From: an uncultured Clostridia bacterium
GTDB lineage: Bacteria; Bacillota; Clostridia; Christensenellales; UBA1242
DNA: 64,000 nt
Assembly (NCBI GenBank): GCA_947053595.1
Contig: CAMRSX010000006.1
Coordinates: 1 to 64,000, forward strand
Direction of reading: 5' to 3'
The notes beneath the pieces were generated by a model that saw only the letters and a program-made list of their open reading frames with translations, ran no database searches and was not told the origin of the DNA. This document shows positions 1-64,000 of the stretch, in pieces. Numbering within the stretch: the stretch's first letter is position 1; each line of letters starts with the position of its first letter. The translations under genes were made by a program, and so were the position numbers.

Positions 1-106
1 ATTTAATTTTCTTTTGTTTTTTATTTGATAAATTCTTTTAAAAAGTGGTAGAATATTTTTAGAAATTACTTGCCAATATTTTCATTTTTTTTAAAGAGGT
101 TTTCAA

Positions 107-3100
107 ATGAAAAAATTAAACATTGTGGTGATGTCAATTTTGACAATCCTGTTGTCGAGCGTGCTGGCGGCGTGCTCTTTCAAAAAAGTTGAAGCAAACT
201 TCACGCAGTCGGAAGTTGTTCTTTCTGTTGGGCAAACTTTTGACCTTGGTGAGCTGGTGGAAGTGAGTGGCACAGACCCTGACAAAATTTCTTACATGTT
301 TTCCAATTCATCAATGTTTGAAGTGGAAGGCAGCGTCATCACGCCAACACTTTCTGGCAAAAGTGTTGCATATGCCGCTTACAACAAAAACATCCTTTCT
401 TCAATGCGGGTTGTTGTAAAAAAACCTTTTGGTGCACCAACGGGCTTTGTCTTGAGCGGAAATGTTTTAAACTGGGATGCAGTGGCTGGCACTTTTGAAG
501 ACGATTTGCAACCCACACTTGCAAGCAGCTATCAACTTGTGGGCAAGCGCATAACTTACAATTCAAATGGCGAAGAAGTGGCAAACGATGTCAGCTTCAC
601 CACAACCACCACCTCTTACACTTTGACAGAGGCTGGAAAATACACCTTGTCAGTGCGCGCACTTGGCGGCGGATATTTTGAAGATGGCATGCCAACAGCG
701 CAGCAAACATTTTTTGTGGGCTTTATGCCACAAATTGAAAGCGGAGATTTTTCTTGGGGCAACGGCGTGCTTTCTTGGACAATGCCAGAGGACGTGGCAG
801 CAAAGTTTTCACTTACATTTGACGGAGTGGAACTGGCGCAGCTGCAGCAAGAAAATTCTTTCAACTTAAACACAATTTTTGAAAGTGCCTCTGCGGGCGC
901 ACACAAGGTTTGTGTGACAACCTATGATGTGGCAGAAGAAAACCAAAAACTTCCAATGAAAAGCGAAGAGATTGTCATCACCAAATTGGCAGCGCCTTCG
1001 CTTTCGGACTTTGTTTTTGAAAACGGAAAAATTGCTTTCCCAAAAGCTTCGCAGGCGGACAGTTTTGTTGTGGAATTTGAAAGCAAGTTGCAAAACAAGC
1101 AAAGCTTTGTGGTGGAAAGCGGCAAATCTTCCAGTTTTGACGGCCTTGGCGAAGGCGCATATGAGGCAAGCGTGAGGGCAACAAACAAGCAAGGCTTTTT
1201 CTTCCAAAGCGATGCAACCAGCCTTGGCTTTGTTTATAAACTTGCCACTCCAACATTGCAAGGCGCTGGGGTAAACACGCTGAACGGCTCTTCACTGAGC
1301 GCTGCTGTCAAAACTTCCAGCCTTGGCTTTGCCACCACCCTTTATGTTTCTGATGAAGCAGGAAAGGTGCAAGATTTTGAAATTGACCCGCTTGCCATTC
1401 ATACAGAAATTTTGCTTGGAATGGAAAACGCAGGCAGACAAAACTTTTCCGCTTGGCTTTTGTCAAAGCAAAAACACATCTCAGTTGGAGACGGTGAAAA
1501 CTTGGAGCAAGCGTTTGTGCTTGCTTCGGCAACACGCCAGCAGGCGCTGACGGCTGTTAAGGTGGATGCTTTTGAAACCGCCATCACACACAAATATGAA
1601 AACAATCGCTCGGTGTTTTTGTTTGAGAAGGTGGCGCACGCCGACAGCTTTGAGGTGCGCATGAAAAATGGTGGAGAGTATGTTTCGGTTGCCACCGATT
1701 ATTCCATCCATTTTGAAGAAGCCTCAAATGAAATCAAGATTGTTTTCAATGACAAGGTTGACAATTTATATCCAATTTCCGAACTGTCCTTTCAGATTGT
1801 GGCAAACTCTGACGAGGCAGTGCAAATTGGCTCTGCCACACTCAAAAACCTAAGCAAGATGGCAAACCCTCTGCCAAAGGACACTTTGCAAGACGGAGCG
1901 TTTGCATGGGAAGCTGGCTGCCAAATGAAAGATGACGAAATTGGCACAGACAGATTTGCTTATGAGGTTTATGCCGTTGACAAGGCAGAATTTGCCAAAG
2001 ATTTGTCAGACATTCAACTTCCTGAAAACAAGGTGGATGAAGGCGAAACCTCAGGCAGAACGCTTGTGATTGACAATGTGGGATATTATGTTGTAAGGCT
2101 GCGCGCCATTTCGGGGCATGAAGATGAATACCTTTCTGCTGGAGAGTGGACAAGCGCTAAGGTTTTGATTTCCAGTCAACTCACCCTCAACGAAAACAAA
2201 ATGATTTTTGGTTTTGACCCTTCAAAGGTGAACGAAGAAGGTCAAACAGATGCAAGCGGCTATTTTCTGGATTTGGTTTTTTCAAGCAATGTGCAAAGAT
2301 TTGAAGTTTCAACCAACAACAACACTTACACTGTCTTGAGGCCAAATGACATGGGCACAAAATCGCTTGCCTTCACAGAAAAGTTTGATGCCGGCACGCA
2401 AAACATCACCATTGTGGGTTATGGCGCGGACGATGCAATTTATCTTCCAACACAGGCATATCAATTTTCTGTCACAAAACTGGCAAGTGTGGACTATGAC
2501 GATTTAACCATCAACGACTTTATGCCAAATCAGTGGGTGTCTGTTTCAAAAAGCACAGAATCGGGCGTCAGAAACATCATCATCAGCTCCAGCGACGGCA
2601 AAACAGTTTCGTCGCCACAAAGCGCAAAAATGGAAATTGGCTGGCCACGATTTAACAACTTTGATTTGAATTTTAAGTTGGAAGGCACACTGGCTGTCAA
2701 CAATCAATACATAATTTCGCGTAAGCAAATTTTCTTGGATTCTGAAATTTCCACAATCAGCTTCAGCCGCATGGTGGCTCCAACTGGGCTGTCTTATGAA
2801 GACGGGCGCTTGAAGTTTAGACACAGCGAAGTGGGCAACATGGGCGATGCAGATTTTTATGTTGTGGACCTTTTGTGCAAAAGCGTTGCGGGCGAAGATA
2901 TGCACTTTGGCGTGCGATTTGCAAACACTGTCACAGCCGTTTATGAAGACACAACGGTGGAACTGGACGGCACAAAAAGAGATTATGTTTCAGTTGGCAC
3001 AGAAAGCGGAAGTTATAACGATGTTTCCATTGACATTGGCAAGGTGATTGACTTTTTGAAAAGCAACAAAAACCTCTTGCAATTTAATCAGGCAAAGACA

Positions 3101-6100
3101 GTTGATTTTTCTGTTTATTCATATCAAAGAAAAACTCAGGCAAAGCCTGCTGGCGACGGAACTTTGGTTTTGCTCTCGTCTGGCTATGCCACAACACTGG
3201 GCTCGGATGAAACCTCACTTTCTGTCAAAAAATTGGATGCAGTGGAAATTGAATATGACGAAGCTTTGGGCAAGCTGGTTTGGCAGTTTGACAAGACGGA
3301 CATCAGCTTTGCTGCACAGACATCTTTTGAAGTTTTTGCCACAGATGCAAGTGGCAACACCAACACACAAACCACAACAGAGGCTGGGGTGCTGGTGGAA
3401 AGCGGAAAAACTTATCAAGTGGTGGTGAAAAATCCACATTACATAAGCTCCAACGCTTCCAACACTGTCAAAATCAAGCAACTTTCAAAACTTATGCAAG
3501 TGGCGCTGACAGAAAATGCCGAGCTCACCTTCCAAATTGAGGATGTTGGACACTGCCAAAGCGTTTTGGTTTCTTATAATGGCACAGAAAGCGAAGTGCA
3601 GCTAAGCCAGCACGGCACAGCCAAGGTTGTCATTGCAGGCGAAGGAGAATATTCCTTCAAACTTCTTGGCACACAAGAAACCTTGGACGATATTACAACT
3701 TATTACACTGCAAGTGACACCTCCAAATGGACAACAAGCAAACTTTCAAGCTTGGCAAGTGGCGTCAACTTGGATGTTGCACTTGCAAACAACCAGCTGT
3801 CGTGGAACGCGTTGGACCCAACGGGTGCTTTGGGCAGTTTGGAATATTATGTCATCTTCACAGACGAGGGCGGAAATGTGGTTGCACACCTTTGCAACAA
3901 AAACACCGCTCTTGACTGGGCAAATGATGCAAAAGTGATTGAGGCGCTTAAAGGCCTTGAAGCGGGCACCATTTCTGCGCAAGTGGTTGCGCACGCAAAG
4001 CCAGATTTTGGCATTGGTGTCAACGGCGTGGTGTATTATTCGGAAGCCATGCAAATTATGGGCGAAAACAAATTCAACTTCTTTAATTATAACAACATTG
4101 AAGTGCAAAAGCTTGCAACCCCAAGCTTTGAAGAAGTGAAGTTTGTTGTGGCTGCGGCAGAGCAGTTCAGCCAAACTCCAGAAATTGAAGTTTCCATCTC
4201 TGGCAACTTTGGCGCAAAAGCAACCTTCAACATTTACAGAGCAGGACAATTTTTGTTTGCAAGAGAGTTGGAAAGAACAACTGAAAATGTGTATAAACTG
4301 CTTTTGACGGCAGAAGATTACAACAATGCACTGAGTGCGGGCACAAAAACCTTGATGTTTGACATTGCTGTGGTGAGAATTGGCGAAAACGAAAACACCA
4401 TTCCTTCCACTTTTGGCAGCATTATGTTGCTTCGCGCTGGCGATTTGCAAGACTTGAACTTTGTGCAAGACGAACTTGGCTTCATGCAAAAAATTGAAGT
4501 GACACACAACAATCCTTCACAAGAACTGCTTGGCGGCATTGTCATCAAACTGGAGTTTGTGGATGACAACGGGCAAAGTCAAGTTGTGTTTAAAAAAGCA
4601 ACCGATTCTTTGTTGGAAGTGACAGACATCATTGCAAACAGCCTGTCCGGCGGCGGAGAAATTGTGGTTAGCGCTTTTGTCAACAGCTTTGCTTCAAAAG
4701 ATGTGCTGATTTGTGCCAGCGCTGGAAAGGTGGAAAAAACCTTCAGCGTGCTTAAGCAAGTGACAAGCGCAGAAATTGTCAAGAAGGACTATGGCTTTGA
4801 AATTGTTGACACCAACGAGGGTGTGGACGTGAGTTATGTGGTTTCTTACCTTGGCGAAAAGGTTTTTGTTTCAAAAGACGCGGACGGAGAGTTTAAGTTT
4901 GTCACTCCAAATGACTGGGCGGATGCAATTTACAACCTTTCAATTTATGCGGCAGCAGAGAATTTTGTTGCTTCAAAACAAAATGAAATTGCTTACACCT
5001 TAGCCCGCCTTGAAAGCGTGAAAAATATTGCACTTTCAAGAGAAAGCAACATTTTGGGCGAAATTTCTTGGGACGCCGTGGATGGTGCTGAAGGCTATAT
5101 CATCCACATAAAAAACAAAGCGGACGGCGCATTGCTGCACACCTTTGAGGGCACAGAAAATTCATATTCGCTTTTGGAAATTTTTGGCGAGAACTATGAA
5201 AACATCACGGGAGAAGGCAAACTTTCTGCTGAAAACTTGTTTGGCAACACCGATTGCCACATTGTTTTGGAAGTGATTGCCAAAGGTGGCGTTTCCGAAA
5301 GTGGAGAGGTGAACAAAAACAACTCTCAAGCCACCAAAGTTTTTGCAACCATCAAGGCAAACTCCATTGTGGCAAATTCGGAAAGATGCGACATTGCAAT
5401 GGACGAGTTTGGCAACATCACATTTGAAAGACAGCCAGCTCAGAACTATTTATATAGGTTTGTTGCTGGCGACGGCACCGAACTTCTTGCGAGCGACGGC
5501 ACTTCAATGTCCGTTTGGAAAAGTTTGACAGAAAACTTCTTGGACACTTCGGCTCTTAAACTTGACGGACTTCCTTTCAATGTGGAAATTTTGCTGCAGG
5601 GCAGTCTGAAAGCAGGTGCAGCAGACAGCCAGTTTGAACTGGATTCTGCCATCTTCTCCACCACTGGCATGGCGGAAACTTACTTTAAGTTGGATGACAT
5701 TCAAACCATCAATTTGGACGCAAGTGCCGAGGGTGGGCTGACAATCACACTTGCATATGACAGCTTTTCAAATCTGTTTGTGGGCTTTGACGAAAATGAC
5801 ATCAAAACAGGAAACGTTGTTAAGATTGTGCCAGACTTCTTTGGTGCGCATGGCGATATGTTTGATTACACCTTCCCTCTGGCAGAGCTGCTAAACAAAA
5901 TAAGCCAGCAGCAGGTTTCTGCAGGCAAGGCAACACTTCACTTCTGGGCATATCAGCAGTCGGAGGCTCCAATTGGCTATGTTTCTTCAAATGCATATAA
6001 GTTTGATTTGATTTTGCAGACCGACCCCGGCTTTGTGGACGTGATTAAGGGAGAATATGAAAGCGCTTCCACAGCGGCTTTGATTTCTGACTTCATCAAC

Positions 6101-9100
6101 ACCTTTGTCACCTTCAAAAATGAAGACACCCTCACAAACAAAACCATTGGAATTTTTGTGAAAATTGAAACAGAAGACGGCTTTTCTTACACAACCTTCA
6201 AAACTTTGAAAGAGCTGGAGGCATATCCAGAGCTGTTTAACAATTTTGCAATCAATCTGACAGAACTGTTTGAAAACAACGAAGAACTTTCTGCGCTTAG
6301 CGGAAGCATTTCTGTGGACTTTGCGCGTGCATCTTATGCTTTTTCGGATGATGGGCTTTCTTATGTGCTTTCTGATTGGCTGAGCAAAAGCACGGGCGCA
6401 CTTGTGTTTGACAGGCTGGAAGCTGCAGCCACAGTGGGGCTTTCCAATGGCAATCTCAACTGGACGGGCTCTGGCGAAAAAGCAACAAAATATTATGTAT
6501 ATTTCTATTCCAACATTGAAGCCAAAGACTATGCCTTCATGACAACAACATACACCAATCTCAACCTTTCGGAATTTGGCGGAAAAAATCCATATTATTA
6601 TGTTGCCGTGCAAGCCATCAACGAAACCGACAAATTTGTGCTTTCTTCTGGCAAAGTTTTCAAAACCAGCGAAGGCGCACCTCAACAGATTTATAAAAAT
6701 CAAATCAACTCTCCACTGAAGTTGGAGAATGGCAAGATGTTTATTGACTGGAAGAAAACTTCTGCCGAAGATGAAAGCAATTTATATTCGCTTTTAACTT
6801 CTGCGGGCGATTTTGCCACCATCTCTCAAACGCTTGCAACCAAAACCTTCACCATTCCTTTCACAATGTCGCTTAACGACCTTGTCAGCGAAAACATCTT
6901 TGTCAGAATGCGTTTCACCCAGTTGTCAGATGACGCTGTTGGCAAAAGCAAAACCTATGACATCAGCGCATTGCAACTGCTGGCAAATCTTGTTCAGTTT
7001 GCAAAAGAGGACGACGATTTTGCAGGCGGATTCAATCTTTTAGAGCGCCTTGATGCCCTTTCAAACGTGGAAGAAAACTTGGCGTATCGCAGCCTGATTG
7101 AAAGGTTTAAAGAGGCAATTCAAAAATCGTCCTATGGTGTGGCAAACGAAAAGTCGCTGTTTGACAAAAACTTTGAAAGTTTGCAGATGGGCGCTTATGC
7201 GCTGGATTATTGTCTTGTGACAAAATCTTCCACCATGAACTCTGCTTGGTACAGCTTCTCAAACGGCACAGAAAACAAGGTTTATGTGAATGGCGAGCCA
7301 TCCGTTTCTGCAAAAGTGATTTCCAGCAGCACGGTTAAGGCTTGGAACGAGTTTAAGGTTGTCATAAAGAAAACAGAGGTGACAGACTTTATGGACGGGC
7401 AATATGTGCAAGTGCAAGCGCAAAACTATGTTATGGTGCTTGGACAAAACGCATATTCCATTTACAAATCTGGCTCGGGCTTTAAGATGAAAACCCTGAC
7501 AGAAGAAAACACCAAAACACTTTCGGTGTTTGAGTGTGACGCAAATGGAAATCAAATGCAAAATGGCAATTTCCTGATGTTCTATCTCAACTATAACAAC
7601 GGCGACAGCTTCCAAGGCGTGTTTGACAACAAGGTGAAGGGCGCGCAAGAGATGCAGATTTATGCAAGAGGCACAAACTATTCCTTCTCCAGCAAGTCAA
7701 GATATTTCAATGTCACTTTCTTAAGTTTTGAAAGCTTTGGCGTCAGCGACGGAACCTTTGTTTGGACAACATATCAAAACATGACCACAACTGTGCTGGT
7801 GCAAGGCTCTCGAAGCACCGAGTTTGAAGACCCAATTCCTGTTGAAGAAGACAAAGAAACCGCAAGTGCAAGATTCAGTCTGGACGGATGGGATTATGGA
7901 ACTTACACCCTTCAGTTTGTGATTGAGGGTGCAAAATCCACCAAGGCGAACGTCATTGTTGTGGACAGCGAAATTTACAGAGTGGAAAACGTGTTTAAGC
8001 TGGATGCTCCGCAGCTTTCAAACAGCAAGGGCTATATTGGACTGGATGTCACCAACGAAACGCGAAGCCAGCTTTCCAGAACCTACACAGACAACGACCA
8101 GCTTTATTCATATTCCATTTACAACGATTATTCCGGCTCAAGCAAAAGCAAAAACTTCTCCGATGAGAGGTTGGACAAAACTTCCACCCTGTTTTATGAG
8201 GTGGGCACAACTGGCGTTGCAAACGATGATGCAGAGTTTGAATATAAAAGCACAGAAGAGTTGGCAAACAGTTTCAACATTGTGATGATTGGCTCCAGCG
8301 CAACCTTAAGCGCAGAAGCGGACAGCACAAAATATTATCTCAAACACATCAAATGCTTGGACAAAAATCAAGCCATTGCCAGCGGCAGCATTGCACTTAG
8401 AAGTGAATATTCCACACTTTCTGCCAGCATGCTGGACGTTGTGCAAAATGTGCGCGTGGAAAACGGCGTGGTGATGTGGGATGCGGTGACTGGCCGCGGT
8501 GACATGACAGTTGAAGAAGGCGCAAGCATTGCATACAAAGTCACCTTCACAAAATATGTGAGGTCTTACGACGAAAATGGCTTCAGCGAGACAGACGAGT
8601 TGGAGCCGGTTGTGGATTACACCACCAGCACATCCTATGACATGACAAAACTGCAAGAAACAGGTGCGGACGGCGACAATCACTTCTTGAGAGTGACAGT
8701 TCAAGCTCTTGCCGTGTTTGTGACAGACACCAACACAACTGGGCAAGACATTGAGTTTGTGGAAAACACATTTGGTTCTGGACATGCCAAGTTTGCTGGC
8801 AGCGACATGTTTGTGCTTATGGGCAACGGCGGCGTGCTGAAAGACATCGACAGGCTTAAGCCTGTGGAAGAACTGGCAATTGAGGATGGAAAACTGACAT
8901 GGAAATATACAAACTCCACTGTGGATGTGGACAACTTCAGAGATTATTTTGACTTTATTGTAACCGACGACGAAGGCAAAGTGATTGAAGGTGATTACAC
9001 CATTTCTGGACAAGACGGCATTTTCAGCATTGTGTTTACAGAAAGAAAGGGGCAGATGAAGGAAGGCACTTATGACATCAGCGTTTATGCAACACAAGGC

Positions 9101-11182
9101 TCAAGAAACACATCTGTTGCCATCAAATCTTTTGCAAGAACGCTCACAATCACCAAGCTGGAAAAACTCACTTCAGAGGACTTTGTCATCAACTCCAACA
9201 TCGAAAACGATTTTGAAATCTTGTCACTGCAAAGTTATTTTGCTGGCAATCAATTCAACTTGGTGGAAGCCACAATCAATGTGAATGGCAGTGTGAAAAA
9301 CTTCACATTCACCACACAAAAATATAAGCTTTACATCCTAAAAAATCAGCTTGCAGACGGACAGACTTTGGATTATTCTGACGGTTTTGTGACAGATTCG
9401 GAAGGAAACGGCTTTATTGTGATTGGCAGCAACACGGCTTACATCAGATTTAAGGCTGTTCGAACTGGCGTGATTGGCGGCGACGAAAGTGAAAATTTTG
9501 TGCTTCACCGCACCAACTGGAAGGACAGCACAATCACCTTCAATGCCACAGCACAGGAATTTACATGGAACTATGACTTATATTCCTTCAACGCTTCTGT
9601 CACAGCGCAGAAGATGAGGCGTGCAGATGTGCTGAAAGCGCTGACTGTGTTATACACAAATGCAACACTGACAACTTCCAGCGGCACCAGCGCACCAGCC
9701 GGCTCTGAAATTGTTGTTCTGGATGCCAGCGGCAGCAAGGCGGCAAGAATTTTGTATAACGGCGCAGAGTTTTATGTTGCAAAAGACAGCTTTGAAAGCC
9801 GTTTTGTGCAGATGCTGGACGCTGAAAATCAGCCACTTTTGGAAGATTTGCAATCTGACAACCTGTTCACAATTTTGCAAAAAGACGACAATCTGTGGAT
9901 TATTGAAATTGATGGGCAATATTATCAGGTGAACAGTCAATTTGTTGAGAGCCCAGTGTTTATTGTGGAAGCAACCTATGAAAAAACGGGTGGCGCCACC
10001 GAAAAGCGCATATACACCACCACCGACAAGGTGTTCAGACCAACGCTTCTTGGGCAAGTTTTCATCAGTGTGAGAATAAAAATCAACAACATCAATTTGC
10101 TTTCAGAGGCAAACACTTGCGCTGGCGCGTTCAGCTTGTTTCAGGAAGGCGATGGAACAAGCATTAGTCCATACACCATCACAACCCCTGTGCAATTCAA
10201 AAACCTTGCATATCGCATGAAGAAAGACGAAATGTTGCTTAAATACACCGCACAATCGGTGATTGCGGGCGAAGTTTCGGGCTCGGTTTCTGTGACAGAC
10301 ACAGAAACAAGTTTCTATTTCTCCATTCAGACGGATTTGAACTTGGGAGAATTTGAAGGCGTGCTGCTGGGCGGAGAATTTGGCGGAGTGATTGATGGCG
10401 GCGGACACAGCATTTCATACACATCCACTGGCGTGGGACAGCTTTCAAGGCCTGTCACTGTGCATGAGGATGAAACGGTGTTGTATTTGCAGCAAAATGT
10501 CAAAACCCTCAACTATGCCTATGGCACAGCGCTGTTTGAGCAGCTTGGCTCTTCTGCAAACGTTGCAAACCTCAACTTGCAGGCAACTTATGGCAACAGC
10601 AGCTTTGTTGTGATTGAATATCACTCACTTGTTGCAGGGCTTGCCATAAGCAACTCCGGCGTGATTGGCAACATCACAGTTGGGAAGTTTGAAAATCACT
10701 TCTATGGCGATTTATATCCTGACAAAGTGGCAATGTCTTACAGCGGAATTGTGGCAATCAACAACGGCACAGCCGAAGTTTTTGGTTGTAACGTCAACTG
10801 CAACATCAACATTTCAGACAATGGCGGCTTGCAACTTATTTCGCTTGGCGGAATTGCTTACATGAACTTTGGGAAAATTTCCAACAGCACATCCGGACAA
10901 AGTGGACAGACGCTTTCTGTTTCAAGCCGAAACAGCATCAACGGAATTCAGGTTGCAGGTGTTGTTGTGACAAACTGCACCACGGGCAACATCAGCGACT
11001 GCACAAACAACTTTGCTGTTTCTGCATTTGCAGGGCAAAGTGGCAACTCCATAACATGCTATTTGGCGGGCGTGGCTGTGCTGGGCAGAGGAAGTGTAGA
11101 TGCCGTCAATAACGGCGGAACACCTCTTGCAACCAACATTGCCAGCGCAACCATTGGAGATGTCATTGCAAGGCTCAGCTGA
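107..11182 (+). CDS. Giant predicted surface lipoprotein (3,691 aa) with many FN3-like/Ig-like repeats and a GLUG/beta-helix-like C-terminal region
   Basis: Single ORF; N-terminus MKKLNIVVMSILTILLSSVLAACSFKK is a type II signal peptide with lipobox LAAC; recurring 'KL..P..L...DG.L.W' repeat starts through the chain; C-terminal 'GDGTSISPYTITTPVQFKNLAY...GVIDGGGHSI' resembles GLUG-type modules; SD-like AAAGAGG before the ATG. Confidence 0.85.
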   Translation: MKKLNIVVMSILTILLSSVLAACSFKKVEANFTQSEVVLSVGQTFDLGELVEVSGTDPDKISYMFSNSSMFEVEGSVITPTLSGKSVAYAAYNKNILSSMRVVVKKPFGAPTGFVLSGNVLNWDAVAGTFEDDLQPTLASSYQLVGKRITYNSNGEEVANDVSFTTTTTSYTLTEAGKYTLSVRALGGGYFEDGMPTAQQTFFVGFMPQIESGDFSWGNGVLSWTMPEDVAAKFSLTFDGVELAQLQQENSFNLNTIFESASAGAHKVCVTTYDVAEENQKLPMKSEEIVITKLAAPSLSDFVFENGKIAFPKASQADSFVVEFESKLQNKQSFVVESGKSSSFDGLGEGAYEASVRATNKQGFFFQSDATSLGFVYKLATPTLQGAGVNTLNGSSLSAAVKTSSLGFATTLYVSDEAGKVQDFEIDPLAIHTEILLGMENAGRQNFSAWLLSKQKHISVGDGENLEQAFVLASATRQQALTAVKVDAFETAITHKYENNRSVFLFEKVAHADSFEVRMKNGGEYVSVATDYSIHFEEASNEIKIVFNDKVDNLYPISELSFQIVANSDEAVQIGSATLKNLSKMANPLPKDTLQDGAFAWEAGCQMKDDEIGTDRFAYEVYAVDKAEFAKDLSDIQLPENKVDEGETSGRTLVIDNVGYYVVRLRAISGHEDEYLSAGEWTSAKVLISSQLTLNENKMIFGFDPSKVNEEGQTDASGYFLDLVFSSNVQRFEVSTNNNTYTVLRPNDMGTKSLAFTEKFDAGTQNITIVGYGADDAIYLPTQAYQFSVTKLASVDYDDLTINDFMPNQWVSVSKSTESGVRNIIISSSDGKTVSSPQSAKMEIGWPRFNNFDLNFKLEGTLAVNNQYIISRKQIFLDSEISTISFSRMVAPTGLSYEDGRLKFRHSEVGNMGDADFYVVDLLCKSVAGEDMHFGVRFANTVTAVYEDTTVELDGTKRDYVSVGTESGSYNDVSIDIGKVIDFLKSNKNLLQFNQAKTVDFSVYSYQRKTQAKPAGDGTLVLLSSGYATTLGSDETSLSVKKLDAVEIEYDEALGKLVWQFDKTDISFAAQTSFEVFATDASGNTNTQTTTEAGVLVESGKTYQVVVKNPHYISSNASNTVKIKQLSKLMQVALTENAELTFQIEDVGHCQSVLVSYNGTESEVQLSQHGTAKVVIAGEGEYSFKLLGTQETLDDITTYYTASDTSKWTTSKLSSLASGVNLDVALANNQLSWNALDPTGALGSLEYYVIFTDEGGNVVAHLCNKNTALDWANDAKVIEALKGLEAGTISAQVVAHAKPDFGIGVNGVVYYSEAMQIMGENKFNFFNYNNIEVQKLATPSFEEVKFVVAAAEQFSQTPEIEVSISGNFGAKATFNIYRAGQFLFARELERTTENVYKLLLTAEDYNNALSAGTKTLMFDIAVVRIGENENTIPSTFGSIMLLRAGDLQDLNFVQDELGFMQKIEVTHNNPSQELLGGIVIKLEFVDDNGQSQVVFKKATDSLLEVTDIIANSLSGGGEIVVSAFVNSFASKDVLICASAGKVEKTFSVLKQVTSAEIVKKDYGFEIVDTNEGVDVSYVVSYLGEKVFVSKDADGEFKFVTPNDWADAIYNLSIYAAAENFVASKQNEIAYTLARLESVKNIALSRESNILGEISWDAVDGAEGYIIHIKNKADGALLHTFEGTENSYSLLEIFGENYENITGEGKLSAENLFGNTDCHIVLEVIAKGGVSESGEVNKNNSQATKVFATIKANSIVANSERCDIAMDEFGNITFERQPAQNYLYRFVAGDGTELLASDGTSMSVWKSLTENFLDTSALKLDGLPFNVEILLQGSLKAGAADSQFELDSAIFSTTGMAETYFKLDDIQTINLDASAEGGLTITLAYDSFSNLFVGFDENDIKTGNVVKIVPDFFGAHGDMFDYTFPLAELLNKISQQQVSAGKATLHFWAYQQSEAPIGYVSSNAYKFDLILQTDPGFVDVIKGEYESASTAALISDFINTFVTFKNEDTLTNKTIGIFVKIETEDGFSYTTFKTLKELEAYPELFNNFAINLTELFENNEELSALSGSISVDFARASYAFSDDGLSYVLSDWLSKSTGALVFDRLEAAATVGLSNGNLNWTGSGEKATKYYVYFYSNIEAKDYAFMTTTYTNLNLSEFGGKNPYYYVAVQAINETDKFVLSSGKVFKTSEGAPQQIYKNQINSPLKLENGKMFIDWKKTSAEDESNLYSLLTSAGDFATISQTLATKTFTIPFTMSLNDLVSENIFVRMRFTQLSDDAVGKSKTYDISALQLLANLVQFAKEDDDFAGGFNLLERLDALSNVEENLAYRSLIERFKEAIQKSSYGVANEKSLFDKNFESLQMGAYALDYCLVTKSSTMNSAWYSFSNGTENKVYVNGEPSVSAKVISSSTVKAWNEFKVVIKKTEVTDFMDGQYVQVQAQNYVMVLGQNAYSIYKSGSGFKMKTLTEENTKTLSVFECDANGNQMQNGNFLMFYLNYNNGDSFQGVFDNKVKGAQEMQIYARGTNYSFSSKSRYFNVTFLSFESFGVSDGTFVWTTYQNMTTTVLVQGSRSTEFEDPIPVEEDKETASARFSLDGWDYGTYTLQFVIEGAKSTKANVIVVDSEIYRVENVFKLDAPQLSNSKGYIGLDVTNETRSQLSRTYTDNDQLYSYSIYNDYSGSSKSKNFSDERLDKTSTLFYEVGTTGVANDDAEFEYKSTEELANSFNIVMIGSSATLSAEADSTKYYLKHIKCLDKNQAIASGSIALRSEYSTLSASMLDVVQNVRVENGVVMWDAVTGRGDMTVEEGASIAYKVTFTKYVRSYDENGFSETDELEPVVDYTTSTSYDMTKLQETGADGDNHFLRVTVQALAVFVTDTNTTGQDIEFVENTFGSGHAKFAGSDMFVLMGNGGVLKDIDRLKPVEELAIEDGKLTWKYTNSTVDVDNFRDYFDFIVTDDEGKVIEGDYTISGQDGIFSIVFTERKGQMKEGTYDISVYATQGSRNTSVAIKSFARTLTITKLEKLTSEDFVINSNIENDFEILSLQSYFAGNQFNLVEATINVNGSVKNFTFTTQKYKLYILKNQLADGQTLDYSDGFVTDSEGNGFIVIGSNTAYIRFKAVRTGVIGGDESENFVLHRTNWKDSTITFNATAQEFTWNYDLYSFNASVTAQKMRRADVLKALTVLYTNATLTTSSGTSAPAGSEIVVLDASGSKAARILYNGAEFYVAKDSFESRFVQMLDAENQPLLEDLQSDNLFTILQKDDNLWIIEIDGQYYQVNSQFVESPVFIVEATYEKTGGATEKRIYTTTDKVFRPTLLGQVFISVRIKINNINLLSEANTCAGAFSLFQEGDGTSISPYTITTPVQFKNLAYRMKKDEMLLKYTAQSVIAGEVSGSVSVTDTETSFYFSIQTDLNLGEFEGVLLGGEFGGVIDGGGHSISYTSTGVGQLSRPVTVHEDETVLYLQQNVKTLNYAYGTALFEQLGSSANVANLNLQATYGNSSFVVIEYHSLVAGLAISNSGVIGNITVGKFENHFYGDLYPDKVAMSYSGIVAINNGTAEVFGCNVNCNINISDNGGLQLISLGGIAYMNFGKISNSTSGQSGQTLSVSSRNSINGIQVAGVVVTNCTTGNISDCTNNFAVSAFAGQSGNSITCYLAGVAVLGRGSVDAVNNGGTPLATNIASATIGDVIARLS

Positions 11183-11222
11183 AGTTTGAATATTGTGTCA
11201 ACAAAAAGAGTATAAATAAATT

Positions 11223-12092
11223 ATGAAAAAATTTGTTTATGCTCTTTTTTTGTTGCTTGCATGCACGCTTTACACCTTTGGCGGTGGTCAAACAATGGCA
11301 GATGTGCAACCAAATCAAAATGCTTTTCGCATTGTGCGTCAGGCAGACTCCTCTGGAAAAATTGCGCTGTCTTACATCTTCCCTGTCAACTCCACGCATC
11401 TGAAAAGTGAAGGCTTTTCAGAGACAGAAATCAAAACTTTTCGTTTCTATCTTTCCACTTATGTCAACGCAGTGGCAGGGCAAAACCGAGATAAGAATGT
11501 GGAAGGCGTGACAGTTTCAAACTGCATATATTTTACAGATGTTGACGGGCTGGGCTTTTCCATCATCTTTGATGATTTGGCGGCACAAAAGCGATTTTTC
11601 AATGTTGAAGAAGATGAAGATACAAAGCAAGAAAGCAACACCAAAATCACCGGATTTTTTATGAAAAAAGTGGAACTTTTCACAAATTTCCCAATTTCAT
11701 CGCAAGCTGCAGCAGACGATTTGAGGCTGGTGTGCGAATTTGCCACAACATCTTGGTGCAAAGACAACAACATCTTGGCAGACAAAAAACAAGCAATATT
11801 AAACAACATCAAACAAAGCGTGTTTGTTTATGATTTTGCCAGCACAGAAAAAACTTTGAAGAGTGAAAATATGTCGGACGACGAAAACTTTCATCATAAC
11901 ATCTTCACAAAAACCTATGAGCAGCTGGACGGCGACACGCAAATTGCTTTTTATTACATCCAGCCAAACGTGCCAATTTGGTATGCCAGCGCTCTTGTGG
12001 TGGTGATTGTTGGCATGTCAATTTCCTATCTTGTGCTTAAAAAGAAAGAAAACAAGAAATCATTGACAAAAACAAACACAGACAACAAATAA
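11223..12092 (+). CDS. Hypothetical membrane-anchored extracytoplasmic protein (289 aa)
   Basis: N-terminal signal peptide (MKKFVYALFLLLACTLYTFGGG), C-terminal TM (ASALVVVIVGMSISYLVL) followed by a Lys-rich tail; no family recognised. Confidence 0.7.
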   Translation: MKKFVYALFLLLACTLYTFGGGQTMADVQPNQNAFRIVRQADSSGKIALSYIFPVNSTHLKSEGFSETEIKTFRFYLSTYVNAVAGQNRDKNVEGVTVSNCIYFTDVDGLGFSIIFDDLAAQKRFFNVEEDEDTKQESNTKITGFFMKKVELFTNFPISSQAAADDLRLVCEFATTSWCKDNNILADKKQAILNNIKQSVFVYDFASTEKTLKSENMSDDENFHHNIFTKTYEQLDGDTQIAFYYIQPNVPIWYASALVVVIVGMSISYLVLKKKENKKSLTKTNTDNK

Positions 12093-12112
12093 AAATTTAA
12101 AATTAAATCAAA

Positions 12113-12140
12113 AAGGGTCCTCAAGACCCTTGTTTTTTTT
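12113..12140 (+). terminator. Rho-independent terminator
   Basis: AAGGGTC-CTCAA-GACCCTT followed by GTTTTTTTT. Confidence 0.85.
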
Positions 12141-12193
12141 GTTGAATTGTGCTATAATAGATAAGTTATTTCAAGTTGAAAAGGATGAAATTT

Positions 12194-14026
12194 ATGGAAA
12201 ATAAGTTGATTAGAAATGTGGCAATCATTGCCCATGTCGACCACGGCAAAACAAGCTTGGTGAATGAAATGCTGAAACAAGGCAATGTTTTTAGGGACAA
12301 TCAGGTGGTTGAAGACCGCGTTATGGACAGCAACGCGCTTGAAAGAGAAAGAGGCATCACCATTTTGTCAAAAAACACCTCTTGTTTTTTTGATGGAGTG
12401 AAGATTAATGTTGTGGACACTCCTGGACACGCTGATTTTGGCGGCGAGGTGGAACGCGTTTTGAAAATGGTGGACGGCGTGCTGCTGGTGGTGGATGCCT
12501 ATGAAGGCCCAATGCCACAAACACGCTTTGTGTTGGAAAAGGCGCTTTCGCTTAAGTTGAAAGTTGTGGTTGTCATCAACAAGATTGACCGTCCAGATGC
12601 CCGCGTGAAGGAAGTTGTGGACGAGGTGTTGGAGCTGTTTTTGGAGTTGGATGCAGATGAAGAGCAACTCAACTCTCCTTTTGTTTTTGCTTCTGCCAGA
12701 CAAGGAATTTCTTCCACAGACAGCAAGGTGCTTGGCACAGACTTCAAGCCACTTTTTGAAACAATCATAAAGCACATTCCTGCGCCTGTTGGCGATGAGG
12801 GCGGTGCGCTTAAGATGTTGGTTTCTGCTGCCGAGCACAACGAATATGTTGGAAAACTGGCTGTTGGCAAGGTGGAAAGAGGTGTGATTAAGGTTGGGCA
12901 AAGTGTAATTGTGTGCAATTTCCACGACCAAGCCAAAAAGGTGCGCAGCAAAATTGTCAGCCTGTTTGTTTATGAGGGTTTGAAGCGCGTGAATGTTGAA
13001 AGCGCTGGCGTGGGAGAAATTGTGTGCGTTGCAGGGCTGGAAGATGTCACCATTGGTGACTCCATCTGTGACGAGGCTGCCATCGAGCCAGTGGAATTTG
13101 TCAAGATTGCCGAGCCAAGTGTGGAAATGACCTTCATGGTTAATGACAGCCCATTTGCGGGAAAGGAAGGAAAGTTTGTCACTTCCAGACATCTGCGCGA
13201 GCGTCTTTACAAAGAGGCGGTGAAGGATTTGTCACTGCGCGTGGAAGACGGCGACACCGCAGAAAAGTTTAAGGTGCGCGGCCGCGGAGAGATGCACCTT
13301 TCCATTTTGATTGAAAACATGAGGCGAGATGGCTATGAGTTTCAGGTCAGCCAGCCAAAGGTTTTGATTAAACAAATTGACGGAGTGAAGTGTGAGCCAA
13401 TTGACAGGCTGTTTTTGGATGTGCCGGAAGATTGCGTTGGCGCTGTTATGAACAAAATGGGCGTGCGCAAGGGTGACCTTCAAAATATGGCTCCTCATGG
13501 CAGCCGAATGAAGATGGAATTTCTCATTCCATCTCGCGGATTGTTTGGCTTTAAGTCTGACTTTTTGACAGACACTCGCGGCGAAGGCATCATCAACTCC
13601 ATTTTCCATGGATATGAGCCATACAAGGGCGAAATCAATCGCCGTGAATTTGGCGCGCTGATTGCACACGAAAATGGCAAGGCCATTGTGTATGGGCTTT
13701 ACAACGCACAAGAGCGCGGAGAACTTTTCATTGGCGCCGGTGTGGATGTGTATGGCGGAATGGTTGTTGGCACCAATCCAAAGGGCGGCGACATTGTTGT
13801 GAATGTCTGCAAAACAAAACATCTTTCCAACTGCCGTGCATCTGGCTCGGACGACGCTTTGAGGCTGACCCCTCCAAGAGTTATGAGCCTTGAAGACTGC
13901 ATTGAATTTTTGGGAGATGACGAATATTTGGAAGTGACGCCAAAATCCATCCGAATCAGAAAAATCATTCTTGACCACAATCTCAGGCTTCGCGAACGCG
14001 GCAAAATCATGAGAGGAGAAATTTAA
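12194..14026 (+). CDS. typA: Translational GTPase TypA/BipA
   Basis: Product starts [28 protein letters not shown]1-G4 motifs ([20 protein letters not shown]) and BipA-type C-terminus; SD AAAAGGA upstream of the ATG at 12194. Confidence 0.95.
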
Positions 14027-14032
14027 AAAAAC

Positions 14033-14056
14033 GGGCACAATTTGGTGCCCTTTTTT
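14033..14056 (+). terminator. Rho-independent terminator after typA
   Basis: GGGCAC-AATTTG-GTGCCC followed by TTTTTT. Confidence 0.85.
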
Positions 14057-14123
14057 GTTTGAAAATGTCTTGCGTTTGGGCGGAAATTATCTGCAATAAA
14101 ATTTATTTATAAAAGCTTTAAGA

Positions 14124-14152
14124 TTGACAAAAACCTTTTTAATTGATATACT
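14124..14152 (+). promoter_or_regulatory. Sigma-A-type promoter, predicted leaderless
   Basis: TTGACA, 17-nt spacer, TATACT; last base of the -10 is 7 nt before the ATG at 14159. Confidence 0.75.
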
Positions 14153-14158
14153 TATGCC

Positions 14159-14410
14159 ATGAGAAGCACTGAAAAACAAGAATTGAAAAAAAAGATTAAG
14201 CGTGTGGGGCTGTTTTTGCTGATTGTCTTTCTTCCGGCAATGTCTGTTTGCGTGGGTTTGGCATTTGCAAAAGTGCCACAATGGCTGAACATTTTGGTGC
14301 TGGTTGTCATGCTTTTTGTGCTTTTCTTTTTGTATGTTTGGGTTTGCTCGAAGCTTGACAGCAAAAAAGAAAAACGCATGAGAGACAAAAAAGACCCATT
14401 TTCGGAATGA
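14159..14410 (+). CDS. Small protein with two predicted TM helices (83 aa)
   Basis: Two hydrophobic helices in MRSTEKQELKKKIKRVGLFLLIVFLPAMSVCVGLAFAKVPQWLNILVLVVMLFVLFFLYVWVCSKL...; own promoter after the typA terminator. Confidence 0.6.
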   Translation: MRSTEKQELKKKIKRVGLFLLIVFLPAMSVCVGLAFAKVPQWLNILVLVVMLFVLFFLYVWVCSKLDSKKEKRMRDKKDPFSE

Positions 14411-14450
14411 TGCTTTTGGGGCTTTTTAAGTTTGATTTTTGGAGGAAAAA

Positions 14451-15824
14451 ATGGCTGATTACAAAATTTTGCCAAACAGTTTGGAGGCAGAGCAGGCACT
14501 TTTGGGCTGCGTGCTTTTGGACAACGAGGCGCAAAGGGACATCTTTGACAAACTTGGCGTGGATGATTTTTATTCTGAAGCCCACAGGGACATCTATGAC
14601 AGCATGCTGAAAGTGTATGTCAAAAGCATTCCTGTGGATTTTGTCACGCTGACAAGCCAGTTGGAGGTGGATAAGCGTTTGGAAAAGATTGGTGGCATTG
14701 AATATGTCACCTTTCTCACCAATGTGGTGCCATCTGCTGCCAATTTTGCGCACTATCTTGACATTGTGAAAGACAACTCTGTCAAGCGTCACCTCATTTT
14801 GGAAACACAAAAAATCATCAAAAACACTTTTGACAGCCAAGACGGCGGCGCGGCAATGGCTTTTGCGGAAAAGACGGTTTTTGACCTCTCGCAAAAAGAT
14901 ATGACCTCTGATTTGGAACATGTTGGCAAGCCGGGTGGCACGCTGACAAATGTTTTGAAACAGATGCAAGAGTTGGCGGAAAACAAGGGCAAGATGCGCG
15001 GCATTCCAACGGGATATAAGGACTTTGATGCCATCACCAATGGTTTGCAAAACAGCGACCTCATCTTGCTGGCAGCACGCCCAGGTGTGGGAAAAACTTC
15101 TTTTGCCATGAACATAGCCGTTAACGCGGCCGTGAATCAGGGCAAAAAAGTGGCAATCTTTTCGCTGGAAATGTCCAAAGAGCAGCTTATGCAAAGGGCG
15201 CTTGCCTCACTTTCAAAGGTCAACCTTTCAAGGGTGCTGAGCGGAAGCTTGGACAACGAAGAATGGAAAAGAGTTTGGACGGCAGAAAAAAAACTGGCGC
15301 AAAGCGGAATTTTTGTTGATTCCTCCGCTGGCTTGACGCCGTTTGAAATGAAGACAAAATGTCAAAAGCTTAAGATGACAGAAGGCTTGGATTTGATTGT
15401 CATTGACTATCTTCAGCTGATGACAATGGGGGATAAGGGCAGGAAGGAATCTCGTACGCAAGAGGTGAGTGACTTGACAAGAAACCTCAAAATCACTGCC
15501 AAAGAGTTGAACGTGCCAATGATTGTGCTGTCGCAGCTTTCGCGTAATGTGGAGCATCGTGATGGCAAGGACGGCGGACACAAGCCAATGCTGGCCGACC
15601 TTAGAGAATCTGGCTCCATCGAGCAAGATGCCGACATTGTGCTTTTCCTTTACAATCCAGAAAAATACAACGATGTCACCACCGAGGACGAGCCGGGCAC
15701 TGTCTATCTTTTGATTGCAAAGCACAGAAACGGCAGCACGGGCGAAGTGAAGCTTCGCTGGGTTGGAGAATACACCACCTATCTCAACATTGGCGACAAA
15801 ATCAGAATTGAAGAGCAAGGCTGA
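14451..15824 (+). CDS. dnaB: Replicative DNA helicase DnaB (DnaC in Bacillus nomenclature)
   Basis: NSLEAEQALLGCVLLDN, Walker A (ARPGVGKTSFAMN), DYLQLM and LADLRESGSIEQDAD motifs; SD GGAGG before the ATG at 14451. Confidence 0.96.
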   Translation: MADYKILPNSLEAEQALLGCVLLDNEAQRDIFDKLGVDDFYSEAHRDIYDSMLKVYVKSIPVDFVTLTSQLEVDKRLEKIGGIEYVTFLTNVVPSAANFAHYLDIVKDNSVKRHLILETQKIIKNTFDSQDGGAAMAFAEKTVFDLSQKDMTSDLEHVGKPGGTLTNVLKQMQELAENKGKMRGIPTGYKDFDAITNGLQNSDLILLAARPGVGKTSFAMNIAVNAAVNQGKKVAIFSLEMSKEQLMQRALASLSKVNLSRVLSGSLDNEEWKRVWTAEKKLAQSGIFVDSSAGLTPFEMKTKCQKLKMTEGLDLIVIDYLQLMTMGDKGRKESRTQEVSDLTRNLKITAKELNVPMIVLSQLSRNVEHRDGKDGGHKPMLADLRESGSIEQDADIVLFLYNPEKYNDVTTEDEPGTVYLLIAKHRNGSTGEVKLRWVGEYTTYLNIGDKIRIEEQG

Positions 15825-15865
15825 GTTTTGTTTTGTGAAGATATTGTGGATTTTTGGAGGAAAAA

Positions 15866-16714
15866 ATGAAGAAAAGATGGCTGATTTTGATTGTTATTCT
15901 TGTGATTGTGGCAATTGTGCTGGCAATTGTGTTCATCAATCTGTTCAGAGATAAAGACACCACCGCACTTGCCAAAGAGGTGAACAAGGTGACAGAAAGC
16001 GGATATTTGGACGAAAACAACAAGGCAAATCAGGATGTGGACAAATATTTGCAGTCTATGCTGAAGCTTTCTGACAATTTGGAAGCAGATTATTTGGCAA
16101 CACTGCTTAAAACGGACAACCTGAGCGCCGAAAACGAAAAGATGGCAAACTATGCCAACGCCTATGCTGCCTTTGAAGTGATTGGGCAATTTTATAACAG
16201 ACAAATTGTCTTTTCAAAATACACAAAGGTTTATGCGCAGCAAAAAAAGCAAATCTCAAAAAACTTTTCAAAAGCACAAAAGGCGGTGGACGCCTTGGAA
16301 ACCTATTTTGTGGAGCAAAATGTCAAAATTGGTAATGCGGACGAATGGCTTGCCCGCACGTGGGATGATTGCAAGGTGCAATTACAGCAGCTTTTTGCAT
16401 TCACATCTTCTGCTTTTGCAGGGCTTAATGAGGTTTATAAAAATTGTGTGCCTTCCAAGCTTGTCAACAATGCCATGTCTGACATCATCTTGGACGAAGT
16501 GAACGGCATGACAAAAAATATTGCAGATGGGCAGGCAGACTTTGGTAAAAAGCTGCTGACTTTTGCAAACGCATATCTTTCGGTGGCAGGAGAGCAGGTG
16601 ATTTTGCAGCACTCATACAACGCTGCAGTTCAAGCAGCTGCAAAGGACATCAAAGAAAAGGGTGCTGAATCGGAATATTATGCAAGTTTTGTTGCTGGAG
16701 AGTTGGCATTTTGA
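15866..16714 (+). CDS. Hypothetical protein, N-terminal TM anchor
   Basis: SD GGAGG before the ATG at 15866; MKKRWLILIVILVIVAIVLAIVFI TM, then a helical soluble domain. Confidence 0.65.
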   Translation: MKKRWLILIVILVIVAIVLAIVFINLFRDKDTTALAKEVNKVTESGYLDENNKANQDVDKYLQSMLKLSDNLEADYLATLLKTDNLSAENEKMANYANAYAAFEVIGQFYNRQIVFSKYTKVYAQQKKQISKNFSKAQKAVDALETYFVEQNVKIGNADEWLARTWDDCKVQLQQLFAFTSSAFAGLNEVYKNCVPSKLVNNAMSDIILDEVNGMTKNIADGQADFGKKLLTFANAYLSVAGEQVILQHSYNAAVQAAAKDIKEKGAESEYYASFVAGELAF

Positions 16715-16729
16715 TGTCAAGGAGGAAAT

Positions 16730-17812
16730 ATGAAAATTAAAAAGCTTTTGTTGACAATGGCACTTTGTTGCTTTTGCGTGTTTTCGGTTGTGGGGCTTGC
16801 GGGCTGCAAGGATGTGACGCTAAGTTTGTTGAAAGAAAACTTTGAGAAACTGGACGCAGCATATGCTGCCAACAGCGACGTGTTTGTGGAAGGCGAGTTT
16901 GAAGGCTTGCCAACAAAATATCTAATCTCTTCTTATGGCACCGTTGTGGACAAACGCATTGAAAACGGCACTGAAGGCTATGAAGAGCTTTTGAAACTTT
17001 ACAACGCCACGCTTGTTATGGCAAGTGACTATGTTGACAGCAATCGCGAGTTTCTTTTGGCGTTGGAAGAAAAAGAGCTTTCCAAGCAGTCCAAAGAGGC
17101 GCTGAAAATTTTGAATGATAGCGTGGTGGAATACACCAACTCCATTGAAGACTTCATCAGAGGGCGCGCAAGTTTGATGGATTATTTTTCAAAATATGCC
17201 GAAGAAAGTGAAGTCAGCAATATGAAAAACATTTTGCAGTTCAAAAAAATTTATGGCAACATGGTGAAGAAAAATGTCAGACTGGCAACCAATTCCGCAA
17301 GAATGGTGGAAACCACCAAAATTTTTGAGCTTTTGAAGCAGACGCATCCAACGGCTGCCGACACCGAAACAGTGAAGGAATACATCCGTGCAAAACTGCT
17401 TCCAATTTACAGCGAGATGAAAATCACCGAAATTGCCAACAATATGAACTGGAGCGCACAGAAGGAAGGCGATTGCAAGCCACAAATTGATGCAGTGATT
17501 GAAAAACTGGACGCATCGTTTGTTGATTTCAAGCAAAACTTTGTCACAAAAAAAACCAGCAAAGTGCTGACAAAAACTGAGATGGGGCACCTTTTTGATA
17601 TTGCAGAAGAGTTTTTTGTGGAAGCGGAGGCATATTTTCAAGCGCTTTATGGACTGTCTTTAAGCAAGTTGGCAGTTTCTTATGACAATCAGATGTCAAA
17701 ATATTTGAAAGAAAACGCGCTGGCTGAAGTTTATTTGCAAAAGCTGGAGCAATTTGTTGGACACAGCCTTGGACAGTTTATGGACGCTGTTTGTGACATA
17801 ATTTACGCATAA
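16730..17812 (+). CDS. Hypothetical lipoprotein (360 aa)
   Basis: Signal peptide with lipobox VGLAGC; SD AGGAGG upstream; 16 nt downstream of the preceding TM-anchored gene. Confidence 0.7.
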   Translation: MKIKKLLLTMALCCFCVFSVVGLAGCKDVTLSLLKENFEKLDAAYAANSDVFVEGEFEGLPTKYLISSYGTVVDKRIENGTEGYEELLKLYNATLVMASDYVDSNREFLLALEEKELSKQSKEALKILNDSVVEYTNSIEDFIRGRASLMDYFSKYAEESEVSNMKNILQFKKIYGNMVKKNVRLATNSARMVETTKIFELLKQTHPTAADTETVKEYIRAKLLPIYSEMKITEIANNMNWSAQKEGDCKPQIDAVIEKLDASFVDFKQNFVTKKTSKVLTKTEMGHLFDIAEEFFVEAEAYFQALYGLSLSKLAVSYDNQMSKYLKENALAEVYLQKLEQFVGHSLGQFMDAVCDIIYA

Positions 17813-17831
17813 AAAAATTTAGGAGAAAAAA

Positions 17832-19460
17832 ATGGACAATAAAAAATTGGCAGAACTTTTGTTTCCTGATAACAAGCTGACAGTTGAGGAAATTGAAAAG
17901 AAATATCCAAAAAGAAACCTAACAGAAGGGGCGCAAGTGACAAGGTTTGCGCCAAGCCCAACAGGCTTTATGCACCTTGGCAACTTTTTTCAAGCTTTCA
18001 TTTCGGCAACTGTTGCAAGAATGTCGGGCGGAGTGTTTTATTTAAGAAACGAAGACACCGACAAAAAGCGAGAGGTTGCAGGGGCGTGCTCTTACATCAT
18101 GAATGTGCTGTTTGACTATGGCATCATGCCACAGGAATATGAACTTAAGGGCGGAGAAATTGTGGGAGAATATGGCCCATATTATCAAAGCGAAAGGACG
18201 GAAATTTATAAAGCCTATGTCAAAAAACTGGTGGCAGAGGGCAAGGCTTTTCCTTGTTTTTGCGAGAAGAGCGAAGGCATTGAAGAAATCAAGCAGCAGC
18301 GCGAAAAGAAGTTTGCAACTGGCTATGTCAGCGAACATGATGCGTGCAGAAACCTTTCGATGGAACAGATTGAGCAAAACTTGAAGGCGGGCAAAAAGTT
18401 TGCAATAAGGCTGAAATCCAATGGAAATCCAAAAGAAAAAGTGGAGTTTTATGACATTTTGAAAGGGACAATCAAGATGGAGCAAAACTCCAAGGATGTT
18501 GTCATTTTGAAAAGCGATTTTCTTCCTCCATATCATTTTGCGCACGCTGTGGATGACACGCTTATGGGCACAACTGTGGTGGTGCGTGGCGAAGAATGGC
18601 TGCCATCCACCCCTGCACACATCGAAATTTTTGAGGCGCTGGGATTTGAGAAGATGACCTATCTTCACAACCCACTCATCTGCATAAAGGACGGCGAAAA
18701 AAAGCGCAAGGTTTCAAAGCGCAAAGACAAAGAGCTTGCCATGAGTTTTTATGCGCAAGAGGGCTATCCAACCGATGCGGTTTGTGAATATGTGATGAAC
18801 CTTGTCAACTCTGGCTTTGAAATTTGGCGAAACAAAAATCCAATGCTGCCATACACAGAATATCATTTTGAGCCGCTGAATGTGACAGCTAACTCTCCTG
18901 TTTTGGACATGAACAAAATGAACGACATTTCCAAGGATGTCATTTCAAAATATACGGCACAGCAGTGCTTTGAATATCTCCTTTCTTGGGCAAAGAACTT
19001 TTCGCTTGAAAATGTGGAATATCTTGAAAGAGAAAGAGAATATGTCACCAAGGTGTTGAACATCGACCGTGAAAAGCCAAAACCAAGAAAAGACATTTTT
19101 AAGTGGAGTATGTTTTTTGACCTTTTTGATTATATGTTTGGCAAGCCGGGGCACTATGAAATTGAAGAGGAAGAAACGGACGCTTGCAAAGAGGTGCTTT
19201 CTGCCTATGAGAAATTTTTGGACATCTCTTCAAAGGATGAGTGGTTTGCAAAAATCAAAGAGATGGCAGGCACGCTTGGCTATGCAACAGACAATGCCGC
19301 TTTCAAGAAAAATCCAGAAAACTTTAAAGGAAATGTTGCAAAGGTGTGCGAGTTTTTGCGCGTGGCAATTACGGGCAGAAAAAATTCGCCAGATTTGTTT
19401 GAAATCATTTCGCTGCTTGGAAAAGATGAAGTTGTTGAAAGGCTTAAAGATTTCAGCTGA
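17832..19460 (+). CDS. gltX: Glutamyl-tRNA synthetase, class I (somewhat atypical)
   Basis: RFAPSPTGFMHLGNFF (HIGH-like region), RNEDTDKKRE, KRKVSKRKD (KMSKS-like). Confidence 0.9.
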   Translation: MDNKKLAELLFPDNKLTVEEIEKKYPKRNLTEGAQVTRFAPSPTGFMHLGNFFQAFISATVARMSGGVFYLRNEDTDKKREVAGACSYIMNVLFDYGIMPQEYELKGGEIVGEYGPYYQSERTEIYKAYVKKLVAEGKAFPCFCEKSEGIEEIKQQREKKFATGYVSEHDACRNLSMEQIEQNLKAGKKFAIRLKSNGNPKEKVEFYDILKGTIKMEQNSKDVVILKSDFLPPYHFAHAVDDTLMGTTVVVRGEEWLPSTPAHIEIFEALGFEKMTYLHNPLICIKDGEKKRKVSKRKDKELAMSFYAQEGYPTDAVCEYVMNLVNSGFEIWRNKNPMLPYTEYHFEPLNVTANSPVLDMNKMNDISKDVISKYTAQQCFEYLLSWAKNFSLENVEYLEREREYVTKVLNIDREKPKPRKDIFKWSMFFDLFDYMFGKPGHYEIEEEETDACKEVLSAYEKFLDISSKDEWFAKIKEMAGTLGYATDNAAFKKNPENFKGNVAKVCEFLRVAITGRKNSPDLFEIISLLGKDEVVERLKDFS

Positions 19461-19488
19461 AATTGCAAATAAATCTCAAAAATCATTT

Positions 19489-19536
19489 AAAAACTGCAAT
19501 TTTGCATAAAAAGATTCAGTTTTTGCAGTTTTTTTA
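19489..19536 (+). terminator. Rho-independent terminator after gltX
   Basis: AAAAACTGCAA ... TTGCAGTTTTTTT stem with T tract. Confidence 0.6.
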
Positions 19537-19657
19537 AAAAAAGTGAGCCAATTTTAAAACATTTTGACATTCTTCTGAAATAAAAAAATAAGCATTCGTT
19601 GCAAAAACGTTTGCAAAAAAGCGATGAAAAAAATATCATAATTGAAAAGGAAAATTG

Positions 19658-20716
19658 ATGGAAAAGATTATTTTGACGGGAGACAGACCAACTGGCAACT
19701 TGCACATTGGGCATTTTGTGGGCTCCATTGCAAACAGATTGCGCTTGCAAAAAGATGGCAACTTTGACAAGTTTTACATCATGATTGCCGACACGCAAGC
19801 GCTGACTGACAATGCCGACAATGTTGACAAGGTGAAAAACAACATCATTCAAGTTGCCATTGACTATCTTTCTGCGGGCATCGACCCCAACAAGGTTACC
19901 ATTTTCATTCAGTCGCAAGTGCCACAGCTGGCAGAGATGACAATGTATTTCATGAATTTGGTGACGCTTTCAAGGTTAAATCGAAATCCAACTGTGAAGG
20001 ATGAAATCAAGCTTCGCGGCTTTGCTTCTTCCATTCCTGTGGGCTTTATGTGTTATCCAATCAGTCAGGCGGCGGACATCTTGGCTTTTGGCTCCACCAT
20101 TGTGCCAGTGGGCGACGACCAGCTTCCAATGATTGAGCAAACGCGGGAAATTGCGCGCACTTTCAACAACACCTATGGCGAGGTTTTTGCATTGCCGCAG
20201 CCGCTTTTGCCAGACAACAAAGCATGCACCAGACTTGTGGGCACAGACGGCGGGCTGAAGATGAGCAAATCTGCCGGCAATTGCATCTTTTTGAAGGACG
20301 AAAGTGAAGTTGTTAAGCAAAAAATTATGAACGCATACACCGACCCTAACCACATCAAGGTTTCTGACCCCGGCCGCGTGGAGGGCAATGTGGTGTTTTC
20401 ATACTTGGACGCATTTTGCCAAAAAGAGCATTTTGCAAGGTTTTTGCCAGAATATGAAAGCTTGGATGCGCTGAAAAATCATTATCGCCAAGGCGGCTTG
20501 GGGGATGTGAAAATCAAGCTTTTCTTAAACAACATTTTGCAAGAGATTTTGCAGCCAATCAGAGAAAGGCGCAAAGAGCTTGAAAAGAATGTGGACAAAA
20601 TTTATGAAATGCTGTTTGAAAACGGCAAAAAAGCCAGCCAAGCGGCAGCCGAAACCTTGGAAAAGATGAAGGAAGCCATGGGCTTGAATTATTCAAAATT
20701 TCTTTCAAAAAAATAA
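19658..20716 (+). CDS. trpS: Tryptophanyl-tRNA synthetase
   Basis: TGDRPTGNLHIGHFVGSI (HIGH), GGLKMSKSAGNCI (KMSKS), PVGDDQLPMIE; SD AAAAGGA before the ATG at 19658. Confidence 0.96.
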   Translation: MEKIILTGDRPTGNLHIGHFVGSIANRLRLQKDGNFDKFYIMIADTQALTDNADNVDKVKNNIIQVAIDYLSAGIDPNKVTIFIQSQVPQLAEMTMYFMNLVTLSRLNRNPTVKDEIKLRGFASSIPVGFMCYPISQAADILAFGSTIVPVGDDQLPMIEQTREIARTFNNTYGEVFALPQPLLPDNKACTRLVGTDGGLKMSKSAGNCIFLKDESEVVKQKIMNAYTDPNHIKVSDPGRVEGNVVFSYLDAFCQKEHFARFLPEYESLDALKNHYRQGGLGDVKIKLFLNNILQEILQPIRERRKELEKNVDKIYEMLFENGKKASQAAAETLEKMKEAMGLNYSKFLSKK

Positions 20717-20740
20717 AAAATCCCTTTTGCGGGATTTTTC
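20716..20740 (+). terminator. Rho-independent terminator after trpS
   Basis: AAAAATCCC-TTTTGC-GGGATTTTT. Confidence 0.8.
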
Positions 20741-20880
20741 TTTTTATTGCAAAGGAAGAAGGTTTATTTATTATATTTATATATATAATAAAAACATAAT
20801 TTTCGTTTGCCTTTTGCAGGCGAAAAGTGCTAAAATAAAAACAACAAGACGGGCTTTACAGAAATTTTTTGGGAGAAAGC

Positions 20881-23800
20881 GTGAAAAGAAAACCATTCTT
20901 CTTTTTGTTTGTTTTGCTTATGGGAATTTGCGGGGTTTTTGGCAGCATCAACCTCACAACTTTTTTTGCGCATGCAGCCAGTGTTTCTGCCAGCGTGTGG
21001 AACGGCGGGCTGGGAGAAGACGGCAACCTGACTGGCGCAAGCGGCTCTGGACAAGACTGGGTGAGCGAAGGCAACAATCATTACATACTTTCTGCCAAGG
21101 GCTTGGCACATTTTGCCAATCAGGTGAATGGCGGCAACAACTTTCAAAACAATTCCATATATTTGGAAACGGATGTGGATTGGAACAACAAAGCCTTCAA
21201 ATCCATTGGAAGTGAAAGTGCACCTTTCATGGGCTATTTTGATGCGCAAGGGCACACAATTTTTAATGTCAAAGTTGATGACAGCGGCTTAAATGGTTCA
21301 GCGGCTGGCTTTTTTGGTGTCACGGGAGCAAATGCTTATCTGAAAAACATCAATTTAAAAAACATCTCTGTTTCGGTTGCCAGCGACGCTTTAAGCAACG
21401 CGGCTGTTGGCGGCATTGTGGGCTTTGCAACTTCGGGCACTTATGTTGAAAACTGCAGCGTTTCTGGCAGCATCAAGGTTTTCACAAACTCTAAAACAAA
21501 TTACAGCATTGGCGGCGTTGTGGGCGGTGGAGATGTTTCTGTTGTGGACGGCAAAAGTGAAGTTGACATCACTGCCAGCGGAAGCGTTGCAGACAACAGC
21601 ATCCTTTGCATTGGCGGCGTTGTGGGGCAAATGTCTGGCAACGAAATTTCCCGTGTGGCAAACTTGGGAAACATTGTCACAGAAGGAGCTGGGGCAACAG
21701 CAGCCAACGCATTGGTGTGCGTGGGCGGCATTGTGGGAAAGGTTGCAGCTGAAGGCTCTTTAAAAAATTCTTATAATGTTGGCACAATCAACTCTGGAAA
21801 TGGCACCTCAAGAACGCATGAAACCGTGGGCGGCGTTGTGGGAATGGTGGACAGCGGCGTGAAGTTTGATGTGCAGAATGTTTATAATGCAGGCGAAATT
21901 AATTGCAGCGCAGGAGACGTTTTTTATGTTGCAGGACTGATTGGAAATTCTTCTTCAAACAGCGTGAAGTTTGAAGGTGGCTTTATGGTGGGGCAGATGC
22001 AACTGCCTTCCACAGTTTCGCCAACGCTGAACTGCAACCTTCTTTTTAATGGCAACGTGACATTTGAAAATGTGTATATTGACAGCTCTCAAAACTATGA
22101 AGGCAGAGAAAGTGTGAAGGTGCAAAACCTGACATATTTGGCAAAAACGCGTGAATTTTATAGAAATAATGGATATTTTTCGCAAGAATATGAAAAAAAA
22201 TGGGATTTTGACAATGTTTGGACAATCAGCACTTCTTCCAACAATTCGCTTCCAACGCTGAAAGAAAGCGGCGCAAATGAAGACCAATCCACAACTGCGC
22301 CATCAGATGACAAGCCAATCAACTTGCTGGGCGCAGGCACGGCGGCACATCCATATCAAATTTGGACGGTGGGAGATTTGGCAAGTTTGGCAGATGTGGA
22401 TTTTAGTAAGAATCAAAACAAATATTTTGCTTTGCAAACCAATTTGGACATTTCAGGAAAAGTTTGGCGTCCAATTTCTGACTTCACTGGTGTGTTTGAC
22501 GGAAACAATCATAAAATCAGCGGCTTGCGCTCTAATGTTGTGAATGGCACATTGCCGGGCGGCGGAATTTTTGCCAGCACACAAAATGCAATGATTAAAA
22601 ACTTGATTGTTGGAAAAGTGAGCTTTGTTAAAGACAAAACCTTGCCAACATTGATTGGAAAGGTTGAGGGCAAAACATACCTTGTGAATGTTGCTGACGA
22701 AAATCTTCATGAGGAATATGAACTGGATGGCTCTGTCCGCAGAGAATATCCAACAGTTGGAGATTTTGTCACCACGAGTTCGCTGACTGTTGCCTATGGA
22801 AGAAACAACTATAATGGCAGCGAAACACCTCAAAACCAAATTTTGATTTCAAACGGCTCTTTCAGCACTTTGTTTGATGTGATGGTCAATGGTGGCGGAG
22901 GAAGTTTCTTTGACACAGAAGAAAAAACTGCGTGGAACGGTGAAGACATATATTTGGGAGAATATCACATTCTTCTCAACTCCAGTGGAGAAGTTGTCAA
23001 TCCAGAAATTGATTCCACTTTTGGAAAAACAATGCCAACTGGCTCGGAAGGCTTTGGAAGTGCGGATGTTTTGATTAAGCCGGGCTATCGACTTTCAGGA
23101 TTTAAGTGTAAAAACACAGATTGGATTTTGCAAGGCAATTTGTGGCAGCTGCATCACAAGGCTGCGGCGTTTGGGCTGGATGCTCAATTTGAAAAAGTGG
23201 ATGTCACCATTCGCGTCATTTACAATCAATATGAAATTGACAAGCTTGGCGCAAAGCCTGTAAATGTCAATTATGGCTCTTTCAGCGCGGGTGGAAAAAA
23301 CTTTGTGATTGAAAACGAAAATGGCAAAGTTTATGTGGATTACACCATTCCTTATGACACCTATCTTTCTGACATTTCTTACATTGCCGCTTTGCCAGCA
23401 AACTTGAGAGGCGGACAATTTTCAATTGAGAGGCTTTACAGCCAAGTTGACGCAAACTCAAATGCTTATTTTGGCGGAAATCAAATCAACGAACTGCTTT
23501 ACAACTCAATCAGCTTGAATTCGGTGTTGGTGAACGATGCCTTCATTGAAGCCAATGGCGGCGAGGAAAACAACACAAGATGCAACTTCTATGCAAAATG
23601 GAGAGGCAAGAAAAATCTGGCAGACTCAAACAACACACTGACAATCAACTTTGTTTCCAAAGACAAAAAAATCAGCAAGGACGATTTGGCGGACATCATC
23701 AACAACGTTACGCTTTTTGAAAATGAAGGCAAATTTCCGGCTGTTGAGGCGCCTTCAGTGACAAAAACCATCACAGATTTTGGCGTTTCATTTGGCTTTA

Positions 23801-26800
23801 ATCTTAAATCTTTTTTCAGTGCCACCCGTGAAGAATGGTATGGCTTTAAGGTGGACGTAAAATCGGGCTATGCCATTTCTGGCGCACCAGTTGTCAGTGT
23901 GGACAACACGGTGGACACAAATTTTGGCGTGCTTAGCACATCTTTTGGAAGTTTTTCAACCAGTGGCGGGCTTAACAATGTTAACAACTTCCAAAACCTT
24001 GAAAAAGTTGCGTTTTACAATCTTTTGGGACACACCACCATTGAAATTGGCGTTGCAAGAATGCAATATCAAGACAACTTCTCCACACAGGGCGATTTGC
24101 TGTTTGGCTTGTCACCTTTTGAAAAATTTGTTGTGACAAAGCAAGCTGAAAAATATGTTTCCAATGTAAGAATCTTCACTGGCGAAGGTTATGAAGATTT
24201 GTTGGAAGCAGTGGAGGTTGCACCAGAAACGCTGGAAAGTTTAAGCGCAGAAGGGCAAGACAACTTTGTTGCTTTTGACATCTTAAACAACAAGATTTTG
24301 TTTTCAACCGGCACATTTGACTCAGTTGACTTCAATTTTGCCGACAGGCGTTTGAACAACACTGCAGATTTGATTTTCACAAATCTGGCGGGACAAAATC
24401 CAAATGACGAAGCGGCAAACAAGCGCTCATACATCATCTCCAAGCGGGCGGTTGAAGGCGGAGAGAACGTGGTGACAAACACTCTTGTGCTGTATGATGG
24501 CAATGAAAAAGAAAACTTGCTTTCAGTTGCACTTGAAACTGTCACCACACAGGACGGCACAGAGAATGTGCAGAAACTGACAGAGAAAAACTTCAGCTAC
24601 ACCGCAGGAAACTCCTTTGTTTTGATAGCTTCAACTGAAAACGGAGGGGTGAACTTCAGCAGTTGTCAATATCAAGGAAATGCCACTTTTGTGGAATCCA
24701 CTGGCGTTGTCACCACCGACCTAAGCGTTGCTGGCAATGAAGAAAACGCACAGCAAGCACACAACAAAAAGATGTTTGCATTCAACAATGTCATCAAAGA
24801 AAACAAGGACGGACAAGACAAAGAGGGCAATCCAATCACCAACAACGATGAGGTTGTCAACAATCAAAATATTGCCAACAACTTTGAAATTGTTTCGCAA
24901 TACACCGATGCAACTTTCTTCTTGAATTTGGTGTATGACACAGGCGCATTGGATGAAGAAACTGCTGGCGCAAAATTGGAAAAGTTTAAGAAAAATATGC
25001 CAAAAGTGGTTTTCTGGCAAGACGGCAAAGAGGATGTTGCAAACGGCAAGGTTGTCAAGGTGACAGAAAGTGACGGAAGTTTTGGAATTGCTTTCACACC
25101 AAATTATTATTACAACTTTGACGGCGGCAACCCTTATGGAATGCCACAGCAAAGTGCCGTGCTTTGGAATGGCACAAACACACCAAACTTCAAGTTTTCT
25201 GTTTCGGATGTTGCTTTTCAAGCTGAGGGCGAAGATACATCCAGCCCAGACGATTATATGACACAGTTCAACGCCGACAACACTGGCATTTTGAGTGTGA
25301 AAAACTCTTGGGATGTAACCAAAAATTTTTACAACTTTGAGATTGGATATACCAACAAGTTGAAAGCCGGACGCTATAACATTGACATCACCTGCACAGA
25401 CATGCTTTATCAGGCAAACTTTGGCAGCAAATATGTGAAATTTGATGACATCAACGGCGCTTCAGATGAAACTGTTGCAGAGTTGGTGAACTCAAGCACT
25501 TCGGTGGAATCTTCCTCAACAATTTCAACCAGTGTGAATGGACAGGCTGTTTCAAAAGGCAAGACGGGCAAATTGGAAGAGCTGCTTTATGACAACAACC
25601 TTTCAATTTCAACAGACAGCAGCACAGAAAAGGGCTATGACTTCTTTGGCTGGATGATGCAGTCTGCTGGAAAAACCACACTTGTGAAGGGCGCTCAAAA
25701 CTTGGATAGGAAACTTCAAGAGTTTTATGAAAGCAAGTCAAAGGCTGAAGCTGTTTATGCAGATGAAGGGCTGGAAGAGATTGAAAATGTCTTAAACCTT
25801 TGGGCGGTTTATGTTCAAAAGCAATTTAAACTGCTTCTCAATGGCTCGGTTGTGGTGGAAAACTTCAATGGCAAGGGCAGCAATCTCAACACCACCGCTT
25901 CTGGGCTGGGGCTTAACTTTTCCATGGAAAGCACAGCCATTTCTGACGGAACATATCAATATGATTTCAGCACAAGTTCTGACAAAAAACCTGCTGGCAT
26001 GACACTTGACCTTGGCAACAGCAACGGGCTGACAACTGGGCAAAGCGATGGATATTATCTTGTTGGCTTTAATGTGGTGGACAACACAGGAAAGGCAGTC
26101 AACATTTTGAAGGGTGACAACTTTGGCAAAGCCATCACCAGCAACATGAGCTGGGTTTGGGAAAAAATCAACAGCGGTGCATTCATCTCTGGCGGCTCGG
26201 CTCAAGCATATTACTTGCAGCCAATCATCAAGCAAAAGACGGCGCAAATTTTGTTGCACTCTGGCGCACAGGCGGGCAGCGAATTTAATCAATCGGGCAT
26301 TGGCGGACATGTTTACAATCAAAATGGCAAAAACGATTCCAATGAAACCACCAACAAAACTTATTCTTATGGCGAAACCGGACAGACAATTTATTTTGAA
26401 AGTTTTGTCAATTTGAAAGACCAAACCTTGCTTTACAAAGATGAAGCAACAGAAGTTTCTCTTTCCTTAAAGGGTGACACTTTCTCCAGCGGCAACAACA
26501 TATATTATTATTTTAATTCCAGAACGGGCTACACCCTAAAAACTTCTGACTTCTGGTCTTGGAAAGTGGCTGGCGGCGGAAGCGGAATTTTGTCTTCCAA
26601 CGCACTAAGCTTGGGATATAACTTCTTTGTTGGAAGTCAAACAACAGCGCAAATTCACTTATATCTCAACTGGGTGGCAAATTCTTACACCATAAGATAT
26701 GACAGCAATGGCAGCTTTGCAATCAACGACAGCAAGCCTTTTGGCGTTGTGACGGGTGCAACAGCCAACACCACAGCCGTGTATGACGGCACCACTGTCA

Positions 26801-29800
26801 TGGCAGAAAACGGCTTTGCCTTTGTGGGATATGAGTTTGTTGGCTGGGCAAAAGACAAAAACGAAAAAGACACCAGCAAGCTTTATGATGCAGGAAAAGA
26901 TTATGTGGGCGAAAACTTCTGCACTGGCGACGGCGCCGACACTTCCATAACGCTTTATGCAATTTGGGAAGCAAAAGAATATGAAGTTGAAATCAACTTC
27001 AACGGCGGCGAAGATGCTAAGCAGCAGCCAAGCAAAAACTTTAAGATTGTTTACAACACCACTTTTGCCAATCTTTTGGATGAAAGTGCAGCAAAAGTTG
27101 GCATTGAAAGCATTGTTGCAACAAGAGCGGGCTTCAATTTGGTGGGATATTTTGTGGACAACAATGGGCAGGCAATTCAGGTTACAAATCTGACAAAGCT
27201 GGACACCAATTTGCTTCTGGCAGATTTTGACACCAAGTTGTGTTTGACAATTTATGCAAACTGGCAATATGTTGAAAACTTTGCGTCACTGACAATTGCC
27301 AACAACTTGCTTACTTTCACCTATAATGGCGATTTTCCATCTGTGTTTGTGGCAAACTATTTCAAACCAGACAATTTCTCTGCCAACAACATCACAGTTT
27401 TAAGAAATGGAAACGAACTTTCTTATCACGCAGCGGCACCTTTTGTGGAAATTTCAACCATACTCACTTCTGCAAGTGAAGCAGCAAAAGTGGTGGGCGA
27501 CCAAATTTTTGTGAAGGATGCGGGCACATATTCATTTGCTTACACCATAACACTTTCTGACACGGTTTCGCATTTCAACAAAGGCGACGTGCAGAAGATT
27601 GTTGTCTATCTTTCTCTCACCATTGAGAAGGCAAATCTGGAAATGTCTTTGGCAGACGGACTGAAAGTGCTTAATGCCAAAAAACTTCTGGAAAACTTTG
27701 TGCAGTTTGACGGAGATATCACTTCTTTGGAAGGCTTGGCAAACTTTGTGAGAGAGTTGGAAGGAGAAGCTTCTTTCATTGTTGACGGAAAAAGCGCAAG
27801 CAACCTTGAAATTTATGACTATGTGATTGTGAAATATTTCTTGCTTTTGACAAGCAACGACAGCACACAATATCGCATCTTCAAAGAGTGGACATATTCC
27901 AAATTTTTGTCATACAAGCAAGAAAACGCCGAAAATGTTGCAACAATCTTGCAAAACATGACTTTCTTCACTTTCTATGGGCTTCCAACGGATGAACAGA
28001 TTGCAGACTATGAAAGATACATAATTTTGTCCAACAATGCTGTGGCAGGCGTCAGCGCAGACATCTCGCTGCAAACTGGAGGAGTGAAAATCTTTTCGGT
28101 TTCTTCCTTCCAAGCAAGAAACACATATTCGCTGCGCGTTTATTTAAACAGCAGACCAAACCTGAAAAACTATAATCTGTCTGTGGACAGCATGGGCAAC
28201 TATTATTATGACGCAGGCAAGGCATATCTGCTTCCAATGCCATTGAAGGTGACAAACAGCAATGTCAACCGCTCCACCTTCTTCTCCTCTCGTTACACCA
28301 ACAGAGAAGTGGGCTGGCAGTTTGATGCAGAGGCGGCAACCTTCTTCAATCAAACCTATTACAAAGTGGGCGAGATTGACTCCAATCCTCTTTATGCTTA
28401 CACACGCTTGTTTACATCCAACAGCGGCGCATACAACAAAGATGTGATTTTTGGCTATAAAAATGTGGATAACTATCTGTATTTCTCTGACATGAATGTC
28501 AGATTGCAGGTGGGCTCTAATCTCTTGGATTACACCTCCAATTTCACATTTGTGCTTTCTGCCGACGATGTTTACACCATAAGAAAAGTTTCGGATGTCA
28601 TATATTTCACAATGTCGGCAAACTATCTCACCATTGTGGACGGCACGCAATATTGTGATGTGATTGACCAGCAAAACAGCAACCTTTCGCACCTTGCTTT
28701 GCCAAATGATTTGATGAACATTGACACCGTTTCTTATGACTTAAAAGATGGACTTGGCGAGAGAGAGGTGAAGGTTTCTGAAGTGGAAGGTTTCAGATAC
28801 ACTGCTCCAGAAGACGCTCACACGCTTATCTATGAAATTTTGGTGAACAACGCAAATGTTGTCAGCCTATATCTCAACACCGTTGTCACATCTGTGAAAT
28901 TCACCGCATCAACCAACGCCATTGGAGAATACATTTCTTTGCACAAGTGGCATGAGGGAGAATATGAAATTGATGGCGTGGACACAACTGGCGGGCTGTA
29001 TGCTTTGGACAACTTGACGGTGGACATGACGGGGGTAACCACGGATGACGAAGAACTCACCACCATTTCATACAGCGCAATTTACACCGACCTTGTGAAA
29101 GTTGAACTTGACACTTCCATTCCAGAAAACGCAGGCATCAGCTTGCAAAATGAGTTTTTCATCAGGCTGGGCTTTGTGACAGATGACACCTTTGCATATC
29201 CTTTGGTTTCTGGCTTTAAGTGCGCCAGCCTCACGCTGGACGGCTATGGCATTGACATCACAACGCACTCTGGCAAGGCGGCCTTCTTTGCCGGCGAAGG
29301 AGGAACTTACGTGGGCATGAATGCCGACAACAAGCGCGCCACCCTCCGTTTTTCTGCAAAATGGGCAGTGGAACAAATCAGCGGTGCGCCACTTAAGACG
29401 CACTATCGCACTGCGGTTTCTTCGTTTGACAGATTGTATGCTTCAGACGTGGCAAGAATTTACAACGAAAACATCAATATATATAACTACACTTACACTT
29501 GGTATAAACAAGACAACGAAGGCAGCTTTACATTTATGGATGAAGACGGCGTGGAAAGAAAATATAAACTGCTTCCAACGGACGGCTTCTTGACCCTTGA
29601 AGAGAAGGGCAGCGTGAACGAAAGCGGAAAATATCGATTGTTTGTTGCGGCGCAGCTTAAGAGCGAGTTTGTTTCTTGCCTTAAAGACCCATCCAAAACA
29701 GAAACATCATTCAGCGTGGGCTTTGAACTGGAGTTTATGCTTAACCTGCTGCAAAACATCACTTTCCCAAGCGAAAATCAAACTGTGTTTGACAACCTCA

Positions 29801-32800
29801 ATCACATCGACAGCTGGCGTGTGAACTTTGAATATTTTGTGTTTGACAGCGAAGCGGATGATTATAATTCATATTTGACAACTTCTTCGCAAGGCTTTGT
29901 GGAAGAAGGGGCAATTTTCTTTGAGGTTTATTATGGCGGTGACAAAACCACCGGCACCAAAGTGACCGAAATGAAAAATGCTGGAATTTACACCATTTAT
30001 GCATACTTCCAAGACGGGAAATTTGACACTTCTTCATACAACGGAGGTTATTCCTTCACTTACACCATCTTGCCAAAAGATTTGGATTTGGGCTCAAGCA
30101 GTTTCAACTTCAATGTGGAAAAGAAGTTTAATGCCGAGTTTTCTGAAGCGTTTGACCAAGATATAACCATCTCTGGCAGCGAAGTTGCGCACATTGCAAT
30201 TTTCAGAAAGGACACAAACTTGGATGTTGGAGAATATGGGCTTTATTTAGGCGCTGTTCAAAGCAACAACTATGTTTACAAACTTGGCGAGGTTGTGCTT
30301 TATGAAAACGGCAGCCTTACTGCCGCAGGCGAAAGCACACAAATTGGCATGCTTTCCATTGTGACAGCGGGCACGCTGAGGCTGAGCTATGAAATCAGCG
30401 AAACACTTGGCGAAAAAATTGACGCACCTTTCTCCACTTTGGGATATTCCATTGCGCTGGAAGACAACTTTGTGCTTAAAATCACAGATGTTGCAACGGG
30501 GGCAATTTTCAAGCAAATTCAACTGCTTTTGTTTGACGGAGCAAATCAAATTTCAAGGCCAGAAATTTTGGAGATTTTAAATTCAAAACTTTCTGACATC
30601 ACGGCAAAGTTTATGCTGGGAAAAGACACCGCAGCCATTGCACAAAACAGTGGGCTTTATGGCTTTGCGTTTGAGCTTGGCGAAACTTTTGCTCAAAACT
30701 TTGAAACGGTGGAAATGGACCAAAGGTTTGGTTTTGAAATTTCTGCCATAACAATCAACATTCAGGCGCTGGAAGATGCTGGGCTTTTCACCAAGGTTTA
30801 TGACGGCGGAAAAATTGGGCTGTTTGATGTGCCAGATTATGAAGGGCTGCAAATTGAACTTAGGTTTGCTTCTGCCCATGTTTCAAGCAGAATTTTGGCA
30901 GATGTGCAGCTTAAGACCACAGAAAACTCCAGCCTCAATCTTGCCAACTTCAAGCCTTCCAAAACCACAGCTTATGGACAAATCACAGCGCGCAAGGCAA
31001 CAATTTCCTTCAAGATGACGGCAACTGACAACGTTTACACCTATGGCAACATTTCAACTTCAGATTTTGCCACCCTCATCAGCGTGGACAAAATTCTTGT
31101 GGAAGACGAAGAGGGCAACTTGGTGGATGTGGCGCAGACGCTTTTGGAAGTGGGATATTACAACCTGTCCTTTGCTTTGGCGGGGGATGTGAAGGCAAAC
31201 TCCAGAGGCAAGCTGTTTGCAGGAAGTTATGATGTAAGCCTTGCTGGCTGCAGTTTTGACGATTTTGATGCCACACTTTCACCACTTTCATTCAGTGTTG
31301 TGCAAAAAGATTTCACACTGCAAATTCCAAGCAGATACATCACAATCACCACCGACGCCACACTGGAAGCAGCCTATGAAAGGCAGCAAACCATTGACGA
31401 CACTGGCGATGTGCTTAACCTCAGCTTTGTTGTGCTGGATGCGGACGGAAATGCTTTTGTCGCTGGGCAAACTTTGCCAAGAGGAGAATATGCACTTTCT
31501 GTTGTGGGCGCAACCGACGGCAAACTTGTTGTCAGCGTGGACGAAAATGACGCGCTTGGCAGCGTGCGTGTGATTGTTCCAAGCAACACTGGCTTCAATG
31601 TTGTGGAGCCAGCCAAAACCCTCACCGTTTCCATTGAAAGTGGTGACGAAGCAAAACTTGTTCAGACATATTTTGGTGGAGAATATTTCCTTTCCATCAA
31701 TGCGGACAAGAAGTTGCAAATCAACAAATTTTCAACTGGCGAACTTGTGGACACACTTAACCTTGTCTTCTCAACACAAGGAGAGGTGGAAGGATTTGAG
31801 TTTGAAAGCGTTGCCATATACAGCGGCGTCAGCACAAACAACAAATTTAAAAAGGCATCTTCATATCTGTTGAGTTTGGATGCCACCATTGCGGACGGAA
31901 CCTATGCCAACGCAGTGTTTGACAAAGAATATCGCTTTGTTGTGAGCCCTTGCACAATTGATGTTGAAAATCTTGTGCTTTCAAAAGAATATGATGGGCT
32001 TGCCAGCCACACAGTTCAAGAGTTTGGGCAAGTTTCTGCCACCGACAACGTTTCCCTTTTTGTCAGCTTCCAAGATGCAAATGTGGGCGTGGACAAACCT
32101 GTCAATTTGCTTTTGCAGGGCAGTGATGCAGCAAATTATTTGCTTTCAAGCAGCACTTGGAAGGCAACCATCACCAAAGCGCAAGCCATGTTTGTGTTTG
32201 GCGGAAAAGAATATGACTATGGCAAAATTTCCATGCAAAATGGGCAGTTAAACAGCATTTTGCTTTCGGATGTCAGCGTTGTTTCAAGCGCGGGCAAACC
32301 AATCTCTTCAGCGCAATATCAAATTGCAATTTCCATTGATGATGCGACAAGTGAAGATTTTACACAGCTGGGATATCTGCGCGTGAAGGACGGCGGCTAT
32401 CACATCACCATTTCGGATGTCATTGAAAACGCAAACTATGACATTGCTGCGCTGGAGGTCAGCATCACAATAAAACCATTCCATCTTTCAATCAACTTCA
32501 CAGAAGAAGGGGAGATTAGTGTGGAATATGGCACAGCGCTGGACGGCAACAAAGTGCCATACACAATGCCTGCAGCCCCTCCACTTTATGAAAAGGTGGA
32601 CTTCAACTTTGAAAGATATGACGCTTCAAATCATGTTGGACTGTATGCACTCAATTGCGAAAAAGAATATCTCAGCTTGGATGGAAACTATATTGCTTCC
32701 ATCACCGACGAGAAAAATGCAGCTTTTGAAATTGCTTCGCCTGACAAGAGAGTTTATGTGCTTTTGACAGACCAGTTTGGCAATGCAAAGGATGTTCAGC

Positions 32801-35800
32801 AAGTGGAATTCACCTATGATGGCAAGGTGTATGACGGCGTCACCGTCAGCAAAAATGCCACAACAGGAAATTGGGAACTTGTGATTTACAGCACCACCGA
32901 CAGCAGCCTTTCGCATGCCTACGCCCTTGGCTTCTTTGTGCTGGAAGGCGGAGAATATGTTGCACAAAACTATGAAGATGTGGAAAGCCTCTCTGCGGAA
33001 ATGTTCTTCCGCGCTGGGCAAACTCCAAAGGATGCAAGAGAATATCAGATTTCGGCGCCAGCGGACAAAACCACTTCGTCAGTTAATGTGGACACGCGCA
33101 TGGGCAAAGAGAGCGACCTCTATGCCTTCACCGTGAAAATTCTTCCAAAAGAAATTTATTTCAATCTTGACGCAACAACAGAAGACGGGCAGGCGCTGAT
33201 TGAAAGCGGCATCTTCAAGCAAACTTTCAACAACGCACTTGCACAATATTCCTTCACCGACAGCGGACTGCTTTTGAACGGGCTGGTTGAAGGCGACAGC
33301 GTGCAACTTTCTGTAACTTTCAAAAACGGCAGCGAAATTGCCAAATATGTCAGCAGCACACTGCTTGGCGTGGAAGCTGAAATTGTGGACAATGGAAACT
33401 ATTTCCTTGCCAAAGCTGCCACACAAAGCGGAACGCTCATCAGAGGGCAAATCACTCCTGCAACACTCAAACTTTTCATCAACAACCAAAGTTTTGAATA
33501 TGGAAAGTTTGGTGTCAACACAAAACTTGCATATCATTTCGAGGCAGACGGATTTGATTTTGAAACATATTTGGCAGAAATTGAACTGTTAAGCGAAAAG
33601 AGAGTGTTTGAAGAAAGTGTGAGTGTGGTTAAGCCAACTTATTCTTCTTCCAACTTCCTCAATGCCAAAGAATATGCACTTTCACTTGGCTTGAATGCTT
33701 CAGACTTCCTTAATGTGCAATATTTTGTGGACGGCGTGGAGCAAACAGCTTTGACGGCAAAACTGCAAATCACACCAAAAATTTTGAAGCTGGTGGATGA
33801 CGGCAACTTGCAACAGATTTTCACAAAGAAATATGATGGCACAACAGATGCAAAAATTTATGAAGGCGGCGTGCTTAGGTTTGCACTGCAAGAAAACATC
33901 TTTGCTGCTGACAACGTGAGAATTGCCAGCGCAGCTTACAGCGCACTTAAAGGCCAAGGCTTGGAAGTTAGCTTTGTTTTGGAAAGCATAACTGCCGGCA
34001 CTGACACAGATTTTGAAAATTATGTTGTGGAAAGCTTTAAGTTTGGCGTGATTGAAGATGTCAAGATTGCGCTTTCGTTTGACTATCATCACCTTGAAGG
34101 CGTGATTTCCAATGTCACCAACATGGGCAGAGTGGAAATTTCCGAACTTTCCTTCCCATTCACAAACGGGGCAGCTTCGCTTAATGCCAACGCATCCGTC
34201 AACTCCACCAAATATTTCCCAACATTGTTGTGGGGATATGAGGGAAGAGTGTTCAGTGGCTGGCAGATGATTTTTGAAAATGTCACACAGGCGCAGCTGG
34301 CATTGTTAAGCAGCATTGCTTCTGTGCAAGATTTGGGTGGCAACACCTATGCCGTCAAGGTTGGCGACGACGGCGCAACGGCAGCCTTCATTTCACATCT
34401 GTTGGAAGATGACAAAGATGTGTTTGGAAAATATTATTATGCAAATCACAACAACATTGAGGTTGTGTTCAGCCCAGTTTGGACAGTTGCAAAACAGAAA
34501 CTTTCTGTTTCCATTGCAGACGAAAGCGGGCAAAGCGCTTCATCTTTGGGCTCTGTGATTGTGGAAGTGGATGGACAAGAAATTGACACAATCACCAGCA
34601 CTTTCCAAAAAGAGGGCATCGATTATGGCTCAACCATCACACTTAAGGCAAAGGCAAACGCACATTGCTTCTTTGAGGGTTTTTATAACTCCAACGGAAA
34701 AGTTTCTGATGTGGGCGTGGATGGAGAATATCGAATTTTCACCTTCAACCTCACAGCGGACAGCAACATTGTTGTGCGTTTTGAAACACAAAAGGTGAAC
34801 TTGATTGTGGACACTTCAGCTTATGAAAATGTTGCATTCACTTCGCCAGACTTTGTGGTGATTGAGCAAGGAAAATATCAGTGGACAACCGATTTTGTCA
34901 TGCTTAACTCTCTCAAGATGAAAGAGCTTCCATTGCCAGAGCTTTATGGACACAACTTTGCTGGATTTTTGTTTGGCAGCGCCCTTGTGGACGCAGAAGC
35001 CAAGGTTTCTTCTCTTGTGGAAGATGCCACAAGCAAACTTGTCACACTGTTGCTTGAAACTTCCTTCCAGCCAGTGGATGTGATTGTAACTTTGGATTAT
35101 GGATATTCTGATTCTTCTTCCAACCCACGCACAAAAGAAATTGTTGCAAAGTTTGGCACAGCTTATTATTCCGCAGCCGATTGGGATGCAAATGCCATCC
35201 GCATTGGCTTCACTTTTGTGGGCTGGTTTGATGGTGCAAAGCGCATCACCGAAAGCACCCTTGTCACAAACGCACAGGCGCACACCTTGACAGCAAGGTG
35301 GCAGGCAAAAACATATCGTGTGGAGATTGTTTCTCCTCATGCGTCAATGTCTGCAGTTGCAAATGCCATCTTTGTGGAAAGCGGCAACAGCTATGTTGCG
35401 CACAATGTGGAATATGGCGCAGTTATCACCTTTTTGCTGACTCCACACAAAGGCTATGAGATTTTGGACAACTGGTCAGAGAACTTTGTTGTCAGCATTT
35501 CTGCCCAGGGCGTGGCAAGCGTGAAGTTCACAATGCCAGATGTCTCTGGCACTGAAGGCTTTGTGTTTGCTGTTCCAACAACCGCAAAACAAAACACAGT
35601 CAGCGTTGTGGGCGAAAATTTGGCAGATGTTTGGGCATATGACATAACTGACCAGCAGAGCGACATTCCTGTTGAGGATGGGGCGCTTAAGCTGGAAACG
35701 GGAAAAACCTTAAAACTTGAAATTGCTGCCAGCAAGGGCTTCAACCTTAAGGAAACACCTGTGTTTGTTGGCTCCGTGAATTCTTACACCGAAAGCGGCG

Positions 35801-38800
35801 TTTTGATTGTGGTTTATGACAGTCAAACAAGGCTGAGGGTGAAATCCAGCACGGGCGCAGAAGGCAGTCTTGTGCTTGAAATTGAGGGCATCAACAGAGA
35901 TGTCATCATCAAAATTGAAACAACACCAAAGAAAAACACGCTGACATTAAACTTCTCTCGCGCTGATGCTGTGGAAGAAGTTTATGCGACTGGAAACACA
36001 ATTTCATCTGTGCCAGAAAGTTTAACCTTTGAAGCAGAAACCGGCACAACTTTTGAAGTGTATTTGAAACACAACTTTGGATTTATGTTTGACGGGGCAA
36101 CAAGTGACAACTTTGCTGTCACAGCAACAGAGGTGACGGAAGGCATGTTTAAGGGCTTCACACTTCTTTCCATTTCCAACATCTTTGACGACGGACAAGT
36201 GAACATCACCTCTCAAGTTCAGCAATTCACAATCAAAATCGTCACAAAAAGCTTTGATTCGCAGCAAAACATTGTTGAAGTTGCAGAAAACAAGGTTTCA
36301 GTTGACGACATTGTGACAGATGAAATTCAAGTGGATTTTGGCACCGAAGTTGTGCTGAAAGGTTTGCCTTCGGGGCTTTACAACTTTGCCGGCTGGAGCA
36401 AGGATGGCGAAAACCGTTTCAGCTATGACAATCCAATTTCATACACAGTTACAAAGGACGAAACAATTTTTGCAATCTTCTCGGCACTGAGATATCAAAT
36501 CAAACTTGGCTCGGTGCAATACAGCTTGATTTACACCGAATATGACAACCCAGAAAAAACACAGCCAAAATTCAGCGAAATGGCTGACGGCAACTATTAC
36601 ATCGATGGTCAGCAAACCGATTCGTTTGAAATCTATTATGGCACAAGCGTAACGCTGGAATTTGATGTTCCAGAGGGCTTCAGCTATTATGGCTATGCGT
36701 GCAAGGTTGGCGGGGAATATCAAATCCTTAAGCGTGAAAACAAACCGGGCTCACGCGTTGAAGTGACGATTTCCAGCAAAGACTTTGGAAATGTTGCCAT
36801 TGAAAAGCTGTATTTGATGGTGACTGCATATTCTCTCACCTTTGATGTTCAAACCAGCATCTCTGTGGACGGACAAACCTTGCCAGACGAAAATGTTGGG
36901 CAAATGGAACTGACTGATGAAAACTTGAGCGGCACAAACGAATTTGGCTTTGTGGATGGCACAAGAGTGGGGTATGCAAAATATGAAAGCGAAAGAAAGT
37001 TCTCTGTTGTGGCATACACGGCAGACGAAGTGATTTTGAAAGTTTCGCTTGCCCGCGAGGGTTATCACTTTCATTCAATTTCTGCCAACAGGCAAGATGT
37101 TGAAATTTCGCTTGTGAGGGAAGAAACTGGCTTTATGCTGTATCGCATCACAGGCCTTGTTGGGCTTATGCAGGGGCTGCATATTGATGTTGCTTTTTCG
37201 CCAAATGTGAATGAGGTGGACATCTCTTTTGCAGATGACGGCAAGGATGTTGACGGCGGCGTGTTCACCATTGAAGACCTTAATGACTTCAAGCAAATTT
37301 GGGAGTCGGGCAGAGATTATTCTTCAGTTTCCGTTTCGGCTTACACAGACAGCCGCTTTAAGGTGACAGCCTTCATCAAGGCGGGATATTGGGCGGAGGT
37401 GGAAAGCTTGCAAGCTGCATTTGGCATTGTGGACGCACAAAGCGTGCAATATCAAACCCTCAGCGTGGAAGAAACCGGCTTCACAGGAAAACTTTCCTTT
37501 GTGGTGTCTGGGTTCTTGGGCAAAAACTTCATTCAGGTTTCGCTTATTCCACAAACTTACACCATCAGCCTGAAAGAAGGCAACACCATTTTGGCAAAGG
37601 TGCACAATGTTAAGTTCAACGGCGTGTTGGATTTGTCGCAAGACAACATTGAAAACATTTCCATATATTATCAAGGCATTGGCTTTGTGGACGGACAACT
37701 TCAGCTGGTGCTTTCAAAAGAAAGACACAACTTTGAGGGATATTTCTCATATCAAAACGGCGTTGGAAGGCAATATATTGATTATCAAGGTAATGTGCTG
37801 TGCAACTGGGCAGAAACTGGATATTATTACAACACAATTTCTGGGAAATATGCCCTAAACAGCAATGCAACCATCAATCAAAATGGCGAGTTGGAAATTT
37901 CAATTTATGCATATTTGTCATATCTGAAAACACGATTTGACTTCCAGTTTGTTCCGGGGCTCATCAATCTTTCGGCTGCAGACATGGTGATTGGGGCAGA
38001 CCACACCAATTCGTGGTTCTATAAATCCAATCCAAACAACATTGAAATTGCGTTTGACACCAGCATCAAGTTGTTTGCACCAGAGCTTGTTGGCTTTAAG
38101 TTCTATAAGTTTGTGCTTTCGCAAAAACTTGCCGATGGCACTTGGCTTGCCGATGAAAACATCTTTGAAAACGGCGCAACTTGGGCCACAAACGAAAACG
38201 AGGGAATTGTTGATGTGGTTGTGGAAGTGCATTATTTTGCACAAGTGGATGTGAATGTTTTGGGCGGCGAAGGAAGCTTTGTCATCACGCAGTCAAGCGC
38301 AGATGACGCCTTTGCAAAAGACTTGCTTTTGGAAGGTTTTGTGGACACAAGAAGCTATTTCACCATCACCGCAACCCCAGCTGCAGGCTATGAGTTTGTA
38401 AGTTGGAAAAATCACAACACCGACCAAGTGCGAGAAACCGTTTCGCTCATCCTTTCAACACAAAGGCGCATGGCGTTGACACTCAGGCTTCGCGGCTTGC
38501 CTGTCACACTTGACTTCTCAGAATACAGCACCAGATTTGGACAGATTTTAAGTTTGCAAGCGCTGTCAGCAGATGGCACGCTTGCCCCAGAGCTTTCGCT
38601 TGGAAGCTTTGAAGAAAAGGGCTTTGTGAAAAATCCAATCAGTGCTGTTGTCAGGGTGGGAGATGAAATCACTTTCAAAGTGAAGGTGGAATATGGCTTT
38701 GCAGTGACATGGAACAGAGATGACATTGGCATGATTGGTTATGCAAACGGAATTTATTCTTTCAGCATGATTGCAAACCCAGCCGATGCCAACGGCACAG

Positions 38801-39636
38801 TTGCAATTGTGCCAACATTCAGAGAGGAAATTTTGTCTGTTTACATATCTTCCAAACTGAAAGACCACATTGACGAAGCCACCGACAGCAACCTTGTTGC
38901 ATTTGCGGGTTACACAACCTTCAACAATCGCAAAACCAACTTCTTGACATCTTTGCACAATCAAAACATCTTGATTGGCATTGTGGCAAATGCAAGATAT
39001 GGCGTGTCCAATGTGACAATTTTCAACTATGACAAAACTTACACCAACATGAGTGAATTCATGACAGAGGACGGCGCAATTTTGCTTAGCGAAGAATTTA
39101 TGGAAGCAAACAAAATTGTTGGCGTTGTCAACATTGAAGTGGAATTTGAAAGACTTTATTGGCGTGATTTGGATGTTGAAGGACACAAGCTTGTTGGCAT
39201 TGGCACCCAAAGCGAACCATATCAAATTTCCAGCGTGGAAGATTTGGTGCTTATGATGACACTTTGCAACAGCGGTCAGACAAACGAGTTTGGCAGCCGT
39301 TATGCAGATTGTGCTTTTGAGTTTATGACAAACATCAACCTAAGCCACAGGTTCTGGACGCCAATTGGCACAGAGGATTGTCCTTTCAATGGCACCTTCA
39401 ATTTCCACAGACACTCCATCACCGGAATTGGTCATGCAACCTTCTTCAAAACACTGTCATACAATGGCTTGTTTGGCGTGCTTGGAGAAAATGCCACCAT
39501 GCTGGTGGACCAAGCTTCACTTTGGTGGATTTATCTGATTGCTGGGCTGATTGTGCTTTTGACAGCAATTCTGCTTTTAAGCATGCTGCTAAATCGCAAG
39601 CGCAAAAAGCGCAACGAAGAATTGGCAAAAAGATAA
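20881..39636 (+). CDS. Giant predicted surface protein (about 6,251 aa): signal peptide, GLUG-like repeats, InlB B-repeat/Flg_new-like and YDG/MBG-like repeats, C-terminal TM anchor
   Basis: GTG start at 20881 with SD GGGAG (the ORF track starts at TTG 20869); signal peptide to AHAA; GLUG-like 'GGVVG.M.GNEISRVANLG'; Flg_new-like 'YTIRYDSNGS...FVGYEFVGWAKD...LYAIWEAKEYEVEINFNGG'; YDG-like 'KEYDGLASHTVQEFGQVSATDNVSL'; C-term LWWIYLIAGLIVLLTAILLLSMLLNRKRKKRNEELAKR. Confidence 0.88.
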   Translation: MKRKPFFFLFVLLMGICGVFGSINLTTFFAHAASVSASVWNGGLGEDGNLTGASGSGQDWVSEGNNHYILSAKGLAHFANQVNGGNNFQNNSIYLETDVDWNNKAFKSIGSESAPFMGYFDAQGHTIFNVKVDDSGLNGSAAGFFGVTGANAYLKNINLKNISVSVASDALSNAAVGGIVGFATSGTYVENCSVSGSIKVFTNSKTNYSIGGVVGGGDVSVVDGKSEVDITASGSVADNSILCIGGVVGQMSGNEISRVANLGNIVTEGAGATAANALVCVGGIVGKVAAEGSLKNSYNVGTINSGNGTSRTHETVGGVVGMVDSGVKFDVQNVYNAGEINCSAGDVFYVAGLIGNSSSNSVKFEGGFMVGQMQLPSTVSPTLNCNLLFNGNVTFENVYIDSSQNYEGRESVKVQNLTYLAKTREFYRNNGYFSQEYEKKWDFDNVWTISTSSNNSLPTLKESGANEDQSTTAPSDDKPINLLGAGTAAHPYQIWTVGDLASLADVDFSKNQNKYFALQTNLDISGKVWRPISDFTGVFDGNNHKISGLRSNVVNGTLPGGGIFASTQNAMIKNLIVGKVSFVKDKTLPTLIGKVEGKTYLVNVADENLHEEYELDGSVRREYPTVGDFVTTSSLTVAYGRNNYNGSETPQNQILISNGSFSTLFDVMVNGGGGSFFDTEEKTAWNGEDIYLGEYHILLNSSGEVVNPEIDSTFGKTMPTGSEGFGSADVLIKPGYRLSGFKCKNTDWILQGNLWQLHHKAAAFGLDAQFEKVDVTIRVIYNQYEIDKLGAKPVNVNYGSFSAGGKNFVIENENGKVYVDYTIPYDTYLSDISYIAALPANLRGGQFSIERLYSQVDANSNAYFGGNQINELLYNSISLNSVLVNDAFIEANGGEENNTRCNFYAKWRGKKNLADSNNTLTINFVSKDKKISKDDLADIINNVTLFENEGKFPAVEAPSVTKTITDFGVSFGFNLKSFFSATREEWYGFKVDVKSGYAISGAPVVSVDNTVDTNFGVLSTSFGSFSTSGGLNNVNNFQNLEKVAFYNLLGHTTIEIGVARMQYQDNFSTQGDLLFGLSPFEKFVVTKQAEKYVSNVRIFTGEGYEDLLEAVEVAPETLESLSAEGQDNFVAFDILNNKILFSTGTFDSVDFNFADRRLNNTADLIFTNLAGQNPNDEAANKRSYIISKRAVEGGENVVTNTLVLYDGNEKENLLSVALETVTTQDGTENVQKLTEKNFSYTAGNSFVLIASTENGGVNFSSCQYQGNATFVESTGVVTTDLSVAGNEENAQQAHNKKMFAFNNVIKENKDGQDKEGNPITNNDEVVNNQNIANNFEIVSQYTDATFFLNLVYDTGALDEETAGAKLEKFKKNMPKVVFWQDGKEDVANGKVVKVTESDGSFGIAFTPNYYYNFDGGNPYGMPQQSAVLWNGTNTPNFKFSVSDVAFQAEGEDTSSPDDYMTQFNADNTGILSVKNSWDVTKNFYNFEIGYTNKLKAGRYNIDITCTDMLYQANFGSKYVKFDDINGASDETVAELVNSSTSVESSSTISTSVNGQAVSKGKTGKLEELLYDNNLSISTDSSTEKGYDFFGWMMQSAGKTTLVKGAQNLDRKLQEFYESKSKAEAVYADEGLEEIENVLNLWAVYVQKQFKLLLNGSVVVENFNGKGSNLNTTASGLGLNFSMESTAISDGTYQYDFSTSSDKKPAGMTLDLGNSNGLTTGQSDGYYLVGFNVVDNTGKAVNILKGDNFGKAITSNMSWVWEKINSGAFISGGSAQAYYLQPIIKQKTAQILLHSGAQAGSEFNQSGIGGHVYNQNGKNDSNETTNKTYSYGETGQTIYFESFVNLKDQTLLYKDEATEVSLSLKGDTFSSGNNIYYYFNSRTGYTLKTSDFWSWKVAGGGSGILSSNALSLGYNFFVGSQTTAQIHLYLNWVANSYTIRYDSNGSFAINDSKPFGVVTGATANTTAVYDGTTVMAENGFAFVGYEFVGWAKDKNEKDTSKLYDAGKDYVGENFCTGDGADTSITLYAIWEAKEYEVEINFNGGEDAKQQPSKNFKIVYNTTFANLLDESAAKVGIESIVATRAGFNLVGYFVDNNGQAIQVTNLTKLDTNLLLADFDTKLCLTIYANWQYVENFASLTIANNLLTFTYNGDFPSVFVANYFKPDNFSANNITVLRNGNELSYHAAAPFVEISTILTSASEAAKVVGDQIFVKDAGTYSFAYTITLSDTVSHFNKGDVQKIVVYLSLTIEKANLEMSLADGLKVLNAKKLLENFVQFDGDITSLEGLANFVRELEGEASFIVDGKSASNLEIYDYVIVKYFLLLTSNDSTQYRIFKEWTYSKFLSYKQENAENVATILQNMTFFTFYGLPTDEQIADYERYIILSNNAVAGVSADISLQTGGVKIFSVSSFQARNTYSLRVYLNSRPNLKNYNLSVDSMGNYYYDAGKAYLLPMPLKVTNSNVNRSTFFSSRYTNREVGWQFDAEAATFFNQTYYKVGEIDSNPLYAYTRLFTSNSGAYNKDVIFGYKNVDNYLYFSDMNVRLQVGSNLLDYTSNFTFVLSADDVYTIRKVSDVIYFTMSANYLTIVDGTQYCDVIDQQNSNLSHLALPNDLMNIDTVSYDLKDGLGEREVKVSEVEGFRYTAPEDAHTLIYEILVNNANVVSLYLNTVVTSVKFTASTNAIGEYISLHKWHEGEYEIDGVDTTGGLYALDNLTVDMTGVTTDDEELTTISYSAIYTDLVKVELDTSIPENAGISLQNEFFIRLGFVTDDTFAYPLVSGFKCASLTLDGYGIDITTHSGKAAFFAGEGGTYVGMNADNKRATLRFSAKWAVEQISGAPLKTHYRTAVSSFDRLYASDVARIYNENINIYNYTYTWYKQDNEGSFTFMDEDGVERKYKLLPTDGFLTLEEKGSVNESGKYRLFVAAQLKSEFVSCLKDPSKTETSFSVGFELEFMLNLLQNITFPSENQTVFDNLNHIDSWRVNFEYFVFDSEADDYNSYLTTSSQGFVEEGAIFFEVYYGGDKTTGTKVTEMKNAGIYTIYAYFQDGKFDTSSYNGGYSFTYTILPKDLDLGSSSFNFNVEKKFNAEFSEAFDQDITISGSEVAHIAIFRKDTNLDVGEYGLYLGAVQSNNYVYKLGEVVLYENGSLTAAGESTQIGMLSIVTAGTLRLSYEISETLGEKIDAPFSTLGYSIALEDNFVLKITDVATGAIFKQIQLLLFDGANQISRPEILEILNSKLSDITAKFMLGKDTAAIAQNSGLYGFAFELGETFAQNFETVEMDQRFGFEISAITINIQALEDAGLFTKVYDGGKIGLFDVPDYEGLQIELRFASAHVSSRILADVQLKTTENSSLNLANFKPSKTTAYGQITARKATISFKMTATDNVYTYGNISTSDFATLISVDKILVEDEEGNLVDVAQTLLEVGYYNLSFALAGDVKANSRGKLFAGSYDVSLAGCSFDDFDATLSPLSFSVVQKDFTLQIPSRYITITTDATLEAAYERQQTIDDTGDVLNLSFVVLDADGNAFVAGQTLPRGEYALSVVGATDGKLVVSVDENDALGSVRVIVPSNTGFNVVEPAKTLTVSIESGDEAKLVQTYFGGEYFLSINADKKLQINKFSTGELVDTLNLVFSTQGEVEGFEFESVAIYSGVSTNNKFKKASSYLLSLDATIADGTYANAVFDKEYRFVVSPCTIDVENLVLSKEYDGLASHTVQEFGQVSATDNVSLFVSFQDANVGVDKPVNLLLQGSDAANYLLSSSTWKATITKAQAMFVFGGKEYDYGKISMQNGQLNSILLSDVSVVSSAGKPISSAQYQIAISIDDATSEDFTQLGYLRVKDGGYHITISDVIENANYDIAALEVSITIKPFHLSINFTEEGEISVEYGTALDGNKVPYTMPAAPPLYEKVDFNFERYDASNHVGLYALNCEKEYLSLDGNYIASITDEKNAAFEIASPDKRVYVLLTDQFGNAKDVQQVEFTYDGKVYDGVTVSKNATTGNWELVIYSTTDSSLSHAYALGFFVLEGGEYVAQNYEDVESLSAEMFFRAGQTPKDAREYQISAPADKTTSSVNVDTRMGKESDLYAFTVKILPKEIYFNLDATTEDGQALIESGIFKQTFNNALAQYSFTDSGLLLNGLVEGDSVQLSVTFKNGSEIAKYVSSTLLGVEAEIVDNGNYFLAKAATQSGTLIRGQITPATLKLFINNQSFEYGKFGVNTKLAYHFEADGFDFETYLAEIELLSEKRVFEESVSVVKPTYSSSNFLNAKEYALSLGLNASDFLNVQYFVDGVEQTALTAKLQITPKILKLVDDGNLQQIFTKKYDGTTDAKIYEGGVLRFALQENIFAADNVRIASAAYSALKGQGLEVSFVLESITAGTDTDFENYVVESFKFGVIEDVKIALSFDYHHLEGVISNVTNMGRVEISELSFPFTNGAASLNANASVNSTKYFPTLLWGYEGRVFSGWQMIFENVTQAQLALLSSIASVQDLGGNTYAVKVGDDGATAAFISHLLEDDKDVFGKYYYANHNNIEVVFSPVWTVAKQKLSVSIADESGQSASSLGSVIVEVDGQEIDTITSTFQKEGIDYGSTITLKAKANAHCFFEGFYNSNGKVSDVGVDGEYRIFTFNLTADSNIVVRFETQKVNLIVDTSAYENVAFTSPDFVVIEQGKYQWTTDFVMLNSLKMKELPLPELYGHNFAGFLFGSALVDAEAKVSSLVEDATSKLVTLLLETSFQPVDVIVTLDYGYSDSSSNPRTKEIVAKFGTAYYSAADWDANAIRIGFTFVGWFDGAKRITESTLVTNAQAHTLTARWQAKTYRVEIVSPHASMSAVANAIFVESGNSYVAHNVEYGAVITFLLTPHKGYEILDNWSENFVVSISAQGVASVKFTMPDVSGTEGFVFAVPTTAKQNTVSVVGENLADVWAYDITDQQSDIPVEDGALKLETGKTLKLEIAASKGFNLKETPVFVGSVNSYTESGVLIVVYDSQTRLRVKSSTGAEGSLVLEIEGINRDVIIKIETTPKKNTLTLNFSRADAVEEVYATGNTISSVPESLTFEAETGTTFEVYLKHNFGFMFDGATSDNFAVTATEVTEGMFKGFTLLSISNIFDDGQVNITSQVQQFTIKIVTKSFDSQQNIVEVAENKVSVDDIVTDEIQVDFGTEVVLKGLPSGLYNFAGWSKDGENRFSYDNPISYTVTKDETIFAIFSALRYQIKLGSVQYSLIYTEYDNPEKTQPKFSEMADGNYYIDGQQTDSFEIYYGTSVTLEFDVPEGFSYYGYACKVGGEYQILKRENKPGSRVEVTISSKDFGNVAIEKLYLMVTAYSLTFDVQTSISVDGQTLPDENVGQMELTDENLSGTNEFGFVDGTRVGYAKYESERKFSVVAYTADEVILKVSLAREGYHFHSISANRQDVEISLVREETGFMLYRITGLVGLMQGLHIDVAFSPNVNEVDISFADDGKDVDGGVFTIEDLNDFKQIWESGRDYSSVSVSAYTDSRFKVTAFIKAGYWAEVESLQAAFGIVDAQSVQYQTLSVEETGFTGKLSFVVSGFLGKNFIQVSLIPQTYTISLKEGNTILAKVHNVKFNGVLDLSQDNIENISIYYQGIGFVDGQLQLVLSKERHNFEGYFSYQNGVGRQYIDYQGNVLCNWAETGYYYNTISGKYALNSNATINQNGELEISIYAYLSYLKTRFDFQFVPGLINLSAADMVIGADHTNSWFYKSNPNNIEIAFDTSIKLFAPELVGFKFYKFVLSQKLADGTWLADENIFENGATWATNENEGIVDVVVEVHYFAQVDVNVLGGEGSFVITQSSADDAFAKDLLLEGFVDTRSYFTITATPAAGYEFVSWKNHNTDQVRETVSLILSTQRRMALTLRLRGLPVTLDFSEYSTRFGQILSLQALSADGTLAPELSLGSFEEKGFVKNPISAVVRVGDEITFKVKVEYGFAVTWNRDDIGMIGYANGIYSFSMIANPADANGTVAIVPTFREEILSVYISSKLKDHIDEATDSNLVAFAGYTTFNNRKTNFLTSLHNQNILIGIVANARYGVSNVTIFNYDKTYTNMSEFMTEDGAILLSEEFMEANKIVGVVNIEVEFERLYWRDLDVEGHKLVGIGTQSEPYQISSVEDLVLMMTLCNSGQTNEFGSRYADCAFEFMTNINLSHRFWTPIGTEDCPFNGTFNFHRHSITGIGHATFFKTLSYNGLFGVLGENATMLVDQASLWWIYLIAGLIVLLTAILLLSMLLNRKRKKRNEELAKR

Positions 39637-39708
39637 GAAAACAACAGAAATTGCGGCTTGTCCTAATATTTCAAGCAACAATTAAATACAATAAAGCAAG
39701 GAGATTTT

Positions 39709-40470
39709 ATGAACATCTTTCTTGCTTTATTTCTTTTGGGGCTGATTCAAGGGCTGACAGAGTTTTTGCCGGTTTCTTCTTCTGGGCATTTGGTGCTGTT
39801 TTCCAAAATTTTTGGCGTGGAGGAAAGTTTGTTTTTAAGCATTCTTTTGCATATTGCAACTTTGCTTTCCATTGTGGTGGTGTTTCACAAAGATATCTGG
39901 CAACTGATTAGGCATCCGTTTTCAAAACAAAGCATTCAAATTGTGGTGGCAACCATTCCAACTTGCATTATTGTTTTGTGTTTGATGCCACTCATCAAGC
40001 AGTCTTTCATGGGCGGATTTTTGCCTTTTTGCTTTGTTTTGTCTGCTGCGCTTTTGCTGGCATCCGAACTGTTGTCAAAGCGGGCGGCAAAAGGTGCTTT
40101 TGGCACCAAGACAGCATTTTTTATGGGCGTTATGCAAGGCTTTGCCGTTTTTCCGGGCATTTCTCGCTCTGGCAGCACCATCAGTGCGGGGCTGGTTTGT
40201 GGCAGCAACAAGCAAGAGGTTGCAAAGTTTTCTTTTTTGATGTCAATTCCAATCATTTTGCTTTCTCTTCTCATGGAAATTTATGAAATTGCAACTGGCG
40301 CGCTGAGGGTGGACATTCCAATTTTGCCAACCATGCTCTCTTTTGTCACAGCTTTTTTGGTGGGCATTTTTGCCATCAAACTGATGATTAGGCTGACTGT
40401 CAAATCCAACCTCAAGTGGTTTTCGTTATATCTTGTCATCATTGCCATTGTGTCCTTGTTTTTAAGTTAA
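39709..40470 (+). CDS. uppP: Undecaprenyl-diphosphatase (BacA/UppP family)
   Basis: LIQGLTEFLPVSSSGHLVL and FPGISRSGSTISAGL motifs; SD AAGGAG. Confidence 0.95.
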   Translation: MNIFLALFLLGLIQGLTEFLPVSSSGHLVLFSKIFGVEESLFLSILLHIATLLSIVVVFHKDIWQLIRHPFSKQSIQIVVATIPTCIIVLCLMPLIKQSFMGGFLPFCFVLSAALLLASELLSKRAAKGAFGTKTAFFMGVMQGFAVFPGISRSGSTISAGLVCGSNKQEVAKFSFLMSIPIILLSLLMEIYEIATGALRVDIPILPTMLSFVTAFLVGIFAIKLMIRLTVKSNLKWFSLYLVIIAIVSLFLS

Positions 40471-40538
40471 GTCACTTTTTGTCGAAAAGACATATTAAGG
40501 CGCGCTGTCCTCGTATGATTGTATGAGGAGTGGGGGCA

Positions 40539-43193
40539 GTGGAAGAGAAGTGTTATCAAAAATCAGTTGAAGACGTTTTGCAAACCTATAATTCTTCAAA
40601 AGATGGCTTGTCTTCAAGTGCAGCGCAAGAGCGGTTGCAAGAGGCAAAAGGCTTTCATATTGTGGCAGGCAAAAGACAGTCTTTCTTTTCAAAATTTCTT
40701 TGCCAAATCAAAGAACTGATGGTGCTGGTGCTGCTGATGTCTGGCATTGTGTCCATCATCATTGGCATAATTTCTCACTCTGGCAGCGAAATCATCGACG
40801 GTGGCATCATTCTTGGCATTGTATTTATGAATGCGCTGTTTGGCGTGTTTCAAGAGCGCAAAAGCGAAAAAGCCATTGAAAGTTTGAAAAACATGACGCA
40901 GGCAGAAACCAAGGTGCTTAGGGACGGAAAGGTTTTCAAAATCAAAACCACCGAGTTGGTGCTTGGCGATGTGGTGTGCTTGGAAGCAGGCAGCATTGTG
41001 CCGGCAGATTTGCGGCTGATTGAAACTGCCAACATCAAAATTTCGGAGGCGTCGCTGACAGGTGAAAGTGAGGCTGTGGAAAAGTTTGCCGACGCTGTGT
41101 ATGACAAAGAGATGGCTTTGGCAGACCGCAGAAACATGGCATATGCAAGCAGCATTGTGGAAAACGGCCATGCCAAAGGCGTGGTGGTTGCGCTTGGCAC
41201 AAAAAGCGAAATTGGCAAGATTGCCGAAAGCTTGAAGGAAACAAAAAAAGAACTTACGCCTCTGCAAAAAGCCATTCAAGGTGTGGGAAAGTTTTTGACA
41301 TACATCATCTTGCTTATGGCGGGCATCACCTTTGTTTTGGAAGTGGTGGCAAATCCAAATCAAATTTTGCAGGCGTTTTTGACGGCGGTGGCAATTTCGG
41401 TTGCGGCAATTCCGGAAAGCATGCCGGCGGTCATCACCATAATCATGAGCCTTGGCGTTGCCAAACTTTCCAAACAAAAAGCCATTGTCAAACATTTGCA
41501 CGCGGTGGAAACACTGGGCGCGTGCGATGTCATTTGTTCTGACAAAACTGGCACAATCACGCAAAACAAGATGAAAGTTGAAGATTATTTCACATTTTTT
41601 GACGCAAAAAGCCAAGAATTTGAAATTTTCTTAAATTCCATGGTGCTTTGCAACGATGTTCAGGTGGGCGCAGCGGGCTATGTGGGCGGCTCCACAGAGG
41701 TTGCGCTTGCCGAGTTTGCCAAAACAAAAGGGGTGGAACTTTTTGACGCTCAAAAGCGCTTTGTAAGGTGCAAAGAAGTTTCCTTCAATTCTGCGCGCAA
41801 GATGATGACAACCATGAACGAAGTGAATGGCGAAAAAGTTTGCTTCACAAAGGGCGCGCTGGACCGCGTGCTGAAAAGGTGCACATCCTATGTGCAAGAC
41901 AATCAAATATTGCCGCTGGATGATGCCGCAAAAAAAAGAGTTTTGGCAGAAAACAAAAAGATGTGCGCGGATGCGCTTAGAGTGATTTGCTTTGCCTTTA
42001 AAGAGGCGTGCAGCGGCGACATTGTGGAAGAAGACTTGGTGTTTTTGGGTTTGTGTGGGCTGCAAGACCCTCCAAGGCCAGAAATTGAAGAAGCGGTGAA
42101 GAAGTGCCGAAAAGCAGGCATGCGCCCTGTCATGATTACGGGGGACTATAAAGACACGGCCTATGCCATTGCAAAAAAAGTGGGAATTGCCAAAAGTGAA
42201 GACGAGGTTGTCTCTGGCGAAGAGATTGACAAGTTTTCGAATGAAGAGTTTGCCAAGGTGGTGGAAAAGTGTTGCGTGTTTGCGCGCGTCAGTCCTGCGC
42301 ACAAGGTGCGAATTGTGGAAGCGCTGAAAGCAAACGGGCATATCACTGCCATGACGGGCGACGGCGTGAATGATGCGCCAAGCTTGAAAAAAGCGGACAT
42401 TGGCATTGGCATGGGAAAAACTGGCACTGATGTCACCAAAGATGTTGCAGACATCATCATAACCGACGACAACTTTGCCACCATCATTGTGGCAGTGGAA
42501 GAAGGTCGAAAAATTTACAGCAACATTCAAAAGACAATCAAATATCTTTTTTCCGCCAACATGGCAGAAATCTTGTCGTTGTTTTTGCTGACAATTTTCT
42601 TCCCGGGGCTCACCTTTCTTCTGCCAGTGCAAATTTTGTTTGTCAACCTCATAACCGACAGCCTTCCGGCAATTGCTCTGGGCACCCAGCCGCCAGAACA
42701 TAACATCATGCAGCAAAAACCGCGCCGCAAAAACGAAGGTTTGTTTGGCGACGGCATGGGCGTTTCGCTTCTGGTGCTGGGCAGCGTTCAAACTGCTCTC
42801 ACCATGGCGGCGTATTTGTATGGTTTGTTTATGCAAGGCGAAGCGGTGGCAATCACCATGGCGTTTTACACGCTCAACCTCATTCAGCTGTTTTATATGT
42901 TCACTGCGCGCACAAAGGAAAGCTGTTTCAAATCCAATCCTTTCAAAAACAAGTTTTTCAATCTTTCCATGATTTTTGGATTGGGAATGATTGTGCTGAT
43001 GGCAACAACCGGTTTTGGAAAACTGCTGCAGCTGGAAAAACTGGACATCTTTGGCTGGCTGGTGGTGATGGCGCTTTCTGTTTCCATCATCTTCATTGGC
43101 GAACTTTATAAGCTGGTTGAGGTTAAAGTCCGAAAAAAAGGTGGTTCCAAGCGCAAAAGAAAGGAAGAAAAACGGTCGCAACTGGGGCAATGA
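40539..43193 (+). CDS. P-type cation-transporting ATPase (Ca2+-ATPase-like, PMCA/SERCA class)
   Basis: EASLTGES, ICSDKTGTITQN, MTGDGVNDAPSLKKADIGIGMG motifs; AGGAG 8 nt before the GTG at 40539 (alternative GTG at 40530). Confidence 0.9.
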   Translation: MEEKCYQKSVEDVLQTYNSSKDGLSSSAAQERLQEAKGFHIVAGKRQSFFSKFLCQIKELMVLVLLMSGIVSIIIGIISHSGSEIIDGGIILGIVFMNALFGVFQERKSEKAIESLKNMTQAETKVLRDGKVFKIKTTELVLGDVVCLEAGSIVPADLRLIETANIKISEASLTGESEAVEKFADAVYDKEMALADRRNMAYASSIVENGHAKGVVVALGTKSEIGKIAESLKETKKELTPLQKAIQGVGKFLTYIILLMAGITFVLEVVANPNQILQAFLTAVAISVAAIPESMPAVITIIMSLGVAKLSKQKAIVKHLHAVETLGACDVICSDKTGTITQNKMKVEDYFTFFDAKSQEFEIFLNSMVLCNDVQVGAAGYVGGSTEVALAEFAKTKGVELFDAQKRFVRCKEVSFNSARKMMTTMNEVNGEKVCFTKGALDRVLKRCTSYVQDNQILPLDDAAKKRVLAENKKMCADALRVICFAFKEACSGDIVEEDLVFLGLCGLQDPPRPEIEEAVKKCRKAGMRPVMITGDYKDTAYAIAKKVGIAKSEDEVVSGEEIDKFSNEEFAKVVEKCCVFARVSPAHKVRIVEALKANGHITAMTGDGVNDAPSLKKADIGIGMGKTGTDVTKDVADIIITDDNFATIIVAVEEGRKIYSNIQKTIKYLFSANMAEILSLFLLTIFFPGLTFLLPVQILFVNLITDSLPAIALGTQPPEHNIMQQKPRRKNEGLFGDGMGVSLLVLGSVQTALTMAAYLYGLFMQGEAVAITMAFYTLNLIQLFYMFTARTKESCFKSNPFKNKFFNLSMIFGLGMIVLMATTGFGKLLQLEKLDIFGWLVVMALSVSIIFIGELYKLVEVKVRKKGGSKRKRKEEKRSQLGQ

Positions 43194-43300
43194 AGTTGCA
43201 AAGTATTGAAATTTCCAGTGCGGAAAAAACTTTAATGTGATGCGCAAGTTTGATTTTCAGCATAAGCTTTTGAAAGGGTGTTATTAAAAACAAAAAGAAT

Positions 43301-43322
43301 GGTGGCATTGCCACCTTTTTTT
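43301..43322 (+). terminator. Rho-independent terminator
   Basis: GGTGGCATTGCCACC followed by a T7 tract. Confidence 0.85.
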
Positions 43323-43395
43323 AATTAACAAAAGAAAAAACAAAAAATTTTATGCCATGTTTGCTTTTTTCATTGGGTTGTGCTATCATTTATAT

Positions 43396-44352
43396 ATGAA
43401 TTTGACGGAAATCATCAAAGCACAAAGCTTTTTTGAAAACATCATGACAAAAAAAGAAAATGGAACGCTGAAAAACTCGCTTCTGTTTTTCTGCGAGGAC
43501 AACCTCACCAGCTCCACCACCCTCATTTTGATGGCACTTATGTTGCAATATCCTTCCTTTCAGCTTATGAATGAAAAAAGCGCCGAGTTTGTCAAAATCA
43601 AAAGCGGTGTGGATTTGGATGTGAAAATATTTCCCAAAAATGGCGAAAAGCTGCTGGTTGCAGACAGCGGCGACATTGTGGCAGAGGCGGCTATTAAGGC
43701 GGTTAATTTGCCATATAAAATTTTCATCATAAACAACATTGATGTTTCCACAGAGGAGGCGCAAAACAAGCTTTTGAAAGTGTTGGAAGAGCCATCAAAA
43801 AATGTCTTTTTCTTGCTTTCTGCCCAAAGTGAAGAGCGCGTGCTTGCTACCATCAAGTCCAGATGCGACAAGGTGAAAATCAATCCACTTTGTGAGGAAG
43901 ACCTTGCAAAAGTTTGCTCCGACCCTCTTGCCATCACCTTGGGTGGCGGTTTTGTGGGCAAGACACTTTCGCTTTGCAAAGATGGCGAACTTTCTGCTGT
44001 TGTCAACTTTGCAGTCAGCCTGCTGAGTGAGCTGAAAAGCAGCAAGCAGGTGATTTTGTTTTCAAAAAAGTTTTTGGAGTTTAAGGGAAAGACAGAGCTT
44101 ATTTTGCAAGTCATGTCGCTGTGCCTTGAAGATTTAATCAAACTTAAGTGCGAAAGCGAAAAACTTTGCAAAATGAAGATGTTTAAAGACGAACTTGCCG
44201 CGGTGGAGCCAGAGTTTTCGGTTTTGGCAATTTGTGAGATTGCCAAGTTGATTTCTGCTTTGCGGGAAAAGATGGAGTTCAATGCCAACATTACGGTGGC
44301 GGTGGACAACTTTTTGTTGAAGATGTTGGAGGTGAAATATTTATGCAAATAG
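43396..44352 (+). CDS. holB: DNA polymerase III delta-prime subunit-like protein
   Basis: KIFIINNIDVSTEEAQNKLLKVLEEPSKNVFFLLSAQSEERVLATIKSRCDKV; position upstream of ricT as in Bacillota; ATG at 43396. Confidence 0.85.
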   Translation: MNLTEIIKAQSFFENIMTKKENGTLKNSLLFFCEDNLTSSTTLILMALMLQYPSFQLMNEKSAEFVKIKSGVDLDVKIFPKNGEKLLVADSGDIVAEAAIKAVNLPYKIFIINNIDVSTEEAQNKLLKVLEEPSKNVFFLLSAQSEERVLATIKSRCDKVKINPLCEEDLAKVCSDPLAITLGGGFVGKTLSLCKDGELSAVVNFAVSLLSELKSSKQVILFSKKFLEFKGKTELILQVMSLCLEDLIKLKCESEKLCKMKMFKDELAAVEPEFSVLAICEIAKLISALREKMEFNANITVAVDNFLLKMLEVKYLCK

Positions 44353-45164
44353 AGACAGTTGGAGTTAAGTTTAAAAACAGCAATCACATATATTCCTTCT
44401 CGCCAAATGGGCTGGAGTTGAAACAGGGGGATTATGTAATTGTGGAAACAGAGAAAGGACAAGACATGGGTGTTGTCATCAAAGAGAGTGAGGCGATTGA
44501 CCCTTCCACTCTTCTTTCTCCGCTCAAAAATGTTGTGCAAAAGGCAAATGCCGCAATGGTGGAAAAGGCGCAGCAATATGACAAAGATGCAGCAAAGCAT
44601 TTCAGCACCGTCAAAAAACTGGTGAAGGAGTTTGGGCTGGACATGAAAATTGTGCAAGTGGAGGCAAGCTTTGACAACAGCAGATACATCATCAACTTCA
44701 CCTCAGAAAACAGAGTGGATTTTCGCGACCTTGTGAAAAAGCTGGCGGAAACACTTAAAAAGCGGGTGGAACTGAGGCAAATTGGCAGCCGCGACGAAGT
44801 GAGAATGCTTGGCGGTTTTGGACCTTGCGGCAAAATTTGCTGCTGCGCGCAAAACATGGGCGAGTTTGACCACGTTTCCATGAAAATGGCAAAAATTCAA
44901 AACTTGTCACTCAATCCCAATGCCATAAGCGGGCTGTGCGGCAAACTTATGTGCTGCATTGCTTATGAAAATTCCACATATCAAGAGGCGCTTAAAAGCA
45001 TGCCAAAAGTGGGCACATCCGTTTCCACCAAGGACGGCCACGGCACTGTGGTTTACAACGATTTGCTGCAAAGGCAAGTGAATGTGAAGTTTTTGAAGGG
45101 TGACGAAAGTGAAATAAAAACCTATGCGCTGGAAGATGTGAAGTTCAGAAGGGAAGAAAAATGA
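44343..45164 (+). CDS. ricT: PSP1-domain regulatory protein RicT (YaaT family)
   Basis: VGVKFKNSNHIYSFSPNG and the conserved Cys-rich block GFGPCGKICCCAQNMGEFDHVSMKMAKIQNLSLNPNAISGLCGKLMCC. Confidence 0.92.
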   Translation: MQIETVGVKFKNSNHIYSFSPNGLELKQGDYVIVETEKGQDMGVVIKESEAIDPSTLLSPLKNVVQKANAAMVEKAQQYDKDAAKHFSTVKKLVKEFGLDMKIVQVEASFDNSRYIINFTSENRVDFRDLVKKLAETLKKRVELRQIGSRDEVRMLGGFGPCGKICCCAQNMGEFDHVSMKMAKIQNLSLNPNAISGLCGKLMCCIAYENSTYQEALKSMPKVGTSVSTKDGHGTVVYNDLLQRQVNVKFLKGDESEIKTYALEDVKFRREEK

Positions 45165-45883
45165 ATTTAGAAAAAGGCGAGCAAATTGAAGACTTGCAAT
45201 GCGCGGGGCTGAAAATCATTCAAAACAAAAAACTATATTGCTTCACGTCCGACAGCGTGATTTTGGCAAACTTTGTGCGCGCAAAAGCGGGAGATTTGGC
45301 AGTTGAAATTGGCGCTGGCAGCGGAGTGATTTCCATTTTGGTGCAAGCAAAAAACAAACTTAAAAAAATTGTTGCTTTTGAAATTCAAGAAGAGATGGCG
45401 GCACTTTGTGAAAAAAACATTTTGCTGAACAATTTGGGCGAAAAGCTGGAACTTGTTGCAGATGATGCAAAAAATCACAAAAAACACATAAAAAGCGGCA
45501 GTGTGGATGTGGTTTTTTGTAATCCGCCATATTTTAAAGAAACCAATTTCCCTCAAAGCGAGGTGAAGAAAGTTGCAAAAGAAGAGGTTTGCTTGCCATG
45601 CGAAACGCTTTGCAAAATTGCCAGCGATATGCTTAAAGGTGGCGGCGCGTTTTATGTTTGCTATGCGCAAGAGCGCGCGGCAGAACTCATTTTCAACTTG
45701 CAAAAACACAATCTTGCTGTGAAGGAGATGTTTTTCACCGAAAATGGCAAGGGCGAGGTTAAATTGGCTGTCATCAAGGCAGTGAAAAACGGAAAGTTTG
45801 GCTGCAAAGTTTTTCCAAACCTTGTGACAAATGAAGAGAATGGAAACTATCTTGAAAAGCTGCAAACCAAAAATTTTATTTAA
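45161..45883 (+). CDS. trmN: tRNA1(Val) (adenine(37)-N6)-methyltransferase family protein
   Basis: SAM-binding VEIGAGSGVISILVQ and NPPY motif (DVVFCNPPYFKE). Confidence 0.85.
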   Translation: MNLEKGEQIEDLQCAGLKIIQNKKLYCFTSDSVILANFVRAKAGDLAVEIGAGSGVISILVQAKNKLKKIVAFEIQEEMAALCEKNILLNNLGEKLELVADDAKNHKKHIKSGSVDVVFCNPPYFKETNFPQSEVKKVAKEEVCLPCETLCKIASDMLKGGGAFYVCYAQERAAELIFNLQKHNLAVKEMFFTENGKGEVKLAVIKAVKNGKFGCKVFPNLVTNEENGNYLEKLQTKNFI

Positions 45884-46060
45884 ACAAATCAGGAACTAGA
45901 CATATTAGTTTGCCTACTTTAGCAAAAATTTTTCGTGGAAGAGGTTTGGGAAGAGAAACCGTGAATTTAGCGGATAGAAAATATTGAGAGGCCTGCTGAT
46001 ATTGCTTAGGATGTCATTTTCGTGTCTGCGTTAAAAATTCATGGTGTCTGTCCCAGTTTT

Positions 46061-46567
46061 TCACATCACCTTGCAAATCAGGCAGGCGAGGATTGTGCCC
46101 ACAAGGCTGCACACAAGTGCCACAGGGATGGCATAAAGCAACTTCTTCACCTTGGTTTGACTGATGTAAACTGTGGCAACATAGAATATGGTTTCGCTGC
46201 AGCCCATAATCACGCACGCACAGCGGGAGATGTAACTGTCCGCGCCATAGGTTGCAAAGATATTCTCCAAAATGCCATAGCTGCCGCTGCCCGTGAAGGG
46301 GCGCAGCAACACCAATTCCACAAGTTCGGTTGGGATGCCCAGCGCATTAAAAAAAGGTGACAAAAGGTTTGCAAGAAAGCTTGTGATGCCGCTGACCCTA
46401 AGCAGCGCCACGGCAATCAATATGGCGGCAATGAAAGGAAAGATGTCCACCACCAGTTTGATGGCGCCTTTTGCACCTTTCACAAAGTGGTCATAAGTGT
46501 TGATTTTTTTGAATGTGCAATAAACAAAAAGTGTCACAAACAGCACTGGAAGAATGTACACGCTCAT
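46061..46567 (-). CDS. spmB: Spore maturation protein B
   Basis: MSVYILPVLFVTLFVYCTFKKINTYDHFVKGAKGAIKLVVDIFPFIAAILIAVALLRVSG; SD AAGAGGTG before the ATG at 46567. Confidence 0.88.
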   Translation of the reverse strand: MSVYILPVLFVTLFVYCTFKKINTYDHFVKGAKGAIKLVVDIFPFIAAILIAVALLRVSGITSFLANLLSPFFNALGIPTELVELVLLRPFTGSGSYGILENIFATYGADSYISRCACVIMGCSETIFYVATVYISQTKVKKLLYAIPVALVCSLVGTILACLICKVM

Positions 46568-46665
46568 GCCTTCACCTCTTGAAAGGCAAATTGAAAAGAA
46601 AAGCAAAACTCAGCAAAAGCGCAAAGCTTGCCACAAGGGTTTTGGGGAGCAAAGAGATGGTTCAT
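46564..46665 (-). CDS. Candidate 33-aa micro-ORF between spmA and spmB
   Basis: ATG overlaps the spmA stop (ATGA) behind a perfect GGAGGTG SD; its TGA overlaps the spmB ATG (ATGA); reads MNHLFAPQNPCGKLCAFAEFCFSFQFAFQEVKA. Confidence 0.45.
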   Translation of the reverse strand: MNHLFAPQNPCGKLCAFAEFCFSFQFAFQEVKA

Positions 46666-47285
46666 GTTGCACCTCCTTTTTTCTTTTTGCGCAAAAGCTT
46701 GTCCAGCGTAAACACAAGCACAATGCCCAGCACAGTGGTGAGGAAGGTGACAATCAGCGTTGGAAAAATTATGTCTGCAGGGTTGGCGCTGCCCGCACTG
46801 GCTCGCAGCCCAATGACAGTGGTGGGAAGAAGCTGAATGGAAGTGGCATTCACAACAATCAGCATAATCATGGCAAAGTTCGCTTTGCCGGAGCCGTCGT
46901 CCAGCGCTTGCATAGCCTTGATGCCCATGGGCGTGGAGGCGTTGCCCAAGCCCAGCATATTGGCAGAGATGTTCATGGCAATCAGTTTTTGAGTTTCTTG
47001 GCTTTCCACTCTAAAGATTTTTTTAATCAGCGGGCGCAGAAGTTTGGCAAGTTTTTCACCCAAACCGCTTGCTTCCACCAGTTCAATAATTCCCAGCCAA
47101 ACGCAATAGACAGCACAAAGCTGGATGCACAACTCAAGTGCGGAGGCGGAGGCGGAAAGCATCTCAGCCAGCACCGCGCTGGGGTTTGTGACAAGCAGCA
47201 CCAAAATGCTGGAAAGCATCATAAAAAGCCAAAAGATGTTCATAAAAATATGTATGCAAAACATAGGCAAAAAAGACTTGTCCAC
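46662..47285 (-). CDS. spmA: Spore maturation protein A
   Basis: NIFWLFMMLSSILVLLVTNPSAVLAEMLSAS...NISANMLGLGNASTPMGIKAMQAL is typical SpmA; adjacent to spmB; exact start uncertain (inner ATG possible). Confidence 0.88.
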   Translation of the reverse strand: MDKSFLPMFCIHIFMNIFWLFMMLSSILVLLVTNPSAVLAEMLSASASALELCIQLCAVYCVWLGIIELVEASGLGEKLAKLLRPLIKKIFRVESQETQKLIAMNISANMLGLGNASTPMGIKAMQALDDGSGKANFAMIMLIVVNATSIQLLPTTVIGLRASAGSANPADIIFPTLIVTFLTTVLGIVLVFTLDKLLRKKKKGGAT

Positions 47286-47312
47286 AATCCTTTAAAAACT
47301 TCAAAAATTCTG

Positions 47313-47341
47313 TTGACAAAGGGCTTTTGCCGTGTTATACT
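47313..47341 (+). promoter_or_regulatory. Sigma-A-type promoter
   Basis: TTGACA, 17 nt, TATACT; upstream of the SD-led ORF at 47367. Confidence 0.75.
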
Positions 47342-47366
47342 CAAAGCCATTTGGAGGTGCAAAAAC

Positions 47367-47771
47367 ATGCGTGGCAAACTGAAAAAGGCAACTGCAGGCT
47401 TGGCTTGTTGTGCCACAATTTTTTTTGCATCGCTTGCGGCAATGGCGGCGGACTTGGTGTTGACATATCATTTTTCAAGCAAAGCGGAAAAAATCAAAAA
47501 AAACTTTGTTGTTTCGCAAATAAAAGATGACCTTGACAAAAACAAATTTTGGCTTTCTGACACACAACTTGTCTTGAACTTTATGCAAAAAAACAACCCT
47601 TCGCTTTTTGCGCAATATCAAAGTTGCATGACAAAAACCTATGCTTGCGCATTTTCTTCCTTGCCTTGCGGCATGGCGTTTGGCGGCGGAGTTTTTGGCA
47701 TTGTTGAAGCTTGTGACAGGCGAAGGAAACACTTGGCAGAAGCCGCAGAAGAAAAACAAAAAAGCAGATGA
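47367..47771 (+). CDS. Hypothetical membrane protein (134 aa)
   Basis: SD TTGGAGGTG before the ATG at 47367; two hydrophobic segments; the longer ORF-track start at 46554 lies antisense to spmA/spmB. Confidence 0.65.
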   Translation: MRGKLKKATAGLACCATIFFASLAAMAADLVLTYHFSSKAEKIKKNFVVSQIKDDLDKNKFWLSDTQLVLNFMQKNNPSLFAQYQSCMTKTYACAFSSLPCGMAFGGGVFGIVEACDRRRKHLAEAAEEKQKSR

Positions 47772-47824
47772 GCGGTCACTTGCTTTGTTTGACAGCACGG
47801 TGGCAAATCTGATAAAATGAATTT

Positions 47825-48625
47825 ATGGAACTTATTGATGTGCATGGACACCTTGTCAGCAAGGCGTATGAAGAAGATTTGGAAGAAGTGATTGAGCGAA
47901 GTGAAGAGGCGCTTTTTTCTTTCATCTGTGCGGGGTGCGACATAGCTTCTTCACAGCAAGTGGTGGAGTTGGCTTCAAAGCACCCAAAGGCATATGCTGT
48001 GGTGGGTGTGCATCCAGAGAACATTGACTCTTGGGATGAAGGGGCTCTTCTTGCCCTAAAGCAACTGACGCAAAACCCAAAAGTGGTGGGCATTGGCGAA
48101 ATTGGGCTGGATTATCACTATCTGCAAGATATGTCCGCGGAAGAAGTGGAGGCAAACAAAAAAAAGCAAAAACAAATTTTCACGCAGCAAATCTTGCTTG
48201 CAAATCAGCAAAACTTGCCCATTGTTGTGCATAGTCGTGACGCTATGGGAGACACAATTTCGCTGCTGCAGCAAACTCCACCCAAAGTGCGCAGCCTGCT
48301 GCATTGTTATAGCGGCAGCATTGAAAGCGCCAAAATTTTGATGGACATGGGCTTCTCTTTTTCTTTTGGTGGGGTGACAACCTTCAAAAATGCCAAAAAT
48401 GTGCAAGAAGTGGTGAAAAATTTGCCGCTTGAGCGCATTCTGCTGGAAACAGACTGCCCATATTTGTCACCAGAGCCTTTCAGAGGCAAGCGCAACGAGC
48501 CAAAAAATGTGGTGTATGTGGCTGACGCCATTGCAAAGCTTAAAAATTTGACACTTGAGCAGGTGGCGGCTGCAACCACGCAAAACGCAAAAAGATTATT
48601 TGCTTTTTTAGTGAAAGCATTGTGA
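47825..48625 (+). CDS. tatD: TatD-family metal-dependent hydrolase/DNase
   Basis: MELIDVHGHLVSKAY, GVHPENIDSWDEGAL, GEIGLDYHY, PIVVHSRDA, LLETDCPYLSPEPFRGKRNEP. Confidence 0.95.
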   Translation: MELIDVHGHLVSKAYEEDLEEVIERSEEALFSFICAGCDIASSQQVVELASKHPKAYAVVGVHPENIDSWDEGALLALKQLTQNPKVVGIGEIGLDYHYLQDMSAEEVEANKKKQKQIFTQQILLANQQNLPIVVHSRDAMGDTISLLQQTPPKVRSLLHCYSGSIESAKILMDMGFSFSFGGVTTFKNAKNVQEVVKNLPLERILLETDCPYLSPEPFRGKRNEPKNVVYVADAIAKLKNLTLEQVAAATTQNAKRLFAFLVKAL

Positions 48626-48657
48626 ATGCAAAGAGCAGACAAATCAAAAGGAAAAAT

Positions 48658-49440
48658 ATGGAAAATTTTAGCTTCAAAAAAAAGTTTGGACAAAACTTCA
48701 TATCTGACAAGAACCTGCTTTTGGCCATTGCGGCGGACGCGGAAATTGACAAGGATGATGAGGTGTTGGAGATTGGCGCCGGCGCCGGCACACTGACAGA
48801 GGTTTTAAGTCAGTGCGCAAAAAAAGTTATTTCGTTTGAAATTGACAAAGATTTGTTTGCGCATCTAGAGGGGATGCAGCTTCAGAATGTGGAGTTTGTG
48901 TTTGAAGACTTCATGGACGCAAGCATTGAAAGTGTGGAACAAAAGTTTGGCAAAAGCTTTAAGGTGGTGGCAAACTTGCCATATTACATCACCACGCCCA
49001 TCATTTTCAAACTGCTGGAAAACTGCACAAAGCTGGAAAGCTTGACAATCATGGTGCAAAAAGAGGTTGCCCAGCGCGTGTGCGCCAAAGAGGGCGGCAA
49101 AGACTATGGCATTTTAAGCGTGATGACAAGCTTTTATGGCAACGCTTGCATCAAGCGCATAATCAATCGGCAGATGTTTTTTCCTGTGCCAAATGTGGAC
49201 AGCGCTCTGCTTTGCATCAAACTTGAAAACAAATTTCCGCACTTGGACAAGGCGGCGTTTTTGAAGTTTGTTAAAACATGCTTTTCCATGCGCAGAAAAA
49301 CGCTGTTCAACAATCTTTCGCAAAGCTATGGCAAACAGAGGCTTAAGGACACCTTTGACGAAAGCTTTTTGCAAAGGCGCGCCGAAACCCTGTCTTTGGA
49401 AGAGTTTGTCACAAGTTTTCAAAAGCTTCAACAGTCATGA
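48658..49440 (+). CDS. rsmA: 16S rRNA dimethyladenosine transferase RsmA (KsgA)
   Basis: FKKKFGQNFISDKNLL, LEIGAGAGTLTEVL, VVANLPYYITTPIIFKLLE; SD AAAAGGA before the ATG at 48658. Confidence 0.95.
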   Translation: MENFSFKKKFGQNFISDKNLLLAIAADAEIDKDDEVLEIGAGAGTLTEVLSQCAKKVISFEIDKDLFAHLEGMQLQNVEFVFEDFMDASIESVEQKFGKSFKVVANLPYYITTPIIFKLLENCTKLESLTIMVQKEVAQRVCAKEGGKDYGILSVMTSFYGNACIKRIINRQMFFPVPNVDSALLCIKLENKFPHLDKAAFLKFVKTCFSMRRKTLFNNLSQSYGKQRLKDTFDESFLQRRAETLSLEEFVTSFQKLQQS

Positions 49441-49472
49441 GCAAAATTTGTCAAAAAGTCATATAAAAACAC

Positions 49473-49664
49473 ATGGCGTGCAGCGATGAAGAAATGGTGC
49501 TTCTTGCAACCTCAATTGCAATGGAACTTGCCAAAGGTTTGAATGAACATGAGATTGAAGATTTGAGAAATTTTGTCAATCAAATTTCTTGTTCGCTTTC
49601 GTCACTTTTGCATTGCCGTTGCAGCACGCACAAGAGAAATGACAATCTAAAGCAAAAATTTTAA
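49473..49664 (+). CDS. Small hypothetical protein (63 aa), DUF6774-like
   Basis: Short ORF VLLATSIAMELAKGLNEHEIEDLRNFVNQISCSLSSLL resembling a short clostridial family; family assignment tentative. Confidence 0.5.
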   Translation: MACSDEEMVLLATSIAMELAKGLNEHEIEDLRNFVNQISCSLSSLLHCRCSTHKRNDNLKQKF

Positions 49665-49741
49665 ATGTGATGCAAACTTAAAATAACTGAGAAAAAAAGA
49701 TTGAAAACGGAAATTTTTGACAACAAAGAAGGGGTGAAAAG

Positions 49742-49780
49742 AAAAAATCGCCAAAGTTTTGCAACTGGGCGATTTTTTTT
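49742..49780 (-). terminator. Terminator downstream of rplI
   Basis: AAAAAATCGCC...GGGCGATTTTTTTT inverted repeat. Confidence 0.7.
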
Positions 49781-49795
49781 GATGTCTTAAAGTTT

Positions 49796-50239
49796 TTACA
49801 AGCTTTCCACCACAACAGAGAACTTGGCAGAAATTTCGGGATATACGCGCGCAACAACGCTGTAAGTGCCAATGGCTTTGATTGGTTCTTTGATGTCAAT
49901 TTTTTTCTTGTCCAAATTGACGCCGTCTTTGCACAATGCATCAGCAATTTCCTTGGAAGTGATTGAGCCAAAAGTTTTGCCGTTTTCGCCGCATTTGATT
50001 TTAAGCGGCACAGTTTTTCCTTCAATCTTTTTTGCCAACTCTTTGGCCGCCAAAATCTCTTGCTGCTTGTGGAACGCTTGCGCTTCTTTTTGAAATTTGT
50101 TTTCACTGACAGCACTGTTGTCTGCCACACGCGCCATGCCGTTTTTAAGCAAAAAGTTTTTTGCAAAACCGTCCGCAACCTCTTTAATTTCACCCTTTTT
50201 TCCTGTGCCTTTCACGTCCTTAATCAAAACAACCTTCAT
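49796..50239 (-). CDS. rplI: 50S ribosomal protein L9
   Basis: [44 protein letters not shown]. Confidence 0.96.
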
Positions 50240-50452
50240 TTTTCACCTCTTTATAAACCAAGTTTACAACATTGATGTTTGATTTGTCAAGAAAAGGGCA
50301 ATAGTTTGTCAAGCGAAGGGGAAAAGAGCCGCACAAAATCGCGAGAAGAAAGGGAGCGATTTTCGATTGGTGCGAAACCGAGCAAACAAACGAGAAGGCG
50401 CCGCTTTTTGGCGCAGGCAAAAACAAGCAAGAGTGCAGTTTGGGAGGGTGTT

Positions 50453-50764
50453 GTGGATATCCGTTGCAGAAAAACCAGTTGCAGGTTTAATGACAAATAC
50501 ACTTGCAGAGCACAGGAAATTTTAATCAAAAAAAATTTGGTGTGTGAAAAATATGAAAGAGGTGACAAGCCAGCGGTGGACAAAACCAAGTGGCTGTTTT
50601 CTGACACGCCGCCAGAATATGCACCGCAGCGAGATTCTGCCACACTGGAAATTGGCTGCAACGCGCACTGCCTTTTCAACCGAGATGGAAAGTGTGTGGC
50701 AAATGGAATTACGCTTAACGATTTGCAAGAAAAGCCTCTTTGTGTCACTTTTTTGAGAAAATAA
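50453..50764 (+). CDS. DUF1540-like cysteine-rich protein (about 103 aa)
   Basis: VDIRCRKTSCRFNDKYTCRAQEILI and LEIGCNAHCLFNRDGKCVANGITL repeat a C-x-x-x-x-C-x-(F/Y)-N-x(4)-C-x-A-x-x-I/L-pattern; SD GGGAGG before the GTG at 50453; the ORF-track start at 50279 (TTG) is less likely. Confidence 0.7.
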   Translation: MDIRCRKTSCRFNDKYTCRAQEILIKKNLVCEKYERGDKPAVDKTKWLFSDTPPEYAPQRDSATLEIGCNAHCLFNRDGKCVANGITLNDLQEKPLCVTFLRK

Positions 50765-50819
50765 AAAACGCAAGGCAAATTTTTGCAATTTATTGAAAAT
50801 TTATTTTTGTGTTAAAGCC

Positions 50820-50848
50820 TTGCAAAAGGACAAATTGTGGTGTATAAT
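50820..50848 (+). promoter_or_regulatory. Promoter, predicted leaderless
   Basis: TTGCAA, 17 nt, TATAAT; -10 ends 7 nt before the ATG at 50855. Confidence 0.65.
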
Positions 50849-50854
50849 AATGTC

Positions 50855-52321
50855 ATGAAACATAAGAAAAAACAAGGGAAAAGCGGTGTTGTCATTTCAA
50901 ACGCTGAAGGAAACGCAGTGCTGTTTGACGACGCGCAAATTGAGAAGGACTTTGCGGAAATTCTTCAATTTCAGCGCAAACAAGCCAATCGCCTTTTGGG
51001 AAACTTTGACGCTGGCGAATATGTCATCAGCCAAGCGGTGAAAGAAAAGCTGCTTGCGCTTCCAAAAAAGTTTGACCGCATGGAAGATGGCATGATGTAT
51101 TGTGCCACACTTTTGGGCGAGTTTGTGCTTAACTTTAAGGTGCAGTTGACAATTGCGGCAGACTATTGCACGGCAAAGTTGTTTTTGATTGAAATGGAAC
51201 AAGGCATTGTGGAAGACATCAAACATCTCACGCTGCTGGCAGAGGCAGTGGAGCCATATATGTTTGATTTTAAGAAAGAAATCTGCAGCCGCTGGAACAT
51301 TTTTTATGAAGACCAAATTGTGGTGAAGGACGATGTGTATGAATATCTTCACCAGCAGAATGAAGACTTTTTGTTTAACAGAGAGCGCGTGGAGCTGCTT
51401 TCACAATATTATCTCATCAAAATGCTTGCACTGCTTGGCAGCATGGGTCCACTTGGCGAAAAGGTGCTGCAAACCTATGAAAGGTTGCTTGCGCAATATA
51501 TGCAAAGAAACTTGGGCGCAGCGCAAAACTTCACCCTTCAAAAACTGGCTTTGGATGAGGCAATAAGGCAAAACAACGCCTTTGCCGAAATCATCAAACT
51601 GGAAGAGGGTGCCAAGGCGCTGATGAACTACACCAAGCCAATGATGGACATCAAACAACATCGCAATCCGTTTGCGGTGGAAAGCACCACTGTGGCAGAA
51701 AAGAAAGAAAGCAAGGCCAAAGGTGCGCCTGCAAAGGTGAAGAAAAAATCCGCTCCGTCCAAACCGGGCAATGTGAAAACATATGTATATTCATTTAAAG
51801 ACTTCAAGGGCTTTGACATCGCCGGTCGCGTGATTGACGCAAAAGTTGTTGGGCAAGAAATTGCAAAAGCCGCCGCCTTGGCAGCCGTGATGAACGGAGG
51901 TGGTAAAGCTGTCAGCAAAACTGAAGAAGTTATAAACACTAAAGCTAATTCAGCTAACATTTCAACACCTAATGTTGCTTCTAAAGAAGTAGTTGACATA
52001 GTTAAGCTGGGAACGAAAGAAAAAAAAGTAAAAGTATTTGATATATTTAATGTAGGTAATTCAGAAAAAGCAGAAGAGATTTTAAAAGGCGTTAATGACA
52101 AGACTTCGAAAATTGTTCAAGAGAATACAGGGGGAGAAATTAATGCTGAAGAACTAATCTTTGGTAAAGAAAATGTGGAACCATCACAGATTTTAGAACA
52201 AGCTGGGGATATTACAAATGTTAATGAGAAGATATTCCAAAAACAAACTAATCCACTCAAAAATGTTGATATAAAATCACCAAATCCACAAGAGATTTTG
52301 GAAGGCATTAATACAAAATAA
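50855..52321 (+). CDS. Hypothetical protein (about 488 aa) with compositionally distinct C-terminal about 140 aa
   Basis: Start at ATG 50855 (MKHKKKQGKSGVV...); the ORF-track GTG at 50837 lies upstream of the -10 element; no family recognised. Confidence 0.6.
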   Translation: MKHKKKQGKSGVVISNAEGNAVLFDDAQIEKDFAEILQFQRKQANRLLGNFDAGEYVISQAVKEKLLALPKKFDRMEDGMMYCATLLGEFVLNFKVQLTIAADYCTAKLFLIEMEQGIVEDIKHLTLLAEAVEPYMFDFKKEICSRWNIFYEDQIVVKDDVYEYLHQQNEDFLFNRERVELLSQYYLIKMLALLGSMGPLGEKVLQTYERLLAQYMQRNLGAAQNFTLQKLALDEAIRQNNAFAEIIKLEEGAKALMNYTKPMMDIKQHRNPFAVESTTVAEKKESKAKGAPAKVKKKSAPSKPGNVKTYVYSFKDFKGFDIAGRVIDAKVVGQEIAKAAALAAVMNGGGKAVSKTEEVINTKANSANISTPNVASKEVVDIVKLGTKEKKVKVFDIFNVGNSEKAEEILKGVNDKTSKIVQENTGGEINAEELIFGKENVEPSQILEQAGDITNVNEKIFQKQTNPLKNVDIKSPNPQEILEGINTK

Positions 52322-52350
52322 AAGAAAGAAGTCATTTGACTTCTTTCTTT
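52321..52350. terminator. Bidirectional terminator between convergent genes
   Basis: Perfect inverted repeat AAAGAAAGAAGTCA-TT-TGACTTCTTTCTTT. Confidence 0.8.
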
Positions 52351-52814
52351 TATTTGTCTCTTGGTTTCTCTTCAACTCCAATGTCAATTCCGTTTTGTCT
52401 TGCAATTTGCAAGTTTGCATCGGCACAAACGCCAATTGCTGCGGAAAGGTCTTTTGCCAAAGTTTTGATTGCAAAATCATATTGGCTTTGTGTCAATCTG
52501 TTTGCTGCAATTTTGTCATATTCGTCTTTGTAATATTGAAAATCAACAACTGTCACAGGAAGACCAAATTTCCAAACTTGAACAAGATTGTCAATGCTTG
52601 GAACAAATTTCATAATGTTAGCTGCATATTGATTGTAATCTGCAACTGTCATTTTGCCAAATTTTCTGTTTAAAGTTGCAAAGGAAATGGTTTCTTTGAT
52701 ATCCAAAAAATCTTTAAGACCATTAATAGTATCAATATACTCTTTGGTACATTCGGCTTGTTTTTTTGCGTCATATTGAATTGTGATTGTGTGATTTGGA
52801 TTTTTTCTCATCAT
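52350..52814 (-). CDS. Hypothetical protein (154 aa)
   Basis: ORF with SD (TTAGGAGTG) and strong extended -10 promoter upstream; no family recognised. Confidence 0.6.
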   Translation of the reverse strand: MMRKNPNHTITIQYDAKKQAECTKEYIDTINGLKDFLDIKETISFATLNRKFGKMTVADYNQYAANIMKFVPSIDNLVQVWKFGLPVTVVDFQYYKDEYDKIAANRLTQSQYDFAIKTLAKDLSAAIGVCADANLQIARQNGIDIGVEEKPRDK

Positions 52815-52948
52815 AATCTTTCACTCCTAAGTGTATTTTTCAGACATATTATAGCACAATGTTTTTAATTTGTAAATACCCTTTTTGAAAAATTTTTGAA
52901 TATTTAAACAAGTTTTTTTTCATCCTAAGTTTTAAGGTTGGGGTGAAA

Positions 52949-54493
52949 ATGGCAAAAGTTCGTTCAAAATTGGGCTTTGGCGCCTTGGTGTTGTTGATTA
53001 GCGGTCTCATTTGCAAGGCTTTGGGCGCGCTGTTTAGGCTGCCGCTTACCAATCTTCTGGGAATTGAGGGGATTGGTGTTTTTCAGTTGGTTATGTCACT
53101 TTATGCCTTTGCGCTGGTTGTCACTTGCGGCGGGGTGACAAACTCTCTTTCCAAACTGATTTCCACTGCCCGTGCGCGCGGCGAAAACGCCAAAGTGGGC
53201 ATATATCTCAGGCGCGCGCTGCTGCAAAGTGTTGGAATTGGGCTTTTGATTGGCGCGCTGTTTGCGCTGCTGGGAAAATACATCTCTGCCTTTCAAGGCA
53301 TTGATGCGGCTTTTTCTTATATGCTGTTTTTGGTGCTTTTGCCACTTGGGGCAGCTCTGTCTGCGCTTAGGGGGATGTTTCAGGGCTATGAAAACATGGT
53401 GCCAACAGGTGTCAGCCAAATTTTGGAGCAGGTTTTCAAGTTTGGCTTTGGGCTGCTGTTTGCTTATTATTTCTCTCGCTTTGGGCTGAGCCAAGGGGTG
53501 TTTGGTGCGTTTTTGGGCATTGTGCTGAGCGAGATTGTGGCGCTGACATATTTGTTTTGCTTGTTTTTTTTCAAAAGCAAAAGCCAAAAGGCGCGGAAAA
53601 ACATAAGCCAAATCAAGTTTGCTCGCCGCGAGTTTGACAAAGCCAATTTTCCGCTTATGCTTTCGGCGTCGGTGCTGCCGCTTGTGAATGCATTTGATGC
53701 GCTTATCATTGTTCCAAGGTTGGTTTTGGCGGGGTTTGCTGGCGCGGAAGCAACCAAGCTTTATGGCTTGCAAACGGGCGTTGTGGGGGCAATCTTAAAC
53801 TTTCCGCTTGTCATTTCCATTGCGGTGACAACTGCGCTGTTGCCAAACATTTCCTATCTCATTTCCAGAGGCACGGGTGGAAAAGGCATAATTGAGCGCG
53901 GGCTGAAAATTTTGCTTTTTCTCATTTTGCCAACAACTTTTGGCATGGTGGCAATTTCAAAGCAGGTGCTGGCTTTGGTTTATGGTGCGCTGACAACCCA
54001 AATGCTGCAGCTGGCGTTTAACCTTATGCTGTTTGGTGCGTTTGGGGTTGTGTTTATGGCGCTGATGCAATATTGCATCATGCTGCTGCAGGCCAATGGG
54101 CAGTTTAGGTTTATTTTGTTTGTCACCATTGTGGGTGGTGTGGCAAAGGCGGCGTTGTCCTTCTTCCTTGCGGCTGTGCCATCTGTCAACATCTTTGCGT
54201 TGGTGCTTGGCAACATTGCACTTGCTTCCACTGTGTGCGTGCTTTCGCTTGTCAAACTTAAAAGGCTGGTTGCGTTTTCGGTGCCCTTTTTTGACGTCTT
54301 TTTGCTTTTGTTTGGCACACTTGCAATGTTTGTGACGGTTTTTTCCTTCATTGGCTGCAACTATTTTTCCACCATTGTCAACATTTTGGTTTCTGTTGCC
54401 TTGGGAGTGGTGACATATTTTGTTTTTACACTTCCCTTTATTTTGAAAATTAAACCCAAAAGCAAACAAATAAAAAGCAAAAAAGTTGCATAA
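52949..54493 (+). CDS. SpoVB/MurJ-like polysaccharide flippase (MOP superfamily)
   Basis: Multi-TM protein; SKLGFGALVLLISGLICKALGALFRLPLTNLLGIEGIGVFQLVMSLYAFALVVTCGGV is typical of the SpoVB N-terminus. Confidence 0.85.
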   Translation: MAKVRSKLGFGALVLLISGLICKALGALFRLPLTNLLGIEGIGVFQLVMSLYAFALVVTCGGVTNSLSKLISTARARGENAKVGIYLRRALLQSVGIGLLIGALFALLGKYISAFQGIDAAFSYMLFLVLLPLGAALSALRGMFQGYENMVPTGVSQILEQVFKFGFGLLFAYYFSRFGLSQGVFGAFLGIVLSEIVALTYLFCLFFFKSKSQKARKNISQIKFARREFDKANFPLMLSASVLPLVNAFDALIIVPRLVLAGFAGAEATKLYGLQTGVVGAILNFPLVISIAVTTALLPNISYLISRGTGGKGIIERGLKILLFLILPTTFGMVAISKQVLALVYGALTTQMLQLAFNLMLFGAFGVVFMALMQYCIMLLQANGQFRFILFVTIVGGVAKAALSFFLAAVPSVNIFALVLGNIALASTVCVLSLVKLKRLVAFSVPFFDVFLLLFGTLAMFVTVFSFIGCNYFSTIVNILVSVALGVVTYFVFTLPFILKIKPKSKQIKSKKVA

Positions 54494-54547
54494 AGGCGTT
54501 TAATTGCACGAAAAGTTGTTCATCATCTCTTTTGGAGGGGAAAAGTT

Positions 54548-54820
54548 ATGAACAAAACCGAATTTGTTTCGCTTATGGCGAAGAAAACCAATCTGTCAAA
54601 GGCAAAATGCGACTTGTTTTTAAGCCAATTTAAGGACGCCATTTTGGAAGTGTGCTGCAAAGGAGAGGAAATTTCACTGCGAAACTTTGGCAAGTTTTCG
54701 CTGCAAGAGAAGGGCGCAAGAAAGTTTTTAAACCCACAAACCAAGCGCTATTACATCTGTGCGCCAAAGAAGATGATTGCCTTTAAGGGCTTCAAAAATT
54801 TCAAATACAATGTGAAATGA
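54548..54820 (+). CDS. HU-family DNA-binding protein
   Basis: MNKTEFVSLMAKKTNLSKAKCDLFLSQFKDAI...ISLRNFGKFSLQEKGARKFLNPQTKR; SD TTGGAGGGG. Confidence 0.9.
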   Translation: MNKTEFVSLMAKKTNLSKAKCDLFLSQFKDAILEVCCKGEEISLRNFGKFSLQEKGARKFLNPQTKRYYICAPKKMIAFKGFKNFKYNVK

Positions 54821-54832
54821 TTGGAAACAAAG

Positions 54833-54863
54833 AAAAATCAGCCTACACTTGGCTGATTTTTTT
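54833..54863. terminator. Bidirectional terminator
   Basis: AAAAATCAGCC-TACACTT-GGCTGATTTTTTT. Confidence 0.8.
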
Positions 54864-55065
54864 AATCTGACAAACCAATCAGATAGTCAGATGTGACATT
54901 AAAGAACTTGCAAAGAATTATGACAACATCAATGGTGGGTGTGCGCTGATTCAGCTCATACAAAGAAAGCGCTGCCTGACTTATCATTGTTTTCTCGGCA
55001 AGTTGGTCTTGCGTTAAGCCCATTTCCATTCGCAAATCCTTTAGTCTTTCTGCAAATTTATTCAC
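54862..55065 (-). CDS. XRE-family HTH transcriptional regulator (67 aa)
   Basis: FAERLKDLRMEMGLTQDQLAEKTMISQAALSLYELNQRTPTIDVVIILCKFFNVTSDYLIGLSD; GTG start with SD AAAAGGAG. Confidence 0.9.
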   Translation of the reverse strand: MNKFAERLKDLRMEMGLTQDQLAEKTMISQAALSLYELNQRTPTIDVVIILCKFFNVTSDYLIGLSD

Positions 55066-55089
55066 GCTTGCTCCTTTTAAGCAAAGTTT

Positions 55090-55133
55090 ATTACAAAAGT
55101 AATTAAAAAGCTTTGAGTATTACAATTGTAATA
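55090..55133. promoter_or_regulatory. Two dyad operator-like sites between the XRE gene and dusB
   Basis: ATTACAAAAGTAAT (55090-55103) and 16-bp perfect palindrome TATTACAATTGTAATA (55118-55133). Confidence 0.65.
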
Positions 55134-55201
55134 AGCATAAAAGGGAAGATTAGTGGGTTTAATATTTTGAATTTGATTTTGTTTTGTGCTATGATATCTT
55201 C

Positions 55202-56134
55202 ATGAAACTTGGAAACTTTGAAATTGAAAATCCAATTATGCTGGCGCCTATGGCAGGCGTGACGGATGTGGGGTTTAGGGCGGTGTGCTCTGCTTTTGGC
55301 GCGGATGCCACTGTGACAGAGATGCTTTCGGCGCGCGCAATGGCGCACAATCCCAAAAAGACGGAGTGTATGACGCTGACAACGCCAGAGGAAAAAATCA
55401 AGATTGCGCAGGTGTTTGGGCATGAGGCGGAATTTATGAAGCAAGCGGTGAAAAGCCCTTTGCTTGAAAAGTTTGATGGCTATGACATCAACATGGGTTG
55501 TCCTGCGCCAAAAATTGTCAAAAATGGTGAAGGCAGTGCGCTTATGGACAACTTGTCGCTTGCAAGTGAAATTATAAGGGCGGTGAAAGCAGCCACCAGC
55601 AAGCCGCTTTCTGTTAAGTTCAGAAAAGGGCACAAGACGGAAAACTTTTTGGAGTTTGCACGAATGTGTGAAGAGAGCGGGGCGGATTTTGTCACATTTC
55701 ATCCACGCACTGTGGCGCAAGGCTATAGCGGGCACTCTGATTGGGAGGCACTTGCCAGCGTTAAAGCCAAGCTTTCCATTCCGGTTGTGGGCAGTGGGGA
55801 TGTGGTGGACAGTGCCAGCCTGAAGCTGATGCGTGCCACCGGTGTGGACGGTGTGATGATTGGCCGCGGCGCGCTTGGAAGGCCATGGATTTTTCAAGAA
55901 TTGAAAGAAAATGCCACAAAAATTGACAAATTTGCGGCAATAAAGGCGCATATTGACATTTTGAGAGAACATTTTGATGATGGCTGGCTTAAACTTTATA
56001 TAAGAAAGCATCTCTTGTGGTATGCTGGCGGTTTGCCAATAACTTCGGTTTTGAGAGTGCGTCTTGCAACTTGTGATGATGTGGATGAGGCACTGGAAAT
56101 TTTAAACAACGAATTTTTAAAAAACAGCATATAA
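55202..56134 (+). CDS. dusB: tRNA-dihydrouridine synthase (DusB type)
   Basis: ENPIMLAPMAGVTDVGFRAVC, GYDINMGCPAPKIVKNGEGSALM, FHPRTVAQGYSGHSDWE, GVMIGRGALGRPW; ATG at 55202. Confidence 0.95.
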   Translation: MKLGNFEIENPIMLAPMAGVTDVGFRAVCSAFGADATVTEMLSARAMAHNPKKTECMTLTTPEEKIKIAQVFGHEAEFMKQAVKSPLLEKFDGYDINMGCPAPKIVKNGEGSALMDNLSLASEIIRAVKAATSKPLSVKFRKGHKTENFLEFARMCEESGADFVTFHPRTVAQGYSGHSDWEALASVKAKLSIPVVGSGDVVDSASLKLMRATGVDGVMIGRGALGRPWIFQELKENATKIDKFAAIKAHIDILREHFDDGWLKLYIRKHLLWYAGGLPITSVLRVRLATCDDVDEALEILNNEFLKNSI

Positions 56135-56210
56135 ATGTTTTGCTTTTGAAATTAAATGTTGTAAAATAATAACAGAGAGAAATCTTACACGCAAAAGGTT
56201 GGGATTATTC

Positions 56211-57380
56211 ATGAAAAGAACGATAAGAGATATTGGAGATGTTAAAGGAAAAAGAGTGCTGGTGCGTTGCGATTTTAATGTGCCACTGGACAACTGGGGA
56301 GACATTTTGGACGACAACCGCATCATGGCAGCCATTCCAACAATTTCTTATCTTGTGGAGAGGGGTGCAAGGCTGATTTTGTGCTCTCATCTTGGCAGGC
56401 CAAAGGGATATGACAAGTTTTTGTCACTGTTTCCTGTTGCAGTGTGCCTTATGCGACAATTTCCAAATAAGGTTAAGTTTTGCAGCAAAGTGACAGGCAC
56501 CGAAGTGGACAATGCCATTTCCAAAATGAAGGATGGCGAAATTATCTTGCTGGAAAATCTTCGCTTTGACAAAGGTGAAGAAGAAAACAATCCAGAGTTT
56601 GTTAAAAAGCTGTGCAGCATGGCAGACATCTTTGTGGACGATGCTTTTGGCACCTCTCACAGAAAACACGCCTCCAACTATGGTGTTGCCCTAAAAATGC
56701 CAAGTGCCATTGGTTTTTTGGTGGAAAAAGAGTTGACAGTGTTTGAAAAGGCGTTCAAAGCGCCAGCTCATCCGTTTGTGGCAATTTTCGGCGGGGCAAA
56801 GGTGAGCGACAAACTTAACCTCATCAACAATGTTTTGAACATGGCAGACACCATTGTGATTGGTGGCGGAATGGCATACACCTTTTTGCAAGCAATTGGG
56901 CAAAACATTGGAAACTCCATTGTGGAGCACGACCTTGTGGATGATGCTCAGGCAATTCTTGACAAGGCAAAGCAAAAAAACATCAAGATTGTGCTGCCTA
57001 TTGACCACATGGTGGCAGTTAAGGACAAGAAAAAAGCCATCAAGGTGAAGGAAATTGAAAACGGCATGACGGGCTTGGACATTGGCCCAAAAACCATAAA
57101 ACTGTTTTCGGCAGAAATTGCGGGTGCAAAGCAGATTATGTGGAATGGCCCAATGGGAAAATATGAAGACCCAGCATTTAAAGAGGGCACAATGAAAATT
57201 GCAAAGGCTGTGGCAAAGGCGGATGCTTACACCATTGTGGGTGGCGGCGACAGTGTGAGTGCGGTTAAGCTGTGTGGGGTTTCTGACAAAATTGACCACC
57301 TTTCAACTGGCGGCGGCGCAAGCCTTAAGTTGATGGAAGGGAAAATCTTGCCTGCAATTGAAGTTATTGATTCACTTTAA
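56211..57380 (+). CDS. pgk: Phosphoglycerate kinase
   Basis: VLVRCDFNVPLDNWGDILDDNRI, LCSHLGRPKG, WNGPMGKYE, GGGDSVSAV; ATG at 56211. Confidence 0.97.
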   Translation: MKRTIRDIGDVKGKRVLVRCDFNVPLDNWGDILDDNRIMAAIPTISYLVERGARLILCSHLGRPKGYDKFLSLFPVAVCLMRQFPNKVKFCSKVTGTEVDNAISKMKDGEIILLENLRFDKGEEENNPEFVKKLCSMADIFVDDAFGTSHRKHASNYGVALKMPSAIGFLVEKELTVFEKAFKAPAHPFVAIFGGAKVSDKLNLINNVLNMADTIVIGGGMAYTFLQAIGQNIGNSIVEHDLVDDAQAILDKAKQKNIKIVLPIDHMVAVKDKKKAIKVKEIENGMTGLDIGPKTIKLFSAEIAGAKQIMWNGPMGKYEDPAFKEGTMKIAKAVAKADAYTIVGGGDSVSAVKLCGVSDKIDHLSTGGGASLKLMEGKILPAIEVIDSL

Positions 57381-57413
57381 TTTCTCTATAAGAAAGTTTA
57401 AAAAGGAGCAAAC

Positions 57414-58178
57414 ATGAAAAAACTTATTGTTGCAAATTTTAAGATGAACACAGTTTCAAGTGAATTTAAAAGCTATGCAATGGCGCTGGCAACAAAAACA
57501 AAAAGCTCAAAAAATGAGGTTGTTGTTTGTCCACCATTCACACATCTTGTGGCGGCAAAGGAACTGTTTGGCGGCAGCAAGGTGAAGTTTGGGGCCCAAA
57601 ACCTTTCGGATGAAGAGAAGGGCGCTTTCACTGGTGAAATAAGCGGAAAGATGATTAAGGATGCGGGCGCAGAATATGTGTTGGTTGGGCACTCTGACAG
57701 AAGAGGAAAGTTTAAAGAAACTGACAAACTCATCAACAAAAAAATCAAAACTGCCCTTGCATGCGGGCTGAAGGTTGTGCTGTGCGTGGGCGAAAGTTTG
57801 CAAACGCGTGAAAGCAAGCAAGCGTGCGCCTTTGTGCGAAAGCAGATTGATGATTGCCTTAAAGGCATTTATGAAAACGAGCTTGAAAGCGTCATCATTG
57901 CTTACGAGCCTGTTTGGGCAATCAGTTCGGACAGAAGCACGGACAAGAAAAACATTTCAAACAAAGAGATTTCCAAGATGGCGGAAGTCATCCGAAAAGA
58001 AATTTCCACTCAATATTCTGACAAGGCTGGCAAAAACATCAAGGTGCTTTTTGGCGGCAGTATAAACATCAAAAATCATGTCAAAATTCTTTCCAATCCA
58101 GACATTGACGGTGCAGTGATTGGCGCTGCTTGTTTGGATGTTGACAACTTCTCAATGATTTGCAAAGAAAGCTATTAA
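57414..58178 (+). CDS. tpiA: Triosephosphate isomerase
   Basis: LIVANFKMNT, YVLVGHSDRRGKFKETD, IIAYEPVWAI, LFGGSINIKN; SD AAAAGGAG. Confidence 0.96.
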   Translation: MKKLIVANFKMNTVSSEFKSYAMALATKTKSSKNEVVVCPPFTHLVAAKELFGGSKVKFGAQNLSDEEKGAFTGEISGKMIKDAGAEYVLVGHSDRRGKFKETDKLINKKIKTALACGLKVVLCVGESLQTRESKQACAFVRKQIDDCLKGIYENELESVIIAYEPVWAISSDRSTDKKNISNKEISKMAEVIRKEISTQYSDKAGKNIKVLFGGSINIKNHVKILSNPDIDGAVIGAACLDVDNFSMICKESY

Positions 58179-58293
58179 AGCATTTTTTGCAACACTACTG
58201 AATGATTAATAATTTAGGAGCGCTTTGTGCTGGAATAAAAACCAAAATTATTCATTTCATTATTAATTATTCAATTTTTGAACTGGAGGACAA

Positions 58294-59729
58294 ATGAATC
58301 ACATTGCACTGTATCGAAAATACAGACCCAAAACCTTTGAAGAGGTGATTGGACAAGACCACATCACAAAAACCTTGCAAAATCAGATTTTAAACAATCA
58401 GGTTGGGCACGCATATCTTTTCACTGGCACAAGAGGCACGGGCAAAACAAGCATTGCAAAAATTTTTGCAAGGGCTGTCAACTGCCAAAGCCCTGTGCAT
58501 GGCTCGGCTTGTGGGCAGTGCGAAAACTGCCAGCGCTTGCAGCAAGAAAACGACATCAACATCATTGAAATTGACGCAGCTTCCAACAACAAGGTGGATG
58601 ACATCCGTCAAATTCGTGAAAAAGTGAAGTTTATGCCTGTTGGCGCAAAATATAAGGTTTACATTGTGGACGAGGTGCACATGCTGTCAGACAGTGCGTT
58701 CAATGCCCTCTTAAAAACTTTGGAAGAGCCTCCAGAATATGTCATCTTCATCTTGGCAACAACAGAGGTGCACAAACTTCCGCAAACCATCCTTTCAAGA
58801 TGCGTGAGGTTTGATTTTAGGCTGGTGAGTGTGGACGAGCTTGTCAAGCACTTGGCAAGGGTGTTCAACAAAGAAGGCATTAAATATGACGACGAAAGTT
58901 TGAAAATCATTGCCAGCACCGGCGAGGGCAGCGTGAGAGATACGCTTTCCATTGCAGACAGCATTGCAAGTTATGCCCAAGGCGACATAACCAAAGAAAA
59001 GACGCTGCAAGTGCTGGGAACCACCGACCACAACCTGATTGTCAACTTCTTTGCCAAACTGCAAGAAAAAGAGGTGGGCGGAGTGCTTACGCTTATTGAC
59101 CAAATTGAAAAAGAAGGCAAAAACTTGGCAGTGTTTGCAAAAGATTTGTCAAAACATTCCAGAAACTTGTTGGTTTGCAAATCTTGTGACAACGCGGGCG
59201 AAATTTTGAATTTAACCGACGACGTGTTTGAGATGTATAAAACCCAATCGGAAAAGTTTGAAGAGAAAGACCTCATCAGATATATGCAAGTTTTTGGAAG
59301 TGCAGAAGGCGAACTTAGATACACCCTCTCAGTGCGACTTCTTTTGGAAACCACTTGCCTGACAGCAATGCTGGGGCTTGACGTAAAAAAAAACTGAAAA
59401 TTGAGAAAGACACAACCAAACTTTCAGCCAACAATGTTTGGGGAAAGGTTGTACTGTTTTTGAAAGAACACAAAAAAGTGGCGCTTCACATCGCGTGCGG
59501 CGACATCACCAACGCCAAAATTGAAGACGGAAAACTGGTCATCCGCTCTTGCGACGACTTTTTGATTGACATCTTGGAAAACGGCAGGAAGGAAATTGAG
59601 GCGGCAATACGCTGGCAGGGGCTGGAACTTAAGTTTGAAGTTGTGAAGTTTGAAAGCAAGCAGCAAAAAATTGATAAAGACATGAAAAAACTGAAAGATT
59701 TTTTTGGAAAAGTTGAGATGGAAGGTTGA
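58294..59729 (+). CDS. dnaX: DNA polymerase III gamma/tau subunit; 0-frame product ends at 59397, tau-like extension to 59729 requires a -1 frameshift at the A9 tract 59385-59393
   Basis: 0-frame 367-aa product LYRKYRPKTFEEVIGQDHITKTLQNQI, GTRGTGKTSIAKIFARAVNC, Zn-binding Cys; TGA at 59395-59397 right after A_AAA_AAC; -1 frame reads LKIEKDTTKLSANNVWGKVVLFLKEHKKVALHIACGDITNAKIEDGKLVI... resembling the DnaX C-terminal domain. Confidence 0.85.
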
Positions 59730-59804
59730 CTTTGTGTTAGTCATTCAAAATCAAAAAAATGAATATGTGAAATGAAAAACTAAAAAAATTAAAGGAGAAA
59801 GAAA

Positions 59805-60122
59805 ATGGGATATAATTTTGGTGGAGGCTTTGGCGGAGGCAATATGCAGGCACTTATGCGCCAAGCACAAAAAATGCAAGAGGACATGAAGAGAACTCGT
59901 GAGGAGATTGATGGCACAGAATATTCTTCTTCTGTTGGCGGCGGAATGGTGGAGGTTGTCATGCTTGGCAACAAAACTGTGAAGGCAGTGAGAATAAAAA
60001 AAGAGGTTGTTGACCCAGACGACGTTGAAATGCTGGAAGATTTGGTTGTGAGCGCTGTGAATGACTGTATCAGCAAAATCACTGATGATGAAGAAGCCAG
60101 ACTGCCAAATCTTGGCGTATAG
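59805..60122 (+). CDS. ebfC: YbaB/EbfC-family nucleoid-associated protein
   Basis: GGNMQALMRQAQKMQEDMKRTREEIDGTEYSSSVGGGMVEVVMLGNKTVKAVRI; between dnaX and recR as in Bacillota; SD AAAGGAG. Confidence 0.94.
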   Translation: MGYNFGGGFGGGNMQALMRQAQKMQEDMKRTREEIDGTEYSSSVGGGMVEVVMLGNKTVKAVRIKKEVVDPDDVEMLEDLVVSAVNDCISKITDDEEARLPNLGV

Positions 60123-60296
60123 AATAAACTTACAGATGCAGATTCAACCTTGTCCACAAACCTAATTTGCTGAGGACGAGAAAGAAAATTGTCTCTGTGA
60201 ACAAAACTTATTTAAAGTCGGCGCAAATCGCCAACGGACGCGGAGACTTTCGCGGATGGGCAGAGTGCGATTTCGTTTGGCGACGGAGGCGTAGCT

Positions 60297-60725
60297 ATGA
60301 TTACAGATTACAGAAAACAACATATTTGGGCTGTTGCAGAGTTGATGAAAAAGTCTGCCCTTGAAAACGGGAAAACAGAGCAAGAGGCAAATGAGCTCTA
60401 TACTTTGGGACTTTTGCATGACATTGGCTATGAGTTTGCCGAGCCAAAAGATTACTTCTTCCATAATCAAATCGGGGGGGGGATTTTAAAGGAGCAAGGC
60501 TATAAATATTGGCAGGAAATCTATTGGCACGGCGTTGCAAACAGTCCATATAAGAGTGAATTTTTGGATGTCCTAAACTGGGCAGATATGCACATTGACA
60601 GCGAGGGAAATTATGTTTCTTTTGACGGCAGATTGGAAGAAATTTCACAAAGATATAATGTGCCAATTGACCAGCTTGACAGCAAACCAATTGTGGATGA
60701 GTTGAAAGCAAGGGGATTTAATTAA
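60297..60725 (+). CDS. HD-domain (HDIG-type) phosphohydrolase-like protein (142 aa)
   Basis: LYTLGLLHDIGYEF HD motif; SD GGAGG before the ATG; contains a coding G9 tract. Confidence 0.8.
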   Translation: MITDYRKQHIWAVAELMKKSALENGKTEQEANELYTLGLLHDIGYEFAEPKDYFFHNQIGGGILKEQGYKYWQEIYWHGVANSPYKSEFLDVLNWADMHIDSEGNYVSFDGRLEEISQRYNVPIDQLDSKPIVDELKARGFN

Positions 60726-60752
60726 GTGTTATGCTTGATAGTACGGACAGAA

Positions 60753-60862
60753 TGTCATCCTGAGCGTAGTCGAAGGATCTACAGCCTTATTAAAATTGGT
60801 CTGTAGATGTTTCGACGCAGCACCATTGTTCCAAGTGGGTGTGGTGCTGGCTCAACATGACA
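60753..60862. repeat. About 110-bp imperfect inverted-repeat element with three-way-junction folding potential
   Basis: Outer stem TGTCAT-CC-TGAGC/GCTCA-AC-ATGACA; arm GTCGAA-GG-ATCTACAG/CTGTAGAT-GT-TTCGAC; arm CAGCACCA/TGGTGCTG. Confidence 0.7.
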
Positions 60863-60913
60863 ATGCACAACGATAGTGTAAGACTTTGGGACAAATTTTT
60901 TAAAAGGATTTTT

Positions 60914-61507
60914 ATGCCAGATTTTGAAGAGCCAATTGAAAGGCTGATTGAATATTTTAGGTCGCTTCCGGGCGTTGGGAAGAAAACCGCCCAGCGCTAT
61001 GCTTTTTTTGTGATTGAGAACAGCCGCGACAAGGCAGTCAATTTTGCCAAGGCGCTTGTGGAGGCAAAGGACAAAGTGCATCTGTGCAAAGAGTGTGGAA
61101 ACTATTGCGCCAGTGAAATTTGTCCAATTTGTGAAAGACGCAATCAAAAGGTGATTTGTGTTGTGCAAGAACCAAAAGACATCGTTGCAATGGAAAAAGT
61201 GAAAAGTTTTGACGGGGTTTATCATGTGCTTTTTGGGTGCATCAATCCGCTGGAAAACAAAGGTCCAAATGATATCAAATTGAAAGAATTGCTTGCGCGG
61301 GTTGGCAAAAACGGCGTGCAAGAGGTGATTTGTGCCACAAATCCAGATGTTGAAGGCGAGGCAACGGCAATGTATATTGCAAAACTCTTGAAGCCTATGG
61401 GTGTGAAGGTGACCCGCCTTGCGCAGGGCATTTCCATTGGCAGCGACATTGAATTTGCGGATGAAGTGACCTTGGAAAAGGCCCTCAAATCCCGCCAAGA
61501 AATATAA
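60914..61507 (+). CDS. recR: Recombination protein RecR
   Basis: PIERLIEYFRSLPGVGKKTAQRYAFF, CKECGNYCASEICPIC zinc finger, Toprim ICVVQEPKDIVAMEK; SD AAAAGGA before the ATG at 60914. Confidence 0.95.
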   Translation: MPDFEEPIERLIEYFRSLPGVGKKTAQRYAFFVIENSRDKAVNFAKALVEAKDKVHLCKECGNYCASEICPICERRNQKVICVVQEPKDIVAMEKVKSFDGVYHVLFGCINPLENKGPNDIKLKELLARVGKNGVQEVICATNPDVEGEATAMYIAKLLKPMGVKVTRLAQGISIGSDIEFADEVTLEKALKSRQEI

Positions 61508-61530
61508 AAGCATCTGTGATGCTTTTTTTT
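61506..61530 (+). terminator. Rho-independent terminator after recR
   Basis: AAAAGCATC-TGT-GATGCTTTTTTTT. Confidence 0.85.
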
Positions 61531-61601
61531 GTTATATTCATATTGTTGACTTTCTTTTGCCGAAAATGTTATTATTAGAAATAAGAATTTTGGAGAAAAA
61601 G

Positions 61602-63380
61602 ATGAACATTAAAGACGAAATTACAAAAGTTTTGCAGGATGCGGCGGTGGCACTTGGGTGCGAGGCGGAAGGGCTGAATGTCACATTTTCCAATCGTCCA
61701 GAGTTGTGTGATTATCAGTGCAACTTTGCCATGATTGCTGCAAAGAAGATGGGCGAAAAACCCTTTGATTTGGCGGAAAAAATTGTCAAAAACATCAAAA
61801 AAAGCGCAGATTTTGCGTTTTCTGCCGTTATGCCGGGCTTTATTAATGTGAGCGTCAGTGATTGCGCATTGTCCAATTTTTGCAACACAATTGCAGCCGA
61901 CAAGCATCTTGGAGTGGAGCAGGTTGCTTCTCCACGCTTGGTGTTTTTTGATTATGGCGGGGCAAATGTTGCAAAAGAGTTGCATGTTGGGCATCTGCGT
62001 TCTCCAATTGTGGGCGAGGCACTCAAAAGGTTGCACAGCGCACTTGGAAACAAAACTTTATCGGACGTGCATTTGGGGGACTATGGGCTTCAGATGGGGC
62101 TCACCATTTTGCAGCTGAAAGAGGACGGGCATTTGGATGCCTTCTTTGGGCAAAACACAGACTATGAAAACATTCAACTTGAAAATGTCACGCTGGACCT
62201 TTTGAATGAAGAATATCCAAAGGCAAGCAAGCGCAAAGATGTGGATGCAGATTTCAAGAAACAAGCAGACGAGTTTACACTTTTAATTCAAAAGGGACAA
62301 GAGCCATATCGCACCATATATAAGAAGATAAGAGAACTGTCCGTTGTGGAAATTGAGAAAAACTATAAGCTGCTGAACTCTGATTTTGATTTTTATTATG
62401 GCGAAAGCGATGCCTATCCAATGATTGACACCGCCATTCAGCTGTTTGTGGACAATGGGCTTGCGCGTGAAAGCGAGGGCGCGTTGGTTGTGGATGTGGC
62501 GCGCGAGGGAGAGCATATTCCAATTCCAAAGAAAAGCGAAGACGAGCCTCAGCGCTATAAAAACCCAATGCCGCCAGCCATCATCAAAAAATATAATGGT
62601 GGCGATTTGTATGCAACCACCGACATTGCAACCATCTTGATGCGAAACAAAGAGTTTGCACCAGATGAAATTGTGTATGTGACGGACAATCGTCAAAGCG
62701 GACATTTTGAGCAAGTTTTCCGTTGTTGCAAGCTTGCGGGGATTTCTCCAGAAACGCAAAAACTGACCCATGTTGCCTTTGGCACAATGAACGGCAAAGA
62801 TGGAAAACCTTTCAAAACACGCGCTGGCGGAACGGTTAAGTATAAAGATATTGTCAACCTTTTGACAGAAAAAGCGGAAGAGAAGTTGAAAAGCAATGGC
62901 ATTGTTGGGGACGACGAACTTGCAAGAAAGATTGGCGTGGGCGCCATGAAGTTTGGCGACCTTTCCAACACAGTTGCCAAAGACTATGTTTTTGACATTG
63001 ACAAGTTTCTTGCTTTTGATGGCAAAACTGGACCCTACATTCAGTACACAATTGCGCGCATAAATTCCATTCTTTCCAAGGCAAATTTTGAAGGCGGGCA
63101 GGTGTGCGTGCAAACGGCGGAAGAGCGAAACATTGCTTTGGCAATTTTGAAGCTTAACTCGGCTTATCAAGTTGCATATGATGCTTATTCTCTCAATGCG
63201 TTGTGTCTTGCAACTTTTGACCTTGCAAGTGCGTTTTCAACCTTATATAACAATCACAAAATTTTGACAGAGGCAAACCAAAACAAGAAGGCTGGGCTTC
63301 TTGCAATGTGCGTGCTTGTCAAAAACTGCCTCGAGAAGTCGCTTTGGACGCTGGGCATTGACAGTGTGGAAAAAATGTAA
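61602..63380 (+). CDS. argS: Arginyl-tRNA synthetase
   Basis: FFDYGGANVAKELHVGHLRSPIVGEALKRLHSALG (HIGH-like HVGH), FGTMNGKDGKPFKTRAGGTVKYKDIV; SD TTTGGAG before the ATG at 61602. Confidence 0.95.
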   Translation: MNIKDEITKVLQDAAVALGCEAEGLNVTFSNRPELCDYQCNFAMIAAKKMGEKPFDLAEKIVKNIKKSADFAFSAVMPGFINVSVSDCALSNFCNTIAADKHLGVEQVASPRLVFFDYGGANVAKELHVGHLRSPIVGEALKRLHSALGNKTLSDVHLGDYGLQMGLTILQLKEDGHLDAFFGQNTDYENIQLENVTLDLLNEEYPKASKRKDVDADFKKQADEFTLLIQKGQEPYRTIYKKIRELSVVEIEKNYKLLNSDFDFYYGESDAYPMIDTAIQLFVDNGLARESEGALVVDVAREGEHIPIPKKSEDEPQRYKNPMPPAIIKKYNGGDLYATTDIATILMRNKEFAPDEIVYVTDNRQSGHFEQVFRCCKLAGISPETQKLTHVAFGTMNGKDGKPFKTRAGGTVKYKDIVNLLTEKAEEKLKSNGIVGDDELARKIGVGAMKFGDLSNTVAKDYVFDIDKFLAFDGKTGPYIQYTIARINSILSKANFEGGQVCVQTAEERNIALAILKLNSAYQVAYDAYSLNALCLATFDLASAFSTLYNNHKILTEANQNKKAGLLAMCVLVKNCLEKSLWTLGIDSVEKM

Positions 63381-63410
63381 AAATTATTTTAAAAATTTTC
63401 TTAAAAGGTA

Positions 63411-63439
63411 TTTACAAATCCAAAAAATTGTGCTATTAT
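63411..63439 (+). promoter_or_regulatory. Extended -10 promoter
   Basis: TTTACA, 17 nt, TGC-TATTAT. Confidence 0.7.
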
Positions 63440-63478
63440 GAAGGCAAGAAATAAACACAAACACACGGAGGTGTCATT

Positions 63479-63628
63479 ATGATTAAATACAACACAACAG
63501 GAACAGCACTCAGTTTTGCAAGAGGCGGCAACGGCAATGTGGATGTCAGGTTTGTTGCACCAGAAGAAGTTGGCACAGCAACAAAAAATTTCTATGGGCC
63601 AACAAAGAATTCTGAAAGAAGTTTGTAA
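63479..63628 (+). CDS. Small hypothetical protein (49 aa), not in the supplied ORF track
   Basis: SD CGGAGG, ATG at 63479: MIKYNTTGTALSFARGGNGNVDVRFVAPEEVGTATKNFYGPTKNSERSL; own promoter and terminator. Confidence 0.6.
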   Translation: MIKYNTTGTALSFARGGNGNVDVRFVAPEEVGTATKNFYGPTKNSERSL

Positions 63629-63644
63629 TTAATTGAAATAAACA

Positions 63645-63674
63645 AAAAATGTCGCAAAATTGCGATATTTTTTT
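63645..63674 (+). terminator. Rho-independent terminator
   Basis: AAATGTCGCAA/TTGCGATATTTTTTT. Confidence 0.7.
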
Positions 63675-63743
63675 AAATTTATTTTGTTTTATTTGTTTGT
63701 TTGTGATAAACTATTAATATAATAAACTTTTGGAGCGCTTTAT

Positions 63744-64000
63744 ATGAAGGTTTATCACTTTTTATATCCAGCCATTTTTGTTAAGGATGAGGATGAATCA
63801 TATCAGGTGATTTTTCCAGACCTCGACATCTTCACCGATGGCAAAAACTTGTCTGAAGCATATCTGTATGCAAAAGACCTTTTGAGGGTATATTTTTCCT
63901 ATGCCTTGAAATATGAAACAGAATATAATCTTCCAAGCAAAATTGAAGAGCTAAGCCAAAAGTGCAAAGCAAACGAAACTGCAATGTTTGTTGACGCCGT
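63744..64000 (+). CDS. HicB-like antitoxin-fold protein (partial, runs off the window)
   Basis: MKVYHFLYPAIFVKDEDESYQVIFPDLDIFTDGKNLSEAYLYAKDLLRVYFSYAL matches the HicB-type 'YPAIF...Y.V.FPDL...T.G..L.EA...A...L' pattern; SD TTGGAG. Confidence 0.7.
   Translation, partial: MKVYHFLYPAIFVKDEDESYQVIFPDLDIFTDGKNLSEAYLYAKDLLRVYFSYALKYETEYNLPSKIEELSQKCKANETAMFVDA

Follow-up and report, generated by a model that had tools for sequence, protein, structure and literature searches.

Homopolymer contingency loci are known in Campylobacter jejuni, Helicobacter and Neisseria (PMC3025981, PMC2823697, PMC5084427), where a genome carries numerous poly-G/C tracts, the coding tracts switch reading frames and some tracts lie in promoters. 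Helicobacter pylori sabA varies in phase through repeat tracts in both its promoter and its coding region (PMC2715451). In the gut commensal Bifidobacterium breve, an actinobacterium, coding poly-G tracts of G9-G12 turn the frames of pilus clusters ON and OFF by replication slippage, which has been measured (PMC9187656).

The locus described here is a G9 tract within a small HD-domain gene of an uncultured clostridial genome, and it is proposed to belong to the same class. It differs from the Campylobacter, Helicobacter and Neisseria loci in lineage (uncultured Clostridia with genomes of 0.7-1.5 Mb), in the retention of MutS, in the tight clustering of the tract lengths of this genome around 8-9, and in the putatively switched genes, which include several small metabolic enzymes besides lipoproteins and glycosyltransferases. 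Compared with the pilus clusters of B. breve, the tracts are genome-wide, both coding and promoter-borne, and found in unrelated bacteria in which slippage is presumed rather than measured; compared with sabA, C8-9 tracts lie directly between the −35 and −10 boxes of many unrelated genes, with a presumptive effect on expression. The passages found for Clostridia terms in a 2025 review concern the invertible promoters of C. difficile, and a search of the open literature returned no report of poly-G contingency loci for these uncultured Clostridia, which is weak evidence because most subscription papers fall outside such a search. The mechanism is known; what appears to be new is the lineage, together with the proportion of small metabolic enzymes in the set of putatively switched genes.

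The G9 tract and its reading frames

The window, namely the whole 64-kb stretch of DNA analysed, contains the following parts of the locus:

60474..60482, + strand: G9 homopolymer forming the Gly-Gly-Gly codons 60-62; candidate switch by slipped-strand mispairing, in the ON state at G9; four other species have the tract at these codons
60297..60725, + strand: HD-domain protein gene, the putatively switched gene; 142 aa, stop codon included in the coordinates; Pfam, AlphaFold and HD-fold matches
60297..60473, + strand: 5' part, read whatever the state of the tract; residues 1-59 with conserved H9, H41-D42 and H56
60483..60725, + strand: 3' part, lost if the tract is out of frame; conserved H78 and D97

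The first-pass annotation had reported ATC GGG GGG GGG ATT at 60474-60482 of an HD-domain gene, which is exact, and had noticed no other comparable G run in a stretch encoding glycine mostly by GGC or GGA. Both descriptions hold, no other G or C run in the window reaching a length of six (next come twelve runs of 5) and the glycine codons of the window open reading frames of 250 or more codons amounting to 847 GGC, 348 GGA, 201 GGT and 170 GGG, so that GGG makes up 11% of the total. GGG-GGG-GGG is used in one of the 24 Gly-Gly-Gly stretches of the window.

The products computed for successive tract lengths are 68 aa for G7, 63 for G8, 142 for G9, 69 for G10, 64 for G11 and 143 for G12, the full-length protein being obtained, within this range, from G9 and G12 only. 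Since G8 gives 63 aa and G10 gives 69 aa, both single-base slips truncate the protein, as the annotation had read from the codons. In the mechanism we favour, slipped-strand mispairing during replication would add or remove one G: the complete HD protein would be made at G9 or G12 (ON), whereas at G8 or G10 translation would stop a few codons beyond the tract, leaving a product of 63-69 aa (OFF).

The HD-domain protein

The full-length protein scores 31.1 bits against the Pfam HD profile (PF01966, cut-off 22), and the profile match together with the conserved H...HD...D residues places it in this family; the HDIG domain (TIGR00277) scores below its curated cut-off (16.3 versus 27.6 bits). Seven homologues all retain H9, H41, D42, H56 and H78, and six of the seven also retain D97. 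The AlphaFold model is all-helical with a mean pLDDT of 95.4 and sets the tract within helix 50-66. Among solved structures, Foldseek ranks YqeK-type HD hydrolases and HD-GYP or PgpH domains highest; these matches are weak, with E 0.0065 at best and, for the top YqeK-like entries, E values of 0.0065-0.08 and TM scores of 0.5-0.6. With the YqeK-like and related phosphohydrolases (PDB 8jk9, 3ccg, 2o08) the protein has in common Pfam HD and the HD fold, at a Foldseek probability of 1.00, but the resemblance is limited to E 0.0065 or worse, TM about 0.5-0.6 and 12-18% identity, and the protein is shorter, at 142 aa. Assignment to an anti-phage defence family was considered and rejected, PADLOC having returned nothing beyond a borderline Cas3 HD match (E 0.0057) judged to be fold-level noise.

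The computed OFF product stops short of H78 and D97, and a protein of 63-69 aa deprived of these two conserved residues should therefore be inactive, to judge from residue conservation.

The neighbours of the gene in the window are ebfC (ybaB) and recR. It is found between dnaX and ebfC in one sister species (G003), and elsewhere in other species, beside a deaminase, a serine hydrolase or a second HD gene. Its occurrence is patchy (16 of 112 genomes of the genus), and it is fragmentary in some species. In one homologue (G062, L131 2950-3010) the frame is broken at an A8 and at a T8, both close to the 5' end of the gene, which may reflect decay or other homopolymer switches, and two short matches restricted to the C-terminal part of the protein, residues about 104-142 (L033 on G036:C7 and L159 on G069:C4), are probably gene remnants.

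Tract states in related species

Homologues were drawn from the same genus and from named gut metagenome-assembled genomes, with one genome per species, so that the differences in tract length described here are differences between species. The tract occupies identical HD codons in five species; it is in frame in three and one base too long in two:

Window HD gene: G9, ON
Orthologue in G003 (L127): G9, ON
Orthologue in G139 (L126): G9, ON
Orthologue in G001 (L135): G10, OFF
Orthologue in G024 (L133): G9 followed by T, one base over (the frame would require the loss of one G), OFF

Downstream of the tract, both OFF genes keep an open, conserved frame as far as the natural stop. The tract-length comparison that the annotation had called for thus gives, at the level of species, ON at G9 in three, OFF by one additional base in two, and an undamaged frame downstream. 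Its other proposed check, on homologue codons, gives a concordant answer: the closest tract-free homologues encode the corresponding I/V-G-G-x site with GGT, GGC and GGA (for example, GGT GGC GAA or GGC GGA CTT). A coding demand for Gly-Gly-Gly was discarded as the cause of G9, because homologues use other glycine codons.

On the tree of HD homologues four changes of tract state are needed, at least three of them on well-supported branches, so the tract was gained or lost more than once at this site. Given these repeated gains and losses and the patchy, fragmentary distribution of the gene, some of the OFF copies might be decaying.

Poly-G/C tracts across the genus and competing readings

Tracts were located by pattern search and then read from the fetched stretches, and the ON and OFF states cited were checked against the reading frames. 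The 1.17-Mb genome that contains the window (G000) has eight G/C runs of 6, two of 7, five of 8, seven of 9 and none longer. By extrapolating the run-length decay of the window to the genome, 0.46 runs of at least 8 and 0.058 of at least 9 are expected, whereas the genome has 12 and 7 (Poisson P about 1e-13 and 4e-13, respectively); a first-order Markov model is more lenient, allowing each genome about 9.6 G runs of this minimum length of 8, yet its predictions for runs of 5 and 6 are several times too high. Eight of the twelve long runs are coding and four lie in promoter spacers. Six coding tracts are in frame, namely those of the HD gene, a beta-lactamase-family gene, a P-loop protein, a cupin and two lipoproteins with Listeria-Bacteroides repeats, and two are out of frame (OFF), in a PNPOx-family gene encoding a flavin-oxidase-like protein and in a lipoprotein signal peptide. 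The promoter tracts, all C8-9, separate a TTGACA or TTGACT −35 box from a −10-like box with spacers of 15, 16, 16 and 19, and the first gene downstream of one of them encodes a glycosyltransferase; the tract of the HD gene itself is coding and involves no such spacer. The MutS N-terminal domain is found in 97 of 101 genomes, this one included, and loss of mismatch repair, as judged on MutS, was therefore set aside as an explanation for the tract set.

Three sister species (G001, G003, G024), for which all listed tracts of at least 8 were read except those cut by contig ends, show the same pattern, with lengths peaking at 9 and promoter spacers mostly of 16-17, and coding tracts occur in both ON and OFF states in the four species surveyed. 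Out-of-frame genes keep both halves intact; examples from G001 encode a GNAT acetyltransferase, a metallo-beta-lactamase-fold protein and an ATP-grasp-like protein (family names by inspection). By inspection of the frames, the tracts of L018, L026 and L093 are OFF. A tract is present in both members of orthologous pairs encoding the P-loop protein, the PNPOx-like protein, a serine hydrolase and two NUDIX families, and the state of a deaminase gene differs between G024 (G8, ON) and another species, G142 (G10, OFF). G001 also has a family of similar promoters of the type TTGATA-N9-G(8 to 11)-TATACT (L084, L112, L113, L120-L124), several of them preceding lipoprotein genes, in which tract lengths of 8 to 11 coexist inside one genome.

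On the scale of the genus (112 genomes, one per species), runs of at least 8 outnumber those of 6 in 28 of 61 genomes, compared with 2 of 40 from other families. The pattern TTGACN{0,4}C8 matches 101 times in these 61 genomes and its reversed control 5 times, the corresponding counts in other families being 6 and 3, with the variable gap doubling some sites for pattern and control alike; tracts between −35 and −10 boxes are thus commoner than chance.

These distributions bear on the strongest of the alternatives, in which a mutational tendency of the lineage lengthens G runs, the HD tract has no regulatory role and its out-of-frame copies are pseudogenes on their way out. The patchy and partly fragmentary gene, the repeated gain and loss of its tract and the scarcity of long runs in about half of the genomes of the genus, where the run-length excess is absent, are in keeping with this view. 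However, simple decay of run lengths does not yield genomes in which long runs outnumber G6 runs, nor does neutral lengthening account for C tracts placed specifically between promoter boxes, for tracts at identical codons across several species and gene families, for the intact 3' frames of both OFF HD genes or for a retained MutS, and we regard it as unlikely.

An error of sequencing or assembly in the tract or in its length is a good deal less probable. Poly-G is difficult for Illumina chemistry, which produces run-on G reads (PMC9187656), and a tract one base longer in an assembly from short reads could have been assembled wrongly. Of the 33 tracts of G001, six (L066, L084, L112, L117, L121, L122) fall no more than 75 bases from the end of a contig, where 0.23 are expected, and one of these ends (L066) resembles run-on G; such breaks may be read alternatively as poly-G read failure, as real length heterogeneity or as the effect of repeated promoters, the last two being compatible with genuine tracts. 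Against an artefact, the same site carries the tract in five independently assembled species, and the frame is exactly right in three of them. Contig names of the NODE/cov type (L126, L127, L133, L135) indicate short-read assemblies, which are usually reliable for homopolymers of 9.

Programmed slippage, by which a fixed share of transcripts or ribosomes would slip at the tract to give a constant ratio of products and no heritable switch, has a probable precedent just upstream. The dnaX open reading frame (58294-59397) has an A9 (59385-59393) at its end, with its C-terminal part continuing in another frame to 59729, and both the A9 and the frame break are identical in G003 (L127 2641-2649), so that the A9 is probably a conserved slippage or frameshift site for long and short forms and this genome probably contains sites of that kind. 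Between species the HD tract differs in length and in frame state, whereas that of dnaX, like its broken frame, is alike in both species compared, and promoter-spacer tracts are beyond the reach of programmed slippage, which makes this the least probable reading of all.

None of these three alternatives explains promoter placement, orthologous sites and mixtures of ON and OFF states together. Phase variation at the HD tract is well supported by comparison: the tract is longer than chance would give, a single-unit change switches the computed frame, and ON and OFF lengths occur at the same site among five species, three of the features expected of a contingency locus. We consider it very probable, on genomic grounds, that the G9 is a translational phase-variation switch and that it belongs to a genome-wide set of poly-G/C contingency loci, acting on frames or on −35/−10 spacing, in a genus of uncultured gut Clostridia; reversible slippage inside populations and an effect of promoter spacing on expression would follow. 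The phase-variation candidate put forward by the annotation is therefore borne out by anatomy and species comparison, although what had been seen as one switch belongs to a genome with a dozen tracts.

Nucleotide-related genes with tracts in the genus include those of the HD hydrolase, a deaminase of the cytidine/deoxycytidylate type, NUDIX hydrolases, the P-loop protein and thymidylate kinase. The last (PF02223; L078, G001:C1:130495) carries an in-frame G9, which is surprising in a usually essential gene. It is conceivable, if rather doubtful, that phase variation in this genus does not mainly concern surface structures and that small enzymes recurrently poly-G-switched in several species, several of them nucleotide-related, let populations hedge their bets in nucleotide metabolism, perhaps as a protection against phages.

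If the preferred reading of phase variation is true, a large genus of uncultured gut Clostridia would possess poly-G contingency loci on the scale of Campylobacter or Neisseria, despite small genomes and the presence of MutS. A single assembly would then show many genes in an arbitrary one of their expression states, and genes annotated as frameshifted in such metagenome-assembled genomes would often be switched off rather than dead. Dozens of concrete sites are thereby available at which switching within the gut is measurable from existing metagenome reads.
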